Assembly (NCBI RefSeq): GCF_015500095.1
Contig: NZ_CP062983.1
Span: forward strand, 4,402,001-4,466,000
DNA from: Phototrophicus methaneseepsis
Lineage (GTDB): Bacteria > Chloroflexota > Anaerolineae > Aggregatilineales > Phototrophicaceae
Direction: 5' to 3'
DNA: 64,000 nucleotides
Part shown: positions 1-64,000 of the stretch, piece after piece
How positions within the stretch are numbered: the first letter of the stretch is position 1
Layout: each line of letters begins with the position of its first letter
Program-made: the position numbers and the translations under genes
The notes under the pieces: generated by a model
What the model was told of the DNA's origin: nothing
The model's input: only the letters and a program-made list of their open reading frames with translations
Database searches by the model: none

Positions 1-1
1 A

Positions 2-346
2 CACGATGGTAAAAAAGCCGATATGGTCGCCTTCGTGATGGCCTATCGCGAGGTTCTTGCACGCTACGATCTCATAGCCACCAATACCACCGGCACCCTG
101 ATCCGAGATAAAACAGGCTTGCCCGTGACCTTGATGCTCTCCGGCCCCCAGGGCGGTGATGCTCAGATCGCGGCAATGATCGCGGAACACAAAATCGAAG
201 CGGTCTTCTTCCTGATTGACCCGCTCGGCAAGCACCCGCACGACCCGGATATTCAGACGCTGCTGCGTATCTGTAACGTGCACAATGTCGCCCTGGCGAC
301 CAACACATCAACGGCAGAATTTATTATCTCCGCATCAGCGATATAA
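2..346 (+). CDS. mgsA: Methylglyoxal synthase, 5' end cut by window
   Basis: The frame is open from base 2 and ends at the TAA at 344-346, so the N-terminus lies outside the window. The visible 114 residues begin with HDGKKADMV, which matches the start of the MgsA fold (AHDxKKxxM) a few residues after the usual start. Family motifs follow: TGTLI (phosphate binding), SGPQGGDAQI, and FFLIDPLGKHPHDPD with the catalytic Asp and conserved His-Asp region, then ATNTSTAEFII near the C-terminus. MgsA converts dihydroxyacetone phosphate to methylglyoxal plus phosphate in the cytosol, a bypass that relieves phosphate-limited glycolysis. It is convergent with the next gene, 27 bases away, with no clear terminator between them. 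Confidence 0.93.
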   Translation, partial: HDGKKADMVAFVMAYREVLARYDLIATNTTGTLIRDKTGLPVTLMLSGPQGGDAQIAAMIAEHKIEAVFFLIDPLGKHPHDPDIQTLLRICNVHNVALATNTSTAEFIISASAI

Positions 347-373
347 GCCGTTCGATAAGCGAATTTGCCGATG

Positions 374-1348
374 CTATTCCGTGATCTGCGCCCGATGGAT
401 CGCAATACGGAGCACACCATCAATCAACCCAGCCAACAATAAGACGATCCCTAACAGCACAATACCCATCAAAACGCTGTAGGGGATCGTCAGCCACATC
501 TGCGCCGCGTGATTGAGGTTCATCAAGCTCAGGCCCCAATCACTAAAAGTAGCGTAAGCCAGCGACACCATAAACGCAGCGCCCTGTGTCATCTGTGATG
601 AACCCGTATTGAGCTGCATAAACGCATAAAATAGTGCACCGTTAAGGCCTATATATCCACCTAGCATGATTATTTGCACGATGCTGGCATAAGCCCGCTG
701 ACGCAGCATCACAGCAACCCACAGGCCCAACGTGATAGCCAAACCCAACATGACTAAGGGTAACAACAGTGCCGCGGTTAGCAGGATAGCCAGCAAAATA
801 ACGCCCCATACAAGCGAGACCTCCGGCGTGATATTCGCCGTCAGCAAATCCAGATATATGCCCCGGAAAGCCATCACCTGATACAACACACCAGCAATCA
901 GCAGCAAGCGCACAACCAGTAATATATAGATGAGATGTCGCACTCGATAGAAGATCGCCACCCATCGCGTGCGCAGGGTCATCTCAGCGCCATATTCAGT
1001 TGCTCGCAGGGCATCCCAGGTTTGATGCCGTCTTTCCGCATTCAGCGTCCCCACACCCAATGAGAATGCAATTCCCCATAACACGACCTGCACCCCACAG
1101 GCTGGATAGTAGAGAATGCGAAAGAGTGCATCAACAAAATGCTCAGTGGATAAAGGCCGTGGCGACCCTAGCGCAGCGAAGAAATACCCTACAAGCACCA
1201 GCATAGAGAGGCACACAACAGAAAAAATGATGCGCACCAAACGCCCTCTGAGCGTTGCATTGGGGCGATAACGCTGATATGCCACACGCAGCAGGGGATT
1301 CGTGCGCTGCATCCATATTGGCAAAGGCCCCACGAGCCATCTCAGCAT
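374..1348 (-). CDS. Multi-pass membrane protein, ABC-2 permease-like, orphan
   Basis: A 324-residue, very hydrophobic protein with about six to eight predicted membrane segments (for example near residues 40-62, 85-105, 135-160, 180-215 and 290-315). A cytoplasmic stretch around residues 105-125 (AERRHQTWDALRATEYG) resembles the ExxxxTWExL segment of ABC-2 exporter permeases, which is the only family clue. No ATPase gene lies beside it. It starts four bases after the addA stop and is therefore probably the last gene of the NERD-addB-addA transcript. A similar orphan protein is encoded at 48564-49487, also starting with an xNPL motif near its N-terminus. Substrate and role are unknown. Confidence 0.7.
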   Translation of the reverse strand: MLRWLVGPLPIWMQRTNPLLRVAYQRYRPNATLRGRLVRIIFSVVCLSMLVLVGYFFAALGSPRPLSTEHFVDALFRILYYPACGVQVVLWGIAFSLGVGTLNAERRHQTWDALRATEYGAEMTLRTRWVAIFYRVRHLIYILLVVRLLLIAGVLYQVMAFRGIYLDLLTANITPEVSLVWGVILLAILLTAALLLPLVMLGLAITLGLWVAVMLRQRAYASIVQIIMLGGYIGLNGALFYAFMQLNTGSSQMTQGAAFMVSLAYATFSDWGLSLMNLNHAAQMWLTIPYSVLMGIVLLGIVLLLAGLIDGVLRIAIHRAQITE

Positions 1349-1352
1349 GTGG

Positions 1353-4300
1353 TCATTCCACTTCGTCTAACACGGTATGGATGGTCGCCTCAAGGTTGGC
1401 AATGGCAGCACGCCATGCCTGCCCTTCAATCACAATATCTCGTGTATAACGTATATAGTGGATATAAACGGCAGGTTCGATATCAAAGCGCGCCAGCCAG
1501 GATTGGGCATAAGCCCCCATCTGCAAGGTAAAATGACGCCGAGCATGTTCAGCGAGGCCCTCAGGCGAGGGCTTTTCCACATAGCTGGTCTTGTAATCGA
1601 CAATGCACCACTGTCCATCATATCGCTGGAAAACCAGGTCAATCACACCGTGAATCAGCCGCCCTTCCATGCGATAGATAAAAGGCAGCTCATGATAGAC
1701 TGGGCGACCTGCTGTTTTAGCTTCCGCGACCCATTGGTACAAATCGCTGTGCATAAATTGATGGAGCAGATCCGTCGCTTCTCGCACGGCTTCGGCTTCT
1801 AAGCGAGGGTCCGTGATGCCTTGCTGCCATGCATATCCCTGCAAGACGCGTTCCATATCGAGTGTGCTCTCCGGCAAGCGCCAATATCGCAGCGCTTCAT
1901 GGACGATAGTGCCGATAATCCGCCCGGTAAGGCGCGGGTTGTGCCTACGGACGACTTCACGAACAGGTGCTTTCGGCGTATCGTAGACATCCGCCATCAC
2001 ATTCACGCGGTATGTCTCTCGATAGCGATCTTCCTCCAACACTGCCGCCAGCAGGTTCTCTAATTGGGATGCATTCATATGATCCAGCACAGCCGTGGGC
2101 TGTTTGGGAACAGCGGCCAACAGCGGCGGCACTTGCAGCATATCATCGCTTTCCAGCGAGAGCGTTGTCATCTGGTCGCTAACTAGCCGACTTGGCAGGT
2201 CATGATCATATTCACGAACAGACGCGTATGCAAAACAATCCGCCGCGCCTGGGATCGGCAGCAGGGCCCCATCCTCACAATCCGTCATGTCGAGTGCTTC
2301 AAGCAGCATGCCCAGCCAATGATCTGCGCTGAAGCCCTCTTTCTTCGCTCTGAAATGCCCGCTCACCAGCAGATAATCCTGGGCACGCGTGGCTGCTACA
2401 TAAAACAAACGGCGATTCTCAGCATCCTCGCGCATAATCTGTAAAGTCTTTGCCTGCCGATACGGGTACGACTCGTATAATTCACCTTCCAGCGTGGTGA
2501 CTTTACACGCGAGGCCCATATCTCGGTCATAGAGCAACGGCGACGTGCTATTGCCCCTGGAGCTACTACCCGCATCAGCTAATACCACCACCGGGAACTC
2601 AAGCCCTTTACTGCGATGGACCGTCATCAAACGCACCGCATCACTGGCATCGAGCAGCGCTTCACCCTCGCGCAAGTCTCTGCTGCTGATGTCATCAATA
2701 TAAGCCGTAAAGTCACTGAGCGCGATCTGCCCGCTCTCCTGAGCAATCTGTAGGAGCTTCTCCACGTTACGGCGGCGACGGGGACCATCTGGCGAGAGCG
2801 CTTGCAACACAGCAAGATACCCCGTCCGGGCCAACGCCTCACGAAGTAGTTCCGCTATAGAGACTCGTCCGGCCATTGCTTTAAGATCACACAGGACACC
2901 ATATGTCAATGCGACCAAAGACTGTGATTCGGCTGTATCGACGCCCATCACTGGCGACTCTGTGGCATAGGCCAGCGCATCCCATAACAGCGTTGGCGTA
3001 CGAGCTTCTGCATCTTGTCTGACTAAACGCAGCGCCAACAACATATCATCGCTAAAGCCGAACAAGGGTGAGCGTAAAGCCGCAGCCAAGGAGAGATTAT
3101 CCGCGGGGTTATAGAGCGCCCGCAGCAGATTAAGCACATCCCAGACTTCCTGACGATCATAATAGCCACGGCCTGCCAACGTCACATAAGGGATACCCAA
3201 GACTTTGAAGACATCTTCATAGAGCGTGACATGGGTCATACCGCGCAGCAAAATCGCCACATCACCGTAACGTATAGGACGATGCTGGCCTATTTCTTTA
3301 TCGAAGATAAGCGTCTCGGCATGGACCATCTGTTGTAATCGCCGCCCAATTTCATAAGCTTCCCACTGGCGACGATCTGAAGCCGGGACATTTGTCGAAC
3401 GCCCTTCTTCATTCGGGATCTGCCCATTAAGCAAGATGAGTTCAAAGGCAGGTTGTGTGGGCATATCTTCCCTGAAAGCGCGCATATCTTTGTCATAGAC
3501 GACTTGATAGCGGCTGACAGCACTGGTTTCGTCACGCGTGAGGAGATGACGAAAGACGCTGTTGAATGTCTGGACAAGTTGACTATGCGAACGAAATGAC
3601 TGCGATAAAGCCACTTCATGGCCGCACTCCCGGCCTGCAATGAGATCGCGCACATCGTTAAACACGCTGACATCAGCACCCCGGAAGCCATAGATGCTCT
3701 GTTTGGGATCGCCCACGACAAACAGGCTGCCGCCTGTATCGAGCGTGGTCAACGATTGCACAATATCCCACTGTGGGCCGTTGGTATCCTGGAATTCATC
3801 AACGAACACATGCTGGAATTCGTTCAGGACATAACGTGCACGTACAGCGGGATAGGTCTTCAGTAGATAAGCTGTCCGCATCTCCAGGTCGTTGAAGTCG
3901 AGCAAGCTATCGCGCTGCTTAGCGGTCTGATAAGCCGCGGCTGTTTTGCTAATCAGCCGCGCCCATAAGACCAGCAGTTCAGCCGCACGTTCATCTGCCA
4001 AACCAGGCATCTCTCCAACAGAGGCGAACACGTCCCGTAATCCGTCACGGAAGATACGTAAATCCTCTTTAACAGATGCAGCGCTTTCCCCCCATACTTT
4101 CTTCGATGGCACGCCGGGGAGCTTCATATTGTTGCAGCAATCGCCAATTACATCGTAAATGACCTGTGCACCACAATCTGGGTTTGCCAGCACAGCATAA
4201 GTATCCGCAACGACCTGCCACGCCTTCGACAGCGTATCATCGCCAGCAGGCTCATAAGCATACTGGTCAATCAGCCTCAATGCCTGCAAACGCAAGTCAT

Positions 4301-4904
4301 CACAAGATCGCGCCCACTGTGCCTGCCATGTTTGGAATAAGTGTGCAGGCTGTGTGTCGAAGGCTCGCAAATCTTGCGCCAACAAATCGCTATCGCGCAG
4401 CACAGCACGGATCGCCCGTTCGTCATACTCAGTAAAAAGTCGCAGCAGGCCATCAGGGTCATGATGTGCCACATCGTTAAGCACGTCTGCGATGATGTTA
4501 TCTAGCAGCACAGCCGATGTCACTTCATCCATGACTTCAAAACCAGGGTCCAGGCCGATCAGGGCGGCATTGGCCCGCAAAATATCACCACATAAACTAT
4601 GAATCGTGCCAATGCGGGCGCTGTCCATTTGGGCGAGCAAATCCTGCCAGCGTGTGGCACGGTCTGGCTCATCGCGCAGGCGCTGTTCCAAAGAGAGATG
4701 CACGCGATTCGTCATCTCAAGCGCAGCCTCTTTTGTAAATGTAATCGCCACCAGTGCTGTCAGGGGCCAATCGTCATGAGCCTCTAACAGCGCCAGATAG
4801 CGCTCTACCAGCACGCGCGTCTTGCCAGACCCGGCCCCTGCCACAACGACCATGTTCTTATCATGCGTGAAAATGGCTTCTTGCTGCTCTGGCGTAAATG
4901 CCAT
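1353..4904 (-). CDS. addA: AddA-type ATP-dependent helicase/nuclease subunit A
   Basis: A 1183-residue UvrD/RecB-family helicase with a C-terminal RecB-like nuclease. Helicase motifs are visible in order: motif I AGAGSGKTR (residues ~23-31), Ia ITFTKEAALEM, II VFVDEFQDTN, III VVGDPKQSIYGFRGAD, V MTVHRSKGLEFPVVVL and VI RRLFYVAATRAQDYL. The nuclease core near the C-terminus shows GVIDLVFQRYDG and IVDYKTSY, the PD-(D/E)XK Asp and Asp-x-Lys. In the AddAB complex this subunit provides the 3'-5' translocating motor and one of two nuclease sites that process double-strand breaks to give recombinogenic 3' ends for RecA. The length is normal for AddA. It follows addB by 44 bases and sits in a leftward four-gene cluster. 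Confidence 0.93.
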   Translation of the reverse strand: MAFTPEQQEAIFTHDKNMVVVAGAGSGKTRVLVERYLALLEAHDDWPLTALVAITFTKEAALEMTNRVHLSLEQRLRDEPDRATRWQDLLAQMDSARIGTIHSLCGDILRANAALIGLDPGFEVMDEVTSAVLLDNIIADVLNDVAHHDPDGLLRLFTEYDERAIRAVLRDSDLLAQDLRAFDTQPAHLFQTWQAQWARSCDDLRLQALRLIDQYAYEPAGDDTLSKAWQVVADTYAVLANPDCGAQVIYDVIGDCCNNMKLPGVPSKKVWGESAASVKEDLRIFRDGLRDVFASVGEMPGLADERAAELLVLWARLISKTAAAYQTAKQRDSLLDFNDLEMRTAYLLKTYPAVRARYVLNEFQHVFVDEFQDTNGPQWDIVQSLTTLDTGGSLFVVGDPKQSIYGFRGADVSVFNDVRDLIAGRECGHEVALSQSFRSHSQLVQTFNSVFRHLLTRDETSAVSRYQVVYDKDMRAFREDMPTQPAFELILLNGQIPNEEGRSTNVPASDRRQWEAYEIGRRLQQMVHAETLIFDKEIGQHRPIRYGDVAILLRGMTHVTLYEDVFKVLGIPYVTLAGRGYYDRQEVWDVLNLLRALYNPADNLSLAAALRSPLFGFSDDMLLALRLVRQDAEARTPTLLWDALAYATESPVMGVDTAESQSLVALTYGVLCDLKAMAGRVSIAELLREALARTGYLAVLQALSPDGPRRRRNVEKLLQIAQESGQIALSDFTAYIDDISSRDLREGEALLDASDAVRLMTVHRSKGLEFPVVVLADAGSSSRGNSTSPLLYDRDMGLACKVTTLEGELYESYPYRQAKTLQIMREDAENRRLFYVAATRAQDYLLVSGHFRAKKEGFSADHWLGMLLEALDMTDCEDGALLPIPGAADCFAYASVREYDHDLPSRLVSDQMTTLSLESDDMLQVPPLLAAVPKQPTAVLDHMNASQLENLLAAVLEEDRYRETYRVNVMADVYDTPKAPVREVVRRHNPRLTGRIIGTIVHEALRYWRLPESTLDMERVLQGYAWQQGITDPRLEAEAVREATDLLHQFMHSDLYQWVAEAKTAGRPVYHELPFIYRMEGRLIHGVIDLVFQRYDGQWCIVDYKTSYVEKPSPEGLAEHARRHFTLQMGAYAQSWLARFDIEPAVYIHYIRYTRDIVIEGQAWRAAIANLEATIHTVLDEVE

Positions 4905-4948
4905 GGTCAGATCCTATCAATATGCTCATCACAATAGATGAGCCAACA

Positions 4949-7900
4949 CTATGGGTATTTATATTGATTCGTCACGCTCAGGCGGCAAAGCTGGTAAAAA
5001 TCACAGTAGCTTGTGCAGCGGGCATTATCGACCTTGCCGGGTTGAACCCTGAAATCGCCCTGCCGCGCATGGTGGAGATGTCGCGTCAGATGTTTGCGCG
5101 CCGCTTCAATGGATTCAAAATGCACATCCATATCGACCTTGCCGCTGTCCTTCTGGTTGCGGATATGCCAGAAGAAGCCGCCGCCGACTCGTAAATTCGT
5201 CTCACCTCGCTGGCGCAAAATATCTTCCAGCGCCAGCAAGTAAACCATCATCTGGAAGTTGCGGCCTGTTTCCATCTCTCTGAGGGGAATTTGCGTACTG
5301 CCCGATTTATAGTCAATGACATAGAGTGTGTCGCCAATGCGGTCCACACGGTCGATGGAGCCTCGGACGTAGATACGCTCCTCGTCATTGATGGGGATTG
5401 CAACCTGTGGACTATTCGCAAACCCAAAGCGGAGCTCCATATCGTATGGCAGACGGTCCGCACCAGGGAGCGGCGCGCTTTCGCTAAAATCAAGCTGAAT
5501 CATCAACTGCAAACGGCGTAAAATGACCTGCTGCTCCTGCTGCCAACGAGCTGTCGGACGGAAACCGTATTCTCTGGGGGCCTTTACAAAGCAAATCTGG
5601 GCCACTTCTTCCAGGATATCGAGCGCTTCCGCACAAGCGACTGAATCCGGGCTAATGGCGATCCCGTCCCGGCCCAACTGGCGATAGGTCTGCTCCAGAA
5701 TAGCGTGATTAAGTGAGCCGAGTTGCAGCGCATCCATGCCTTCTTCTGGTTCTTCCAGGGCTTCTAATTTGAGGAAGCGGCTGGCGAAGAAGCGAAAGGC
5801 ACACGTACCATATTCATTGAGCTGGCTGGCACTCCACTGGCGCTGTAGCCCCAACTCATCTTGAACCTGAGCCACCAATGCCGGATGCGAGAGCTTGCCG
5901 GTATAGGCGTCATGTGGCTGACGCGAAAGTCGGCCCTGTTCAACCTGGATGTTATGCATCACATGAGCCCATAAATCACTGTGCTGCTGTATCAGATAAG
6001 CGCGTACACCGTTCTGCGCCTCAGAGACAGCCGCCAACAGCACCTCGTCTAGAGCTGCACTTTCCAGAGCAGGCACTGTCTCGCCCACACCATATCGAGT
6101 CGTCCACAAGCTATCCGGTACGAAAGCATCGCAGACCCGCCGCCAGAGGTGGCTAGGGTTCCAGGCTTTGCCATCGCGCACGGTCGGCCTTGAGAGCGTC
6201 AACGTCGCCTGAGCCAAATTGACAAGTTCATAAAAAAGGCCGTCATCGTCACTGCGTTCATTGCCAGGACGCAACATCACGCCACGTGCAGTCAATGCTC
6301 GGCGCTCACTATCAAGATACAGCGGATCTTCGCTGGCAGGCATCGGGAAGACGCCCTCCGCCATCCCCAGGATATAGACATGCTGATGCGGCAAGCCGCG
6401 TGCTTCTGTCGCTCCTGTGATCAGCACACGCCCGCTACGATTGGCTTTACCTGCCTCCGGCATCGCATTTTTGATAGCTAATTGCAAATCTGCCAAAAAA
6501 GCGCCCCAGGAAACCGTTTGTGGGGCCATATGGATAGATTGCAACAGCACATCCGTCTCTAGCATGCCGCGCATAAGGCGCTTCAGGCTATGGATCGCTG
6601 CGACATCGCGCCGTATCAGATGGGCATCAGCCCCTTCGCGGATGCAGTGCAGCACCGCATAATGCTTTGGCTCTGGCTGAACGCCGTCATACCACTCACC
6701 CTGATCACCATCATCGAGGCTGTCGGAGCCAAGCAGTGCGTCTACCCAGGCGACATATTCTTCAACCGTCGCCATGGCAGGCGGCGTCACCTGACCAAAG
6801 AATGTCTCCAGACTCAGAGATAGATCACTGAGTTCATCCACACTGGCGAGATAGTCTGCTTCTTCATCAGCATCTTCATCGAGCGCAACCACAGCACCAC
6901 TGGCAGGGTCCAATGCCGTTTCCCATTCAGCCCAACCACTGATGACCGCTTTCTCCCGGCTGATGCGATCCAGCAAGTCAACCCAGGTCACATCCATGAA
7001 GCCCGGTATGGCTAAATAAGGGGAGCGCAGCACATCGAGCACATCACGCCGACGAAAGCCGCGTTCTGGCCGCTGAACATCAGCAAGTTGCAACAAGCGC
7101 ATCAGCGCCACAATAGCCGGATTCTCATAAATCGGTTGGGCGAAGTGACGCAGCACAGGCAAATCATACAGCCGCGTATACGTCTCAATATCATGTTGAT
7201 AGCGATGCCAATCGCGCACCACAACCAGTATATCCTCTGGTGCCGCCTGCCCTTGCAAGAGCTTTTGCTTAACCGCACGCAGCACTGCGGCTGTTTCCTC
7301 GGCAGGTTCTGGCGCTTCAATGAGGTGCACAGAATCACGGTCGTTTGGCTGCACCTGCAAATTCTGGCTAGCGAATAACTGCCGCGCCAGGTGATTCAGA
7401 TCAGGTTGACGATGTGGGTGAGGATCAAGGGCGGGCTGCTGCACCGTAAAAGATGTGCCCAGGGCCTCATGAGCACTCTGTAATTGTTGCAAAGCCTGCT
7501 GAAAGCGTAGCCCAACCCGCTGTACAGAGGCGGGCAGCCCCGTCAGGGTGATGAGCGCCTGACCCACACGCTGTGACAGTGCTGCAACCAGCATCGCCTG
7601 CACAGGTGTAAATTGATCGTAACCATCAATCAACAACAAATCGACATCGCTGGCAAGCTGCACATGCCGCTCGACAGATTCCAACGCCAACCAGCTCTCG
7701 CCTTCACGATCCGCCAGATGGCCTTGCTGCAAAAGTGCCTGATATTGCGCATAGATCATGGCTAATTCGTGATCTTTTGGGGCCTGTGCTGCGGCTGAAT
7801 ATTGCTCCGGCGTCACACGGTTTTGCTTGAGCTCATCAATGAGGCTGGCAACAACGCGTAAGAACCCGGCCGTATGGGCAATACTGCCATAAAAAGGCAG

Positions 7901-8236
7901 GTCCTGGGACTGGTTCAAGCCAGCGAGCACCTGCCGCAAAATGCCCAACCGCGCAGCTTCATTGATTTTGCGCGGCGGCTCCCCGGCCAAATTGAGCAAA
8001 CGATTGTTAAGCTCATAAAAATTGAAAAACTCAACATTAAAGAAAGCGATAGGGTCCGTCGTCGCCAATTCTGCCAGCATCCGCTCCCGAAAAGCGAATT
8101 CCTGGCGTTTCGTCGCTAACAGCACCCAGATACGAGGTAATCGCTGTGATTGCGCTTGCATCACAGCGAGCAGTTGGCGCAGTGCCAGCGCGGTCTTCCC
8201 CGCACCGACCTGCGCTTGCAACACGGTTGTCGTCAT
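4949..8236 (-). CDS. addB: AddB-type helicase-nuclease subunit B with Fe-S nuclease
   Basis: A 1095-residue partner of AddA. It starts MTTTVLQAQVGAGKTALAL with a Walker A motif at residues ~11-15, as in AddB. The C-terminal half carries the RecB-like nuclease: the first Fe-S cysteine in the CAFRFFASRFL segment, DRVDRIGDTLYVIDYKSG with the catalytic Asp and DYK, and the cysteine trio C-x3-C-x5-C in CTSYCDFYQLC close to the C-terminus. This four-cysteine clamp is the known 4Fe-4S signature of AddB. The start codon is eight bases after the stop of the NERD gene, and the TTAGG covering that stop could serve as the ribosome site, which argues for translational coupling. The role is second nuclease and Chi-scanning subunit of the recombination complex. 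Confidence 0.92.
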   Translation of the reverse strand: MTTTVLQAQVGAGKTALALRQLLAVMQAQSQRLPRIWVLLATKRQEFAFRERMLAELATTDPIAFFNVEFFNFYELNNRLLNLAGEPPRKINEAARLGILRQVLAGLNQSQDLPFYGSIAHTAGFLRVVASLIDELKQNRVTPEQYSAAAQAPKDHELAMIYAQYQALLQQGHLADREGESWLALESVERHVQLASDVDLLLIDGYDQFTPVQAMLVAALSQRVGQALITLTGLPASVQRVGLRFQQALQQLQSAHEALGTSFTVQQPALDPHPHRQPDLNHLARQLFASQNLQVQPNDRDSVHLIEAPEPAEETAAVLRAVKQKLLQGQAAPEDILVVVRDWHRYQHDIETYTRLYDLPVLRHFAQPIYENPAIVALMRLLQLADVQRPERGFRRRDVLDVLRSPYLAIPGFMDVTWVDLLDRISREKAVISGWAEWETALDPASGAVVALDEDADEEADYLASVDELSDLSLSLETFFGQVTPPAMATVEEYVAWVDALLGSDSLDDGDQGEWYDGVQPEPKHYAVLHCIREGADAHLIRRDVAAIHSLKRLMRGMLETDVLLQSIHMAPQTVSWGAFLADLQLAIKNAMPEAGKANRSGRVLITGATEARGLPHQHVYILGMAEGVFPMPASEDPLYLDSERRALTARGVMLRPGNERSDDDGLFYELVNLAQATLTLSRPTVRDGKAWNPSHLWRRVCDAFVPDSLWTTRYGVGETVPALESAALDEVLLAAVSEAQNGVRAYLIQQHSDLWAHVMHNIQVEQGRLSRQPHDAYTGKLSHPALVAQVQDELGLQRQWSASQLNEYGTCAFRFFASRFLKLEALEEPEEGMDALQLGSLNHAILEQTYRQLGRDGIAISPDSVACAEALDILEEVAQICFVKAPREYGFRPTARWQQEQQVILRRLQLMIQLDFSESAPLPGADRLPYDMELRFGFANSPQVAIPINDEERIYVRGSIDRVDRIGDTLYVIDYKSGSTQIPLREMETGRNFQMMVYLLALEDILRQRGETNLRVGGGFFWHIRNQKDSGKVDMDVHFESIEAARKHLTRHLHHARQGDFRVQPGKVDNARCTSYCDFYQLCRLSVTNQYKYP

Positions 8237-8244
8237 GGTTGAGC

Positions 8245-8985
8245 CTAATTGAGGAGGAGTTTGGCTAGCTTTGCGAGATCATCTTTTTCGACACGGACTT
8301 TCGCAAAGTATGTATCGCTGAGCTTATAAGACAACTCATCAATGAACGCCACCGCCACCTGGGGGTTCTCAAGGGTAATCTGCGTCACAGGGGGCGATTT
8401 GGTAAAGACGACCACGCCCCACACCTGCACATACTCCAGATCACGGCGCTTGAGATACTCCCGCAGTTTTTTGATGTCTTCAACGGCTTCTTCGCTGGGG
8501 CTCCAATTCAAAGGCGTCCATTCGCCTTTTTCTCGTTGCTGCATCCAACGCACGCCCTCGTTGTAGAAGACCCCTTCACGGTCCACAATACGGAAAACAA
8601 GCACACCCGGTGGGCCAATCAGTACCGCGTCGATGTAGCCGACGGCCATCTTACTGACATTACGCAAAAAGAGGTAATCATCGTTCAGGAACTCAGACAG
8701 AGCATGACCTGTGCTCTCCGCCAGCGTATTATCTGTACGCCACGTCAATGCCCGGATCGCGATACCGATGGCGAGCAAAATAAAAATGACGCCAACGCCA
8801 ATCAGCACATGCCGGACAAGATCATACAGCGAATAAGAGGGATTACTGGGAACAACAAGCGGAATTACAAACAGGCCAATGCCAATAACCAGGGCCAATA
8901 TCCCTAACAAGGCTAAAAAGAGTGCATATGTCAAAAAAGTGCGCGACCGTCGCGCCAACGCCCGACGCGGAACGACATTACGCAT
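8245..8985 (-). CDS. Membrane-anchored NERD-domain (nuclease-related) protein
   Basis: A 246-residue protein with two membrane segments (about residues 17-42 and 57-82) followed by a cytoplasmic domain. The domain has the pattern of NERD proteins: FLNDDYLFLRNV, GYIDAVLIGPPGVLVFRIVD, RWMQQREKGEWTPL and a strand VQVWGVVVFTKSP. NERD domains are thought to be related to restriction-like nucleases; activity has rarely been shown. The canonical hD-x-(h)-(E/D)xK is only partly kept (IDAVLIG...VFRIVD, with the expected Glu-x-Lys replaced by Arg-x-x-Asp), so catalysis is doubtful. It is the first gene of the addBA cluster, eight bases from addB, which suggests a link to DNA end processing. Confidence 0.72.
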   Translation of the reverse strand: MRNVVPRRALARRSRTFLTYALFLALLGILALVIGIGLFVIPLVVPSNPSYSLYDLVRHVLIGVGVIFILLAIGIAIRALTWRTDNTLAESTGHALSEFLNDDYLFLRNVSKMAVGYIDAVLIGPPGVLVFRIVDREGVFYNEGVRWMQQREKGEWTPLNWSPSEEAVEDIKKLREYLKRRDLEYVQVWGVVVFTKSPPVTQITLENPQVAVAFIDELSYKLSDTYFAKVRVEKDDLAKLAKLLLN

Positions 8986-9080
8986 GGATTATTCCTAACT
9001 TGATCGAGTCGAATGATGGATAACCAAGCAGATTCGTGATGACAATAAACAAAGAGACGAATACACTGCGACGAATGCCA

Positions 9081-9659
9081 CTAAGAAACAGGCGTATCGC
9101 TCTCATTTTTGAGGCTCTTTTTGCCGTTTGACGCGCCACCTTTACCCGTTGATTTCTTCGATTCAGCAGATTTTGTCACCCCATTAGGGCCTGTCGCTGT
9201 TGCGGATTTTTTCGCATCGGATTGACGTACAACTGCCGAGACAGCATTTTGCTGGCGACGCTTGGCAATCACGGATTCCAGCGTACCCTGTAACTCATTG
9301 AATTTGGGCAGTGGCTTTGGCAGCCACAAATCAGCCTGGGTCGATTTCATCGCTTCGTCTTTTTCCGCAGGCGGCAACTTATAGCCTGAGGTCAGGACAA
9401 TAGCGATTTTGCCCAGGACGGGGCTCTCACGCAGGCGCTCAGCGACCTGGACGCCATCAATATCGCCAGGCAGACGCACATCTAAAAGAGCAAGCTCAGG
9501 CAGTTCCCCTTTAAAGCGTCCGTTATCAACATCATCAATCCAGTCAACGGATTCCTCACCATCCACGAAGGCGACACCTTCAATGCCCCACATTTCAAAC
9601 ATGGCGAGCAATACTTCATAAATATCCGGTTCGTCTTCAACAACCATCCACGTAGACAA
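9081..9659 (-). CDS. Receiver-only response regulator with basic tail
   Basis: A 192-residue protein: receiver domain at residues ~4-125 and a low-complexity Lys/Ser/Gly tail of about 60 residues. Receiver landmarks are the acidic triad VVEDEPDI (residues ~8-10), phospho-acceptor D60 in LALLDVRLPGD, the T/S at VLTSGY and the Lys of LPKPLP. No DNA-binding output domain is present. The best start by homology is the TTG at 9659, because the divergent paralogue at 10051 starts at the same place relative to the EDEPDI motif, also with TTG; an ATG four codons later (9647) is the alternative. The lysine-rich tail could contact nucleic acid or membrane, but nothing proves it. Confidence 0.82.
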   Translation of the reverse strand: MSTWMVVEDEPDIYEVLLAMFEMWGIEGVAFVDGEESVDWIDDVDNGRFKGELPELALLDVRLPGDIDGVQVAERLRESPVLGKIAIVLTSGYKLPPAEKDEAMKSTQADLWLPKPLPKFNELQGTLESVIAKRRQQNAVSAVVRQSDAKKSATATGPNGVTKSAESKKSTGKGGASNGKKSLKNESDTPVS

Positions 9660-10050
9660 TGTTGACTATACCTTTCCGCTTTTGCATATGCAGGCCAACC
9701 CAAGATTGATTCACTGCATTTTAGAGTTCATGATAGCCTGCCACAGGATCACGTCAGAGCAAAACTTAACGCACCTATACGAGTCCATTATGAGCAACTT
9801 GCAGCTATTTTTCAACCAATTGAGTGAACCTCTTTACAATCCTTTATTAACTTAGAGTATACCGCAAAGTGAATCAGACATCAGTTAACAATTGCATAGC
9901 TTGCTTATAGCAGGTGGCTTTTCACAGCTTTTACTTTATGCAGCCATCTTGTCCGGTATAATGTGTAACATCACTGGACGACTTCGCCTGTCACTTTAAG
10001 CCATACAAAACAGGCAGCGGCCAGCAACACATCACATTTGGAGTAGTGCT
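9660..10050. other. Divergent intergenic region between two receiver genes
   Basis: A 391-base AT-richer spacer between two divergently transcribed receiver genes. It holds no coding frame I would trust and no recognisable RNA gene. A perfect TATAAT box lies at 9957-9962 facing the rightward gene; the rest probably carries regulatory sites that I cannot name. Confidence 0.5.
9935..9962 (+). promoter_or_regulatory. Putative promoter for the receiver-kinase pair
   Basis: A consensus -10 hexamer TATAAT at 9957-9962 with a weak -35 TTTATG at 9935-9940 (16-base spacer). It lies about 90 bases before the TTG start at 10051. Confidence 0.4.
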
Positions 10051-10458
10051 TTGCATTGGTTAATCGCGGAAGACGAGCCTGACATTCGCAATTTGGTCGC
10101 TATGATGTGCCAGGTATGGGGGCATCAGCCCATGACCTTTGAAAGTGGGCAAAAGGCCTGGGACTGGCTGGATAAAGTCGAAGCAGGCGATTTTACAGGC
10201 GATCTACCGGATCTGGCGCTCATGGACATCCGCATGCCCGGCTACCGTGGTGATGAAGTGGCCCAGCGCATCCGCAAGACAGCTTCACTCAAGGATATTC
10301 CGATTGTCCTGATGACGGCCTTCGTCCTTTCTGACGAAGAACGTAAAACGATGATGGAAGAGGCGGGTGTTGATATGATTATCAACAAGCCACTGCCGGA
10401 TTTTGGTGATCTGAAGAAGCTCATTGATCAGGTCATTGCCAGTCGGCAAGCCTCTTAA
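10051..10458 (+). CDS. Receiver-only response regulator
   Basis: A 135-residue single receiver domain with nothing else. The acid pocket is IAEDEPDI, the phospho-acceptor is D59 in LALMDIRMPGY, the conserved Thr is in VLMTAF and the Lys is in INKPLPDF. The start is TTG: GGAG at 10040-10043 sits seven bases upstream, and no ATG or GTG in frame is near. It is clearly a paralogue of the divergent gene ending at 9081, sharing the DWxDxVxxGxFxGxLPxLALxDxRxPG pattern. It precedes a histidine kinase by 105 bases, so the kinase is its likely phosphodonor. Without an output domain it may act by protein contact, as CheY or Spo0F do. Confidence 0.88.
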   Translation: MHWLIAEDEPDIRNLVAMMCQVWGHQPMTFESGQKAWDWLDKVEAGDFTGDLPDLALMDIRMPGYRGDEVAQRIRKTASLKDIPIVLMTAFVLSDEERKTMMEEAGVDMIINKPLPDFGDLKKLIDQVIASRQAS

Positions 10459-10563
10459 AGCCATCCTGAGCCCAATAATGAGGCTTTTCCGAAAGCGCCA
10501 AAACCGTTTTTGAAGTACATTGAAGTAGAAATAGTTTGTGCCAACGCATAGCGAGCCAACCCT

Positions 10564-11874
10564 ATGAGCGATCCCAATCCATCCAATATTCCTCTGCCGC
10601 CGCCACCTTCTGACAAGGAAGTGAACGAGGCATTCCAACAAATTCATGAATTGGGCACAGCGACAGAGAGTTTCTTCAGCCGTTTGTACGATAACTTCAC
10701 CAAGCGCAACGAGCTAAAGAAGGCGCAAGCCTCCTTGACATTGGCACAACATCAACTGCATCAGAGCCTGAACGAAAAGCAGCGACTCGCCAGCCTGGTC
10801 CAGAATAAACAGTCGGAACTCAATCGGCTTTATCGCATCCTATCGCGCATCAGCGAAGGCATCATCATGCAGGATGTGAAGGGCCGCATGGTCATGATTA
10901 ATGATGCCGCACGCCAGCTCATTGGCAGCGAGCGAAACTTCTGGAAGAGCGAACTCGGTACACTTTTTAACGATTATAAAGATATACAAGATGTGGACAG
11001 CGAACTCGCCTTGTTAGGCGAACCTTCTCAGGTTGAAGTAAACGGGCACGTCCTGGAAGCACAGCTCACTGCTGTGGGTGATAGTGCAGGACAGCGCCTG
11101 GGTACGATCATCATCATCCGCGACATCACCCGCGATACCCTGGCGAGCCGTATTAAAAACAGCTTCGTCTCGCACATTTCGCACGAACTCAACACACCTA
11201 TGAACGTCATGCGTGTAGCGAGCGAAATCCTGATGAACCAGGAAGAAAATGAGCCGCCTAATCGCCGTATGCTGCAACTGCTCAGTCGTAACATTGATAT
11301 TCTCGACCGCATGGTAGACGAATTGCTCGATGTCTCTGAGATGAGCGGCGGCACTTTCAGTATTGAGGCCAAACCGATGCTGCTAACGCCCATCATCTGG
11401 CAAGTTAAAGAGACCTTCCTAACGAGCATCGCCGGGGCGGGATTGTACTGCTTCACCATGATCGAACATGAGGAATCGCTCACCATCACAGGTGATGACA
11501 AACGCCTGGAATGGGCTATCAGCCATCTGGTGCGCAACGCCATCGACTATAACGAACGCGGCGGACTGGTCGAAATTTCTGCCGGGATCGAAGACAACGG
11601 CGAAGATAGTTACGTCGTGCTCACCGTCCGTGATACAGGCGTTGGCATCTCTCCCAAAGATCAAGCCAATGTCTTTGAGCTGTTCTATCGTGGCGAACCG
11701 ATCACGCGGTCCGGCAAGCGGCTGGACCCACGCGGCCTGGGCCAGGGCCTTTATATTGCTCGCACCATTATCGAAGCCCATGGTGGCAGCCTGCATATGT
11801 CCACCGAGGTGGGCCAGGGGAGCGAATTCACGGTTTTGCTACCCTATCGGGCTCAACCGGCTCTCGCTAGCTGA
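10564..11874 (+). CDS. Soluble PAS-domain sensor histidine kinase
   Basis: A 436-residue kinase without membrane segments. Residues ~45-95 form a coiled coil (repeated Lys/Gln/Leu heptads), residues ~97-200 a PAS domain (RILSRISEGIIMQDVKGRMV...IIIIRDIT), then HisKA with the phospho-acceptor H207 in SHISHELNTPMN, and a HATPase domain with N box HLVRNAIDYN, G1 DTGVGIS, F box VFELFYRGE and G2 GLGQGLYIA. All catalytic motifs look intact. The input is therefore cytosolic, perhaps a small ligand or redox signal sensed by PAS. It is placed between two receiver genes and the glycogen genes; regulation of storage metabolism is a guess based only on position. Confidence 0.92.
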   Translation: MSDPNPSNIPLPPPPSDKEVNEAFQQIHELGTATESFFSRLYDNFTKRNELKKAQASLTLAQHQLHQSLNEKQRLASLVQNKQSELNRLYRILSRISEGIIMQDVKGRMVMINDAARQLIGSERNFWKSELGTLFNDYKDIQDVDSELALLGEPSQVEVNGHVLEAQLTAVGDSAGQRLGTIIIIRDITRDTLASRIKNSFVSHISHELNTPMNVMRVASEILMNQEENEPPNRRMLQLLSRNIDILDRMVDELLDVSEMSGGTFSIEAKPMLLTPIIWQVKETFLTSIAGAGLYCFTMIEHEESLTITGDDKRLEWAISHLVRNAIDYNERGGLVEISAGIEDNGEDSYVVLTVRDTGVGISPKDQANVFELFYRGEPITRSGKRLDPRGLGQGLYIARTIIEAHGGSLHMSTEVGQGSEFTVLLPYRAQPALAS

Positions 11875-11952
11875 GCACACATCCTTGGATAAATAACCAT
11901 TCGATATTCATCATTTTATATTGGGAAATTTGGCACAAAAAAGCCAATGTGC

Positions 11953-11982
11953 TTGCGAGGGACACGCCCCCCCGGTTACAAT
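11953..11982 (+). promoter_or_regulatory. Putative promoter of the GH57 gene
   Basis: TTGCGA at 11953-11958 and TACAAT at 11977-11982 with an 18-base spacer, about 44 bases before the GTG start at 12026. Confidence 0.42.
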
Positions 11983-12025
11983 CTGGTTTACCACACAATT
12001 TCAACAAAGCCTGAGGAGCAAGATA

Positions 12026-13753
12026 GTGACCGCATATGGCGCATTTACGTTTGTCCTCCACACTCATTTGCCTTATGCACGGCTAGCAGGACGTTGGCCG
12101 CATGGCGAAGAATGGATTCACGAAGCCGCCAGTGAAACCTATGTGCCCCTGCTCACAACACTGTACGACCTCAAAGAAGAAGGCGTTCAATTCAAACTCA
12201 CGATCGGCATTACCCCGGTCCTTGCAGAGCAATTGAGCGATGACACCGTCCTCTTTAATTTTGTTGAATATCTCGATAATAAAATAGAAGCCTCAAAAAA
12301 CGACGTCGCGATCTATAGTACAGCCACCAGTACCACTGAAACCACGCTGGAAGGCGCACGCGAAAATAACGAACATCTTGGCTATCTTGCCTCCTGGTAC
12401 CAGAATTATTATGAAACCGTCAAAAGCGAATTTTTAGAGCGCTTTAACCGTGACATCATTGGGGCCTTCCGTCAGTTGCAGGATGAAGGTTATATCGACA
12501 TCATCACCTGCGCGGCAACGCATGGCTACCTCCCCCTCTTAGCCACAGATAGTGCCATCCGTGGGCAAATCCAGACGGGTGTCGCCAGCTATGAACGGCT
12601 GTTTGGGCGACGCCCAAGGGGCATTTGGCTGCCGGAATGCGCTTATCGACCTGCTTATGTTGATGATGAGGGGAATATCCGCCCTGGGATTGAAAGCTTC
12701 TTAAGAGAACAGGGCATTGGCGTCTTCTTCGTAGAAACACACACCATCACTGGTGGTCAGCCCGTCGGTATCGCAGCCGGCGATGTGATTGGCCCGTATG
12801 GCAATATCAAGCGCCGCTACGTCATCCCATCCGCCAAGACGCCGACGATCCCAGCACGCGCAGCCACAACATTTAAGGCTTACTACGTCAGCGAGACAAT
12901 GGAAGGGGCCCAGGCAGAACAGCATTCCGGCGTGGCCGTGATTGGGCGCAATAACAGCACAGGCCAGCAGGTCTGGAGTGCGGAATGGGGCTACCCCGGC
13001 GACTTTGACTATCGAGAATTCCACAAAAAAGCGGGCACCAGCGGTTTACAGTACTGGCGCGTCACAGGCGATAAAGTCGACCTGGGACATAAAGATTATT
13101 ACCACCCGGATTGGGCGGAATATAAAGTCGAGCAGCATGCTGAGCATTTCTCGCATTTGGTAGGCGATCTTTTGCGCGCGTATCACAAACAAACGGGCGA
13201 ATATGGCCTCATTTCCTCCAATTATGACACGGAACTGTTCGGCCATTGGTGGTTCGAAGGCGTGGCATGGCTTGGTAAAGTCCTGCGCCATCTGGCAAAC
13301 CACCCCAGTATCGACTTGACCAGCGCTTGCGACTTCATCGAACAGCACCCGCCCCAAGAAGTGCTGCACCTGCCAGAAAGCTCCTGGGGCGCTGGTGGCA
13401 ATCACTTCACGTGGGATAATGGCGACACCAACTGGATGTGGGGGCCTATTCATGAGTGTGAAGGCCGCATGAAAAAACTGGCGAACCAGTATGATGACCC
13501 CAGTGAAGGGGAGCGCACAGTGCTCAGCCAAGCCGCGCGCGAGGCTTTACTATTGCAAAGCTCCGACTGGCCTTTCCTAGTGACGACAGGCCAGGCCCGC
13601 GAATATGCCATCCAGCGCTTTAGCGAACATGTCGAGCGATTCAACCGACTGGCCCTATCGCTGGAAGAAGGCAAGCCCGATGTTGGCTTCGCCGTTGAGA
13701 TGTGGGAACGCGACAAGGTATTCCCGAACATTAATTACAAATGGTTTAGCTAG
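12026..13753 (+). CDS. GH57-family 1,4-alpha-glucan branching enzyme
   Basis: A 575-residue protein of glycoside hydrolase family 57. I chose the GTG at 12026 because GAGGAG at 12013-12018 is seven bases upstream and the protein then begins directly with the conserved FVLHTHLPY strand; the frame is open further upstream but without family similarity. Conserved GH57 regions: HTHLPY (I), GIWLPECAY with the presumed nucleophile E204 (III) and YDTELFGHWWFEG with the presumed acid D401 (IV), followed by a C-terminal DUF1957-type helical domain. These are the features of the archaeal/Thermus-type branching enzyme. It would introduce alpha-1,6 branches in glycogen, replacing the usual GH13 GlgB, and it is followed by glgA and glgC. 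Confidence 0.87.
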   Translation: MTAYGAFTFVLHTHLPYARLAGRWPHGEEWIHEAASETYVPLLTTLYDLKEEGVQFKLTIGITPVLAEQLSDDTVLFNFVEYLDNKIEASKNDVAIYSTATSTTETTLEGARENNEHLGYLASWYQNYYETVKSEFLERFNRDIIGAFRQLQDEGYIDIITCAATHGYLPLLATDSAIRGQIQTGVASYERLFGRRPRGIWLPECAYRPAYVDDEGNIRPGIESFLREQGIGVFFVETHTITGGQPVGIAAGDVIGPYGNIKRRYVIPSAKTPTIPARAATTFKAYYVSETMEGAQAEQHSGVAVIGRNNSTGQQVWSAEWGYPGDFDYREFHKKAGTSGLQYWRVTGDKVDLGHKDYYHPDWAEYKVEQHAEHFSHLVGDLLRAYHKQTGEYGLISSNYDTELFGHWWFEGVAWLGKVLRHLANHPSIDLTSACDFIEQHPPQEVLHLPESSWGAGGNHFTWDNGDTNWMWGPIHECEGRMKKLANQYDDPSEGERTVLSQAAREALLLQSSDWPFLVTTGQAREYAIQRFSEHVERFNRLALSLEEGKPDVGFAVEMWERDKVFPNINYKWFS

Positions 13754-13783
13754 ATAGGATTGACGCTGCTCATAATAGTCTCA

Positions 13784-13811
13784 TTGCACGGGTTGACACA
13801 AACGTTATACT
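13784..13811 (+). promoter_or_regulatory. Putative promoter of glgA-glgC
   Basis: TTGCAC at 13784-13789 and TATACT at 13806-13811, a 16-base spacer. A TTGACA at 13793-13798 lies between them but is wrongly spaced for this -10 box. The glgA start is 75 bases downstream. Confidence 0.42.
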
Positions 13812-13886
13812 TAGGAGCATCCAACCCTAGCAAACACTTAAAAACCATAGGCACCCAATGCCACCACACATCACGAAGGAAACGAC

Positions 13887-15362
13887 ATGAAAGTCTTGCT
13901 CGCCAGCGCTGAGGCTGCCCCCTTTGCGAAGGTCGGTGGCTTGGCCGATGTCGTCGGTTCGTTACCCGCAGCTTTACGTACATCTGGCGCAGATACCCGT
14001 GTCGTTATGCCGGGTTATGGCTTCATTGACCATTACAAATACAATATCAGCCGTCTCTTTGCCTTTGAATTCACGCATAAGAATGGCACAAGCCAGGTTC
14101 AGGTATTTACCTGCATCTACGATGGCGTGCCGATCTATTTCTTGCAATCGTGGCCCTACTTTGGCGAAGATAGCAGTGTCTATACCACCTGGGACTGGGA
14201 TATTCCTCGTTTCATATTCTTCAACCAGATGGCAATGGCATTCATCTGGCAACTGCACGAACGGCTGGGGTGGATACCTGATGTGGTCAACGTCAGCGAT
14301 TGGCATACTGCCCTGCTGCCTTTCCTCATTTACGAAAGCCGCAAGAGCGACCCGCACTGGCAGCGCATTGCTACAGCACTAACAATCCACAACATCGCTT
14401 ATCAGGGCGAGAATGTCGGGGGCTTTTTGTGGGATGCTGGCATCTCAGCACGCAGCCATCCCTCTCTCGACCATGATGGCCTGAGCGACAATTTACTCGC
14501 CATTGGCTCCGTCTATTCGGATTACGTCATCACCGTCAGCCCGCGCTATGCCAATGAAATCCAGCACTCGTATGCGGGCTTTAATCTAGCCCCCTTGATG
14601 AAGCAGCGTGCACAGGTCGGCGAACTTATCGGCATCCTCAATGGCATTGATACAAAGCGATGGAACCCGGCAACAGACAAGTATCTCATCGCACCATACG
14701 ATACGAACAATGTCGTGGAAAGTCGTAAGCTAAACAAACGCCATCTCCAATCCTTCGCAAGGTTGCCAATCCGCGACGACATTCCAGTTGTAGGGATGGT
14801 TACGCGCCTCGTATGGCAAAAAGGGCTTGATCTGGCCCTGCCAGCCCTGCGTCGCCTGCTCATTGATACAGAGATGCAGTTTATTGTCTTGGGGACGGGC
14901 GACCCAGAACTGGAGTATCAACTCTGGCGGCTTGCCCAAGATTTTAGCTGGAAAGCAGCGGCTTTCCTGGAATTTGATGCCGCTTTATCACAGCATATTT
15001 ACGCCGCAGCGGATATGTTCCTGATGCCGAGCCACTTCGAGCCATGTGGCATCGGGCAGATGCTCGCCATGCGCTATGGGTCGCTGCCCATCGTGCGAGA
15101 AACAGGCGGCTTAGCGGATACGGTCATCAACTATGATAATCAGGATGCTGACATGGGCACCGGGTTCGTCTTCCAGTATGAAGAGCCAGATGCGGTCATC
15201 AATACATTACGTTGGGCGCTGCGCACCTACTACAACCGCCCAGAAGCCTGGTTGCGTATGCAAAAACGCGCCATGAAGCAAGATTTCAGTTGGGATCAGA
15301 GTGCTCAGCAATATATTGCACTTTTTAAAAAATCTATGGAAAAACATAAGAAAATAACATAA
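13887..15362 (+). CDS. glgA: Glycogen synthase (ADP-glucose type, GT5)
   Basis: A 491-residue glycosyltransferase of family 5. The N-terminal signature KVGGLADV (ADP-glucose binding Lys, K15) and the C-terminal domain motifs [31 protein letters not shown] and [10 protein letters not shown] are typical of GlgA. It elongates alpha-1,4-glucan from ADP-glucose in the cytosol. An AAGGA lies upstream of the ATG. The gene is followed after 12 bases by glgC, so substrate supply and polymerisation are co-transcribed, and is preceded by the GH57 branching enzyme. Confidence 0.95.
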
Positions 15363-15374
15363 GGGGAGAACCTC

Positions 15375-16640
15375 GTGAGAGTTAAAGCGATCATCCTCGC
15401 CGGGGGTAAGGGTACCCGGCTTGGGTCACTAACGATCAAGCGTGCTAAGCCTGCTGTTCCATTCGCTGGGAAGTACCGTATCATCGACTTCACATTAAGC
15501 AACTGCGTTAACTCGAACATTTTTGACGTCCTCATTCTGACCCAATACCGTCCCCACAGCCTCAACGACCATATCGGTAAGGGGCGCCCATGGGACCTCG
15601 ACCGTACATTCACAGGCGGTGTTCAACTTCTACAGCCTTATAAAGGCAGCTTTGATACAGATTGGTATGCCGGCACAGCCGACGCTGTGACGCAGAACCT
15701 GAATTTCGTCCGCAGCGGCCAACCTGAATATGTGCTCATCCTCTCTGGCGATCATATCTACCAGATGGATTATGACCTGTTGATCCAATATCACCGGGAA
15801 AAACGCGCAGAATGCACAGTCTGCACCATCCGTGTGCCCCTGGATGAAGCCAGCCGCTTTGGCATTATCGATGTCGATGAAGACTATCGCGTTAAGGAAT
15901 TCATTGAAAAACCAGCAGACCCACCCGGCAACCTCGCCAGCATGGGCGTTTATGTCTTTAACTACAATACGCTGGAGCGTTTGCTGGTCGAAGATCAGCG
16001 TAAAGATGGCACGGAGAGCGACTTCGGCAAGACTATTTTGCCCAAGCTCATCGAAGAAACCAACGACGTCTACGCCTATCCTTACGGCGGCTATTGGATC
16101 GACGTTGGTACGATTGAAGCCTACTGGGAAGCGCACATGGACCTACTGCAAACGCCGCCCTCACTCAACCTGAACGACCGTACCTGGGTTATCCACACCC
16201 GTAGTGAAGAGCGTCCGCCGGTCCGCATAGAATCCTCAGCACAGATTACTAACAGCCTCATCACGGATGGTGCCGTCATCGGTGAAGGTGCTGTTATTGA
16301 AAATTCTGTGCTCTCACCGGGTGTTTACGTCGGCCCGCATGCTGTCGTGCGCGATTCTGTCATCCTCAATGACGCTTATATCGAAGCAGGTGCGCATGTC
16401 GAGCGCGCCATCATCGACAAAATCGTCGTCATCGGGCATAAGGCCACCGTTGGCTCATCACAAACAATGGGTGACCTGAACATCACGGCGATTGGCAAAA
16501 ACTCCAAAATTCCCGCAGGTTATACGATTGGCGCGGGCTGCCTATTGGGGACAGATGTCGGTGATGAAGATTTCAAGCCTTATGCAGCGGATCGCATCGT
16601 GCCCAGCCATACCAAATTGGGCTATAAATCCCGCTCTTAG
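15375..16640 (+). CDS. glgC: Glucose-1-phosphate adenylyltransferase
   Basis: A 421-residue nucleotidyltransferase. It opens with [18 protein letters not shown], the nucleotide-binding loop, followed by [15 protein letters not shown]; the sugar-phosphate region EFIEKP and [15 protein letters not shown] are present, and the last third is a left-handed beta-helix of hexapeptide-like repeats ([17 protein letters not shown]). It makes ADP-glucose from ATP and glucose 1-phosphate, the committed step of bacterial glycogen synthesis, usually under allosteric control. The start is GTG at 15375 with the strong site AAGGGGAG just upstream, 12 bases after the glgA stop. A bidirectional terminator follows. 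Confidence 0.95.
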
Positions 16641-16668
16641 GCCCGCTTTGCACAACGAAATGCCATTA

Positions 16669-16698
16669 AAAAACCGGCTGCATCAGCAACCGGTTTTT
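16669..16698. terminator. Bidirectional terminator after glgC
   Basis: Stem AAAAACCG / CGGTTTTT (16669-16676 with 16691-16698) plus an inner GCTG/CAGC helix. It lies between the convergent glgC and CBM48 genes and has A and T tracts on both sides. Confidence 0.8.
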
Positions 16699-16767
16699 AT
16701 TTTCGTCACTGCAGGCCCACACGGCCCGCAAATCGGCATTTTAACGCTTCCGACTTGCCGACATAAG

Positions 16768-17064
16768 CTAGGTCACGACCACAGAGTTATCGCCGCTAAA
16801 CGGATTTGAGACGTATTTATCAGCTTCCCAATCATTGTGCCACTCTGACTTATCAACCAGATAACGGAACTGATATTCATTGTTTTTATCGAGTTCCAAT
16901 GTCAGTTTAAAACGCCCATCTTTGAGCGGCTCCATCTCATTGGCGGATTCGCTCCATTCGTTGAAATCCCCAACGAGGTAGACATTTTCAGCTTCAATCG
17001 ACGATGGCGTGTAAAATGTGACTTTGCATACCGGCTTGGACTTCAAAAATTGCTTTTTGAGCAT
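16768..17064 (-). CDS. Stand-alone CBM48/isoamylase N-terminal-like protein
   Basis: A 98-residue protein that is a single glycogen-binding-type (CBM48, AMPK-beta-like) domain. It has VTFYTPSSIEAENVYLVGDFNEW, a Trp after the DFN turn, LKDGRFKLTLEL and the YQFRYLVD-x-x-EWHNDWEADKY stretch typical of this fold. The ATG at 17064 (MLKKQF) is chosen because GGAG lies about ten bases upstream; the open frame extends 20 codons further but is not domain-like. It has no catalytic domain. Sitting between glgC and glgP, it likely binds glycogen or a glycogen enzyme, a role that is inferred. Confidence 0.8.
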   Translation of the reverse strand: MLKKQFLKSKPVCKVTFYTPSSIEAENVYLVGDFNEWSESANEMEPLKDGRFKLTLELDKNNEYQFRYLVDKSEWHNDWEADKYVSNPFSGDNSVVVT

Positions 17065-17270
17065 AGGAAATTTGCTCCATCCTGCATGAACACACATAGT
17101 TTGGCGGGCTGGATTGTAGCACATCCAAAGGTTACGCCCACACGAGATTGTACCCGATAATTTTGTGCAAAATAGATTAATTCCACCCGTTTAAACAAAA
17201 TGAAAGCTAAATCTCGTGCAAAACCGCCCTTTATGATCGTAAAAGCCTTGTGAGATTACACTGAAAGCTG

Positions 17271-17298
17271 TTGAATAACACTAAATACACGTTATGCT
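17271..17298 (+). promoter_or_regulatory. Putative promoter of glgP
   Basis: TTGAAT at 17271-17276, 16-base spacer, TATGCT at 17293-17298. The expected transcript start near 17305 is immediately before the leader hairpin. Confidence 0.45.
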
Positions 17299-17307
17299 TA
17301 GCTATGT

Positions 17308-17345
17308 ACACGGCGGGGAAAGTTACCTAACATTGCCGTGTTTTT
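17308..17345 (+). promoter_or_regulatory. Terminator-like leader hairpin upstream of glgP
   Basis: ACACGGC (17308-17314) pairs with GCCGTGT (17335-17341) across a 20-base loop and is followed by TTTT. It lies between the promoter and the glgP start at 17379, so it could be an attenuator or a 5' stabilising stem. Confidence 0.45.
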
Positions 17346-17378
17346 GATTTTGTCAAAGAAGCAGGAGTATCTCGCATC

Positions 17379-19946
17379 ATGGTGAAACCTGTGGCGACCG
17401 TCCATGTCGTGCCCAAGTTGCCCAAAGCGCTGGCCCGCCTGGAAGAGCTGGCTTACAACATGCGCTTTGCGTGGGATCATGAAACGATCAGTTTGTTCAG
17501 GCGACTGGACCCAGACTTGTGGGAAGAAACAAACCATAACCCGGTGAGCGTCCTGGGCAATATCAGCCAGGATCGTCTCAACGAGGTTAAGAATGACCAG
17601 GCCTATATGGCAAGCCTGGAACGCACCCTGGCCGAGTACGACGCGTATATGAATGACAAGAATACGTGGTACCGGGCAAAGTACGGCAATCTCAAAAAAG
17701 ACCCGATCATTGCCTATTTTTCGATGGAGTTCGGCATCACGGAATCCTTCCAGAATTATTCGGGTGGTTTGGGCATCCTCTCTGGCGATCATCTCAAGAG
17801 CGCCAGCGACCTGGGTCTGCCCTTGGTAGGTGTCGGCATTCTGTATCAGGAAGGGTACTTCCAGCAATATTTGAATGCAGATGGCTGGCAGCAAGAGATG
17901 TACCCTATCAATGACTTTTCGCATCTGCCGCTCAAGGTCGTGACCAATGACAAGGGCGAGCCGATCAAAATTGATGTGCCACTGCCGGGCCGCAAGCTCT
18001 ATTGCCAGATCTGGGAAGTCAAAGTGGGCCGTGTCTCGCTCTACTTGCTGGATACAAATATCCCGGATAATCCGCGCGATGAAGACCGCAGCCTGACAGA
18101 CCGCCTCTATGGGGGTGACCGTCGCACGCGCATCCGCCAGGAGGTTGTGTTAGGCATTGGCGGTATCCGCGCGCTGGAAGCCCTGGGCCTGCGCCCAGAT
18201 GTCTGCCATATGAACGAGGGCCACTCGGCTTTCCTCAGCCTGGAACGCATCCGCATGATGATGCAGGAAAAGCAGATCACATTCTATCAAGCGCAGGAAA
18301 TCATCGCAGCCAGTACCTGCTTCACAGTCCACACCCCTGTACCGGCAGGTCTGGAGCGCTTCGGCTTTGATTTGATTGATGAGCACTTCACAGATTACAT
18401 GCGCGACTTAGGCCTGACGCGTGAGCAGTTCATCGACCTGGGCCGCGAAAATATGGGCGATTACGAACTCTTCTCGATGTCCGTCTTCGCGCTGCACATG
18501 TCTTATGGGGCAAACGGCGTCGCACAACTACATGGTGTCGTCAGCCGCGATATGTGGCAATGGATGTACCCTGGTGTCCCCGTGCACGAAGTGCCGATTG
18601 GTGCGATTACTAACGGGATTCACGTTCAGACGTGGGTCAGCCGAGAGATGGCAACCCTGCTGGATCGTTATCTGGATCCATCCTGGCGCACGGACGAAAG
18701 CAATCCTGAAGTCTGGTCCGGCATTGACCGCGTACCGGATGCGGAACTGTGGCGTACGCATGAGCGTCGTCGTGAACGCCTCGTCGCTTTCGCACGCCGC
18801 CGCCTGGCAGAGCAACTCGCAAGCCGGGGAGCGTCTCCGTCGGAAATCGCGCGGGCTGATGAAGTCCTCAACCCGGATGCCCTCACAATTGGGTTTGCTC
18901 GCCGCTTTGCAACCTATAAACGTGCAACCCTCCTCTTCCGGGACCTGGACCGATTGCGCGAACTGGTCAATGATCCAGATCGCCCGGTGCAATTCATCTT
19001 CGCAGGTAAAGCACACCCCCACGATAAGGGCGGTAAAGAGCTCATCCGCGAGATTATCAACGTCTCTCGTATGCCGGAGTTCCGCCATGCGGTGCTCTTC
19101 ATCCAGAATTATGATATGAGCGTCGCCCGCTATATGGTCCAGGGCTGCGATGTGTGGTTGAACAATCCGCGTCGCCCCAAAGAAGCCAGCGGCACCAGCG
19201 GTATGAAGGGCATCTATAATGGCTGCCTTAACTTTAGCATCCTGGATGGCTGGTGGGCTGAAGGCTATTCACGAGAAGTCGGCTGGGCTATCGGTAATGG
19301 TGAAGAATACCCGGAAGACGAATGGGAATCACAGGATCGCATCGAGAGCGAAACGCTATATCGCGTGCTGGAAAATGACATCCTCCCCAAGTTCTACAAT
19401 CGTGGACGCGATGGCTTGCCGCGTGAGTGGATCGAGATGATGAAGTCAGGTATCCGTAACATGGCGCCATTCTTCACCACGTATCGCATGGTGCAGGAAT
19501 ATACGGATCAGTTCTACATCCCGAATTACGACCGCATCACCAAGATGACAGCCCCAGGTATCGAAAACGCGCTGAATTACGCGAATTGGCGTCACCAGCT
19601 CGGCAGCACATGGGGTAATGTCGCTGTTACGGATGTGAATATCGACGTGCGCGAAGTCGAAGTTGGTGGTAAGGGGGATGTCACCGCGACGGTCCAGCTT
19701 GGCAGCCTTGCACCGGAAAACGTACGCGTCCAGCTTTACTATGGCAAGCTGGATACGCGCGGCAACATCGTCGAAGGTGAATGCATCGACATGGCACTGG
19801 CTGGCGAAGAAGGCAACGGCACCTATCTATTTAAGACGGACCATAAATTTGATGCGACCGGCCAACAAGGGCTGTCTGTACGCGTCTTGCCCTATCATGA
19901 GTATATGCACACGTCCTTCCAACCCAACCTTATCACCTGGGCATAG
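17379..19946 (+). CDS. glgP: Alpha-glucan (glycogen) phosphorylase
   Basis: An 855-residue GT35 phosphorylase of the short Thermus/Thermotoga type, with the DUF3417-like N-terminus (LARLEELAYNMRFAWDHE). Signs of the family are YFSMEFGITESFQNYSGGLGILSGDHLKSASDL, MNEGHSAFL, TVHTPVPAGLERF and the pyridoxal phosphate site EASGTSGMKG with K610. It releases glucose 1-phosphate from glycogen using phosphate, in the cytosol. AGGAG lies 11 bases upstream of the ATG. Its placement next to the synthesis genes, but under its own promoter and leader hairpin, suggests separate control of breakdown. Confidence 0.94.
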   Translation: MVKPVATVHVVPKLPKALARLEELAYNMRFAWDHETISLFRRLDPDLWEETNHNPVSVLGNISQDRLNEVKNDQAYMASLERTLAEYDAYMNDKNTWYRAKYGNLKKDPIIAYFSMEFGITESFQNYSGGLGILSGDHLKSASDLGLPLVGVGILYQEGYFQQYLNADGWQQEMYPINDFSHLPLKVVTNDKGEPIKIDVPLPGRKLYCQIWEVKVGRVSLYLLDTNIPDNPRDEDRSLTDRLYGGDRRTRIRQEVVLGIGGIRALEALGLRPDVCHMNEGHSAFLSLERIRMMMQEKQITFYQAQEIIAASTCFTVHTPVPAGLERFGFDLIDEHFTDYMRDLGLTREQFIDLGRENMGDYELFSMSVFALHMSYGANGVAQLHGVVSRDMWQWMYPGVPVHEVPIGAITNGIHVQTWVSREMATLLDRYLDPSWRTDESNPEVWSGIDRVPDAELWRTHERRRERLVAFARRRLAEQLASRGASPSEIARADEVLNPDALTIGFARRFATYKRATLLFRDLDRLRELVNDPDRPVQFIFAGKAHPHDKGGKELIREIINVSRMPEFRHAVLFIQNYDMSVARYMVQGCDVWLNNPRRPKEASGTSGMKGIYNGCLNFSILDGWWAEGYSREVGWAIGNGEEYPEDEWESQDRIESETLYRVLENDILPKFYNRGRDGLPREWIEMMKSGIRNMAPFFTTYRMVQEYTDQFYIPNYDRITKMTAPGIENALNYANWRHQLGSTWGNVAVTDVNIDVREVEVGGKGDVTATVQLGSLAPENVRVQLYYGKLDTRGNIVEGECIDMALAGEEGNGTYLFKTDHKFDATGQQGLSVRVLPYHEYMHTSFQPNLITWA

Positions 19947-19973
19947 GACAGGCATTGACGAAACATATGTAAC

Positions 19974-20001
19974 AAAAAAGGGTGCCTGGGCACCCTTTTT
20001 T
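19974..20001. terminator. Bidirectional terminator after glgP
   Basis: AAAAAAGGGTGC / GCACCCTTTTTT with a CTGG loop (19974-20001), between convergent glgP and the ABC permease gene. Confidence 0.88.
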
Positions 20002-20027
20002 AATTGCATCACGTCTTGTTTAGCGCG

Positions 20028-21290
20028 TTACGCACTGCCAAAGACTAGCTTGGGCAGATCACGGAACTTCGGTGTCTGGCCTGCCAGCAGCGTCTGCACA
20101 CGGAACAAGCGCCCTGCGACCCACATTGCCCCCAGCGCAGAAAGTGCCAGTAAGGCAAGGCTGATCACAAGTTCGATCAGGGGCACCTCCGTGATGGATA
20201 AGCGCATCAACATCGCCAGAGGGGATGTCATCGGGAAGACGCTCAAGAACACGGGCAGCGCATCATTGGGGGCCGATGCAAACAGGCTGAAGAAGTAAAA
20301 CGGAACCACAGCCGGCAGCGTGAAGAACACAGCATATTGCGGCCCTTCTCGCATACTGTTAGAGATCGCCCCAATCGCAGCGTACAGCCCCGCAAAGAAC
20401 AAATACCCCAACACGAAGTAAAGCACCATAATCGGCAAGATATTCCAGCGAATATCCAGGTTCAGCAAAATGGGCAGCGTCTGGAAAGCAGGTAGCTCGA
20501 AGGCAAAACGAATCGCCAGGAAGATACCCGCCAGCCACACAAGGATTTGTAAAATCCCCAGTGTGCCCAGCGCCAATATTTTACCCCCCAACAGCTGGAA
20601 CGGCGTCACCGCGCTGATGAGGATTTCAATCAGCCGATTTTCTTTTTCCTCAATGACGCTTTGCATCAAGTAACCACTGGTCATGAACAAAGCCATCACA
20701 AACACCAGCGTAAAGACATACAGCATGAGGAAATCCGCATCTTCGCGCGATGCTGTATCCGTCTCAGCACTGCGTTGCAGGTTATATTCCTGGAAGTTCG
20801 CCGTATCACGCAGTCGGCGCAAAATTTGCTGATCAACATCCCCGGCCAGGGTACGTTCAATCAAGACGGCTATAGGCTGCTCATTGAGCAAATCCAGACG
20901 CACACCGGGCAAATGTAAGACGACATCACCTGTTTCAAGATAATCCTCACGGATGACGTAGTAGACATCAACATCCCCACTAGCCATCGCCTGACGTGCA
21001 TCATCATCGCTGTTAAAAGGCACCATACGGCCTTCTAGCGATTCAGGCACGCCGGGGATCACGCCAGCGTAATCCACATAGCCAGCGACATCAATACTTT
21101 CGAACTGGCTAACGAGGTCTGTGGGGTCCGGTGCAGCGTCTTCTTCATCGCCACCCTGGGTTGCAATGAAGTTGAAGAAGATCATCCCGGCAAAAATCAA
21201 CACCGGGATTGCAAAGGTCATAAAGAGATACCCCTTGCGTCGGATATTCCGCTGGAGCTCGTACAGGAAGACCTGGAATAATTTGTTCAT
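20028..21290 (-). CDS. ABC-2 exporter permease (NatB-like), second subunit
   Basis: A 420-residue permease with one N-terminal membrane segment (IPVLIFAGMIFFNFIA, residues ~29-45), a periplasmic/extracellular domain of roughly 150 residues and five further segments in the C-terminal half. The cytoplasmic EEKENRLIEILISAVTPFQLLGGKI is the hallmark coupling helix of ABC-2/NatB permeases. Its ATG overlaps the stop of the upstream permease gene (TAATG). Together with that paralogue and the ATPase it should form a heterodimeric exporter; substrates of such systems include sodium, drugs or peptides and cannot be read from sequence. Confidence 0.87.
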   Translation of the reverse strand: MNKLFQVFLYELQRNIRRKGYLFMTFAIPVLIFAGMIFFNFIATQGGDEEDAAPDPTDLVSQFESIDVAGYVDYAGVIPGVPESLEGRMVPFNSDDDARQAMASGDVDVYYVIREDYLETGDVVLHLPGVRLDLLNEQPIAVLIERTLAGDVDQQILRRLRDTANFQEYNLQRSAETDTASREDADFLMLYVFTLVFVMALFMTSGYLMQSVIEEKENRLIEILISAVTPFQLLGGKILALGTLGILQILVWLAGIFLAIRFAFELPAFQTLPILLNLDIRWNILPIMVLYFVLGYLFFAGLYAAIGAISNSMREGPQYAVFFTLPAVVPFYFFSLFASAPNDALPVFLSVFPMTSPLAMLMRLSITEVPLIELVISLALLALSALGAMWVAGRLFRVQTLLAGQTPKFRDLPKLVFGSA

Positions 21291-22546
21291 TATGACGAAG
21301 CCTCCTTCGAAGCTACCACCGTCGAGCCAGCTTCAACACGGCTCGTCAGTGCGCGGATAATCGACCGAAAACTGGGCCGCTTGCCATATAGCAACATCGC
21401 CCAACGGAAGATACGTGCCGATGCCCATACGATGAAAACAGTCGTCAGCACCAACAACGCCAAACTCAGCAAAATCTGCCACAGTGGCACGCTGGTGAAG
21501 ATCATACGAATCATGATCGACATCCCCGACGTAAAGGGGATGATTGAGAGCACCGTTGGCAAGGCACCATCAGCATTTTCAAGGAACTGAGCAATGAAGA
21601 AAAACGGCACGATAATCGGCATAATGAACAGGCCTGCCATCTGCCGCCCTTCCTGCTCGGAATCCGTCAGCACGCCAATCCCGGCCATCAAGCTGGCATA
21701 CAGGAAGTAAGTCAGCAAGAAGAAGATCAGGCCCACAAGCAGCGTATCCAGCGGGAAAGAGATCGCCGCAAGTGCCTCTATCTGCTGTTGTTGACCAACA
21801 ACCACGACACCCAGGCCCACTACTAACCAGACAACAATCTGTAACAGGCCAATCGCCCCCAGGCCAATCAACTTACCGCCCAAAAGCTCCATCGGCGTAA
21901 TGCTGGTGATGAGGACTTCCATAATGCGGTTGGATTTTTCTTCAGAGACGCTGCTCATCAGGAATGTGCCTGAAAATTGCAGCGCAAATAAGAAGACCAT
22001 CGCAAAGACCATCGGCATGATAATCAAGCCAGCGAAGCCGCTACTCGTCACCTCTCGTCCAGAGCTTTCAAGGTAGACGAGCATATCCACCGGGGATACA
22101 AGCCGCTCTGGTGGTAGTTGAGATTCGCCTTCCACCTGTTGCAAGAGATTAGCCCCAAGGTAATCTTCAATCGCATCCTCGATACCTTCACCGACTGCAC
22201 CAGATGCATAAAGGGCCACCTGTCCGCTACGCAGATAGAACTCCGGCACCACAAAATACGCGTCCACATCGCCTGATTCCAGGGCCGCACTGGCGGCTTC
22301 ATCCGTCTCATAGCGGATGAAATCCGCTGGCTGGTCGATGGCATCCTCTAGCACCCCGGAATGATCGACGTAACCCAGGCGCTCGACTTCCGTCGTACCC
22401 CCTGTGAGCACATCCGTCTGCACATAGATAACCAGCACCATCATCAAGATAGAGAAGAGCGGCACACCAAACATCGCAAACAAGAAAGACCGTTTGCGTA
22501 AGATCGACACAAACTCATGCTGTGCCACAATCAATACGTTAGACAT
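21290..22546 (-). CDS. ABC-2 exporter permease (NatB-like), first subunit
   Basis: A 418-residue paralogue of the next gene, with the same architecture: a membrane segment near residues 22-45, a large outer domain, and five segments towards the C-terminus. The coupling stretch is SEEKSNRIMEVLITSITPMELLGGKL. A very good ribosome site (AGGAGG four bases before the ATG) lies in the eight bases that separate it from the ATPase gene. It probably pairs with the following permease as a heterodimer. Confidence 0.87.
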   Translation of the reverse strand: MSNVLIVAQHEFVSILRKRSFLFAMFGVPLFSILMMVLVIYVQTDVLTGGTTEVERLGYVDHSGVLEDAIDQPADFIRYETDEAASAALESGDVDAYFVVPEFYLRSGQVALYASGAVGEGIEDAIEDYLGANLLQQVEGESQLPPERLVSPVDMLVYLESSGREVTSSGFAGLIIMPMVFAMVFLFALQFSGTFLMSSVSEEKSNRIMEVLITSITPMELLGGKLIGLGAIGLLQIVVWLVVGLGVVVVGQQQQIEALAAISFPLDTLLVGLIFFLLTYFLYASLMAGIGVLTDSEQEGRQMAGLFIMPIIVPFFFIAQFLENADGALPTVLSIIPFTSGMSIMIRMIFTSVPLWQILLSLALLVLTTVFIVWASARIFRWAMLLYGKRPSFRSIIRALTSRVEAGSTVVASKEASS

Positions 22547-22554
22547 CGCCCCTC

Positions 22555-23490
22555 CTAACTTGTGCGCTGATCAATATGAGCAGATTCGCCGGCCACCTGG
22601 ATGAAGACTTCGTCCAGGCTGGGCACTGCGCGCTCAAAGCGATCAATCTGCAAGGCATTATTCTGGGCAATCGCTGCCAAAACACGGTCATTGGTCATAT
22701 CCGGCTCCAGATTGAGCATGACCGTCCCATTACGCCCATTGCCAATTTTTTCTACGCTGGCAATCCCTGGCAAGGAGGCCCAATCCCCTCGCCCTTCAAC
22801 GATGATGGCATGTTTGGCATATTGCTCTTTAACGGCATCTACCTGCCCATACAGCTTTTGCTGGCCGTGGCTGATCATCAACATGCGGTCAGCCATTTCT
22901 TCGACCTGATTCATCTGGTGGGTGCTCATGACAATGGCCCCGCCTTCATTGCGGAAGTCTACGAGCAGTTCTTTAATCACCAGCCGATTGACAGGATCCA
23001 GGCCGGAGAAGGGTTCATCGATAATGATCAACTCAGGATGATGCATGACCGTGACAGCAAACTGCACCTTCTGCTGCATACCCTTACTGAGTTCGCTAAC
23101 CTTATTTGTAGCATGCTCTGCAAGGTCAAGTCGCTCAAGCAGTTGCATCGCATGACTGCGTGCCTGCGAACGAGATAGCCCTTTCAGTCGCCCCAGATAG
23201 CCCATCATCTCAATGACAGGAACGCCAGTGTATAAACCACGCTCTTCTGGCAAATAGCCGATACGATTTTTACGCGCTGCATCGATATTGCCCCCTAGCA
23301 CAGCAATCTTGCCCTGGTCGGGTTTGATAATATCCAAAATCATGCGGATCATCGTGCTTTTGCCAGCGCCGTTCGGCCCCAGCAGTGCAAAGATCTCGCC
23401 TGATTGGACATCAAAGGAGAGATGATCCACTGCACGAAAATCGCCATATGACTTTGTGACGCCTTCGACAATAATCGCAGGTGAACCCAT
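22555..23490 (-). CDS. ABC transporter ATP-binding protein (NatA-like)
   Basis: A 311-residue ATPase. Walker A is LLGPNGAGKST (residues ~36-46), the Q loop lies around GYLPEERGLY, the signature is VSELSKGMQQKV (a variant of LSGGQ typical of Nat-type exporters), Walker B is LIIIDEPFSGLDP and the H loop is MSTHQM. The C-terminal 80 residues form the usual DUF4162-like extension. It is the first gene of a three-gene leftward operon with two permeases and energises their export function at the inner face of the membrane. Confidence 0.92.
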   Translation of the reverse strand: MGSPAIIVEGVTKSYGDFRAVDHLSFDVQSGEIFALLGPNGAGKSTMIRMILDIIKPDQGKIAVLGGNIDAARKNRIGYLPEERGLYTGVPVIEMMGYLGRLKGLSRSQARSHAMQLLERLDLAEHATNKVSELSKGMQQKVQFAVTVMHHPELIIIDEPFSGLDPVNRLVIKELLVDFRNEGGAIVMSTHQMNQVEEMADRMLMISHGQQKLYGQVDAVKEQYAKHAIIVEGRGDWASLPGIASVEKIGNGRNGTVMLNLEPDMTNDRVLAAIAQNNALQIDRFERAVPSLDEVFIQVAGESAHIDQRTS

Positions 23491-23944
23491 ATTCGTTTAC
23501 TTTCTTTTAGTCTGAATATTCGTTGGTAGTGCTTAAGGTGATTCCCCAAAATCTATACGCATAAATCCCATGTATGTTGCCAAATAGGCAACCATCAACA
23601 GGTTCGTAGCGTATACAATTAAGATGTTACCTATCAGACAATGCGCTCTCAACCCCTAAACATTGGGGAAATGAAATGATGAGTTTGGGCTAGACAAAGA
23701 CAAACAAACGACTTTTGAAAACAAAGCAGGTCATATAGCGTGTTTTAACAGAACAATCCCGTATTTGAATGCGTATTATTATGTTGTATGCAAGGTCATA
23801 GGTGGTAAAATCTAATCAATATAAGGCGGTTATAAATACTAAAGTTGTAATAAAAAGCGTAATCATGTTATATAATGGATTAGATCGTCCAGACGTAGAT
23901 GATTCTTAATTATTCTATGTTGCATAAACAATTATAGTAAGAGC
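23491..23944. other. AT-rich divergent intergenic region
   Basis: A 454-base spacer between the ABC ATPase gene and a receiver gene. It is clearly AT-richer than the flanks. Apart from a TATAAT at 23871-23876 I see no gene, RNA or ordered repeat in it. Confidence 0.5.
23845..23876 (+). promoter_or_regulatory. Weak putative promoter of the 23945 receiver gene
   Basis: Perfect -10 TATAAT at 23871-23876; the nearest -35-like TTGTAA (23845-23850) is at an unfavourable 20-base spacing. Confidence 0.33.
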
Positions 23945-24424
23945 ATGGATGAGCTAAAAGACGACAACACACGGAGTCAAATGAATCCGATTAGTGAAGC
24001 GCATACGATAGATGCGACCCGCGATTTTGGCTCGCATGGAGGCATGATGAAGAAAAATGTTTTGGTTGTGGATGACGAAATTGGGGCGCTGACGCTCATT
24101 GGTATTATGCTGGAGCGCGGCGGCTTTAACGTACTGAAAGCGAAGGATGCTAAAGCGGCGCTAGCCACCCTGGATCAAACCATCCCCGATCTAATCATTC
24201 TAGATGTGATGATGCCCGGCATGGATGGCATTGAGTTGTGCGGTGTGATCCGTGATCGCGAAGAAACGCGGGAAGTCCCCGTGCTTATCCTTTCTGCACG
24301 CGGTGATGCTGAAAGCGTGATGCGTGGCATGGAAGCAGGCGCGAACGACTATCTGCCGAAGCCAATTTTGCACCATGACCTGGTTGCAAAAGTGCGGTCG
24401 ATCCTCTCCCAGGTTAATGCCTGA
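23945..24424 (+). CDS. Receiver-only response regulator
   Basis: A 159-residue protein, or about 125 if it starts at the MMKKN methionines (24044/24047), where GGAGG lies directly upstream but very close. The receiver has VVDDEIGA (acid pair), D87 in LIILDVMMPGMDG, SARGD and K in YLPKPI; the 33-residue lead in the longer form is polar and unstructured. It resembles the KdpE/PhoP-type receiver half but has no DNA-binding domain. It is monocistronic, with a terminator after it and no kinase next to it, so its partner is unknown. It is less like the two receivers at 9-10 kb. Confidence 0.86.
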   Translation: MDELKDDNTRSQMNPISEAHTIDATRDFGSHGGMMKKNVLVVDDEIGALTLIGIMLERGGFNVLKAKDAKAALATLDQTIPDLIILDVMMPGMDGIELCGVIRDREETREVPVLILSARGDAESVMRGMEAGANDYLPKPILHHDLVAKVRSILSQVNA

Positions 24425-24474
24425 GAGCGCGTTGCGCGCCTAAAAAGCACCGCTCCCCTATTTTAGACATCAAG

Positions 24475-24495
24475 CGGCCCCCTGGGGTCGTTTTT
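24475..24495 (+). terminator. Terminator after receiver gene
   Basis: CGGCCCC / GGGGTCG stem (24475-24490, one G-T pair) followed by TTTTT. Confidence 0.65.
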
Positions 24496-24532
24496 GTTTG
24501 TCTATGAACAGCTATACGCGACGATGGGCGCT

Positions 24533-27088
24533 CTAAGACATACCATAGAGCGCGCGATAGATGTTGTAGTGGCTGTAAATACGCTGCACGTAATTTTTTG
24601 TTTCTTCAAAGGTGATTGTCGTCAGCAGTAAATCGACCTCGCCCCCAGCCAGGGCATTCCAATCCAGCGCATTACCTGGGCCGCCATTATAAGCCGCAAG
24701 CGCCGGAGCCGGACTACCGTCAAACAGTCTTAGCTGCTCTGCTAGATAGTGTGAGCCGAAGCGTATGCTCACGTAAGGCTGCAACAGGTCGGATACCTGC
24801 CAATCTTCTTCACCAAGGTTCTGGGCAATATACTGGCCTGTACTGGGGATGACTTGCGTCAGGCCGTAGGCATTGGCCGCACTTAGAGCATGAGCATCGA
24901 AGAGGCTCTCCTGCCGGATCAATGAGAGCATCAACAGCGGGTCAATATCATATTCACCAGCGGCCTCGCTCACAATGAGATCGCTGTAGTAGGCCGGGTA
25001 ACGCATCCGCGCGATATACTCCGGCGCGTCCAGAGTTGCGACATTTGCCGCTGTGATGACATCCGCCGCTGCGACAATCGACAGGCGATATAAACCCAGA
25101 TCACGCAAGTAAATCGCCATCTGATAAGAGCCAAGCGCATTCCCGCTGGTGCGCAGCTCATCCAGCAGATCCGTAAATTCTTCTTCAGCCTCATCAAACA
25201 CAGATAGTGCCGTGAGCTCTTGCCCACGGACGACACGCGGATCATTTGTCAGCGCGTTAGAAAGCCGGGATAGGCTGCCGCCTCCTTCTATGGGGAATAC
25301 CTCTCGCAGCCATGCTTCGGCCTCAGCTTGCCCTGCGGCTTCATCCATCTCAAAGCTAATTTGCTCCGGCGGGGTGAATGGCACCTGTCCATTGCGGATG
25401 TCCTGGGCGCGCTGAGCGAAGTAGCTATCCGGTGCAGCCTGGATCGCCATATTAAAGGCCTGTTCAGCACCCTGGTTATCGCCGCGCTGTTGAGCCAACC
25501 GCCCAACCCACAAATAAGCAGCCGCCTGGTCTTCGCCCGTGGCGATATTGGCAATACGGCCATAGAGATTTTCAGCCACATCCCATTGTTCCGCCGTGAC
25601 CGCTGCCGATGCAGCCAACGTCAGGCCATTGGCTGCCCATTCACTATCCGGGTAAGTCGTCGCCAACCGGGTGAAGACCTCGCGAGAATTCACCGGGTCA
25701 CCATTGGTGCCATATAAATATCCGACGCGCCATAACGCCTCAGAAGCTGTATCTTCCAGATAATCGTAAGTCTGAGCGATACGCATGTATGCTTCAATCG
25801 CCGCAGGGATATCCCCCGCTAAAAAGCGCGTACGGCCTTGTTCGAGTAGGGCTTCCCCAAAGAGGTCACTATCCGGGTACTGCTCAATTAACGTCTGGAA
25901 GGCAACCACAGCCGCATCTGAATTACCAATTTCACGATAAGAGAGGCCGAGCATCAGATACAATTCTGCGGGGATCGCATCCAGTTGATAGCTGGACGAA
26001 TAATCATTGAAAGCTTCAATCGCGCCGCTGTAATCGCCATAATAGTAGGCAACACGGCCCCGCTGCCAACCATCAATATCAGCCCCGTTATCTAGCAACA
26101 TCTGCATAGCCGGGTACGCCTGCGTCGTCTGAGGATAATTTTCAAAAATACGGCGCGCGCGGATGATTGCGTTTGTCGTATCGCCTGCGTTCATCAAAGC
26201 CTGAGCCGCTGCAAAATCAATGGCGGCACGGTAATTTGGCAGTTGAGCCACAGCCAGGACCGCATCGTACTGGGCGATGGCTTCCTCAATACGATCATTA
26301 TTCAGGTAAATCTGGGCCAGTTTCTCGCGCAGGATGAGCGTCGGCACCAGCAAGCGCCCTGCATTGACGGCAGAATCGTAGCTGCTAATCGCAGCTTCGA
26401 GCTGGCCTTCTGCCAGGAAGGCATCTGCTATACGCTCATGGGCGTAGCTATCGACCATCCCCGGACGAAGCGCCAGATACTGCTGATAATCAGCAATCGC
26501 GTTCTGCCACAATGACAGGCCGGAATAGGCGTCACCCCGCAAAAAATGGGCCTGAGCCACACGCCCATCATCTGGCAATTGTTCGATGAGTACGGTCAGG
26601 GCATCCACTGCTTCCTGGAATAAGCCCTCGCTCAGGGCTGCGCGCCCCATATTAAAAGCTGCTTCCGCACGCACGTCATCCGGGACAGCATCCCCCTGAG
26701 CAACAACTGCATTAAACGTCTGCACGGAGGATTCAAAATAGCCATTGGCGAGATATTGCTCTGCTTCCGCAACCTGGTTTTGAACATCAGCCAGGGAAAC
26801 TGTCGGCGTCGCAGGTGGGTCTGTGGGTACAATTTCAGTCGAAGGGAGGATCGCAGTCGGCACGTCGTTAACAGTCTGTGCCTGGTTATCCGCAGCAACA
26901 TCAGAGGTATTCCCCTGTGGCGTGGTCGTCACGTAAATGACGCCATCCGCGTCAGGTGTGGGCAGCGCAGGCGTTGCTGTGACGTAAATGATATTTTCTT
27001 CATTGGGGGTCGGCAGTGCTTCGCTGTTCAGATTACAGGCACTCAGCCCCAACATGAGGAGCGCCCCGCCGATCACTTGTTTATGCAT
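24533..27088 (-). CDS. TPR-containing lytic transglycosylase lipoprotein
   Basis: An 851-residue exported protein. The ATG at 27088 is chosen because AGGGG is five bases upstream and the product starts with a lipoprotein signal (MHKQVIGGALLMLGLSAC, lipidated C18). A Thr/Pro-rich linker with the repeated IIYVTATP/VIYVTTTP motif follows, then a long array of TPR-like helices (about residues 90-560), and a C-terminal SLT domain with catalytic E727 in IRQESLFD, AYGLTQVIPST and ALAAYNGGPGN. It would cleave peptidoglycan glycan strands outside the membrane, like soluble lytic transglycosylase Slt70. The TPRs may dock other envelope proteins. Confidence 0.88.
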   Translation of the reverse strand: MHKQVIGGALLMLGLSACNLNSEALPTPNEENIIYVTATPALPTPDADGVIYVTTTPQGNTSDVAADNQAQTVNDVPTAILPSTEIVPTDPPATPTVSLADVQNQVAEAEQYLANGYFESSVQTFNAVVAQGDAVPDDVRAEAAFNMGRAALSEGLFQEAVDALTVLIEQLPDDGRVAQAHFLRGDAYSGLSLWQNAIADYQQYLALRPGMVDSYAHERIADAFLAEGQLEAAISSYDSAVNAGRLLVPTLILREKLAQIYLNNDRIEEAIAQYDAVLAVAQLPNYRAAIDFAAAQALMNAGDTTNAIIRARRIFENYPQTTQAYPAMQMLLDNGADIDGWQRGRVAYYYGDYSGAIEAFNDYSSSYQLDAIPAELYLMLGLSYREIGNSDAAVVAFQTLIEQYPDSDLFGEALLEQGRTRFLAGDIPAAIEAYMRIAQTYDYLEDTASEALWRVGYLYGTNGDPVNSREVFTRLATTYPDSEWAANGLTLAASAAVTAEQWDVAENLYGRIANIATGEDQAAAYLWVGRLAQQRGDNQGAEQAFNMAIQAAPDSYFAQRAQDIRNGQVPFTPPEQISFEMDEAAGQAEAEAWLREVFPIEGGGSLSRLSNALTNDPRVVRGQELTALSVFDEAEEEFTDLLDELRTSGNALGSYQMAIYLRDLGLYRLSIVAAADVITAANVATLDAPEYIARMRYPAYYSDLIVSEAAGEYDIDPLLMLSLIRQESLFDAHALSAANAYGLTQVIPSTGQYIAQNLGEEDWQVSDLLQPYVSIRFGSHYLAEQLRLFDGSPAPALAAYNGGPGNALDWNALAGGEVDLLLTTITFEETKNYVQRIYSHYNIYRALYGMS

Positions 27089-27181
27089 GCTAGCCCCTGT
27101 GTACTGGCATCGACTCAGGGGCATTATGCGTAGAGGCGGCTCGCTATGTCAATGCTAACCGCCCCACGTTATGCCCACGCT

Positions 27182-27694
27182 TTAATCTTTGTCCAATGCC
27201 GGGGGCACTGAGTCCGGGGATAGATCGCCCTGCAACCAGGGCATACCATAACCCACAACGAGATGTCCGGCTTCAGCCAGTGCGTTGCCCAGCGAAGTCG
27301 TATCATGGAATGACCACCAATGGTCAGCAGAGGGCAAAATCGCCACGCCGAAGTCGCCTACAACCAATTCGCTGAGCGTGCGCTTGGCATAATGCTCATG
27401 TGGGCTGGCCTTGCCACCCGCGCGATCGCTGCGAATGAGCGTTACCCTAAAGCGACTCGGCATCCCAGCCGCATAAGCATTATCGGTATAAACCAGGACC
27501 TGGAACTCGATATAAGCATGCCACGCATCATCAAGCGCTTTCACAAAGCGATAACGACCGCTCAACCATTGGAATGGCTCATGAGCCAGTTCGTAATCGG
27601 CTGCGCTAAATGCCTGCCCGACGACTGTCAGCAGCACGCCTTTAAAGTAATCCTGGTCCGGTTGGCGCATCTCAAAGGGATGCTGGTCTGTCAT
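27182..27694 (-). CDS. Protein of unknown function, 170 residues
   Basis: I do not recognise this protein. It is soluble, mixed alpha/beta, rich in aromatic residues (HEPFQWLSGRYRF, DHWWSFHD) and without signal or membrane segments. The ATG at 27694 has GAGG six bases upstream; a GTG at 27718 that overlaps the stop of the upstream acetyltransferase gene is the alternative. Tight spacing to that gene suggests one transcript and perhaps a shared process. Confidence 0.7.
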   Translation of the reverse strand: MTDQHPFEMRQPDQDYFKGVLLTVVGQAFSAADYELAHEPFQWLSGRYRFVKALDDAWHAYIEFQVLVYTDNAYAAGMPSRFRVTLIRSDRAGGKASPHEHYAKRTLSELVVGDFGVAILPSADHWWSFHDTTSLGNALAEAGHLVVGYGMPWLQGDLSPDSVPPALDKD

Positions 27695-27717
27695 AAACGA
27701 CCTCGGTATTCGTCTCA

Positions 27718-29076
27718 CTAACCTGTCATCGTAATTGTACTACGCTGCTTGGGGAATAAAGCCTCCAGCAAGACACGACCATTACGCGCAATTTGTAAAT
27801 CAGGGTAAAGTTGGCGCAGTTCATCAATAGTACGATAGCCTGACAGCAAATAGAGAAACGTCAGGTCCGGGAACTGCACATGGAATGGAGCCCCATCGCC
27901 GAGTTCGTGCTGCCCAATATGTGTGACGCGGCCATTTTCAAATGTGATCCTGAGATAGTAGGGCTTGTACAGCCCCATATTGAGATCACCCGTGTACTGA
28001 TTCGCTGCGGAACCATCCAACCGATCTTCCAGAACAGGCGTCATTACCTTTAACAAGGCGACGTAATCTGGCACGCGCAAATACCATGGATATGGGATTG
28101 ACGGAGCCGTATGCAGGCCCATATTCGGCCCAAGTGCATGACCTGTTTCAATGGCGAGCGCGTCAAAAGCCTCTGTCAGGCCCCCAGCAAAAGAGACCAT
28201 GAGCACGTCATTTTCTGGATACGTCTCTTTAACGAACGCATTCATACCCCGCATGACATCTTCATAAGTTGCCAAGTACGATGTATTCGGCCCGACCACA
28301 TAGGCAATACATGCCAAACCATGCCCGCCATTAATCAACGGCTTGTGTAACATCAGATAACCAACGGCGTCGCCGCTGGTGTTGACGATCATCATCACAT
28401 CACGATTCGTCGTCGCATCGGGGCGCTTCCCGTCGATCTGATAACGCCACATCGTCTCATCATAGTAAGACACAAAATTCGTGAAGTGCCGAGCATAGTA
28501 TGCGTCAAAGGCCATCAACGCTGGGATGTCGTCATAAGTGGCAAAGCGCAACGTAAACTGCGACTGTACGCCTTCTTTAAGGGCAGGCACAGAGAACAAA
28601 GCCACGCTGTGGCGCATACCCACATCCATCGCCATGACATAACCAAACTGACGATAGAAATAAGGAATACCGCCTATGAACTGTAAGACATGGCCTAACT
28701 CAGCACTACGCGCATGTGCGACCTCAAAGAGCTGACGGATGAGGCCGCGCCGCCGATAGTCTTTATCTGTGCCCACCAATTCAACCTGACCAACAGGCAA
28801 CATGACATCACCACACCGCCATACCTGGGGGATCAGCAAAACAGCGGATACGATTTTGTCGTCTGCTGCTGGGTCTACAATCACCCAGATGTCATCCTCT
28901 GTGACGACAGGATGGCGATCGATCAAATCTTGCGTCCAGGGCAGTAAATTTTCCGCATGAGGATCGCCCTCGGCTTTAAAAATGTCACGATAAAAAATTG
29001 GCAGATTCGCTGCATCTTGTGCAATGCCCTCACTCAACGACCGTAAAATCAAACCACCATTGAGCTCTTTTTTCAT
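27718..29076 (-). CDS. Eis-like GNAT N-acetyltransferase
   Basis: A 452-residue protein with an N-terminal GNAT fold: VGQVELVGTDKDYRRRGLIRQLFEVA is the acetyl-CoA pyrophosphate loop and FIGGIPYFYRQFGY matches the GGxxxxYxxFGY stretch of the Eis/enhanced-intracellular-survival family. The rest fits a second degenerate GNAT domain plus a C-terminal sterol-carrier-like domain. Eis proteins acetylate amines of aminoglycosides, peptides or proteins; the substrate here is not predictable. The ATG at 29076 has GGAAAG upstream; a GTG ten codons earlier is possible. It follows the exonuclease gene by 69 bases. Confidence 0.82.
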   Translation of the reverse strand: MKKELNGGLILRSLSEGIAQDAANLPIFYRDIFKAEGDPHAENLLPWTQDLIDRHPVVTEDDIWVIVDPAADDKIVSAVLLIPQVWRCGDVMLPVGQVELVGTDKDYRRRGLIRQLFEVAHARSAELGHVLQFIGGIPYFYRQFGYVMAMDVGMRHSVALFSVPALKEGVQSQFTLRFATYDDIPALMAFDAYYARHFTNFVSYYDETMWRYQIDGKRPDATTNRDVMMIVNTSGDAVGYLMLHKPLINGGHGLACIAYVVGPNTSYLATYEDVMRGMNAFVKETYPENDVLMVSFAGGLTEAFDALAIETGHALGPNMGLHTAPSIPYPWYLRVPDYVALLKVMTPVLEDRLDGSAANQYTGDLNMGLYKPYYLRITFENGRVTHIGQHELGDGAPFHVQFPDLTFLYLLSGYRTIDELRQLYPDLQIARNGRVLLEALFPKQRSTITMTG

Positions 29077-29145
29077 GCTGTCTTTCCAAAGTGTATAATG
29101 GTTCACAATAGGTCAAATCTTATCATGACTGCGTGAGAATATCCA

Positions 29146-29724
29146 TTATAGACCTCGGCGCCGGAGGATATTCAAGCCATATTCATCGAGCAAGCGCGCC
29201 AAAAGCAAGGCCGTGTTATAGGCATCATCATGCCCTCGATGTGCAGTGCCTGCGAAATGAATCGAAAAAGTCTGTAGTGCCCGGTGCAGGCCGACGCGTT
29301 CGCCCATCGTATCCATATAAACGCGCTTGAGGTTGGCATGCTTGCCATTGAATGGATAGCGCACATCACGCCGTCGGCATTGTTTGCGGAAAATATCCCG
29401 GTCGAATGCACCCCAACTCGCCCACATGCGGTTGCGGCTGTCATAGTCATGTTCCAGGATTTTACAGGCAGCCTCAAAAGACATACCTTCCGCCTCGACG
29501 AGTTCTGGGGTAATCGAGGTAAGTTCTGTACAAAATGGGCTGATGATGGATTCTGTGGGGGTCACAAGCAGGCTGCGCTTGGCACTCACGTCATAGGTTT
29601 GTAAATCGAGCAAGCAAATGCCAATTTCCAGGATTTCGTTGGTCTGGCCGGGTGGTGCGTTGTAGCCTTCCCAACAGGTCGCCTCAATATCGACAACCAA
29701 CAACTTATCTTTACGTACGGTCAT
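29146..29724 (-). CDS. DEDDh-type 3'-5' exonuclease
   Basis: A 192-residue exonuclease of the DnaQ superfamily, ERI1/KapD-like subgroup. ExoI is VVDIEATCWE (D12, E14), ExoII is in the WASWGAFDRDIF stretch and ExoIII is HRGHDDAYNTA with the catalytic His and Asp. All four acidic residues and the His appear present. It probably trims single-stranded DNA or RNA 3' ends in the cytosol. The start at ATG 29724 is favoured by AGAAG five bases upstream; a GTG five codons earlier is the alternative. It appears to head a leftward group with the acetyltransferase and unknown gene. Confidence 0.87.
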   Translation of the reverse strand: MTVRKDKLLVVDIEATCWEGYNAPPGQTNEILEIGICLLDLQTYDVSAKRSLLVTPTESIISPFCTELTSITPELVEAEGMSFEAACKILEHDYDSRNRMWASWGAFDRDIFRKQCRRRDVRYPFNGKHANLKRVYMDTMGERVGLHRALQTFSIHFAGTAHRGHDDAYNTALLLARLLDEYGLNILRRRGL

Positions 29725-29750
29725 TTCAACTTCTAGCACTTAAAAATGTA

Positions 29751-29778
29751 AGGCGGCATGCATGATTGCACGCCGCCT
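29751..29778 (-). terminator. Terminator after the DUF255 gene
   Basis: On the minus strand, AGGCGGC-G-TGCA pairs with TGCA-T-GCCGCCT around an ATCA loop and is followed by TACATTTTT. Confidence 0.75.
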
Positions 29779-29832
29779 ATTTATTTTAACATATCTATGG
29801 CTTGCAGTCGCTTTATCCAACGCGTTTAGAGA

Positions 29833-31905
29833 CTAACCAACTTCCGCCAGTAGCTTTTCAACTTCTTCTGGGGATGTCACGGGCATCTGGCAGGCAAAAT
29901 TACGGCAGACATAGACTGTCGGCAAGTCATTGCGCAGTGTGCGATAGCTCAAAAGTGGGATGTTGTGCTCATCTTCGACAGGTTGGCGTGCTAGTGCACT
30001 GATGACGTTTGGACGATATGGCTCACGCAGGACAGCCAACAGGGCTTTCGTCTCTGTCTTTACGGGGCTACCAACAATCGCCACTTCGGCCAACCCATGG
30101 ACGAGCATATCCGTCGCATTGAGCGACTCCCCCACGGCCTGCGGATACTGCTGCATCACGGGCACAACCATCCGCAAGAACGAACGCGCGCCCTCATCAT
30201 AACGCGCATCCCCCGTATAAGCTGCCAGTCGTAAGAGCTGCTTAGCCGCCATACTATTACCGGAAGGGGATGCACTATCCTGTAATTGGCGCGGGCGTAC
30301 AATTAGGCTCTCATGATCATCGCTCGTATCATAGAAGCCGCCATCATCCGCACTAAAATGCTCAATAACGGCATCGGCCAAGAGACGCGCCGGAGCGAAC
30401 CACTTTTCCATATAAGTCGATTGGTACAGTTCCAGCATGGCATCCATCATATGGGCATAATCTTCAAGATAGCCATTGAGCCGTGCCTGCCCATTTTTAT
30501 AGGTGCGATATAAGCGCCCCCCAGCAATGAACACATTCTCCAGTAAGAAATCACCAGCACGCTCTGCTGCGGAAAGGTAATCTTCCCGGCCCAGGACGCG
30601 CGCGGCTTCTGCAAGGCTGGCTAACATCATGCTATTCCAGGCCGTCAGCACCTTATCATCCAGGCCAGGGTATATCCGCGATGTACGCGCCGCATAAAGA
30701 CGATCTTTAACCTGTGCCAAGGCCGCCTGAAAGTCTTCCAACGGCATGTTCAGGCGCTCGGCGACCGTCTCAGCATCGTTCGTCACATGCAAGATATTAC
30801 TGCCTTCGAAGTTCCCCCCTGCCGTGATGCCATAGTATGCTATAGCAATCTCAACAGCGTTCGGTAGTTCATCTTCTAAAGGGGCCAATGCCTCACGGAT
30901 TTCATCCAGCGTCCAGACGAAGAACTTGCCCTCTTCACCTTCGCTATCTGCATCCGTCGCGCTATAAAAACCACCTTCCGGCAGCGTCATCTCGCGCAGG
31001 ATATAGTCATAAATGTCTTCCGCAACCATACGATAGAAGGCATCGCCAGTAACTTGATAGGTATGCAGGTACAAACGGCTGAGCTGGGCATTGTCATAGA
31101 GCATCTTTTCGAAGTGCGGCACCAGCCATTGCGCATCGACGCTGTAGCGCGCAAAACCGCCGCCAATCTGGTCATAGATGCCGCCGTTCGCCATCTTCTT
31201 CAGCGTATACGTCACCACATGCAGGGCTTGCTCATCCCCGGTGTGCTCATGATAGCGCAGGAGATATTCCAGGTTCATAGGGTTAGGGAACTTGGGCGCA
31301 CCGCCGAAGCCGCCATTCATACGGTCAAATTGTGATATCAGCCCCACAGCAGCTTGTGTCAGCAGGGTTTCTGTAAAGGCGTCATCCGTATTTTCAATTT
31401 TCAACGAGGACCGATCCAGAAATTGGGTCATATTGCTGGCCTGTTCCTCTATCTGATCGCGCCGATTCACGAATGCATCATGGACGGCTTCCATCAACTG
31501 CTGGAAGGACGGCATCCCATAGCGAGCTTCCTTTGGGAAGTATGTGCCACCATAAAAGGGCCGCCCGTCTGGCAGCAAAAAAACGGTCATCGGCCAGCCG
31601 CCCTGGCCGTTATTAAAGCTCTGTACCGCTTCCATATAGATCGCGTCTACATCGGGCCGCTCTTCGCGGTCCACTTTGATGTTGATGAATAAGTCGTTCA
31701 TCATGGCCGCAGTGGGTTCATGCTCAAAGCTCTCATGCGCCATCACATGGCACCAGTGGCAGGCACTATAGCCAACACTGAGTAAAATGGGTTTATTCTC
31801 TGCCTGCGCAGCGGCAAGGGCGTCTTCTCCCCAGGGGTACCAGTTGACGGGGTTATCCGCGTGTTGCAGTAGATAAGGGCTTGTCTCATCTTTAAGTCGG
31901 TTCAT
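29833..31905 (-). CDS. yyaL: DUF255 thioredoxin-like/six-hairpin protein (YyaL/SPATA20 family)
   Basis: A 690-residue protein. The N-terminal thioredoxin-like domain has [18 protein letters not shown] and the redox motif CHWC (C49, C52) in [19 protein letters not shown], then [12 protein letters not shown] and a [16 protein letters not shown] stretch. Residues ~200-600 form an (alpha/alpha)6 barrel like that of sugar epimerases and glucuronyl hydrolases ([25 protein letters not shown]). The length is normal. Biochemical function is not settled in this widespread family; a redox or carbohydrate role is often proposed. It is cytosolic, with no signal, and transcribed alone. Confidence 0.9.
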
Positions 31906-32081
31906 AAAAAGTCTTTCTCACCTGTTTGGTTCTTATGGGTCCTACTGTAGCATGCTTACAAAGACGCTTAAAGCACGTGCGCATCTTTCTTAATCGGCGT
32001 ATCATGTCCCAGGCAAATCAATGAAGCCTTTTAGGGCCTATTTACTAACGCCATGCTCTGCCTTTAGTCCGAACACCAAAT

Positions 32082-32105
32082 AAAAACAGCCCACTCAGTG
32101 AGCTG
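32082..32105 (-). terminator. Terminator after the 32141-33256 gene
   Basis: On the minus strand CAGCTCAC-TGA-GTGGGCTG (one G-T pair) is followed by TTTTTA. Confidence 0.7.
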
Positions 32106-32140
32106 CTTAGTTTAAAACGGATGCGAAGGAAGTTGGCGTT

Positions 32141-33256
32141 TTACCACGTTAACAGGGGCGGCGGTTCTTCATCTGGTGATTCCAGGTTCCAGATGCGCTC
32201 CAGCCAATCGAGCAATTCTTTGGAGACGTTGGGCGTCATGCGGATGCCTGCTTCGAAGTTGTTGGGCGAAAAAGCATATAAATTGGTGAAGTACTTACGC
32301 CCCAGACAGATAATATAGTCACTCTGCCAGCGATCCGGCCCCCACAAAAAAGCCAACCCACCCTGCTCACGACGCATCAACTCCAGCCAGCGATCACGGT
32401 CCATGTCGCTCAACCTCGCCAACATAAAGCGCAGCGTAATCATCGACTCAATCGTGAATGACATTTGCATACGCCGCGTCTTAGGGTCTGCATCAATCGT
32501 CAGGTTTGCGCGGCCATCTTGCGTAGAGAGCATTGCCGCATGGACCTGGCTATTGGCCCCAACTTCGCGGAATTTAATGCGCGACATCATGGGCATCTTT
32601 GGGAAGCGGCTGGATAATTCCAGGTCCAGGTCAATCTCCCCATTGAAGAACTGCTGCAATGTCCATGGGGGGTCCTCACTGGCCCGCGTCATGGCCGTAT
32701 TAAGCGGAATGCTTGGCATTGCCTGAGAATCAATCAATTTCGGCCCACGGGCTGGTAAAATGGTCTGGTTCCGTTCCAGGGCGCGGGCCTGGTCCTGTGC
32801 CAGAGGGTGACGCGGAATCGTTGCATCTGCCGTGGAGAACTTCGTAGTGGCGTTCTCTATCGGCTCAGATGCCGGGAAATCAACGCGCTCGTTCGTAGAT
32901 GGCCGTTCGTCTGGCATATCAGGGAACAGATCTGTCTTAGTCGGTATCGACGGATTATCTGTTTTGTCCGTTGGCTTGGCCTGCGGCATGACCTGAGAAG
33001 TGGTCTGTAAGGGTTTTTGCCGGGAATCCTTGGGAGCCGCAGCCGCCTGAGGCGTTGATGTTGACGATGCCTTTGGGGCGTCCCAGGCATCCAGAATAGA
33101 AAGATCATCTGAAGATGCATCGTCCGCATCATCATGGATCGCAGGATTCCTCAATGTCGCATCATCAATCGGTGGATGTGCAACAGTCGGTGAATTAGGT
33201 GAGGTGTCATCCTTTGAAGAATGGAATGGATTTTTAATTGGATCGTCTGCGGTCAT
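32141..33256 (-). CDS. Unknown protein with disordered N-terminus
   Basis: A 371-residue protein I cannot assign. Residues 1-185 are low complexity, rich in Asp, Ser, Pro, Thr and Ala, and probably disordered. Residues ~190-371 look folded: WTLQQFFNGEIDLDLEL, a beta-rich middle with MQMSFTIESMITLRFML, and an alpha/beta end with RREQGGLAFLWGPDRW and YFTNLYAFSPNNFEAG. No signal peptide or membrane segment is present. AGGAAG lies seven bases before the ATG. It diverges from ftsH, sharing a 189-base promoter region, but no functional link is shown. Confidence 0.75.
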   Translation of the reverse strand: MTADDPIKNPFHSSKDDTSPNSPTVAHPPIDDATLRNPAIHDDADDASSDDLSILDAWDAPKASSTSTPQAAAAPKDSRQKPLQTTSQVMPQAKPTDKTDNPSIPTKTDLFPDMPDERPSTNERVDFPASEPIENATTKFSTADATIPRHPLAQDQARALERNQTILPARGPKLIDSQAMPSIPLNTAMTRASEDPPWTLQQFFNGEIDLDLELSSRFPKMPMMSRIKFREVGANSQVHAAMLSTQDGRANLTIDADPKTRRMQMSFTIESMITLRFMLARLSDMDRDRWLELMRREQGGLAFLWGPDRWQSDYIICLGRKYFTNLYAFSPNNFEAGIRMTPNVSKELLDWLERIWNLESPDEEPPPLLTW

Positions 33257-33445
33257 AGCGTATCTTCCTAATGACGATGATAACGTTCATTATACGGGCA
33301 GATGACCTTAGACTCAAATGAAGGGCCAACAAAAAGCGGTGCTTAACACCATATCTTAGTTATCCCTAAAGTTCGCTAGCAGTATTCTAATAAGACTTAA
33401 GCTATAATAACCCAAATATGACATGACCCGAGGTACTATTACCGG

Positions 33446-35851
33446 ATGCAACCTGATAACCGTAATCCGAATAATCGCCAGAGTAATCGTCAAAACAATC
33501 GACAGGACAACAACGATCAGCAGCCTCAGCCATCCCCACCGGATTGGCAGCGCTGGATGCTGCCTGTGGCGTTGCTGTTCGTCCTCATCTGGCTTGTACT
33601 TGGCACAGGAGACCTGCTCGGTGGCGGCTCCAGCGGCCAGGAAATCCCTTACTCCATCGTTCGCGACAATATCGCCCGCATTCAAGCCATCTCCATCCAG
33701 ACGACAGGCGATGCAGCCCAGGGCGTTTTCCGTAACAGCGTCACGATAGACGACACCAGTATTACGCGCTTTAATGTGGTCCTCCCCCCAGGTGGCGCGG
33801 AGGAACTCACGAGTTTACTGCAAGAAAATAACCCGGATGCGCTTGTCGCTGCCGTACCACCGCCCGAAGTGCCTTTCCTGGTACAAAATCTCTTCTTGTG
33901 GTTGCCTCTCATCCTGATTATTGGGTTCTTCTTCTGGATGACGCGGCGCGCACAGGGCCAGATGAACGGCGTCTTTGGCTTTGGCAGGTCTCAGGCTCGC
34001 GAGTATGATCCTGATCTGCCGAGAGTCACATTTGATGACGTCGCAGGCCAGGACAGCGCCAAGCGCGACCTTGTAGAAGTCGTTGACTTCCTCAAAGATC
34101 CCGATAAGTATATTTCGCTTGGGGCGCGCATCCCGCGCGGCGTGCTGCTCGTTGGCCCGCCAGGTACGGGTAAAACGCTCATGGCACGCGCTGTTGCTGG
34201 CGAAGCCAACGTTGCTTTTTATAGCATCGCCGCATCTGAATTTGTGGAGATGTTCGTTGGTGTGGGTGCTTCGCGCGTTCGTGATCTGTTCAACAAAGCC
34301 AAAGACAACTCCCCCAGTATCGTCTTCATTGATGAAATTGATGCTGTGGGCCGCCAACGTGGCGCAGGCCTAGGCGGCGGTAACGATGAGCGCGAACAGA
34401 CGCTGAATCAGCTCCTGGCAGAAATGGACGGTTTCGATCAATCTGCGACTGTCATTGTTATGGCAGCCACAAACCGCCCCGACGTGCTGGACCCGGCCCT
34501 ACTGCGTCCTGGCCGCTTCGACCGTCAGGTAACTGTGGACCTACCGGATCGCCAGGGCCGCCTGGAAATTCTCAAGATTCATACGCGTGGCAAGCCACTA
34601 GCAGAAGATGTCGAACTGTCATCTCTGGCAGGTGCGACTGTTGGCTTCTCTGGTGCGGATATCGCGAATCTGGCGAATGAAGCCGCCCTCAAAGCAGCAC
34701 GCGATAACAAGCGTCGCATTGAACAGCGTGATTTCTCCTATGCATTTGAGCGCATCATCCTGGGTAACGAACGCCCGCCGCTCTCCAATATGGAAGAGCG
34801 CCAGGTCGTCGCGTATCACGAAGCAGGGCACGCCATCGTCTCAGCCTTCACACCCAAGAGCAATCCCGTTCTCAAGATCACGATTACGCCACGTGGACAG
34901 GCGCTCGGTATTACGGCTTACGCGCCAGATGACGATATTCGCAATATCTCTCGTGGTCGGCTAGAAGCCTTTATCGACGGTGCGCTAGGTGGCCGTATTG
35001 CAGAAGAAATCGTCTTTGCGGATATCACAACAGGTGCAGCGAACGATTTGCAGCGTGTGACGAGCATTGCTCGTAACATGGTCGCCCAATATGGTATGAC
35101 AGAGGCCGTCGGTCCGCTCAACTTTGGCGAAGACGATCAACAGCCATTCCTTGGTTATTCGCTGTCGCAAGGCCGTAAATACAGCGAAGAAACGGCCGCT
35201 AAGATTGATGCCGAGACACGTCGTATCGTAGAATCTGCTTATAAACGGACCAAGGCGCTGCTCGTCAAGCACCGCGAAGACCTGGATAAGGTGGCGAATG
35301 CCTTGCTGGAAAATGAAGTCATCGAGCGTGATGAGTTCCTGCAAATGCTGGGCCTGAAAGATAAGAAACGACTGGATGCCGATAAGCTGCTCAATAAGGC
35401 ACGTCCTGATGAAAAGCACCCGCCGAGTGGGCCAACCAGTGAAGAACGGGTAGAAAACTCGCAGCCACAGGGCCAAGCTATCGCCCCAGGGCTGCAACCA
35501 CCGCTCCCAACTCGCGTTGAAGAAGAAGCGGAATCAGGCGATTCCCAGCCTGTAGAGGACCCTGAATCGGCTGCACCCCAGGAAGCGCAAATGGGCGAAG
35601 AACGCTATTCACAACCGCCCAAGCCGCAAACATCGCCGGAGCAACCGAAAGCGACATCACCGCAGAAGCCGCCCCAAAAGCCCAATCAACCGAGGCTTTC
35701 AGGGCCTAAAGAAGCAAATGTGCGTCGACGTGACCGCAACGCGCCCTCATCGCACCCGCTCTACGACACCATGCTGACACCGCAGAATGGCAATCATAAG
35801 CGGCGTGATGAAGATGAAAACGACGACGAAAACACGCCTGATCAAGAATAA
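33446..35851 (+). CDS. ftsH: ATP-dependent zinc metalloprotease FtsH with long tail
   Basis: An 801-residue membrane protease. Residues 1-32 are an Asn/Gln-rich lead, membrane segments lie at ~36-56 and ~150-170 around a short outer domain, then the AAA+ module: Walker A GPPGTGKT (K243), Walker [36 protein letters not shown], and the zinc protease with HEAGH (H458). Everything needed for activity is present. FtsH degrades misfolded or regulatory membrane and cytosolic proteins. The last ~165 residues are a Pro/Gln/Glu-rich tail that the family usually lacks at this length. A TATAAT at 33403-33408 may be its -10 box. Confidence 0.95.
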
Positions 35852-35876
35852 TCGGGCCGCGTGTTCACCTAAAATG

Positions 35877-35910
35877 AAAACGGGATGCTCAATGATGAGC
35901 ATCCCGTTTT
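35877..35910. terminator. Bidirectional terminator between ftsH and EF-G-like gene
   Basis: A perfect 15-bp stem, AAAACGGGATGCTCA with its complement around an ATGA loop, with T tracts on both strands. Confidence 0.92.
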
Positions 35911-35942
35911 TTGTACTTCGATGGATAAGGAGCTGACAGAAC

Positions 35943-38018
35943 TTATGCTTCTACTTGCTCACGATGCTGAGCAACGATATCATCCAACATATGGGCCGGC
36001 ACACGTTCGTAATTGGAAAATTCCATCGTATAGAGGCCGCGACCGCCCGTCATAGAACGGAGATCGTTACCATAGCGCATCATTTCCGCTAAGGGGACCT
36101 GCGCCGTGATAATACTCTTATTGCCCACACTATCCATACCCTGCACGCGCCCACGACGCTGGTTCAGGTCGCCCATGATATCACCCATCATGGATTCAGG
36201 CACGGTCACACGGACGTTCATAATCGGCTCAAGGAGTGTCGGGCCAGCATTCATAAATGCATCTTTGAAGGCTTCGCGTCCAGCGATCTGGAAGGCGATG
36301 TCCTTAGAATCGACCGGGTGTTCCTTGCCATCGAAGACTTCAACCTTCACATGGACAACCGGGAAGCCAGCAATCACGCCTGTTTCCAGCACCTGCCGGA
36401 TACCTTTTTCAATCGACGGCAAGAACTGCTGAGAGATCGCCCCGCCGAAGATTTTAGTTTCATAGGCAAAGGCTTCTTCATCATTGGGCAACACACGCAG
36501 GCTGACCTCACCAAACTGGCCCGCCCCACCTGATTGCTTCTTATGACGATAAGTGGACTCACGCTCTTTACTGACCGTCTCACGATAAGGCACACGCGGC
36601 ATGTGCATATCAATGCCCACGCCCAATGCAGCCGCCCGGTTGATGGTCACATCAATGTGAATGCTGCCCATGCCTTCCAGGACGATTTCTTTTGTATCGG
36701 GGTCCTGCCGCCAGCGCAAGGTCGGGTCTGCTTCGCATAAGCTATTGAGGGTTGTCCCCAATTTGGCGCTATCTTGTTGTGTGCGTGGTGTCAGCGCCAC
36801 ACTATACAGAGGCGCGGGGAAGTCCGGCTTCATAATTTCGAAATCGGTCTTCTTATCTGCAAAGGTATCGCCGGTGGTGGTGTGCGTCAGCTTGGCTACA
36901 ACACCGATATCACCAGCGTGCAGTCGCGTCACCGGGATTTGCTCCTTGCCGCGCAGCACAAACAGGCTGTTAAAGCGCTCTTCTTCCTGCTTGGTCGCGT
37001 TGATGTTGCGGCTGTCGGCGCTGATCGTACCGGAGAAAATGCGGAAGTAATTCAGGGTACCGACATATTTATCGGTCGTGGTCTTAAAGACATAGGCCGC
37101 AAGGGGCTTCTCATCAGATTGTGGCGGCATCAGGTAATCAAGCTCGCCACCACCACGTGGGGTAATGCCAACACGCCGCACAGTCGGGGCAGAAGCATAG
37201 ACGAGCAAAGCTTCCATCAGCGGGATGGTCCCGATGTTCGCTGTCCCTGATGTCACGAAGACGGGCACCGTCTTCAACTCGTGCGAGCGAGAAGCTTTCC
37301 GCATCCCATCACGCACCTCTTCAAAAGTCAGTTCGCCCTGTTCAAAATACTTTTCGATATAGGCATCGTCGGCTTCTGCTGCGGCCTCGACCAGCGCGAC
37401 ATGTGCTTCATCAACTTCTTCAGCCATATCTGCGGGCAGGTCTTCGCGCTTCTCGCCGATACCATAATAGGCCTTCTTGGTGAGCACATTGGCAACGCCT
37501 TTAAAATCAGCCTGCTCACCGATCGGCACTGTAATCGGAATGAATTTATACTCTTCAAAACTGGTTCTCAAATCCTCTAAAGTCCGTTGGAAGCTGGCAT
37601 TCTCGCGGTCAACCTTATTGATCACCACGATAATGGGCTGCTGGAAAACACGAGCATATTCCCAGACAAGCTCTGTACCAACCTCAACGCCCTGGACGGC
37701 ATCAACCACAACAACAACGGAATCCGCAACGCGGATAGCGTTTTTCATCTCACCCTGGAAGTCCGTAAAACCCGGGGCATCCAAGACATTAATCTTGTGT
37801 TCGTTCCATTCAATGGGGATAAGCGACGTAGAGAGGGATAAACCGCGTTCTTTTTCTTCTTCTTCCCAATCACTAACCGTATTCTGCTCTTCAATCTTAC
37901 CTAGGCGGTTGATCGCGCCTGAATTAAATAATAATGCCTCAACCAGTGAAGATTTCCCGCTACCCTGGTGCCCGACCAGGGCGATATTCCTGATTGCGTC
38001 GCTAGCATATTCCTTCAT
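35943..38018 (-). CDS. EF-G-like translational GTPase (EF-G2 type)
   Basis: A 691-residue five-domain GTPase. G1 is GHQGSGKSS, switch I is EKERGLSLSTS instead of the ERGITI of canonical EF-G, G3 is DAPGFTDF and G4 is NKVD. In G3 the catalytic His of DTPGH is Phe (F84). Domains III-V follow, including RHKKQSGGAGQFGEV and the C-terminal RGRVQGMDSVG. These traits place it in the EF-G-like (FusA2-type) subgroup, not the main elongation factor. The gene stands alone, away from rpsL/rpsG/tuf. ATG 38018 is preferred because GGAGG lies eight bases upstream; an ATG five codons earlier is less likely. A strong promoter lies at 38120-38148. Confidence 0.88.
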   Translation of the reverse strand: MKEYASDAIRNIALVGHQGSGKSSLVEALLFNSGAINRLGKIEEQNTVSDWEEEEKERGLSLSTSLIPIEWNEHKINVLDAPGFTDFQGEMKNAIRVADSVVVVVDAVQGVEVGTELVWEYARVFQQPIIVVINKVDRENASFQRTLEDLRTSFEEYKFIPITVPIGEQADFKGVANVLTKKAYYGIGEKREDLPADMAEEVDEAHVALVEAAAEADDAYIEKYFEQGELTFEEVRDGMRKASRSHELKTVPVFVTSGTANIGTIPLMEALLVYASAPTVRRVGITPRGGGELDYLMPPQSDEKPLAAYVFKTTTDKYVGTLNYFRIFSGTISADSRNINATKQEEERFNSLFVLRGKEQIPVTRLHAGDIGVVAKLTHTTTGDTFADKKTDFEIMKPDFPAPLYSVALTPRTQQDSAKLGTTLNSLCEADPTLRWRQDPDTKEIVLEGMGSIHIDVTINRAAALGVGIDMHMPRVPYRETVSKERESTYRHKKQSGGAGQFGEVSLRVLPNDEEAFAYETKIFGGAISQQFLPSIEKGIRQVLETGVIAGFPVVHVKVEVFDGKEHPVDSKDIAFQIAGREAFKDAFMNAGPTLLEPIMNVRVTVPESMMGDIMGDLNQRRGRVQGMDSVGNKSIITAQVPLAEMMRYGNDLRSMTGGRGLYTMEFSNYERVPAHMLDDIVAQHREQVEA

Positions 38019-38119
38019 AGTGTTGGCCTCCATAATATCAAAAAGTGTATTTTCAAGTGGTATGAACTGGGGTCGTGCTCGGGAGCGAAAACGTCTCCAC
38101 GTGTGATCTATTATGTTAA

Positions 38120-38148
38120 GAATTTTAAGCGGTTGTTATAAACTTGTC
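38120..38148 (-). promoter_or_regulatory. Strong sigma70-type promoter of the EF-G-like gene
   Basis: On the minus strand, TTGACA (38148-38143), a 17-base spacer and TAAAAT (38125-38120), leaving a leader of roughly 95 bases. Confidence 0.7.
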
Positions 38149-38327
38149 AAAGCAATGCGGTGACGTTTGCAATCAAAATAGATGAGGTTATTGACTGGAT
38201 ACCCCAATTAATGAGCAGCCTGACCCCATTCCCATTCCTAGGCCAGGCCTGGCACACCAAAACATAAGGATTAAGCCGATATAGCCCCTCCAATCGCACA
38301 CCACGCATAGGCGCAGCGCATAGTCGA

Positions 38328-38336
38328 TGTTAAAAT
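38328..38336 (+). promoter_or_regulatory. Extended -10 box before glyA-gcvT
   Basis: TGTTAAAAT at 38328-38336 has the TGn extension; no matching -35 box is seen. It lies 40 bases before the start codon. Confidence 0.38.
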
Positions 38337-38376
38337 GTGGATGTTTGTGCATCTTACGTAGAATCGAGATTCGCCT

Positions 38377-41300
38377 ATGACCTACGATGACTTTCTTTTC
38401 AGGGGTGACCTGGAAGAACTAGACCCCGACGTTGCAGAGTTGATCCGCCATGAGACGGCCCGTCAGGCACGTACACTGATCATGGTACCGTCAGAGAGCA
38501 CGATCCCGGAGGCCGTGCGCGAAGCTGTTGGCTCCGCCTTCAACAATATCTATGCAGAAGGCTACCCAACAGAAAAAACACGCCGCATGACAGAAGCGGA
38601 AATCCTGGATTACGATAGGCAGATAAACGACTTCCGCCGTAATAGTGATGACCGCTATTATAAAGGAACGGAATACGCCAATCTGGTCGAGGCATTGGCC
38701 CGCCGCCGCTGTGCGGAAGCCTTCGCCACAGAAAAAAGCGGTGCCAACGATCTCTATGTCAATGTGCAGCCCCTTTCTGGCGCGCCAGCCAACAGTGCCG
38801 TCTACACCGCGCTCTTGCAGCCTGGGGATACCATCTTAAGCATGAACCTGATGTTCGGTGGACATCTCAGCCATGGTGCACCTGTCAACCGCACGGGTAA
38901 GTTCTTCAACATCATTAGCTACAGCATCAACCCTGAAACAGAAGCGCTCGATTATGACGAGATGATGCGCCTCGCTATCGAGCATAAACCCAAGATCGTC
39001 ATCGGCGGTTATAGCAGCTACCCCCTGGCGCCAGACTGGCAAAAATACCGCGAGATTGCCGATGCAGCAGGCGCTTATTTGCTGGCGGATGTGGCACACT
39101 TCGCCGGATTGATCATCGCAGGTGCATACCCCAGCCCCATTGATTACGCTGATATTGTGACGTTCACCACCCACAAGACGCTCAACGGCCCACGTGGTGC
39201 GGTTATCATCACCCGCAGCAAGGACCTCGCCGCTAAACTAGATCGCGGCGTGTTCCCCGGTGAGCAAGGTGGCCCTCATCTGAATAATATCGCTGGCCTG
39301 GCTGTGGCTCTGCGCTTTACGCGCACGGAGCAATTCAAACAGCTCCAACTCCAGACCGTCACCAATGCCAAGCGCTTGGCTGAAAAACTCAAAGCACGCG
39401 GGTTACGCATCCCCTATGGCGGCACGGATTCGCACATGATGGTCGTTGATTGCGGCAGCATCACAGGACCCGATGGCACAGCTCTCAGCGGTGACATGGG
39501 CGCCCGCATTCTGGATTTAATCGGTATCGTCGCCAATCGTCAGACTATCCCTGGTGATACAAGCGCCTTGCGCCCCAGCGGTGTTCGCCTGGGTACGCCC
39601 TGGATTACGCAGCGCGGCTTTACAGAAACCCATATTGACCGCCTGGGCGATATTATCGCCGATGTCCTGACGGCTTGCGTACCCTATCGCCTGCCCAAAT
39701 CCAAAGGTAGTGAAGCCCGTGCGCGCATCCCCTTCGATGTCTTCCAGCAGGCGAAGCTCGCTGTGCGCGATCTGGTAGATAGCATTGGCATTGATACGCA
39801 TGTCGCGGCTGATAGCTACCCTCATGTGTCTTACGTCGATGATGCATATAGCAGCAAAGGTCAGATATTCGCTATCGTTGGTTCGCAGGCCGGTAGCCTG
39901 CTCGATATGGCGCTGACCAGCGATGTCGCAGCTCTACAAGATGGGGATACACAGCCGACGCATATCCTGGAACCAGATGGCAGCGTCATGGCATCTGGCA
40001 TCCTGGAGCGCGGCTCGGAGAATGATTATCACCTGTTTGTGGCACAGAACGCGGGTCGTGTCGTTGAGTGGCTGCGGTCCCTCTCCGATAACTTCGTTAT
40101 TTTTGACGAAAACGATCTCTATATCAATGCCCCTGGCCCGGTGACCGTTCATTATATTGGCGAGACAGAGAAGAACCTCAGCTTTGCACCAGAAAAAGGC
40201 TATGCGGCCAAAACCTATCACATCGGCCTGAATGGACCCAATTACGCCGGGCCACAAGGCAGCGAATTACCTGCCTTCACCTTTGAGGAACCGAAGTTCG
40301 ATACGCTACTGACCACACCCCTGCATGACGCGCACCTGAAACTAGGCGCAAAAATGGGTGAGTTCGCGGGTTATGATATGCCGCTGTGGTACGACAAGGT
40401 CATGAATGAACATCTGGCTGTGCGCAACAGCGCGGGTATCTTCGATGTCACACACATGGGTGTATTCGATGCCAAGGGCCCTGGTGCAGAAGCCTTCCTC
40501 AACGCCGTCACGACCAACAGCGTAAACCTGCTGAAGCCGGGGCGTTCACACTATACCTTCCTGCTAGGTACAGATGGCATCCCTCACGATGACCTGATGA
40601 TCTATAAGTTAGGCGAAGAGCATTTCTTGCTGGTCGTGAATGCATCCAACAACGATAAAAACTGGGCCTGGTTGAATGCCATCAAGGATGGGACCGTCTG
40701 CATTGACCCGGCCTCACCCGCGCGCAAAGTCGTCACGGAGCCTTTTGAACTGCGTGATTTACGCGCAGCATCATCGGGTGCGGCTCAGCGCTTGGATATT
40801 GCTATTCAAGGGCCAGCCAGCCGCGAGATTTTGATGCAGCTTGGCGGCAGCGACAGCGACCTCGCCGCCCTAAAAGCCCTACCCTGGGCAGGCATCATGC
40901 AGGCAACCTTGGGTGACTTTGACCTGTTAATCTCGCGCACGGGGTATACCGGCGAACGCATCGCTTATGAAGTGTTCCCGCATCCAGACCAGGCAGAGGC
41001 CTTATTCGTCAAGCTCATTGACCTGGGCGCAGTGCCCTGCGGCCTTGCAGCACGCGACAGCCTCCGCATCGAAGCTGGGCTGCCGCTATATGGTCATGAA
41101 CTGGCAGGCCCGCACAACATGACGCCTTCAGAAGCAGGCATGGGCAGCTACGTCAAACTGCAAAAGCCCTGGTTCGTGGGCAAGAGTGGCTTCCTGGCAC
41201 GCGAGGCTGCCCGTGATACACAGATTGTGCGATTCAGGATGGAGAACAAGGGCGCACGGCCAGCCCATCAGGGTGATCCCATCGTGGACGAAAAAGGGCG

Positions 41301-41514
41301 TGTCGTCGGCATTGTAACCAGTTGCAGCATCGACAGTGAAGGCTACCAGCTTGGTCAAGCGCTGATGCAATCCGGCAACCGTAAACGCGGCACAGTTTTA
41401 GCTGTCTTCGCAGGCTCGGAACGCGCCAAATACAAGCCGCTCAACAATATGAGCTTTGGTCAACGTGCGCTTATGCCGGAGCCTGTCACGATCCTGCGCC
41501 GCTTCCCTAAATAA
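38377..41514 (+). CDS. glyA-gcvT: Serine hydroxymethyltransferase-aminomethyltransferase fusion
   Basis: A 1045-residue two-enzyme protein. Residues 1 to ~450 are [40 protein letters not shown] and the pyridoxal phosphate Lys K267 in [12 protein letters not shown]; about 20 extra residues ([13 protein letters not shown] region) sit between YAEGYP and RYYKG. Residues ~641-1045 are Gcv[46 protein letters not shown] and [14 protein letters not shown]. The ~190 residues between include a weak second GcvT-like stretch (496-592). Both halves act on tetrahydrofolate one-carbon units in glycine turnover, so fusion would pair glycine cleavage with serine synthesis. The frame is continuous with no stop, and the terminator lies only after gcvT. 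Confidence 0.93.
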
Positions 41515-41554
41515 GCGCGTCAGATATGCCCTACACCTACAACCATCAGAATCG

Positions 41555-41582
41555 AAAAGGACGCCCTTTCAGGCGTCCTTTT
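41555..41582. terminator. Bidirectional terminator after glyA-gcvT
   Basis: AAAAGGACGCC / GGCGTCCTTTT stem with a CTTTCA loop, between convergent genes. Confidence 0.9.
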
Positions 41583-41585
41583 ACT

Positions 41586-43427
41586 TTAGCGATTGGCCTC
41601 AACGATACGCCGCATCGTCGTGACATCGCCGAAGACGACAATCGTATCCCCAGGTTCAATCAGACGATGATGCTCTGGATGGACATCGGTCGGCTCATTC
41701 AACTTATGCAACAGCACAACATCCGTCTGCGTCGCCTGCTGAAAGCTAATAATGGTATTCCACGTGGGATGGAGCGTCAACAAACCCGCTGTTACCTTCA
41801 GCGTGAGCAGTTGATATGTGCGGTTATCATAGGCAAATTCAATCGGGCTGACTTCAGCTCCAACAGCCACATCAAAGAATGGCCCCGCGCCAACCTGCGA
41901 CAGCCGATACAAGCGTGCATCAATATCCAGCTCTTTATACAGTTCGCGGTAAGAATCGCGCCCGATACGGATAACCATGCGCATATCTGGGCCGACCATT
42001 TCCTGCGCTAAAAAGGCCAGATGTAAGTTTTCAGGGTCACGACTGCTACAAATAACCAGGGCCTGCGCCTCATCAATCGCGGCATCGGTGAGCATCTTGG
42101 GCAACCATTTCGGACCAGATTCATGCCCCAGATGAACGCCCCCATTCCTGCCACGTCGCATACTGGCGAGTTGCTCTGCGACTTGCTCCGCATTGAGCAC
42201 GCTATCCATCGTATGCACATGAACGCCGATATTGAGCAGTGCCGATGTAATATACAGCCCGAGGCTATTCATACCCGCTACAATCACGTGACAAAGGCGC
42301 TCACCAGCGACCTTATTTAAAGAGATGAGATGCCGCAGGATGTGCTGCTGAGCAAAGATAATCAGATCATCCCCTGCCGCCATACGACCAACCCCTGGCG
42401 GCGGAATGACGAGTTTACTGGCTTGCCCCTTGGGGCGATGCAGCATGACGTCAACAGCATCTTCTTCCAAATCATAAACCTGCATCGAAGTGAGCAAGCT
42501 ATCCGGCTTAACGACCATTTCCACAATGAAGTTGGCCTCGCTTTCAAGCCCATCTTCCCGCACGATAATCGGCTGACTGATCGCAATGTCATAGACAGCA
42601 CCGATAAAAGGCCATACAGCCAATTCGGAGACGCTGGGCACAATATGCACATGCTTACGCTCCAACAAACGCGCATAAGTTGGATCTTTGATGCGCGCAA
42701 TAATTGACAAATCCGGGTTTAGCTCGCGGGCATGGCGCGCAATAATTGTATTGACCTCGTTCATATCAATATCAGAAGGCGATTCGTCACTCGTTGTGAT
42801 GAGCAGCGCCCGCGCATAACGAACAGCCGCTTTTTCCAGCGCATCACGGATATTCAGCGGCGACCGCACAATAGAGGGAATCCCTTTCCTGCTGAGCCAA
42901 TTATCTACAATCGGGCTCAGTTCAAACGTGACAACCACCATGGGATAATTGCGCCGCGATAGTTCTTCGATCACATATCGACTGAGATCGTTCAAATCAT
43001 AGATGATGATGTGGTTGCGAAAGGTCGAAGCCATCGCTTCTTCCCACAGGTCTCGTTGTTCCTGGTTAAAGTTCACGCCGCTGGAAAACAATATGGCTTC
43101 GACAACACTTCCCAACACCAACAAGCCCAGGATTGGCATCACCAGCCAGAAGAGAATAATAGCGGGATGCTGTGGCAAGTCCTCTGCTGCTTCCAACGTC
43201 ATCAGTTCCAGTACAAAAAGGACCGCCTGTAAGGGATCTTTGGGATGCTCTTCTATTGGATTGAGCAAGAAGAGGTAAATCAGCACAGAAGCGACAATGA
43301 GCCCAATCGGTAAAGCCAGACGTCCAATCAGACGCCGCACACTTACCGTCACCGCTCTGACACGCCGCCAAGTGCGCTCAAACACGTTAGCACCCTGAGG
43401 TACGACGCGCTCATATTCCAGGCTCAT
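41586..43427 (-). CDS. RCK/TrkA-N membrane protein with channel-like pore lacking a K+ filter
   Basis: A 613-residue protein. Membrane segments lie at residues ~38-56 and ~88-113 with a re-entrant-like stretch between them, as in two-segment potassium channels, but the filter position reads TLEAAEDLP (77-85) where K+ channels have TVGYGDxxP. Two regulatory RCK units follow: the first Rossmann strand is HIIIYDLNDLSRYV (~139-152, glycines lost), the second is HVIVAGMNSLGLYI with glycines kept; each has a TrkA-C-like domain (for example the C-terminal IEPGDTIVVFG). The closest overall relatives should be CASTOR/POLLUX- or TrkA-type ion channel proteins. Transport of K+ is doubtful. It is a single gene, convergent with glyA-gcvT. 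Confidence 0.78.
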   Translation of the reverse strand: MSLEYERVVPQGANVFERTWRRVRAVTVSVRRLIGRLALPIGLIVASVLIYLFLLNPIEEHPKDPLQAVLFVLELMTLEAAEDLPQHPAIILFWLVMPILGLLVLGSVVEAILFSSGVNFNQEQRDLWEEAMASTFRNHIIIYDLNDLSRYVIEELSRRNYPMVVVTFELSPIVDNWLSRKGIPSIVRSPLNIRDALEKAAVRYARALLITTSDESPSDIDMNEVNTIIARHARELNPDLSIIARIKDPTYARLLERKHVHIVPSVSELAVWPFIGAVYDIAISQPIIVREDGLESEANFIVEMVVKPDSLLTSMQVYDLEEDAVDVMLHRPKGQASKLVIPPPGVGRMAAGDDLIIFAQQHILRHLISLNKVAGERLCHVIVAGMNSLGLYITSALLNIGVHVHTMDSVLNAEQVAEQLASMRRGRNGGVHLGHESGPKWLPKMLTDAAIDEAQALVICSSRDPENLHLAFLAQEMVGPDMRMVIRIGRDSYRELYKELDIDARLYRLSQVGAGPFFDVAVGAEVSPIEFAYDNRTYQLLTLKVTAGLLTLHPTWNTIISFQQATQTDVVLLHKLNEPTDVHPEHHRLIEPGDTIVVFGDVTTMRRIVEANR

Positions 43428-43744
43428 TTAAGATGCTCCAGACCGAAAATAACCAAGTGCGGCGCCACAAGCTTACAATATTGCCGCTATTTCTTACGCT
43501 AATTCAAACAGTCATACAAGTCAATTCAAATCCGCCTGTTAGGTCTTATTTTCGCCCACAAAATCTATTTGTCTATGCGTTAGCCCAAGTGGCTCATGAC
43601 CTTTAAACCAGTTGACCTATTTATGATGAACATATGAAAAATCATCCAAAAAATCAATTTATATTCCAATAGACATTTCACCCTAGCAAAAGCCGCAACT
43701 CTAGAATGGAGATAGATAATTACATTATCAAGGAGATAGACGAG
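43428..43744. other. AT-rich divergent intergenic region
   Basis: A 317-base spacer between the RCK gene and the secreted repeat protein gene. It includes a TTGACC at 43612-43617 without a well-placed -10 box. Nothing else is recognised. Confidence 0.45.
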
Positions 43745-44635
43745 ATGCTTTCAAGAATACGTATTTTCATGGTTGCCGTACTGGCCTTTTCAATGGTCGG
43801 TGTCGTTGCTGTACAGGCACAGGATGAAGTCGAAGGTCCGACACTGGAAAGTGTGACCGGTACTGAAGACTATTACGGTCAGAACGTGACACTCGAAGGT
43901 CAGGTTCGTGAATTCCTGGGTTCACGTATTTTCGTTTTAAGCGAAGGTGCAGCTCTGGATGATGATGCTGTTCTGGTGATTAACATGGGTTCCGAAGAGA
44001 TCGACCTGAGCGTCGTTAAAGGGACACGTGTGAGCCTGAGTGGTACCGTCCAGCCTTCTCTGAACTACATTACGGATAACGAATTGACCGCACCTGTCTA
44101 TACACCCGCTGACGATGTCGATATGGGTACGGATGTGGATATGGAGCCCACTGCTGATATGGCGATGGAAATGACCGCCACACCTGAGGGCGACATGGCT
44201 GTTGAGCCGACTGCTGAAGGCGACATGGCTGTTGAACCGACCACTGAAGGCGACATGGCCGTTGAGCCGACTGCTGAAGGCGACATGGCTGTTGAGCCGA
44301 CTGCCGAAGGCGACATGGCTGTTGAACCGACCACTGAAGGCGATATGGCTGTTGAGCCGACTGCCGAAGGCGACATGGCTGTCGAACCGACTGCTGAAGG
44401 CGACATGGCCGTTGAACCCACAACCGAAGGTGAAATGGATGTTACAGCCACACCGGTACCTGAAACAGATACCGACATGGGCGAAGACATGGGTGAAACC
44501 GATGGTATGATGAGTGTTCCGGATGCTGTCAACTTCTACTATGCAGGCAACCTGCCTGACGATTACGACAGCTACACAGTCCTGATCATCGATTCTGCTT
44601 CAGTGATCACCATCATCCCCGAAGAAACCGAGTAA
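43745..44635 (+). CDS. Secreted protein with ten-residue tandem repeats
   Basis: A 296-residue exported protein. The ATG at 43745 has AAGGAG nine bases upstream and opens a signal peptide (MLSRIRIFMVAVLAFSMVG...VQAQ, cleavage after about residue 24). Residues ~30-115 form a small beta-rich, OB-like domain (VTLEGQVREFLGSRIFVL, GTRVSLSGTV). Then come eight GDMAVEPT(A/T)E repeats (149-228) in an acidic, Thr/Pro-rich linker, and a C-terminal DAVNFYYAGNLPDDYDSYTVLIID block. There is no anchor or lipobox. A cell-surface or periplasmic binding role is possible; the family is unknown to me. Confidence 0.82.
   Translation: MLSRIRIFMVAVLAFSMVGVVAVQAQDEVEGPTLESVTGTEDYYGQNVTLEGQVREFLGSRIFVLSEGAALDDDAVLVINMGSEEIDLSVVKGTRVSLSGTVQPSLNYITDNELTAPVYTPADDVDMGTDVDMEPTADMAMEMTATPEGDMAVEPTAEGDMAVEPTTEGDMAVEPTAEGDMAVEPTAEGDMAVEPTTEGDMAVEPTAEGDMAVEPTAEGDMAVEPTTEGEMDVTATPVPETDTDMGEDMGETDGMMSVPDAVNFYYAGNLPDDYDSYTVLIIDSASVITIIPEETE
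44189..44428. repeat. Eight tandem 30-bp units inside a coding region
   Basis: Eight head-to-tail 30-base copies, each encoding GDMAVEPTAE or GDMAVEPTTE and differing mainly at silent positions and the Ala/Thr codon. The order of the ninth residue is A-T-A-A-T-A-A-T, which suggests duplication of larger blocks. Confidence 0.93.
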
Positions 44636-44670
44636 CGCTAGTTAGCTAGCAACCTCGATAGATAAACAGC

Positions 44671-44699
44671 AGAGCCACTCATGATGAGTGGCTCTGTTT
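44671..44699. terminator. Bidirectional terminator after the repeat-protein gene
   Basis: AGAGCCACTCA / TGAGTGGCTCT stem (44671-44695, TGA loop) followed by GTTTC; convergent with gcvPB. Confidence 0.8.
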
Positions 44700-44732
44700 C
44701 ATTTCGTTTCTTATCAGCATGCAATCTAGGCG

Positions 44733-46259
44733 TTAAAGTGCGCCACCATCTGGCAGCGCTGGCGCGCAGCATAGCACAAGGTCTTTAGCGGCCTTAACCT
44801 CGTCCAACCGCTTAACCGGGGCTGTATGAGGCGCGTTATGCAGCAAATCCGGGTTCGTCCGTGCTTCTTCGGCGATCTTCTTCATTGCATCAATGAATTC
44901 ATCCAGCACTTCTTTCGTCTCAGTCTCGGTTGGCTCGATTAAAAGCGCTTCCGGCACGATCAGCGGGAAGTAATTCGTTGGCGGATGATACCCATAATCC
45001 ATGAGCCGCTTGCTAATATCCAGTGCGTGAATATCGTCGGCACCTTCTAAGTGGCCTTCCATCACGAACTCATGACCACAGTAGCGCGGATACGGTACTT
45101 TGTAGGTATCCATCAGATGGGCACGGATATAGTTAGCATTTAACACGGCATGGCGAGACACATCACGCAGTCCCTCCCCACCATAAACGCGAATATATGC
45201 ATAAGCGCGCACGTGCATGCCAAAGTTGCCGTGGAATGCCTTCATACGCCCGATGCTCTTTTCAGGCATGACAAAGCCATATAGTGGGGCTTCGTCTTCT
45301 TCGGTGGATTCTTCGACAATATCGACAATTGGCCCAGGCAAGAAGGGTTTGAGCTTCTCATTCACGCCAACAGGGCCACTACCAGGACCACCACCGCCAT
45401 GCGGTGTGCTAAAGGTCTTATGCAGGTTGTAATGCATGACGTCAAAGCCCAATTCACCGGGCTTGACCTGCCCCATCAGCGCATTCATGTTAGCGCCATC
45501 CATGTACATCAGGCCACCCGCCGCGTGCACAATTTCGATCACTTCCAGAATGTGCGCATCAAACAAGCCCAACGTACTGGGAACTGTAATCATCATGCCT
45601 GCAATCTGGGGGCCCTGCTCTTTGCAGACTTTACGCAGCGCATCCAGGTCTACATCGCCACGATCATCAGACGGCAGCTCAATAACGCTGTAGCCAGCCA
45701 TCGTCACTGTCGCGGGATTGGTACCATGGGCGCTATTGGGGACGAGAATCTTCGTCCGTTCTGTATCCCCACGATCAAGATGATAATTACGGATCATCAA
45801 GATGCCTGCGAACTCGCCCTGTGCACCAGCAGCAGGCGTCAGGCTCACACCATCGAAGCCGCTGATTTCCGCCAGCCAATTCTGTAGTTGATACATGAGC
45901 GCCAGCGCACCCTGGGAACCTGCTTCATCTGCCAGCGGGTGCTGGAAGGCGAAACCGGGCAGGCGAGCCATATCTTCGTTGAGCTTCGGATTGTATTTCA
46001 TCGTGCAGGACCCCAACGGATAGAAGCCCTTGTCGATGGAATAGTTCAACTGGCTCAGCTTGAGGAAATGGCGGACAACCTGTAATTCGCTCACTTCTGG
46101 CAATTTGAGGTCATCACGCAGCAAATCATCCGGCAGGTCCGCCTCTGGCACATCCAGTTCCGGCAGGTTCACACCCAAGCGCCCTGGCACACTGATGTCA
46201 TAAATCAGCGGTTCCAGCACATCTTCGGGCTGTTTTTCTACGATAGTCGCTGTCGTCAT
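44733..46259 (-). CDS. gcvPB: Glycine dehydrogenase (decarboxylating) subunit 2
   Basis: A 508-residue C-terminal half of the split P protein. It has PLGSCTMKYNP, ANMNALMG, the pyridoxal phosphate Lys in NLHKTFSTPHGGGGPGSGP and a GHEFVMEG region. Together with gcvPA it decarboxylates glycine and passes the aminomethyl group to lipoylated GcvH. Its ATG overlaps the stop of gcvPA (TGATG), so the two subunits are translationally coupled. The length is typical. Confidence 0.95.
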   Translation of the reverse strand: MTTATIVEKQPEDVLEPLIYDISVPGRLGVNLPELDVPEADLPDDLLRDDLKLPEVSELQVVRHFLKLSQLNYSIDKGFYPLGSCTMKYNPKLNEDMARLPGFAFQHPLADEAGSQGALALMYQLQNWLAEISGFDGVSLTPAAGAQGEFAGILMIRNYHLDRGDTERTKILVPNSAHGTNPATVTMAGYSVIELPSDDRGDVDLDALRKVCKEQGPQIAGMMITVPSTLGLFDAHILEVIEIVHAAGGLMYMDGANMNALMGQVKPGELGFDVMHYNLHKTFSTPHGGGGPGSGPVGVNEKLKPFLPGPIVDIVEESTEEDEAPLYGFVMPEKSIGRMKAFHGNFGMHVRAYAYIRVYGGEGLRDVSRHAVLNANYIRAHLMDTYKVPYPRYCGHEFVMEGHLEGADDIHALDISKRLMDYGYHPPTNYFPLIVPEALLIEPTETETKEVLDEFIDAMKKIAEEARTNPDLLHNAPHTAPVKRLDEVKAAKDLVLCCAPALPDGGAL

Positions 46260-47593
46260 CAGGCCAGCCCTTTCAAAATATCAACCAACGCATCAATTTC
46301 CGCTTTGGCGTTCATCTCCGTGACGCACAGCAGCATATGGTCTTTCAGGTGCGGGTAATCCTGCCCTAGATCATAACCACCGATGATGCCTTCCGCAATC
46401 AGAGCATTGTTGATTTCGCTCACAGGTTTGAGGCACTTCACCACAAATTCATTGAAGAAGGGCTTGCTGCGCCACACTTTGTAGCCGTCGATTTTATCAA
46501 TCTGGTCAGCGGCGTAGTGGGCCTTGTGATAACTCAACTGTGCGACCTTACGCAGCCCGTTGCGTCCCATCAGCGCCAGATAGACCGACGCTGCCAGCGC
46601 CATAAGGCCCTGGTTGGTGCAGATATTGCTGCTGGCCTTCTCGCGGCGGATGTCCTGCTCGCGAGGGCGCAATGTCATCACATAGGCTTTTTTACCATCC
46701 GCATCAACAGTTTCTCCGATGATACGTCCGGCGATCTTGCGAACATAGGCCGTCCGAGTGGCGAAGTAGCCCAGGTACGGACCGCCATAACTAAGCGGCA
46801 CGCCTAAAGGCTGAGCTTCTCCCACGACAATATCAGCGCCCAGTTCACCCGGTGATTTAAACAGCGCCAACATCAATGGATTGGCGACAAAGACGACCAG
46901 CGCGCCTTTTTCATGTGCGACTTCCACGATCTTGGCAAAATCTTCAATCTGGCCGAAGAAGTTCGGATAAGACACAGCAATCATAGCGGTGTCGCTGTCG
47001 ATCAACTCGCTCAATTCTTCCAGGCTAGCCGTTGCTTCGTCACCAACAATCTCAAGACCACGACCCTGGTGATAGGTGCGCACGACTTCGCGGTACTGCG
47101 GATGAATCGCATGGCTGAGGATGATCTTATTACGTTTGCTCCGGCCAACCTGTACGGCGACCGTGACAGCTTCTGCAAGGCTGGTTGCGCCATCGTAATG
47201 GCTGGCGTTGGCCGCATCCATACCGGTCAGCGCGCACATCATGCTCTGGTATTCATAGGTCGCTTGCAGCGTACCCTGGGAGAGTTCCGGCTGGTAAGGC
47301 GTGTAAGCCGTATAAAACTCGCCACGCAGCAAGATATGGTTCACGGCTGCCGGTACAAAATGATGGTACGCGCCCGCACCCCGGAACATAGCAAAATCCC
47401 CGGCATGTTCATTGGCTTCTGCCAGGGCCTGCATTTCACTGGCGACTTCCATCTCGCTCAGAGGGCCCGGCAGGTCCAGCTTAGGGAAGCGATGAGACGC
47501 CGGAACGGCTTCAAAGAGGTCCTCGATGGTGGTCACACCAATCGCGGCCAACATCTGCTGGCGCTCAACCTCCGTATGTGGGATATAGCCCAT
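46259..47593 (-). CDS. gcvPA: Glycine dehydrogenase (decarboxylating) subunit 1
   Basis: A 444-residue N-terminal half of the split P protein: YIPHTEVERQQML, FRGAGAYHHFVPAAVNHIL, YTPYQPELSQGTLQ, YEYQSMMCALTGMDAANASHYDG (read across residues ~113-135) and a late GGYDLGQDYP motif. It pairs with GcvPB to form the glycine decarboxylase heterotetramer. It follows gcvH after 163 bases that include a hairpin without a T run, and shares the riboswitch-led transcript. Confidence 0.94.
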   Translation of the reverse strand: MGYIPHTEVERQQMLAAIGVTTIEDLFEAVPASHRFPKLDLPGPLSEMEVASEMQALAEANEHAGDFAMFRGAGAYHHFVPAAVNHILLRGEFYTAYTPYQPELSQGTLQATYEYQSMMCALTGMDAANASHYDGATSLAEAVTVAVQVGRSKRNKIILSHAIHPQYREVVRTYHQGRGLEIVGDEATASLEELSELIDSDTAMIAVSYPNFFGQIEDFAKIVEVAHEKGALVVFVANPLMLALFKSPGELGADIVVGEAQPLGVPLSYGGPYLGYFATRTAYVRKIAGRIIGETVDADGKKAYVMTLRPREQDIRREKASSNICTNQGLMALAASVYLALMGRNGLRKVAQLSYHKAHYAADQIDKIDGYKVWRSKPFFNEFVVKCLKPVSEINNALIAEGIIGGYDLGQDYPHLKDHMLLCVTEMNAKAEIDALVDILKGLA

Positions 47594-47658
47594 AAAGATA
47601 CACCTCAGTCTATGACCACGAAAGATCGTTATTTACCCTGATCGACGGATTATCTAGA

Positions 47659-47677
47659 GGGCACGATAACCGTGCCC
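47659..47677 (-). other. Hairpin between gcvH and gcvPA
   Basis: GGGCACG-GTTAT-CGTGCCC on the minus strand, a perfect 7-bp stem with no T tract, in the 163-base gap. It could be an mRNA end protector or processing signal. Confidence 0.5.
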
Positions 47678-47756
47678 AGAGAAGATATTTATGCCGATGC
47701 AGGCTTTATTACCAAATTTTTGATGCCAAGTTTTTAAACCCAACGACAGGTAAGAC

Positions 47757-48149
47757 TTAACGGGTCTCGTTGTAAGCCTTGTAAGCCCCAGCATCCATCA
47801 AATCAGCGAGGGGGCTGTCATCGGTGACGCGCACCTTCACAAGCCAGCCTTCGCCGTAAGGGTCGGAGTTGATGATTTCCGGTTCGTCTTCAAGCGCCGT
47901 GTTCACCTCGATAATTTCGCCACCAATCGGCAGGATCACATCCGACGCAGCCTTGACCGATTCCACCTCACCAAAGGATTCACCAGCCGCAATAGCTGTA
48001 CCCACTTCCTTTAGTTCCAGGTAGACAATATCGTTGAGGGCGTCCTGAGCATAATCGCTCAAGCCAACCGTTGCGACATCACCCTGTATACGCACCCACT
48101 CGTCGGATTCAGCGTATTTCAGATCTTCAGGGTACTTAAGTTCAGCCAT
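47757..48149 (-). CDS. gcvH: Glycine cleavage system H protein
   Basis: A 130-residue lipoyl carrier. The lipoylation Lys is K66 in GEVESVKAASDV, flanked by VGLSDYAQDALNDIVYLELKEVG and the C-terminal GEGWLVKV. It shuttles the aminomethyl group between P, T and L proteins. Two ATGs are in tandem; the second (48149) is preferred since AAGGAG then lies six bases upstream. It is the first gene behind the glycine riboswitch. The T protein is not in this operon but fused to GlyA at 38377-41514; no L protein gene is in the window. Confidence 0.95.
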   Translation of the reverse strand: MAELKYPEDLKYAESDEWVRIQGDVATVGLSDYAQDALNDIVYLELKEVGTAIAAGESFGEVESVKAASDVILPIGGEIIEVNTALEDEPEIINSDPYGEGWLVKVRVTDDSPLADLMDAGAYKAYNETR

Positions 48150-48228
48150 CATTTACTCCTTGGAAATTCGTCGTGACTTAATAGTAAGGTATGGACGTCC
48201 TGATAAAAAATTGACAAAGCGGCCAAAT

Positions 48229-48261
48229 AAAAAAGGCACACATGCAGTATACGTGTGTGCC
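48229..48261 (-). terminator. Riboswitch expression-platform terminator
   Basis: On the minus strand, GGCACACA (48261-48254) pairs with TGTGTGCC (48242-48235) and is followed by TTTTTT. It lies between the glycine aptamer and the gcvH start and so can stop the operon transcript early. Confidence 0.82.
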
Positions 48262-48292
48262 CTGTTGGCGTCCAATGCTTTCAGAGTCGAGA

Positions 48293-48396
48293 CCATAGCA
48301 CATCCTTTTGCCTGAGAGTTTCACGCTGCTGGCCCTACAAAATCAGCGCAGCGCTTGCCCCTTCGGCGGCCAAAATTGACGCTCTCTGTGCTATAG
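48293..48396 (-). promoter_or_regulatory. Glycine riboswitch, single aptamer
   Basis: The minus strand shows the conserved core of the gcvT-type glycine aptamer: AGAGAGC, then GCCGCCGAAGGGGCAAGC, and finally AAACTCTCAGGCAAAAGGA. The ends pair as CTATAGCACA with TGTGCTATGG (48396-48387 with 48302-48293, one wobble). Only one aptamer copy is present, not the common tandem. It leads the gcvH-gcvPA-gcvPB operon and is followed by an intrinsic terminator. Confidence 0.95.
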
Positions 48397-48423
48397 CGGT
48401 AGAATTTACTAGAATGTAGAGTC

Positions 48424-48452
48424 ATTGTAGCGAAGGGCACCTCATCGTGCAA
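48424..48452 (-). promoter_or_regulatory. Promoter of the glycine cleavage operon
   Basis: On the minus strand, TTGCAC (48452-48447), 17-base spacer, TACAAT (48429-48424). Transcription would start near 48417, about 20 bases before the aptamer. Confidence 0.62.
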
Positions 48453-48563
48453 TAACGCAATCGTCCAAAGTGGTGGGTCCTAAAATGGTACAACGTGCCC
48501 ACAAAATCATCATCGAAATAATGTATTTTAAGATAAACCTCCTTACGATAAAGATAGATACAT

Positions 48564-49487
48564 ATGTTATCCTGGCGCTTATGGCAGTCGCTTCATAATC
48601 CACTGGTCGAACATCCAGCTTTCGACCTCGTCAATACAGGCCCCATCTTCAATTGGGATTGGGTCAGACGACCGCGCATGAATTGCTTGTTACAAGCCAT
48701 CTTAGGCGCGGTTGCACTCGTCTTACTCATCCGCTACCCGATGCTCATCTTCCTCGTGGTACTGGCACCTGCCGTATTCGTCATGGGGGTGATGGCAATC
48801 CCGATCTTCCTGCCCTTTCTGATCCTCATTTATGGCAGCATTCTCGCCACGATGATCAGCAACCGCATCCGCACAGAAAAACGGGCCGCCACCTATGACC
48901 TGCTGTGTGTGCTGCCAACAGGGTCTCTTGGCATGACGTGGCTCATGAGCATGTGGGCCTTAAGACAGGGGAAAGTCCTGGGCTGGCTATACAATGGCGT
49001 GCGCATTGTCCTGTTCTTAATGCTGATTGGCATCGCCATTATTATCGTCATTGCGCTCATTGTGACGTTACAGTACATCTGGGACCAGAACCTGGAATAT
49101 CTGCCAGATGCCCTCCGCACAGTGGTGGAGATACTCGCCATTGCAATCATCTTCTATACAGGCTTCTTCCAGACGATTGTTATCAGCGCGCTCATCGGCA
49201 TGCTCACGCCCCACTTCGACACAGAATGGTACGATACGACGCCATTGACCATCACGGCTTATCTCGTTGTCCAGATCGGCACTTACTTCCTCACATTTTG
49301 GGTTTGTGTGGCGCTAAACGCCATGTTCTATGGATACAGTGCCTTTATTGATATTTTGCTCCCTGTGGTTTATTGTGCCTTCGCCATCGGCTCCCGCGAG
49401 CTAATCGTGATGGGATTATGGCGATATCTCGTTTATCGCCTCAACGCCACACAGGACGATATTCAGCATGTACAGCTCAGCGTCTAA
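48564..49487 (+). CDS. Multi-pass membrane protein, ABC-2 permease-like, orphan
   Basis: A 307-residue protein with about seven membrane segments (near residues 43-60, 62-90, 150-175, 190-215, 230-255, 260-285). A cytoplasmic RIRTEKRAATYDLLCVLPTGS stretch resembles the coupling region of ABC-2 exporter permeases. No ATPase gene is adjacent. It resembles the orphan membrane protein at 374-1348 in size, layout and this stretch. Function is not known. The region upstream (48453-48563) has no other gene. Confidence 0.68.
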   Translation: MLSWRLWQSLHNPLVEHPAFDLVNTGPIFNWDWVRRPRMNCLLQAILGAVALVLLIRYPMLIFLVVLAPAVFVMGVMAIPIFLPFLILIYGSILATMISNRIRTEKRAATYDLLCVLPTGSLGMTWLMSMWALRQGKVLGWLYNGVRIVLFLMLIGIAIIIVIALIVTLQYIWDQNLEYLPDALRTVVEILAIAIIFYTGFFQTIVISALIGMLTPHFDTEWYDTTPLTITAYLVVQIGTYFLTFWVCVALNAMFYGYSAFIDILLPVVYCAFAIGSRELIVMGLWRYLVYRLNATQDDIQHVQLSV

Positions 49488-49603
49488 AACAGCGCTCGCC
49501 ATCCTGAGGCATACTGAAGAACTGCCTCTTACGGGGAATACCTTTTGGACCAGAACTTTGTTAATATCCTCACAATTGAAGACAAATAACAAAGTGACAG
49601 ACT

Positions 49604-50299
49604 ATGAAAAACGACGACAAAATCGCGCTGCCAGCCTGGCTTATATGGCTTCTGGTTGGTTTAATCGCTGCGATTATTTTAGTGCTCGGCTATATCATTG
49701 TGCAGCAACTTCAAGCCAATGATAGCGACGCGTTTGCAAGCCTTGCCGATTTTGAGGACCCAGACTTTAATGGAATCGACACCATCCAACCACCTCGCGA
49801 AATGCCCAATTTCACATTAACAGGCACAGACGGCGACCCCATTAGCCTCAGCGACCTGCCCCAGCAACCAACTCTGATCTTCTTCGGCTTCACCAATTGC
49901 CCAGATATTTGCCCGATCACACTGGGTGAGATGAAAGCATTGCATGATGCGCTCGGCGATGAAGGCGATGACTTAAATTATGTGTTCATCAGCGTGGATG
50001 GCGAACGCGATATCCCTGAGCATATGGGCGACTACCTGGCCCTGCGTAGCGTCGATGCCTATGTCACCGGTCTGACAGGTAACCCAGAAGATGTGCGGCG
50101 CATCGGCGCAGATTATGGGGTGAAGTTCGTCTATGGGACGCCCGACGATAATGGCAACTACAACGTAGACCATACGTCGAGCATGTTCTTGCTGGATAGC
50201 AACCGCGAATGGATCCGCAAGTATGCTTTTAACATGGAACGGGCTGTTCTTCTGGAAGATATACAACAGATTCTGGATGACGAAGCAGAGGCTGCCTGA
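49604..50299 (+). CDS. SCO1/SenC/PrrC family protein
   Basis: A 231-residue membrane-anchored protein with one N-terminal segment (residues ~11-34) and a thioredoxin-like domain outside. Copper-binding CxxxC is C99 and C103 in FTNCPDICPIT, and the third ligand His is in NVDHTSSMFLLD. SCO proteins deliver copper to cytochrome oxidase subunit II or act as thiol reductases, so an aerobic respiratory chain is likely. It is transcribed with, or just after, the upstream membrane protein gene (116-base gap), and converges with the MurF-Alr gene. Confidence 0.92.
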   Translation: MKNDDKIALPAWLIWLLVGLIAAIILVLGYIIVQQLQANDSDAFASLADFEDPDFNGIDTIQPPREMPNFTLTGTDGDPISLSDLPQQPTLIFFGFTNCPDICPITLGEMKALHDALGDEGDDLNYVFISVDGERDIPEHMGDYLALRSVDAYVTGLTGNPEDVRRIGADYGVKFVYGTPDDNGNYNVDHTSSMFLLDSNREWIRKYAFNMERAVLLEDIQQILDDEAEAA

Positions 50300-50320
50300 G
50301 GCTGCCCCATTGCGCCTAGG

Positions 50321-52879
50321 TCACGATATGGTGCGCGGCACGTGACGCAAGATATTCGTCACCACTTCATAATTGATCGTACCTAACCAGCGCGCGACTT
50401 CATCGGCGGTGATAGCATCATCCCCCTGCGAACCCAGCAGGACGACTTCATCGCCCGGTACAACGCCCGCGATATGCTGCACGCTAACGGTGGCTTTTTC
50501 CATGCTAACGCGGCCAATCAAGGGCGCACGCTGCCCGCGTATGAGGACGGATTGCCAGGAGCGCGGCGAACGCCGTAAACCATCTGCATAGCCGACGGGC
50601 AAAATGGCGATTTTTTCAGTTTCCTGTGTGGTATAGGCATTACCATAGCCGACGTTATGCCCTGCTGGCAGCGTTTTAACCTGTAAAACAGTTGTCTTCC
50701 AGCTTAAGGCCGGGTTGATACCAGGGGGCAACTGCAACCCGGGCGCAGGGGCCATGCCATACATCATCACACCGGGCCGCACCATATCCATATGAAATTC
50801 CGGGCCTTGCAGCACACCCGCTGAATTCGCACAGTGCGCATACGTCACATCAAAGCCGCTGGCGCGCACAGCCTGTACCACACGCTTGAATTGTGCAACC
50901 TGCTCTCTGGTAAAATCGAGGTCTTCATCAGCCACGGAAAAGTGTGTATAAATGCCCTCTAACTGCATATGGCTGAGCGCCGCCAGATAGCGGAACATGT
51001 GCAGCGCATCACGCGCCAGTACGCCCATACGTCCCATACCTGTATCGACCTTGACATGATATTTCAGAGGATCGCGCATATCGCGCACTGCACGGTCGTA
51101 AGCACGCGCCTGCTCCAAATCAAAAATCGTCACAGTCAGATTGGAGCGCACCGCCTGACGGATTGCATGCAGGGGTGTATAGGTCAAAATCAGAATAGGC
51201 GCTTCAATGCCTGCATCTCGCAGCTCTAGCGCCTCAGTCATGGATGCCACCGCTAGATAAGTCGCCCCACTCTGCAAAGCCACATGTGCTGTTGCGACAG
51301 CCCCATGCCCATATGCATCGGCTTTGATAACAGCGCACAACGTCACATGGTCCGCCAGCATATTCCGTATGATGCCAATGTTATCCCCAAGGATTGCGGT
51401 ATCGACCTCAATCCAACTGGTATAGAGCGTTTGCGAGCCGGGGTGTTCGTCTGTTTCTTCCACCTGGGGCATGTAGCGGACTGTATTAGGCTCGTCTTCC
51501 GGGTTATCCAACAGCGCGCGCGTGATATGCTCCATGCGAGCTTCTCGCCCGCCCTTGATGAGCACAATATCGTCCTTCGTCAGATGATAGCGTCGTACAG
51601 CATTCAGCACTTCTTCGACACTATACGCTGAGAAAACGGATTGGGAATCCATACCGTGATCCACAGCAGAGCGCGCGGCCTGGGCCGCCTGAGCGCCTAA
51701 TGTAATGAGCACATCAGCGACCTGTGCCGCCTGAATGCCCACAGCCCGGTGCCCTAGCTGCGTATGATCCGCCAGATCATCCATATCGCCCAGGATAACA
51801 ACGGCCTGATGCTCATATTTGACATCAGAAAGCCACTCAAGCGCGCCATGGGTAGAGATCATATTGGCAGAATAGCTATCGTCAATCAGGGCAGCGCCAC
51901 CTGTACCGCGTAGAGGCGATAAACGGCCCGCGATAGGCGTCAATTTGGTGAGCGCACGCAGGCCCCTATCTAATGGCACCCCGGCATACTGGCCGACTGC
52001 CAAAGCCGCCAGGGCACTATACAGGTGAAACTTACCCAACAACGGAATCCAACGAGCGACGAAGCGCTCACTGCCAAAGCGTAAATCAAAACCTGTGCGC
52101 GCTGTATCCGTTAGGATGTTATAAGCCATCAAGTCAGCGCCGAAGACATCCATCGCGACAGTGCGCACCGGTGCCGTCACAGTCTCTGCCAATTCAGCTG
52201 CCTGGGCATCATCGGCATTGAGCACCACAAGGCCTTGTTCAGGCACGGCTTTGACGAGCATACGATACTCGTCTAACAACTGATTGCAGCTTGTGAACGT
52301 AGAAGGATGATAACAATCAATATGGCAGATTACGGCAATATCTGGCGATGCAATTTCCAACAGATCGGCCATATCACCCGGTTTCTCAACGTCGAACTTC
52401 AAAACCAGGTACTCATCATCTGGGCGCATATTCGCCAGTGAAAGTGGAATGTTCAGCAACCCGCTGACATCTATATCGCCGCCATGCACGCCATATTTCT
52501 GGCTCAGCAGATGTGCAATCGCCTTAACAGCAACCGATTTAGCGGAGGAACCGCTCACGGCGACAATATGCGGTGTGTATTTCTTCAGGATGTACTTTGA
52601 CCATGCGATCATGGCATCAAACGGATCACGTACCATGACGACGGAGACGCCATCCGTCTCACAATCTGGCGGATGCGTGCAAACGACACCCCCTGCACCG
52701 CGCTGGATGGCTTCTTCGATGTACTGGTCTGTATTGCCGCGTGGTGTTTGTAGCGCCACGAACAAGGTCGAACTATCAGCTAAGTAAGGGTCCAGGCAGA
52801 AGTTTGTGAACAACTGTGCGGCTGGTTCCCCAAAGAGTTGTCCGTTAGCAGCATTGAGAAAATCGTAAAGGCTTATCAT
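50321..52879 (-). CDS. MurF-like domain fused to alanine racemase
   Basis: An 852-residue fusion. Residues ~1-470 have the MurF layout, but key motifs are altered: the P-loop reads GSSAKS (110-115) instead of GSSGKT, the catalytic Glu of the ELGxNxxGE motif is K161 (VLKFDVEKPGDM), and the HLxxFGSxExIAxAKxE block with the carbamylated Lys is YHPSTFTSCNQLLDEYRM (190-207). DDSYSAN in the C-domain is kept. Residues ~485-852 are a complete alanine racemase: K519 in AVIKADAYGHG, the catalytic Tyr region GYGNAYTT and RVSMEK. MurF-Alr fusions are known in Bacteroidota. Racemase function supplying D-Ala is likely; ligase function is doubtful. Confidence 0.88.
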   Translation of the reverse strand: MISLYDFLNAANGQLFGEPAAQLFTNFCLDPYLADSSTLFVALQTPRGNTDQYIEEAIQRGAGGVVCTHPPDCETDGVSVVMVRDPFDAMIAWSKYILKKYTPHIVAVSGSSAKSVAVKAIAHLLSQKYGVHGGDIDVSGLLNIPLSLANMRPDDEYLVLKFDVEKPGDMADLLEIASPDIAVICHIDCYHPSTFTSCNQLLDEYRMLVKAVPEQGLVVLNADDAQAAELAETVTAPVRTVAMDVFGADLMAYNILTDTARTGFDLRFGSERFVARWIPLLGKFHLYSALAALAVGQYAGVPLDRGLRALTKLTPIAGRLSPLRGTGGAALIDDSYSANMISTHGALEWLSDVKYEHQAVVILGDMDDLADHTQLGHRAVGIQAAQVADVLITLGAQAAQAARSAVDHGMDSQSVFSAYSVEEVLNAVRRYHLTKDDIVLIKGGREARMEHITRALLDNPEDEPNTVRYMPQVEETDEHPGSQTLYTSWIEVDTAILGDNIGIIRNMLADHVTLCAVIKADAYGHGAVATAHVALQSGATYLAVASMTEALELRDAGIEAPILILTYTPLHAIRQAVRSNLTVTIFDLEQARAYDRAVRDMRDPLKYHVKVDTGMGRMGVLARDALHMFRYLAALSHMQLEGIYTHFSVADEDLDFTREQVAQFKRVVQAVRASGFDVTYAHCANSAGVLQGPEFHMDMVRPGVMMYGMAPAPGLQLPPGINPALSWKTTVLQVKTLPAGHNVGYGNAYTTQETEKIAILPVGYADGLRRSPRSWQSVLIRGQRAPLIGRVSMEKATVSVQHIAGVVPGDEVVLLGSQGDDAITADEVARWLGTINYEVVTNILRHVPRTIS

Positions 52880-53053
52880 AGGTGGCAGTATAGCATTGTC
52901 GTATGTCAGTGGCTACAGTTCTGGCGCAACATCGTCTACATTTGGAGAGGCATCATATAGATGACGCCTTACTTTAATCGTACGTGAGCATACCGCATAA
53001 AGTCGTATAGCGAACGTACCATTTCGCACTATGACGTGTTACAACAGGCGTTA

Positions 53054-53062
53054 TGCTATAAT
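53054..53062 (+). promoter_or_regulatory. Extended -10 promoter of tgt
   Basis: TGCTATAAT at 53054-53062: consensus -10 with the TGn extension, 32 bases before the start codon. The -35 match is poor, as is usual for extended -10 promoters. Confidence 0.5.
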
Positions 53063-53094
53063 TGCATTCGATTACTTACATCGCAGGGGCAAAC

Positions 53095-54210
53095 ATGGCC
53101 TTTGAATTTGAACTTATCGCCACAGATGGCCGTGCCCGTGCCGGCATTCTTCATACACCACATGGCGACATTCCAACACCTTGTTTTGCGCCGGTTGGCA
53201 CACAAGCAACGGTCAAAGCAGTGCCGCCGCGGGATTTAACCGAGCTCAATGCATCGCTTGTCCTGGCAAATACTTATCATTTGCATCTGCGCCCTGGCGA
53301 AGACCTCGTACAACAGATGGGCGGCTTGCATGAATTTATGCAATGGAATGGCCCGATCCTCACGGATTCCGGCGGCTTCCAGGTTTTTAGCCTGACGCAA
53401 ATCAATAAGATTGATGACGAAGGCGTCACCTTCCGCAGCCATATCGACGGTAGTCAGCGACGCCTCACCCCGGAAAGCTCAATGGCCATTCAGCAGGCGT
53501 TAGGTGCCGATATCATCATGGCTTTTGACCAGTGCCCACCACCTAAAGACCGGGAAACTGTCGAGAAAGCGGTTGCACGTACCCATAATTGGGCCGCACG
53601 CTGCCGAGAAGCCCATCCCTACGATGATAAACAGGCTCTGTTTGGCATTGTCCAGGGGGGCATCTTCCAGGATTTACGCGCCCAATCCGCTGAATTTATT
53701 CAATCGCTGGATTTAAAGGGCTATGCCATTGGCGGCCTAGCTGTTGGGGAATCCAAAGCGGAGCAATACGAGACGCTCGATTTTACGCTGCCACTCATGC
53801 CGAATAATCGTCCCCGCTACCTGATGGGCGTCGGGGACCCCGATGACCTTTGCGAGGCCATCACACGGGGCATTGATATATTCGATTGTGTGATCCCAAC
53901 ACGCCTTGCACGACATGGGGCCGCCTTCACCTTCGATGGTCGCATCAATATGAAGAATGCGCGCTTTAAGGATGATCCGAACCCGCTGATCCTTGATGAA
54001 GCTTTCAAAAGTTATTCACAAAATTTCAGCCGGGCTTACTTGCGCCATCTCATGATTGCAAAAGAACTACTAGGCTATTATTTACTCAGCCTGAACAACA
54101 TCGCTTTCTTGATCACTCACGTCCAGAATATGCGGCAAGCCATCATTGAGGGGCGGCTCGCCGAATATACGCAGACCTTCTTGCAACGTTACTTAGGCCG
54201 CTCTCAATAG
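53095..54210 (+). CDS. tgt: tRNA-guanine transglycosylase lacking zinc cysteines
   Basis: A 371-residue TGT. The ATG at 53095 has AGGGG five bases upstream; the frame is open 11 codons earlier. Catalytic landmarks: LTDSGGFQVFSL (Asp base), IIMAFDQCPPP, FGIVQGG, GGLAVGE and the nucleophile Asp in IDIFDCVIPTR. The zinc site is altered: canonical [21 protein letters not shown] is LDEAFKSYSQNFSRAYLRHL here, so all three Cys are absent while the His remains. TGT exchanges guanine-34 for preQ1 in GUN-anticodon tRNAs on the way to queuosine. It is followed after seven bases by a PstS-like gene. Confidence 0.9.
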   Translation: MAFEFELIATDGRARAGILHTPHGDIPTPCFAPVGTQATVKAVPPRDLTELNASLVLANTYHLHLRPGEDLVQQMGGLHEFMQWNGPILTDSGGFQVFSLTQINKIDDEGVTFRSHIDGSQRRLTPESSMAIQQALGADIIMAFDQCPPPKDRETVEKAVARTHNWAARCREAHPYDDKQALFGIVQGGIFQDLRAQSAEFIQSLDLKGYAIGGLAVGESKAEQYETLDFTLPLMPNNRPRYLMGVGDPDDLCEAITRGIDIFDCVIPTRLARHGAAFTFDGRINMKNARFKDDPNPLILDEAFKSYSQNFSRAYLRHLMIAKELLGYYLLSLNNIAFLITHVQNMRQAIIEGRLAEYTQTFLQRYLGRSQ

Positions 54211-54217
54211 AGGCGCG

Positions 54218-55033
54218 ATGTTCAAGCAAACGAAACGGGTCCTGGCAACAGCGGCATTAATGGCACTGGTTGCTTGCAATCCGCAGATGCATCCAGCCAC
54301 CCCATCGCCAACAGCAGCCGAATCCTATACGGTTTATACAACCAGCAACGCAGCGCCTCTCGTAGAGTCGCTGCTGTCTCATTACAACGAGTCTCTGTCT
54401 GAAGAGCTGTTTCGCTATGATGTGGGCAACCATGGTCAACTGCTGGCCGGGCTGGGAGACAATGAGCTCGATTACTTCGTCAGCCATCACCGCCCCAACG
54501 ACGATGACATATGGGCTGCACCCATTGCTCAGGATGGTATCGTCGCAATCGTCCATGCGGATAACGCCATCACCAACCTGACGACCGCCTTACTGCGACA
54601 GATATACCAGGGTTTCATCACCAATTGGGCAGAACTGGGGGGCGAAAATATCACCATTACGCTCTACAGCCGGGAGGCTGGCTCTGCTGTGCGTGCGGAG
54701 TTCGACCGGCTTGTGATGGGCCAGCGTGTGACCAGCCCCAATGCTCAGATCGTACCCTCAACACAGGCCGCCATCCTGAGCATCACGGAGGACCGTGGCG
54801 GATTGGCTTATATCCCGCTTAGCCAATTAACAAGCCAGGTGCACGCCCTCTCCATTGATGATATTCCCCCAACACAAGACAGCGTAGCCCAACAAATCTA
54901 CCCTCTCAGGTCAACGCTGTTCATCATCGGGCGAGAAGAACCCAAAGAACCGTATGCCGCGCTCATCAGTTGGATACAAAGCACTGTTGGGCAAAATATC
55001 GTCAGCGAGCACTATATCCCCCTGCCACGCTAA
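54218..55033 (+). CDS. PstS-like substrate-binding lipoprotein
   Basis: A 271-residue lipoprotein: signal MFKQTKRVLATAALMALVAC with lipidated C20, a Thr/Pro-rich linker and a periplasmic-binding-protein-like domain. Motifs such as LTTALLRQIYQGFITNWAELGG, YSREAGSAVRAEFDRLV and GGLAYIPLSQL are those of phosphate-binding PstS-type proteins (the IFxGxIxxWxxxG and SGTxxxF equivalents; here REAGSAVRAEF). The phosphate-contacting SGT is only partly kept, so the ligand may differ. No Pst permease genes are present. It starts seven bases after tgt and is probably co-transcribed. Confidence 0.83.
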   Translation: MFKQTKRVLATAALMALVACNPQMHPATPSPTAAESYTVYTTSNAAPLVESLLSHYNESLSEELFRYDVGNHGQLLAGLGDNELDYFVSHHRPNDDDIWAAPIAQDGIVAIVHADNAITNLTTALLRQIYQGFITNWAELGGENITITLYSREAGSAVRAEFDRLVMGQRVTSPNAQIVPSTQAAILSITEDRGGLAYIPLSQLTSQVHALSIDDIPPTQDSVAQQIYPLRSTLFIIGREEPKEPYAALISWIQSTVGQNIVSEHYIPLPR

Positions 55034-55062
55034 GCTTACATGTCTCTCAATTCGGATACTCA

Positions 55063-55458
55063 TTAGGTCGCTGCGTGAGGTAAGAAGAATAACGTCGCAA
55101 AAACAGCCACCATCACAATCGCAACCAGTAACCAGAAAATACTCAGGAAGCTGTCACGTAATAGCTGGAGGCGGTTACGCTGCCGTTCTTCGATCATGTC
55201 ATTAGCGCGCAGATGCAGCAAGGCATTCGCTGCATAGGTATTGCGTGGATTAATCCGCAGCACGTTATCGAGGCACACCATAGACTGATCCACATGTTCA
55301 ACAGCAACGCTCATCCACAACCAGGCATCTTCAAAATTGCTGTCATCGCGGATGAGCTGCTGCAAGATAGGCCGGGCTGCATCCCGGTCCCCGGCACGGA
55401 TATGGTCGATTGCATCTAGTAATCGATCGATTTGCTCAGCAGGCCGTTTGCCAGCCAT
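55063..55458 (-). CDS. Small TPR-like tail-anchored membrane protein
   Basis: A 131-residue protein. Residues ~5-75 form two TPR-like helical hairpins (LLDAIDHIRAGDRDAARPILQQLIRDD and VDQSMVCLDNVLRINPRNTYAANAL, each split here by its turn), followed by a basic stretch and one C-terminal membrane segment (residues ~105-127). It therefore exposes the helical part to the cytosol and is anchored at its end. Function unknown; TPRs suggest protein binding. It is convergent with the PstS-like gene and follows the PIG-L gene. Confidence 0.76.
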   Translation of the reverse strand: MAGKRPAEQIDRLLDAIDHIRAGDRDAARPILQQLIRDDSNFEDAWLWMSVAVEHVDQSMVCLDNVLRINPRNTYAANALLHLRANDMIEERQRNRLQLLRDSFLSIFWLLVAIVMVAVFATLFFLPHAAT

Positions 55459-55510
55459 GACCTATCTCGCTCACTTCATCATGACATGTGAATCGTATTC
55501 AGGTAACGCC

Positions 55511-56377
55511 CTATAGCTCTAACTTAACACCCGTAAACAGGTCACGCTCATCGACGCTGTTGCGGTTCGGACGTGGGTACGTCCGCGTGAAGTCCTGTGT
55601 GCGGTAAAGAATGCGCCGCAGCCACATCGGGAAAGCAGAAGCCATACCGCCGCCCTGGCTGGCATGGCAAGCACTGGCTTCGTCCCAGGCTTGCAGATAG
55701 CCCGTGATGTTCACCTTAGCATGGACGGGCTCAATATTTTCGACCACAGCGACAAAATCGAGATCCTTATTCACGCCCATTTTACGCGGGTCCTGTCCAC
55801 GCAAGCGCATCAGCACCAGATTAATCCGCAGGATCAGGCCTGGCATAGCTGTATAATACAACTTCTGTGGTTGGTAGGGTTCCAGGTCACTGCCCGCGTA
55901 GTCCGGGTCACCCGCCAGGAAGAAAGCCTTCTCCGTCGCCTGTTGAATCGCAATATGATCCGGATGCCCATAACCACCATACTTGTTAAACGTCACAATC
56001 ACTTGCGGCTTAACTGTCCGGATCGTCTCCACCACACGCTGCACGACAACATCAGGCTCATTTTGCCAGTTGTACCACAGGCATTTGGGATCCTGGTTGG
56101 ATTCACTATTCATCATACCGCTATCGCAGTAACCGTACATAAAGAGATGCTTGAAACCAAGCTTTTCCGCAGCACAATGCATCTCTGCAACGCGCAATTC
56201 ACGGATTGTTTGATACTGACCTTTCATTGCATCGGGGATAGTGCCCATATCGCCATCTGTCGCACAGATAAGAGATACATCGACACCTTCCGCAACATAC
56301 TTCGCAATGACAGCCCCGGAACCAAAACTCTCGTCATCGGGATGTGCCAAACTAAACAGCAGACGTTTCGCCGTCAT
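55511..56377 (-). CDS. PIG-L (LmbE-like) family deacetylase
   Basis: A 288-residue zinc-dependent N-acetyl deacetylase. The metal/catalytic motif AHPDDE lies at residues ~11-16, with the third ligand in GYGHPDHIAIQ. Other conserved parts are ICATDGDMG and LRVAEMHCAAEKLG. Relatives deacetylate GlcNAc-inositol conjugates (MshB, mycothiol) or GlcNAc-malate (BshB, bacillithiol) or other amides; this length is closest to MshB-type proteins, but the substrate cannot be fixed. AAGGAG lies eight bases upstream of the ATG. Confidence 0.88.
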   Translation of the reverse strand: MTAKRLLFSLAHPDDESFGSGAVIAKYVAEGVDVSLICATDGDMGTIPDAMKGQYQTIRELRVAEMHCAAEKLGFKHLFMYGYCDSGMMNSESNQDPKCLWYNWQNEPDVVVQRVVETIRTVKPQVIVTFNKYGGYGHPDHIAIQQATEKAFFLAGDPDYAGSDLEPYQPQKLYYTAMPGLILRINLVLMRLRGQDPRKMGVNKDLDFVAVVENIEPVHAKVNITGYLQAWDEASACHASQGGGMASAFPMWLRRILYRTQDFTRTYPRPNRNSVDERDLFTGVKLEL

Positions 56378-56608
56378 AAAAATAACTCCTTAGGCTGCAA
56401 TGGGTGATTGGATGCCTGTAATAGCTCAATATTGCCTACGACTGGCCTACATTATACCTTCGTCATACCTTTATCCTATAGGACCGCCCTGTGCAATGGT
56501 GACACATCGTCGTATACTACGCCGCTGCACCGCCAGAGGACACCCTACACAAAACGATGCCCCCTGTATGCGGAAACCGCCACAATTCATGTTTCCAAAG
56601 AGGAGCCT

Positions 56609-58018
56609 ATGCGCCAGATTGCCAGTTTCATCGCGCTTTTTGCTGTGCTGCTGATTGGGCTTACCCAGGCTGATATTCAGCCTGCCAGCGGGCAATTCGC
56701 CACAAATACGCCCGCGCCCAATACCGCCATGCCCACAAGCCTCCCGCCAACCGAGAATGGTCCGCAAAATGCAACCGCAGTGCCGACCGAGGATGGCAGC
56801 ACATCCGGAGGGGGAATTTTCGCCACAAATACCGTTTCAGGCCCGACGAACACACCTGAAAGTACGGCTACAGATACGGTTACAGCAACACCTAGTGCGA
56901 CACCATCCAGCACACCGACTGCAACGCCAACCTCGACGGATACACCATCGCCAACCCCCACACAAGTTGGCCCTTATTCCTACCCTGAAGGTATTAATCC
57001 CCTGACGGGATTGCCCTACCTCGACGAAGAGGCCATGCAGCGCCGCAATCTGATCGTCAAGATTTCCAACTACCCGCCGCTGGTGCGCCCGCAATATGGC
57101 GTCAATAGTGCCGATGTGGTCTATGAATACGAAGCAGAAGGCGGCGTCACACGCTTTGCAGCCATCTTCCGCTCGCAGTCACCAGGGCGTGTTGGCTCCG
57201 TGCGCAGCGGTCGCCTGATGGATATTCAACTGGCGACGATGTACCGCGCTCTACTAGCTTATTCCGGTACGAGCCAGCCCATCCAAGACCTGTTCCTGGG
57301 CGAAGGTTTCTTCGATTATCAGCTCCTCTCGCCCTCCATCGGCCATGATTGTGAAACGGACGGCTTCTGCCGGGATGAAGAATTGCGCCAGCTCGTCCCA
57401 TTTGAACATACGCTCTTCGGTGATACAGACAAAATGTGGCAAACAGCCACACGCCAGGGGGCGAACACAGGCTGGGTAGCACGTGGCTTCTCCTTCGCGG
57501 AAGAACCGGACCCCAACGGTACACCGGCCAATGACATCTTCATCAACTGGTATGGGCAAACCGATGCCCGCTGGCAATATGATGAAGAAACAAGCCGCTA
57601 CCTGCGCTATACCGACAGCGTGCCGCACTATGATAAAGGCGATGGCGAGCAGCTCTGGGTCGATAATATCGTCATTATCGTCGTGCCTCACGAACGCCGC
57701 CCAGACCTCTTTGAGCCGGGTGCGAAAAACGAATCGCTGGAAATCCAACTATGGGGCCAGAATCTCGCTTATGTCGTCCGCGACGGCGAATACTGGAATG
57801 GCTATTGGCGTCGTGAAAATGAAGAACAAGGGACTGCGCTCCAGCTTATCTATGGCAACAACCAGTCGATTAAGCTAAAACCGGGCCGCACCTGGGTAGA
57901 AGTGGTGCGTGGCTTCGGCGATGTCACCATTAGCGAACAGCAAGCGGATATGGTTGCAACCGCGACCATCTTGGCTCAGACGCCTTCACCGACACCGATT
58001 GAAACACATCCTGATTAG
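56609..58018 (+). CDS. Secreted DUF3048 (YerB-like) protein
   Basis: A 469-residue exported protein. The ATG at 56609 has GAGGAG directly upstream and opens a signal peptide (MRQIASFIALFAVLLIGL); the frame is open 67 codons earlier without protein-like content. A Thr/Pro/Ser-rich linker of ~100 residues (repeats of T-P-T and ATPS) leads to the DUF3048 domain: NPLTGLPY, VKISNYPPLVRPQYGVNSADVVYEY, GGVTRFAAIFRS and RVGSVRSGRLMD, with the C-terminal part WVEVVRGFGDVTI. YerB-like proteins are cell-envelope proteins of unknown biochemical role. There is no lipobox. A terminator follows. Confidence 0.87.
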   Translation: MRQIASFIALFAVLLIGLTQADIQPASGQFATNTPAPNTAMPTSLPPTENGPQNATAVPTEDGSTSGGGIFATNTVSGPTNTPESTATDTVTATPSATPSSTPTATPTSTDTPSPTPTQVGPYSYPEGINPLTGLPYLDEEAMQRRNLIVKISNYPPLVRPQYGVNSADVVYEYEAEGGVTRFAAIFRSQSPGRVGSVRSGRLMDIQLATMYRALLAYSGTSQPIQDLFLGEGFFDYQLLSPSIGHDCETDGFCRDEELRQLVPFEHTLFGDTDKMWQTATRQGANTGWVARGFSFAEEPDPNGTPANDIFINWYGQTDARWQYDEETSRYLRYTDSVPHYDKGDGEQLWVDNIVIIVVPHERRPDLFEPGAKNESLEIQLWGQNLAYVVRDGEYWNGYWRRENEEQGTALQLIYGNNQSIKLKPGRTWVEVVRGFGDVTISEQQADMVATATILAQTPSPTPIETHPD

Positions 58019-58040
58019 CTCAACTAGGCTATGACAGAAC

Positions 58041-58069
58041 AATGGGGTGCTATGTATGCACCCCATTTT
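58041..58069 (+). terminator. Terminator after the DUF3048 gene
   Basis: AATGGGGTGC / GCACCCCATT stem (58041-58067) followed by TT; moderate T run. Confidence 0.7.
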
Positions 58070-58274
58070 CATATTGAGGCGATTTCCGTTCTCTACACCC
58101 TGCATCAATACAATCAAAACGCAATCTTTATAGACTTCTTATGTGATGGGCTACCATCACCATTGCCAGTTTCTACGGCCTCGCTATAATAGAACAGATG
58201 TACCTTCCTTCATGAATTTTAATCCAGTTTTCAGTACTTTCATTATTCTGCAAACCAAGCCTCGGGGCGGCACC

Positions 58275-61184
58275 ATGCCAGATAAGATCATTGTCAAAGG
58301 CGCACGCGAACACAATCTGAAAAACATCGACGTGGAAATTCCACGCGATCAACTCGTGGTGATTACAGGGCTGTCTGGTTCCGGCAAATCGTCACTCGCA
58401 TTTGATACGATCTTTGCGGAAGGACAGCGGCGCTATGTCGAGAGTTTGAGTGCTTACGCTCGGCAGTTCCTGGGGTTGATGGAAAAACCAGATGTCGATC
58501 AGATCGAAGGGCTGAGCCCAGCAGTCTCCATCGACCAGAAGAGCGTCAGCAGCAACCCACGTTCAACAGTGGGCACCGTGACTGAAGTCTACGATTATTT
58601 GCGTCTTTTGTACGCGCGTATTGGCGTCCCGCACTGCCCCGTCTGCGGCATTGAGCTAGAAGCTCAGAGTGCTCAGCAGATCGTCGATGACGTCCTGGGC
58701 ATGGAAGATGGCAAGCGCGTGCAGATCCTCGCACCCGTCATCCAGAATAAGAAGGGCAACCATACCAAGGTGCTGGACGAGCTACAAAAGTCCGGCTTTG
58801 TGCGTGCCCGCATTGATGGCGAAGTACGCGAGCTTGAAGAACCGATTGAGCTGGACCGCTATGTCATCCATAACATTGAAGCCATTGTGGACCGTCTCGT
58901 CATCCGGCGCTACGAGGAAAACGACGACGAAGCACAGGCATTTGAGACACGTCTGACGGACAGCATCGAGACAGCGCTCGAACTCGGTGATGGACGGATT
59001 ACCATCAACGACATAACCGACCGCGATAACCCAGTTGATATTCTCTATAGTGAGCATCTCGCCTGCCCGAATGGGCATGGCAGCTTCCCTGAGTTAGAGC
59101 CTCGGCTGTTCAGCTTCAATACGCCGCGTGGCGCATGTGAAACATGCCAGGGCCTGGGCTTCAGCTTACAGGTTGACGCCGATATGCTGGTGCCAAACTC
59201 AAACCTGAGCATTCAGGATGGCGCGATTGATGCTAACGGCTGGAACATCGACGACCACAATAGTTGGACGTGGAATGTCTTCAAAGGCCTATCAGAGGCC
59301 TACCACATTCCGCTTGATGTTCCCTGGAAAGACCTGACACAGAAGCAGCGCGACATCTTCATGCATGGCCTGGGGTCAAAGAAGATTGACGTACGCTACA
59401 TCAACAAACGGGGTCAGGTACGCGTCTACCAGACCCGCTTCGAAGGCGTCATCAAGAATCTGGAACGCCGCTATAACCAGACGGACAGCGAAGCGATGCG
59501 GGAGCGTATCGAAAGCTATATGACCAAGGTGCCCTGCTCAGCCTGTCAGGGGCAGCGCCTGCGGCCAGAAGCGCTGGCAGTCACCATCGCTGACGAGAAC
59601 ATCTACAACATTTCAGAGATGCCCGTCGCGGAATTGGTCATCTGGATCTCTGGGCTGCGCGGCGATGATGGCCTGGAAGCACGCCTCAATTCGCGCGATC
59701 AACAGATTTCATTCCAGATACTCAATGAGTTGCAATCTCGTATCGGGTTCCTCAACGATGTGGGCCTCAACTATCTGACGCTCTCACGGTCTGCGGGTTC
59801 ACTGAGCGGTGGTGAAGCACAACGTATTCGCCTCGCGTCTCAGGTTGGCAGCCGCCTGACAGGGGTACTGTACGTGCTGGATGAACCCTCAATCGGCCTG
59901 CATCAGCGCGATAACGAGCGCCTCATCAATACGCTGACGGGACTGCGTGACCTGGGTAATACGGTCCTGGTGGTGGAACATGACGAAGATACGATGCGCA
60001 GCGCAGACTGGCTCATAGACCTGGGGCCGGGCGCGGGCGAACATGGCGGGCGTGTCGTCGCTGAAGGCACGCCGGAAGAAGTTATGGAAGTCGTGGGCAG
60101 CGCAACCGGGGATTATCTTTCCGGGCGTTTTAAGATTGAGACGCCGACCGCACGTCGTCCCGGTACAGGCGAATGGCTGACCGTCAAAGGCGCAGAAGAG
60201 AACAACCTCAGGAACGTCGATGTTGGCTTCCCGATTGGCACCTTCACCTGTGTGACGGGCGTCAGTGGCAGCGGGAAATCATCGCTTGTCGTTGATGTGC
60301 TCTACAACAAGATGGCACAGATCATCAATGGCAGCCGCGAGCGCCCTGGCAAACATGAATCCATTGAAGGCGTTGAAAAGATCGACAAAGTCATCAATAT
60401 CGACCAGAGCCCGATTGGCCGCACCCCTCGCAGCAATCCGGGCACCTATACCAAGATGTTCGATGATATTCGGTCGCTCTTCGCACAACTGCCAGAAAGT
60501 AAAATCCGTGGCTATAACGCGGGACGCTTCAGCTTCAACGTCAAAGGCGGGCGCTGTGAACACTGCGGCGGTCAGGGCCTGATTCGTATCGAGATGCAGT
60601 TCTTGCCCGATGTCTACGTTGAGTGCGAAGTCTGCCACGGGACGCGCTATAACCGTGAGACGCTGCAAGTGCATTATCATGGCAAAGATATTGCCGAAAT
60701 CCTCAATATGACCGTTGATGAAGCGCTGACCTTCTTCGAGAATCAGCCGAAGATCATGCGTAAGCTGGAGACATTAGCGGCGGTCGGCCTGGGGTATATC
60801 CGCCTGGGGCAGCCCGCGACGACGCTCAGCGGTGGTGAAGCACAGCGTATCAAGCTCAGCCGAGAATTGAGCAAACGTGCGACAGGTCAAACGCTGTACG
60901 TCCTCGATGAACCCAGTACAGGCCTGCACGCGGTTGACGTCAAACGCTTGATCGATGTCTTACAACAGCTCGTTGATAACGGCAATACCATCGTCGTCAT
61001 TGAGCATAATCTGGATATCATTAAAGTCTCTGACTACATCATTGATATGGGGCCGGAAGGTGGCAGCGGTGGCGGTGAGGTCCTCGCAGCAGGGACGCCA
61101 GAAGAGATCGCCATGGTGCCGGAAAGTCACACAGGGCGCTTCTTAAAGCACTATGTCAAGTTGGCGGAGCCTGTTGGGGACTGA
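58275..61184 (+). CDS. uvrA: Excinuclease ABC subunit A
   Basis: A 969-residue UvrA. I chose the ATG at 58275 ([18 protein letters not shown]), which matches the family start; the open frame extends 44 codons upstream. Two ABC modules are visible: Walker [21 protein letters not shown] and [15 protein letters not shown]; signatures [13 protein letters not shown] and [13 protein letters not shown]; Walker [11 protein letters not shown] and [10 protein letters not shown]. The main zinc module is CEHCGGQG...[10 protein letters not shown]. In the other zinc module the first pair is CPNGH rather than CxxC, a variation also seen in actinobacterial UvrA. It recognises DNA damage and loads UvrB. No uvrB or uvrC is nearby. 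Confidence 0.96.
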
Positions 61185-61588
61185 ACGTAATACACAATTC
61201 ATAGCGAAAAGGGGCCGCTGGCCCCTTTTTGTCGGGTTCGGCTCCTAAAACGGCCATTTTGTGGCCTCGTAAAAGTATACGAATTTTGCTTGCACTCAGC
61301 ATTACAAGGCCCACTTGGCTTGTAAATAGCTTCACAAAGTCGCCTCATATATCCCAATCAGGCTTATACAGCCCCTATTTTTAGCTCCACGCAACGCCGC
61401 ACCTGCAATTTCCTCGACAGATATATTGTTTCAGGCATCAATATATAATGAATAGAACATTAGGCAACTTGCACATTTCAAATAGCCATTTTGATGGACT
61501 ATTTACACAATTCATACTATTTTTGTCATAAAAAAGGCGTATACTGTGGTCAAAATATAGTTTGAACGCCCGCAGGAGCATGACAACA
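61185..61588. other. AT-rich intergenic region between uvrA and glutamate dehydrogenase
   Basis: A 404-base spacer. It begins with the uvrA terminator; the rest is AT-rich, probably holds the promoter of the dehydrogenase gene (TATACT at 61540-61545, TTGTCA at 61523-61528, spacing too short) and no gene. Confidence 0.45.
61207..61230 (+). terminator. Terminator after uvrA
   Basis: AAAAGGGGCC-GCT-GGCCCCTTTTT at 61207-61230. Confidence 0.88.
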
Positions 61589-62866
61589 ATGGTCGTGGCA
61601 GTCCCACCCCAAATGAATCTTCACTTAGATGCTTATAAAACAGCCCTGGCACAGTTCAACCGTGCCGCAAGATATCTTGATTTTAGCGATGATTTATTAG
61701 AATACATGCGTTATCCACGTCGCGAGTTCACGGTGAACTTCCCTGTGCGCCGCGATGATGGGTCTATGGAGATGTTCACAGGTTACCGTGTACACCACAA
61801 TACGGCATTGGGGCCATCCAAAGGGGGTATCCGCTACAGCACAGCCGTGACCCTCGATGAGGTGCGCGCGCTAGCCATGTGGATGACCTGGAAATCTGCC
61901 CTGGTGAATATCCCCTATGGCGGGGCGAAAGGCGGTGTCGTCGTCGACCCGCGCACCCTCAGCTTAGGCGAACTTGAACGTCTAACCCGCCGTTATGCTT
62001 CTGAACTCATCCCCCTGATTAGCCCACATTCTGATATTCCAGCCCCAGACATGGGCACCAATGCGCAGGTAATGGCATGGTTTATGGATACTTACAGTAT
62101 GACGGTTGGCTATTCGGTCCCGGCCATTGTCACGGGCAAACCCAAGACCATTGGCGGCAGTGAAGGCCGTACAGAAGCAACTGGGCGTGGCGTCGTCGTG
62201 ACGATGACGAGCTGCTTGCATCATCATGGCGAAACAGCGCCAGATCGCATTGATGTGGCGATACAGGGCTTCGGCAATGTGGGCTCTAATGCTGCGATTT
62301 ATGCGCATGAATGCGGCTACCGCGTTGTTGCCGTTAGCGATATTGATGGCGGCATTTATAACCCAGGCGGGCTGGATATTCCGGCGGTTGTGGCATTCGC
62401 CAAAGAGCGTGGCTCCGTTATCGACTTCCCCCGCGCGGAAAATATCACCAATGAAGAACTGCTCGCGATCCCATGTGACGTGCTCATCCCTGCCGCGATG
62501 GAAGGACAGCTCCATGGCGATAACGCTCATAAGGTCAAGGCTCGCTATGTGGTGGAAGGCGCAAATGGCCCGACGACACCTGAGGGTGACGATATTCTGA
62601 ATGATCGTGGCATTATCGTCGTGCCGGATATCCTGGCGAATGCTGGTGGTGTCATCGTCTCCTACTTTGAGTGGGTGCAGGACATGCAGGCCTTCTTCTG
62701 GGATAAAAGCGCCGTGCTGGAACGCCTTGAAGGTATCCTCACAGCAGCCTATGAGCAAGTACAGCACAACGCAGAGGAACACAATATTGATCTGCGTACA
62801 GCAGCCCAGGTCACGGCGATTAAACGTGTTGGCGAGGCCATCATGACGCGCGGCTTTTACCCCTAA
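61589..62866 (+). CDS. Glu/Leu/Phe/Val-type glutamate dehydrogenase
   Basis: A 425-residue dehydrogenase. AGGAG at 61574-61578 is ten bases from the ATG at 61589 but only one from the ATG at 61580, so 61589 is preferred; a TTG at 61562 is less likely. Conserved parts: GYRVHHNTALGPSKGGIRY with the substrate Lys, PYGGAKGGVVVDP with the catalytic Lys, DIPAPDMGTN, and the Rossmann motif IQGFGNVGSNAA followed by SDIDGGIYNP. It most likely interconverts glutamate and 2-oxoglutarate plus ammonia; cofactor choice cannot be told with certainty. It is monocistronic with its own terminator. Confidence 0.94.
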   Translation: MVVAVPPQMNLHLDAYKTALAQFNRAARYLDFSDDLLEYMRYPRREFTVNFPVRRDDGSMEMFTGYRVHHNTALGPSKGGIRYSTAVTLDEVRALAMWMTWKSALVNIPYGGAKGGVVVDPRTLSLGELERLTRRYASELIPLISPHSDIPAPDMGTNAQVMAWFMDTYSMTVGYSVPAIVTGKPKTIGGSEGRTEATGRGVVVTMTSCLHHHGETAPDRIDVAIQGFGNVGSNAAIYAHECGYRVVAVSDIDGGIYNPGGLDIPAVVAFAKERGSVIDFPRAENITNEELLAIPCDVLIPAAMEGQLHGDNAHKVKARYVVEGANGPTTPEGDDILNDRGIIVVPDILANAGGVIVSYFEWVQDMQAFFWDKSAVLERLEGILTAAYEQVQHNAEEHNIDLRTAAQVTAIKRVGEAIMTRGFYP

Positions 62867-62908
62867 TCGCCTCATTACAGCCGCATAACCTCAAGAATTA
62901 ACGACTTT

Positions 62909-62933
62909 AAAGGCACGGGAAACCGTGCCTTTT
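62909..62933 (+). terminator. Terminator after glutamate dehydrogenase
   Basis: AAAGGCACGG-GAAA-CCGTGCCTTTT, a 10-bp stem closed by a GAAA loop. Confidence 0.85.
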
Positions 62934-63050
62934 GCTTACTTTGGCACTTTCCCGGCTCAATCAATCAGGGTGAATATCGCCAAGTGAGCAATTCGTCGTT
63001 ACAATGGGCACTTATCGAACGACCGCCAAGATAACCTGGAAACAACAAAT

Positions 63051-64000
63051 ATGAGTTGGTTAGACCGCTTTATTAAGTGGGTCAGCGGTGCTGAAGATGC
63101 CCCGACACCCAGTCAACAGACGCCTCCTAAGGCGAACAATGCTCTAGAGAGTATTCTGGAGCAAGGTCGGCAGGCGCAGTATGACGAAGCATATGATACG
63201 GCGATGCAGCATTATAAACATGCGCGTGAAGTCGCCCAGAGACAGATGGATGCGACCAGTGAAGCCGACGCCCTCCTCCATCAAGCCGATGTCTTAATCG
63301 CACAGGGAAGCTTTAAAGAAGCAGAAACCCTCCTCGGTGAGCTACAAACAAAAGCACAGAACACCCAACATCGCGCACCACTGGCGTATGCGCTCATCTC
63401 AAGAGGTGTGCTAGCGCAAGCACGCGGGGCTTATGAAGAAGCCCGCAACCTCTATGAGCAAGGCCGACGCCATGCAGAAACGATTGGCTCAAATGGCGCG
63501 CAGGGCCGTGCGATGTGCCACCTTGCCGATATTTACCTCGCGGAAAACAACAGTGGCTATGCCGTCAAGTTGCTGCGAGAAGGCCTGACCATACTGCAAG
63601 AGAGCGGCGATACAGAGCTTTTGCCCTACTTCCGCATGCGGCTGGCAGATGCCTTAATTGCAGCGCAGGACGAAAGCGCCGTATCGGATTTGCTACATAT
63701 CGCTTACAAAGAAGCGACAGAAGCACAGCATAAGCCCTACCGACGTATGACAGCACTACGCGTAGCTGAATACGCCGCACAAACAGGTGACAGCCTCACA
63801 GCCTATCAATTCTTTAAGTTGGCGCTGGATCTCTTCTCAAGGACGCCAGCGAATACATCTCGCTACGCCGATATTTTGCTCAGTTACAGTCAGGCTGCCC
63901 TGCAAACAGGCAATCAGGCAGAAGCACGCACCGTTGCAGAAAAAGCGCTCTACGCCGCCCAGAGCCTGGGCGATGAGGGCCGCATGCGGGAAGCACAGGA
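63051..64000 (+). CDS. TPR-repeat protein, 3' end beyond window
   Basis: An ATG at 63051 (MSWLDRFIKWVSG) opens a frame that stays open to the end of the window, 316 codons, so the C-terminus is missing. After a short acidic, Pro-rich segment the sequence is a regular series of helical pairs with TPR spacing: YDEAYDTAMQHYKHARE, FKEAETLLGELQ, AYEEARNLYEQGRRHAE, SGYAVKLLREGL, SLTAYQFFKLALDLF and EARTVAEKALYAAQSLG. No signal or membrane segment is seen in the visible part. It is probably a cytosolic scaffold or regulator; a further domain may follow downstream. Confidence 0.86.
   Translation, partial: MSWLDRFIKWVSGAEDAPTPSQQTPPKANNALESILEQGRQAQYDEAYDTAMQHYKHAREVAQRQMDATSEADALLHQADVLIAQGSFKEAETLLGELQTKAQNTQHRAPLAYALISRGVLAQARGAYEEARNLYEQGRRHAETIGSNGAQGRAMCHLADIYLAENNSGYAVKLLREGLTILQESGDTELLPYFRMRLADALIAAQDESAVSDLLHIAYKEATEAQHKPYRRMTALRVAEYAAQTGDSLTAYQFFKLALDLFSRTPANTSRYADILLSYSQAALQTGNQAEARTVAEKALYAAQSLGDEGRMREAQ

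Follow-up and report, generated by a model that had tools for sequence, protein, structure and literature searches.

The window, that is, the whole stretch of 64,000 nucleotides analyzed here, belongs to the genome of Phototrophicus methaneseepsis, which is a single contig of 5,631,885 bases. On the reverse strand it carries a gene in which a MurF-like half and an alanine racemase (Alr) half lie in one open frame, with the following features:

50321..52879, reverse strand: MurF-Alr fusion gene, 852 aa from an ATG start (open reading frame list and family profiles)
51500..52879, reverse strand: MurF-like half, very probably a pseudo-ligase, aa 1-460 (TIGR01143, 239.2 bits; fold match 4qf5)
52535..52555, reverse strand: P-loop SGSSAKS, aa 109-115, TGSSGKT in E. 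coli (alignments)
52397..52399, reverse strand: K161, column of E. coli MurF E158 (alignments)
52307..52309, reverse strand: H191, kept, column of E. coli H188 (alignment)
52265..52267, reverse strand: Y205, column of E. coli K202 (alignments)
51419..51499, reverse strand: interdomain linker, aa 461-487 (pLDDT below 50 at 471-486)
50330..51430, reverse strand: alanine racemase half, about aa 484-850 (TIGR00492, 353.5 bits; fold match 4y2w)
51323..51325, reverse strand: K519, column of the PLP lysine of the racemase (racemase motif alignment)

The MurF half scored 239.2 bits on TIGR01143 (241 in the genome search) and did not reach the cut-off of 288.6; the Alr half exceeded the TIGR00492 cut-off of 168 with 353.5 bits, and the entire protein gained 408.3 bits on NF008897, where the cut-off is 804. 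An AlphaFold model had a mean pLDDT of 85.6 and a pTM of 0.57, which leaves the placing of the two halves uncertain. In a fold search, model residues 1-459 resembled MurF 4qf5 (Z 39.0 over 442 residues, 3.8 Å) and residues 478-849 alanine racemase 4y2w (Z 41.0 over 368 residues, 2.9 Å). The decayed half is accordingly predicted to keep the three-domain MurF fold.

Residue columns were read from a 111-row alignment together with the solved MurF structures of E. coli and P. aeruginosa. The alignment with E. coli MurF (1gg4) is gapless across the catalytic blocks and pairs GSSGKT with GSSAKS, VIELG with VLKFD (K161), and AKGEI with EYRML (Y205); with P. aeruginosa MurF (4cvk), the pairing of these columns is identical. 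The Walker consensus GXXGK(T/S) and the presence of a carbamylated lysine in MurE are described in PMC3829189. The P-loop of the fusion departs from GxxGK(T/S), as it keeps the lysine and the serine and has alanine in place of glycine. Both the metal-site glutamate and the carbamylated lysine are missing, their columns being occupied by K161 and Y205, and the UDP motif DTR of the N-terminal domain reads DPY. The MurF half retains the P-loop lysine K114, H191, and the C-domain motifs R319, D333/D334, and KGG..ARME. We take K202 of E. coli MurF to be the carbamylated lysine and likewise assume the roles of the other residue numbers of this enzyme. Since the alignment with the solved MurFs is gapless through the catalytic blocks, the catalytic residues are replaced in place, which rules out that they are merely displaced. 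A sequencing error is unlikely, as the closest relative, from the same genus and 66% identical in the MurF half, also has lysine in the E158 column. Our alignments confirm the preliminary description of this locus with regard to the decay of the MurF half, the GSSAKS loop, and K161. The block of the carbamylated lysine, which it had called unrecognizable, is alignable, with Y205 at the K202 column. The MurF half is therefore very probably a pseudo-ligase that would keep the MurF fold and be incapable of ligation.

The racemase half bears the columns of the PLP lysine and the catalytic tyrosine as well as the signature motifs, as had been described; CMDQ of the fusions of the class appears as SMEK (GRVSMEK in the window fusion). 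K519 occupies the column of the PLP lysine. SMEK was also seen in nearly all racemases examined from the window's family, fused or unfused. A search of the P. methaneseepsis genome for a stand-alone alr, as had been proposed, retrieved a single PF00842 match, which is the fusion itself. Other PF01168 matches were rejected as a second alr; they are presumably of the YggS and D-threonine-aldolase types. The fusion is thus the only racemase found in this genome. In a phage collection, racemase-only matches occurred in the listed 3 of 38 records.

The preliminary description had reasoned that a separate true MurF must exist if the fusion were a pseudo-ligase. TIGR01143 gave five matches in the genome, none exceeding the cut-off: the fusion, a 554-codon frame, and MurE-, MurD-, and MurC-like frames. 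No canonical stand-alone murF was found in this search. The 554-codon frame encodes a MurF relative with transmembrane segments replacing the N-terminal domain, which we refer to as TM-MurF:

L006:1042-2688 (G000:C1:3079889-3081532), reverse strand: TM-MurF, TIGR01143 match in a 554-codon frame, 548 aa from ATG

It reached 206 bits on TIGR01143 and has intact motifs (TGSYGKTTTK, EMGMYVPGEI, HLERAGS, AKYEI). Hydrophobic segments at 8-26, 117-135, and 149-167 occupy the place of the MurF UDP-binding domain, which is missing together with the KGSR motif; the closest solved structures are MurFs. The four key residues, defined as columns K111, E158, H188, and K202, were intact in 20 of 21 TM-MurFs. 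A further MurF-type gene whose key residues are intact was hence found, as anticipated, but it is of a membrane type without the N-terminal domain and not a textbook murF. The gene directly upstream (L006:2726-3514, reverse strand) is presumably alpha/beta-hydrolase-like; G335 has a similar sequence behind TM-MurF in a single open frame (L220, frame 1220-3742).

Among 61 genomes, comprising that of P. methaneseepsis and 60 relatives, TM-MurF (E ≤ 1e-120) and soluble MurF were complementary: 52 genomes had the former, five the latter (G040, G041, G044, G047, G050), none both, and four neither by this search (G021, G037, G055, G060). TM-MurF is linked to ddl. In 43 of the 52 genomes the two share a contig and are no more than 10 kb apart; in 24 ddl follows TM-MurF directly, at most 200 nt downstream, and in P. 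methaneseepsis the distance is 2.9 kb. In eight of the remaining nine the best ddl match was on a different contig, and G030 had no strong one. For g17, another genus of the window's family that contributes 32 of the 108 order genomes of at least 90% completeness, 31 of the 32 genomes had no TIGR01143 match other than TM-MurF at E ≤ 1e-52, and ddl was above cut-off in both genomes searched for it. A search of 251 genomes of the phylum yielded 25 genomes with a match at E ≤ 1e-60, of which 23 are TM-MurF-bearing genomes outside the class and the other two are the window genome and G015; at this threshold TM-MurF was not found in the class genomes sampled outside the order. Among the matches listed, 16 of the 23 out-of-class genomes had no other MurF-type match and six had a fusion (G312 in addition a stand-alone frame); G436 had fusion pieces. 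In G253 and G298, TM-MurF lies alongside mraY, murD, murC, and murB. Its position as sole match in g17, the ddl linkage, these neighbors, and the out-of-class distribution suggest, at the level of sequence, that TM-MurF very probably makes the pentapeptide.

The fusion was present in 47 of the 61 genomes, split and partial matches included, and, beyond the order, in at least 47 of 189 genomes of the class. In 41 of these 47 it was accompanied by another match at E ≤ 1e-60, most of these genomes thus having a stand-alone MurF as well; the second MurF matches listed for 28 class fusion genomes were frames of 465-720 aa. The fusion is therefore common in the class, and its ligase residues are mostly intact there: all four key residues were found in 31 of 36 class fusions (L160-L195), one more having an X. 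They were intact in only 5 of 36 order fusions that coexist with TM-MurF and in one of seven fusions (one of the seven being truncated) that coexist with TM-MurF in other Chloroflexota. Five of six order fusions without TM-MurF were decayed as well (one intact); the decay thus accompanies TM-MurF, yet extends beyond it. In a tree of 110 rows from which the catalytic columns were left out, the order fusions formed one clade (SH-aLRT 99) nested among the class fusions, and the fusion predates the order. The fewest state changes on this tree were 4 for K111, 4 for E158, 11 for H188, and 7 for K202. The P-loop lysine is kept in 36 of the 42 order fusions having that column, and many different residues occupy the lost columns. 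Four fusions of one family from other Chloroflexota (f95), outside the 110-row tree, lack the histidine and lysine blocks, in what looks like a separate loss.

The comparison covered fusions of Chloroflexota. A contig scan with the single fusion protein gave no matches; when an alignment served as the query, 39 loci were retrieved. These were selected with a single N-terminal pattern, so that conservation there is biased. The fusion of the window's family, with a MurF half 44% identical, also occurs in L137 and L149, whose records name a Bacteroidetes bacterium and Pleurocapsa minor and are probably mislabeled or mixed assemblies. Synteny across 40 fusion loci pointed to no partner. A partner from gene neighborhood was rejected, as the commonest neighbors, which we take to be tgt-like, SCO1-like, and glycine-cleavage genes, are not cell-wall genes.

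In order to assess constraint on the MurF half, we compared dN/dS between the two halves. Values ranged from 0.025 to 0.2 among the pairs listed, also in pairs without catalytic residues. In L143/L144 (dS 0.25), with arginine in the P-loop and proline and serine at the H188 and K202 columns, dN/dS was 0.115 for MurF versus 0.098 for Alr; the corresponding values were 0.093 and 0.050 in L040/L044, which lost the P-loop, and 0.025 and 0.030 in L137/L152. The alignments thus indicate purifying selection on the MurF half in several decayed pairs. Of the 30 pairs listed, some of them near-copies, 29 showed a higher dN/dS in the MurF half than in the Alr half, so some relaxation of constraint on the former is possible.

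Among 26 sequences of the window's family, 38 class-conserved positions were lost, including the serine and arginine of the DSR motif, N136, E158, H188, and K202; the column of the first P-loop threonine was also less conserved. Another 23 positions were newly conserved (e.g., Q14, P71, N254, R272, W349, R403), part of which may stem from the family being less widely spread than the class. Mean conservation in family and class was 0.56 and 0.53 for the N domain, 0.47 and 0.53 for the central domain, and 0.48 and 0.50 for the C domain. Conservation of the DSR serine and arginine of the N domain was 92% and 100%, respectively, among class fusions and 42% for each within the family. Since the DSR motif survives in some members of the family and the P-loop lysine in most, nucleotide or UDP binding is possible in such members.

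The PLP lysine is also replaced in six order fusions (L042, L053, L054, L056, L057, L058) and in that of G548 (L241), and the frames of these seven, 843-872 aa, are still open. A second racemase match was found in G041, G052, G057, and G060 and none in G037 and G050; in G050 (L056; 87% complete) and G037 (L058; 92%) the racemase-dead fusion is the sole Ala_racemase_C match. The pair L056/L241, which has the double loss in common, is 68% identical in the MurF half (dN/dS 0.11) and 60% in the racemase half (dN/dS 0.16), with dS near saturation. In some sister families catalytic lysines are gone from both halves of a protein that continues to be conserved, which speaks for a role other than catalysis.

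Purifying selection and family-specific invariants suggest that the MurF half most likely works non-catalytically. We consider it probable that it is a conserved pseudo-ligase serving as a non-catalytic scaffold or allosteric domain of the only racemase, with TM-MurF as the ligase. The MurF half would have kept its fold and ceased to ligate as ligase residues eroded repeatedly within the order, and the membrane-embedded TM-MurF, which is encoded near ddl and in most genomes of the order stands in for the soluble stand-alone MurF, would add D-Ala-D-Ala. The MurF half could then position or tune the racemase in a supply line from D-Ala via Ddl to MurF. A bolder version, which we regard as doubtful, is that MurF-Alr is mainly a non-enzymatic organizer of precursor supply and that the membrane MurF adds D-Ala-D-Ala to a lipid-linked precursor rather than to soluble UDP-muropeptide.

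An unlikely alternative is that the MurF half is a relic preceding the only racemase, redundant, functionless, and on its way out. Some genera have indeed lost the domain altogether: racemases without it, found in seven genomes of the window's family (G002, G011, G017, G019, G023, G033, G035), nest among fused ones (21-row set, SH-aLRT 98, 1 to 4 changes), so it is dispensable in these genomes. The fusion of G047 is split over two frames, and the varied residues at lost columns and the faster MurF half would fit a relic as well. Against this speak the low dN/dS whether or not catalytic residues remain, the family-specific invariants, and the open frames even of fusions lacking the PLP lysine. 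Less likely still is a domain that binds UDP-MurNAc-peptide or a nucleotide and thereby tunes the racemase, as the preliminary description had suggested. The widely retained P-loop lysine and the predicted fold would agree with such a sensor, but its canonical form, relying on the UDP/ATP pocket, is disfavored because the pocket residues listed above are among those lost, the window copy having DPY and SGSSAKS; a ligand might bind in another mode. That the fusion is an active MurF by an altered mechanism, TM-MurF having another job, is very improbable: the fusion does score higher on TIGR01143 (241 versus 206 bits, both below cut-off) and TM-MurF does lack the UDP domain and KGSR, but TM-MurF is the sole MurF-type match in nearly all g17 genomes, where ddl is present in both searched, and lies near ddl and, in G253 and G298, other mur genes. 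Overall, the earlier observation is confirmed and its interpretation partly supported, namely in the pseudo-ligase reading, the existence of another MurF-type gene, and the purifying selection on the domain in several decayed pairs.

Mur ligases are essential enzymes. A Mur pseudo-ligase carried on a racemase across many genera, together with a membrane successor, would, if true, imply that the cytoplasmic synthesis of wall precursors is open to rewiring. The forms present in Chloroflexota (intact, ligase-dead, doubly dead, domain lost) make up a natural series for testing non-catalytic Mur roles, and P. methaneseepsis, as a cultured isolate, is experimentally testable.

In the open-licence papers searched, we found neither a membrane-embedded MurF nor any pseudo-ligase of the Mur type described. 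The bifunctional MurF/Alr family NF008897 (PRK11930), typical of Bacteroidota and presumably active, has domain order and approximate length in common with the window fusion, which in contrast falls far below its cut-off and has lost the ligase residues. With TIGR01143 and the MurF structures 1gg4, 4cvk, and 4qf5 it shares the predicted fold and the C-domain motifs, whereas the E158, K202, P-loop Gly/Thr, and DTR columns are replaced. Compared to TIGR00492 racemases, its racemase half has the catalytic motif columns and differs in carrying a pseudo-MurF half and the family's SMEK in place of CMDQ. The Chloroflexota class fusions, among which those of the order nest, have the same architecture but mostly keep the four key residues and a second MurF-type match, unlike the decayed window fusion. 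The latter is thus a probable variant of the known MurF-Alr fusion, in which a conserved pseudo-ligase would be paired with a membrane-embedded MurF as the true enzyme.
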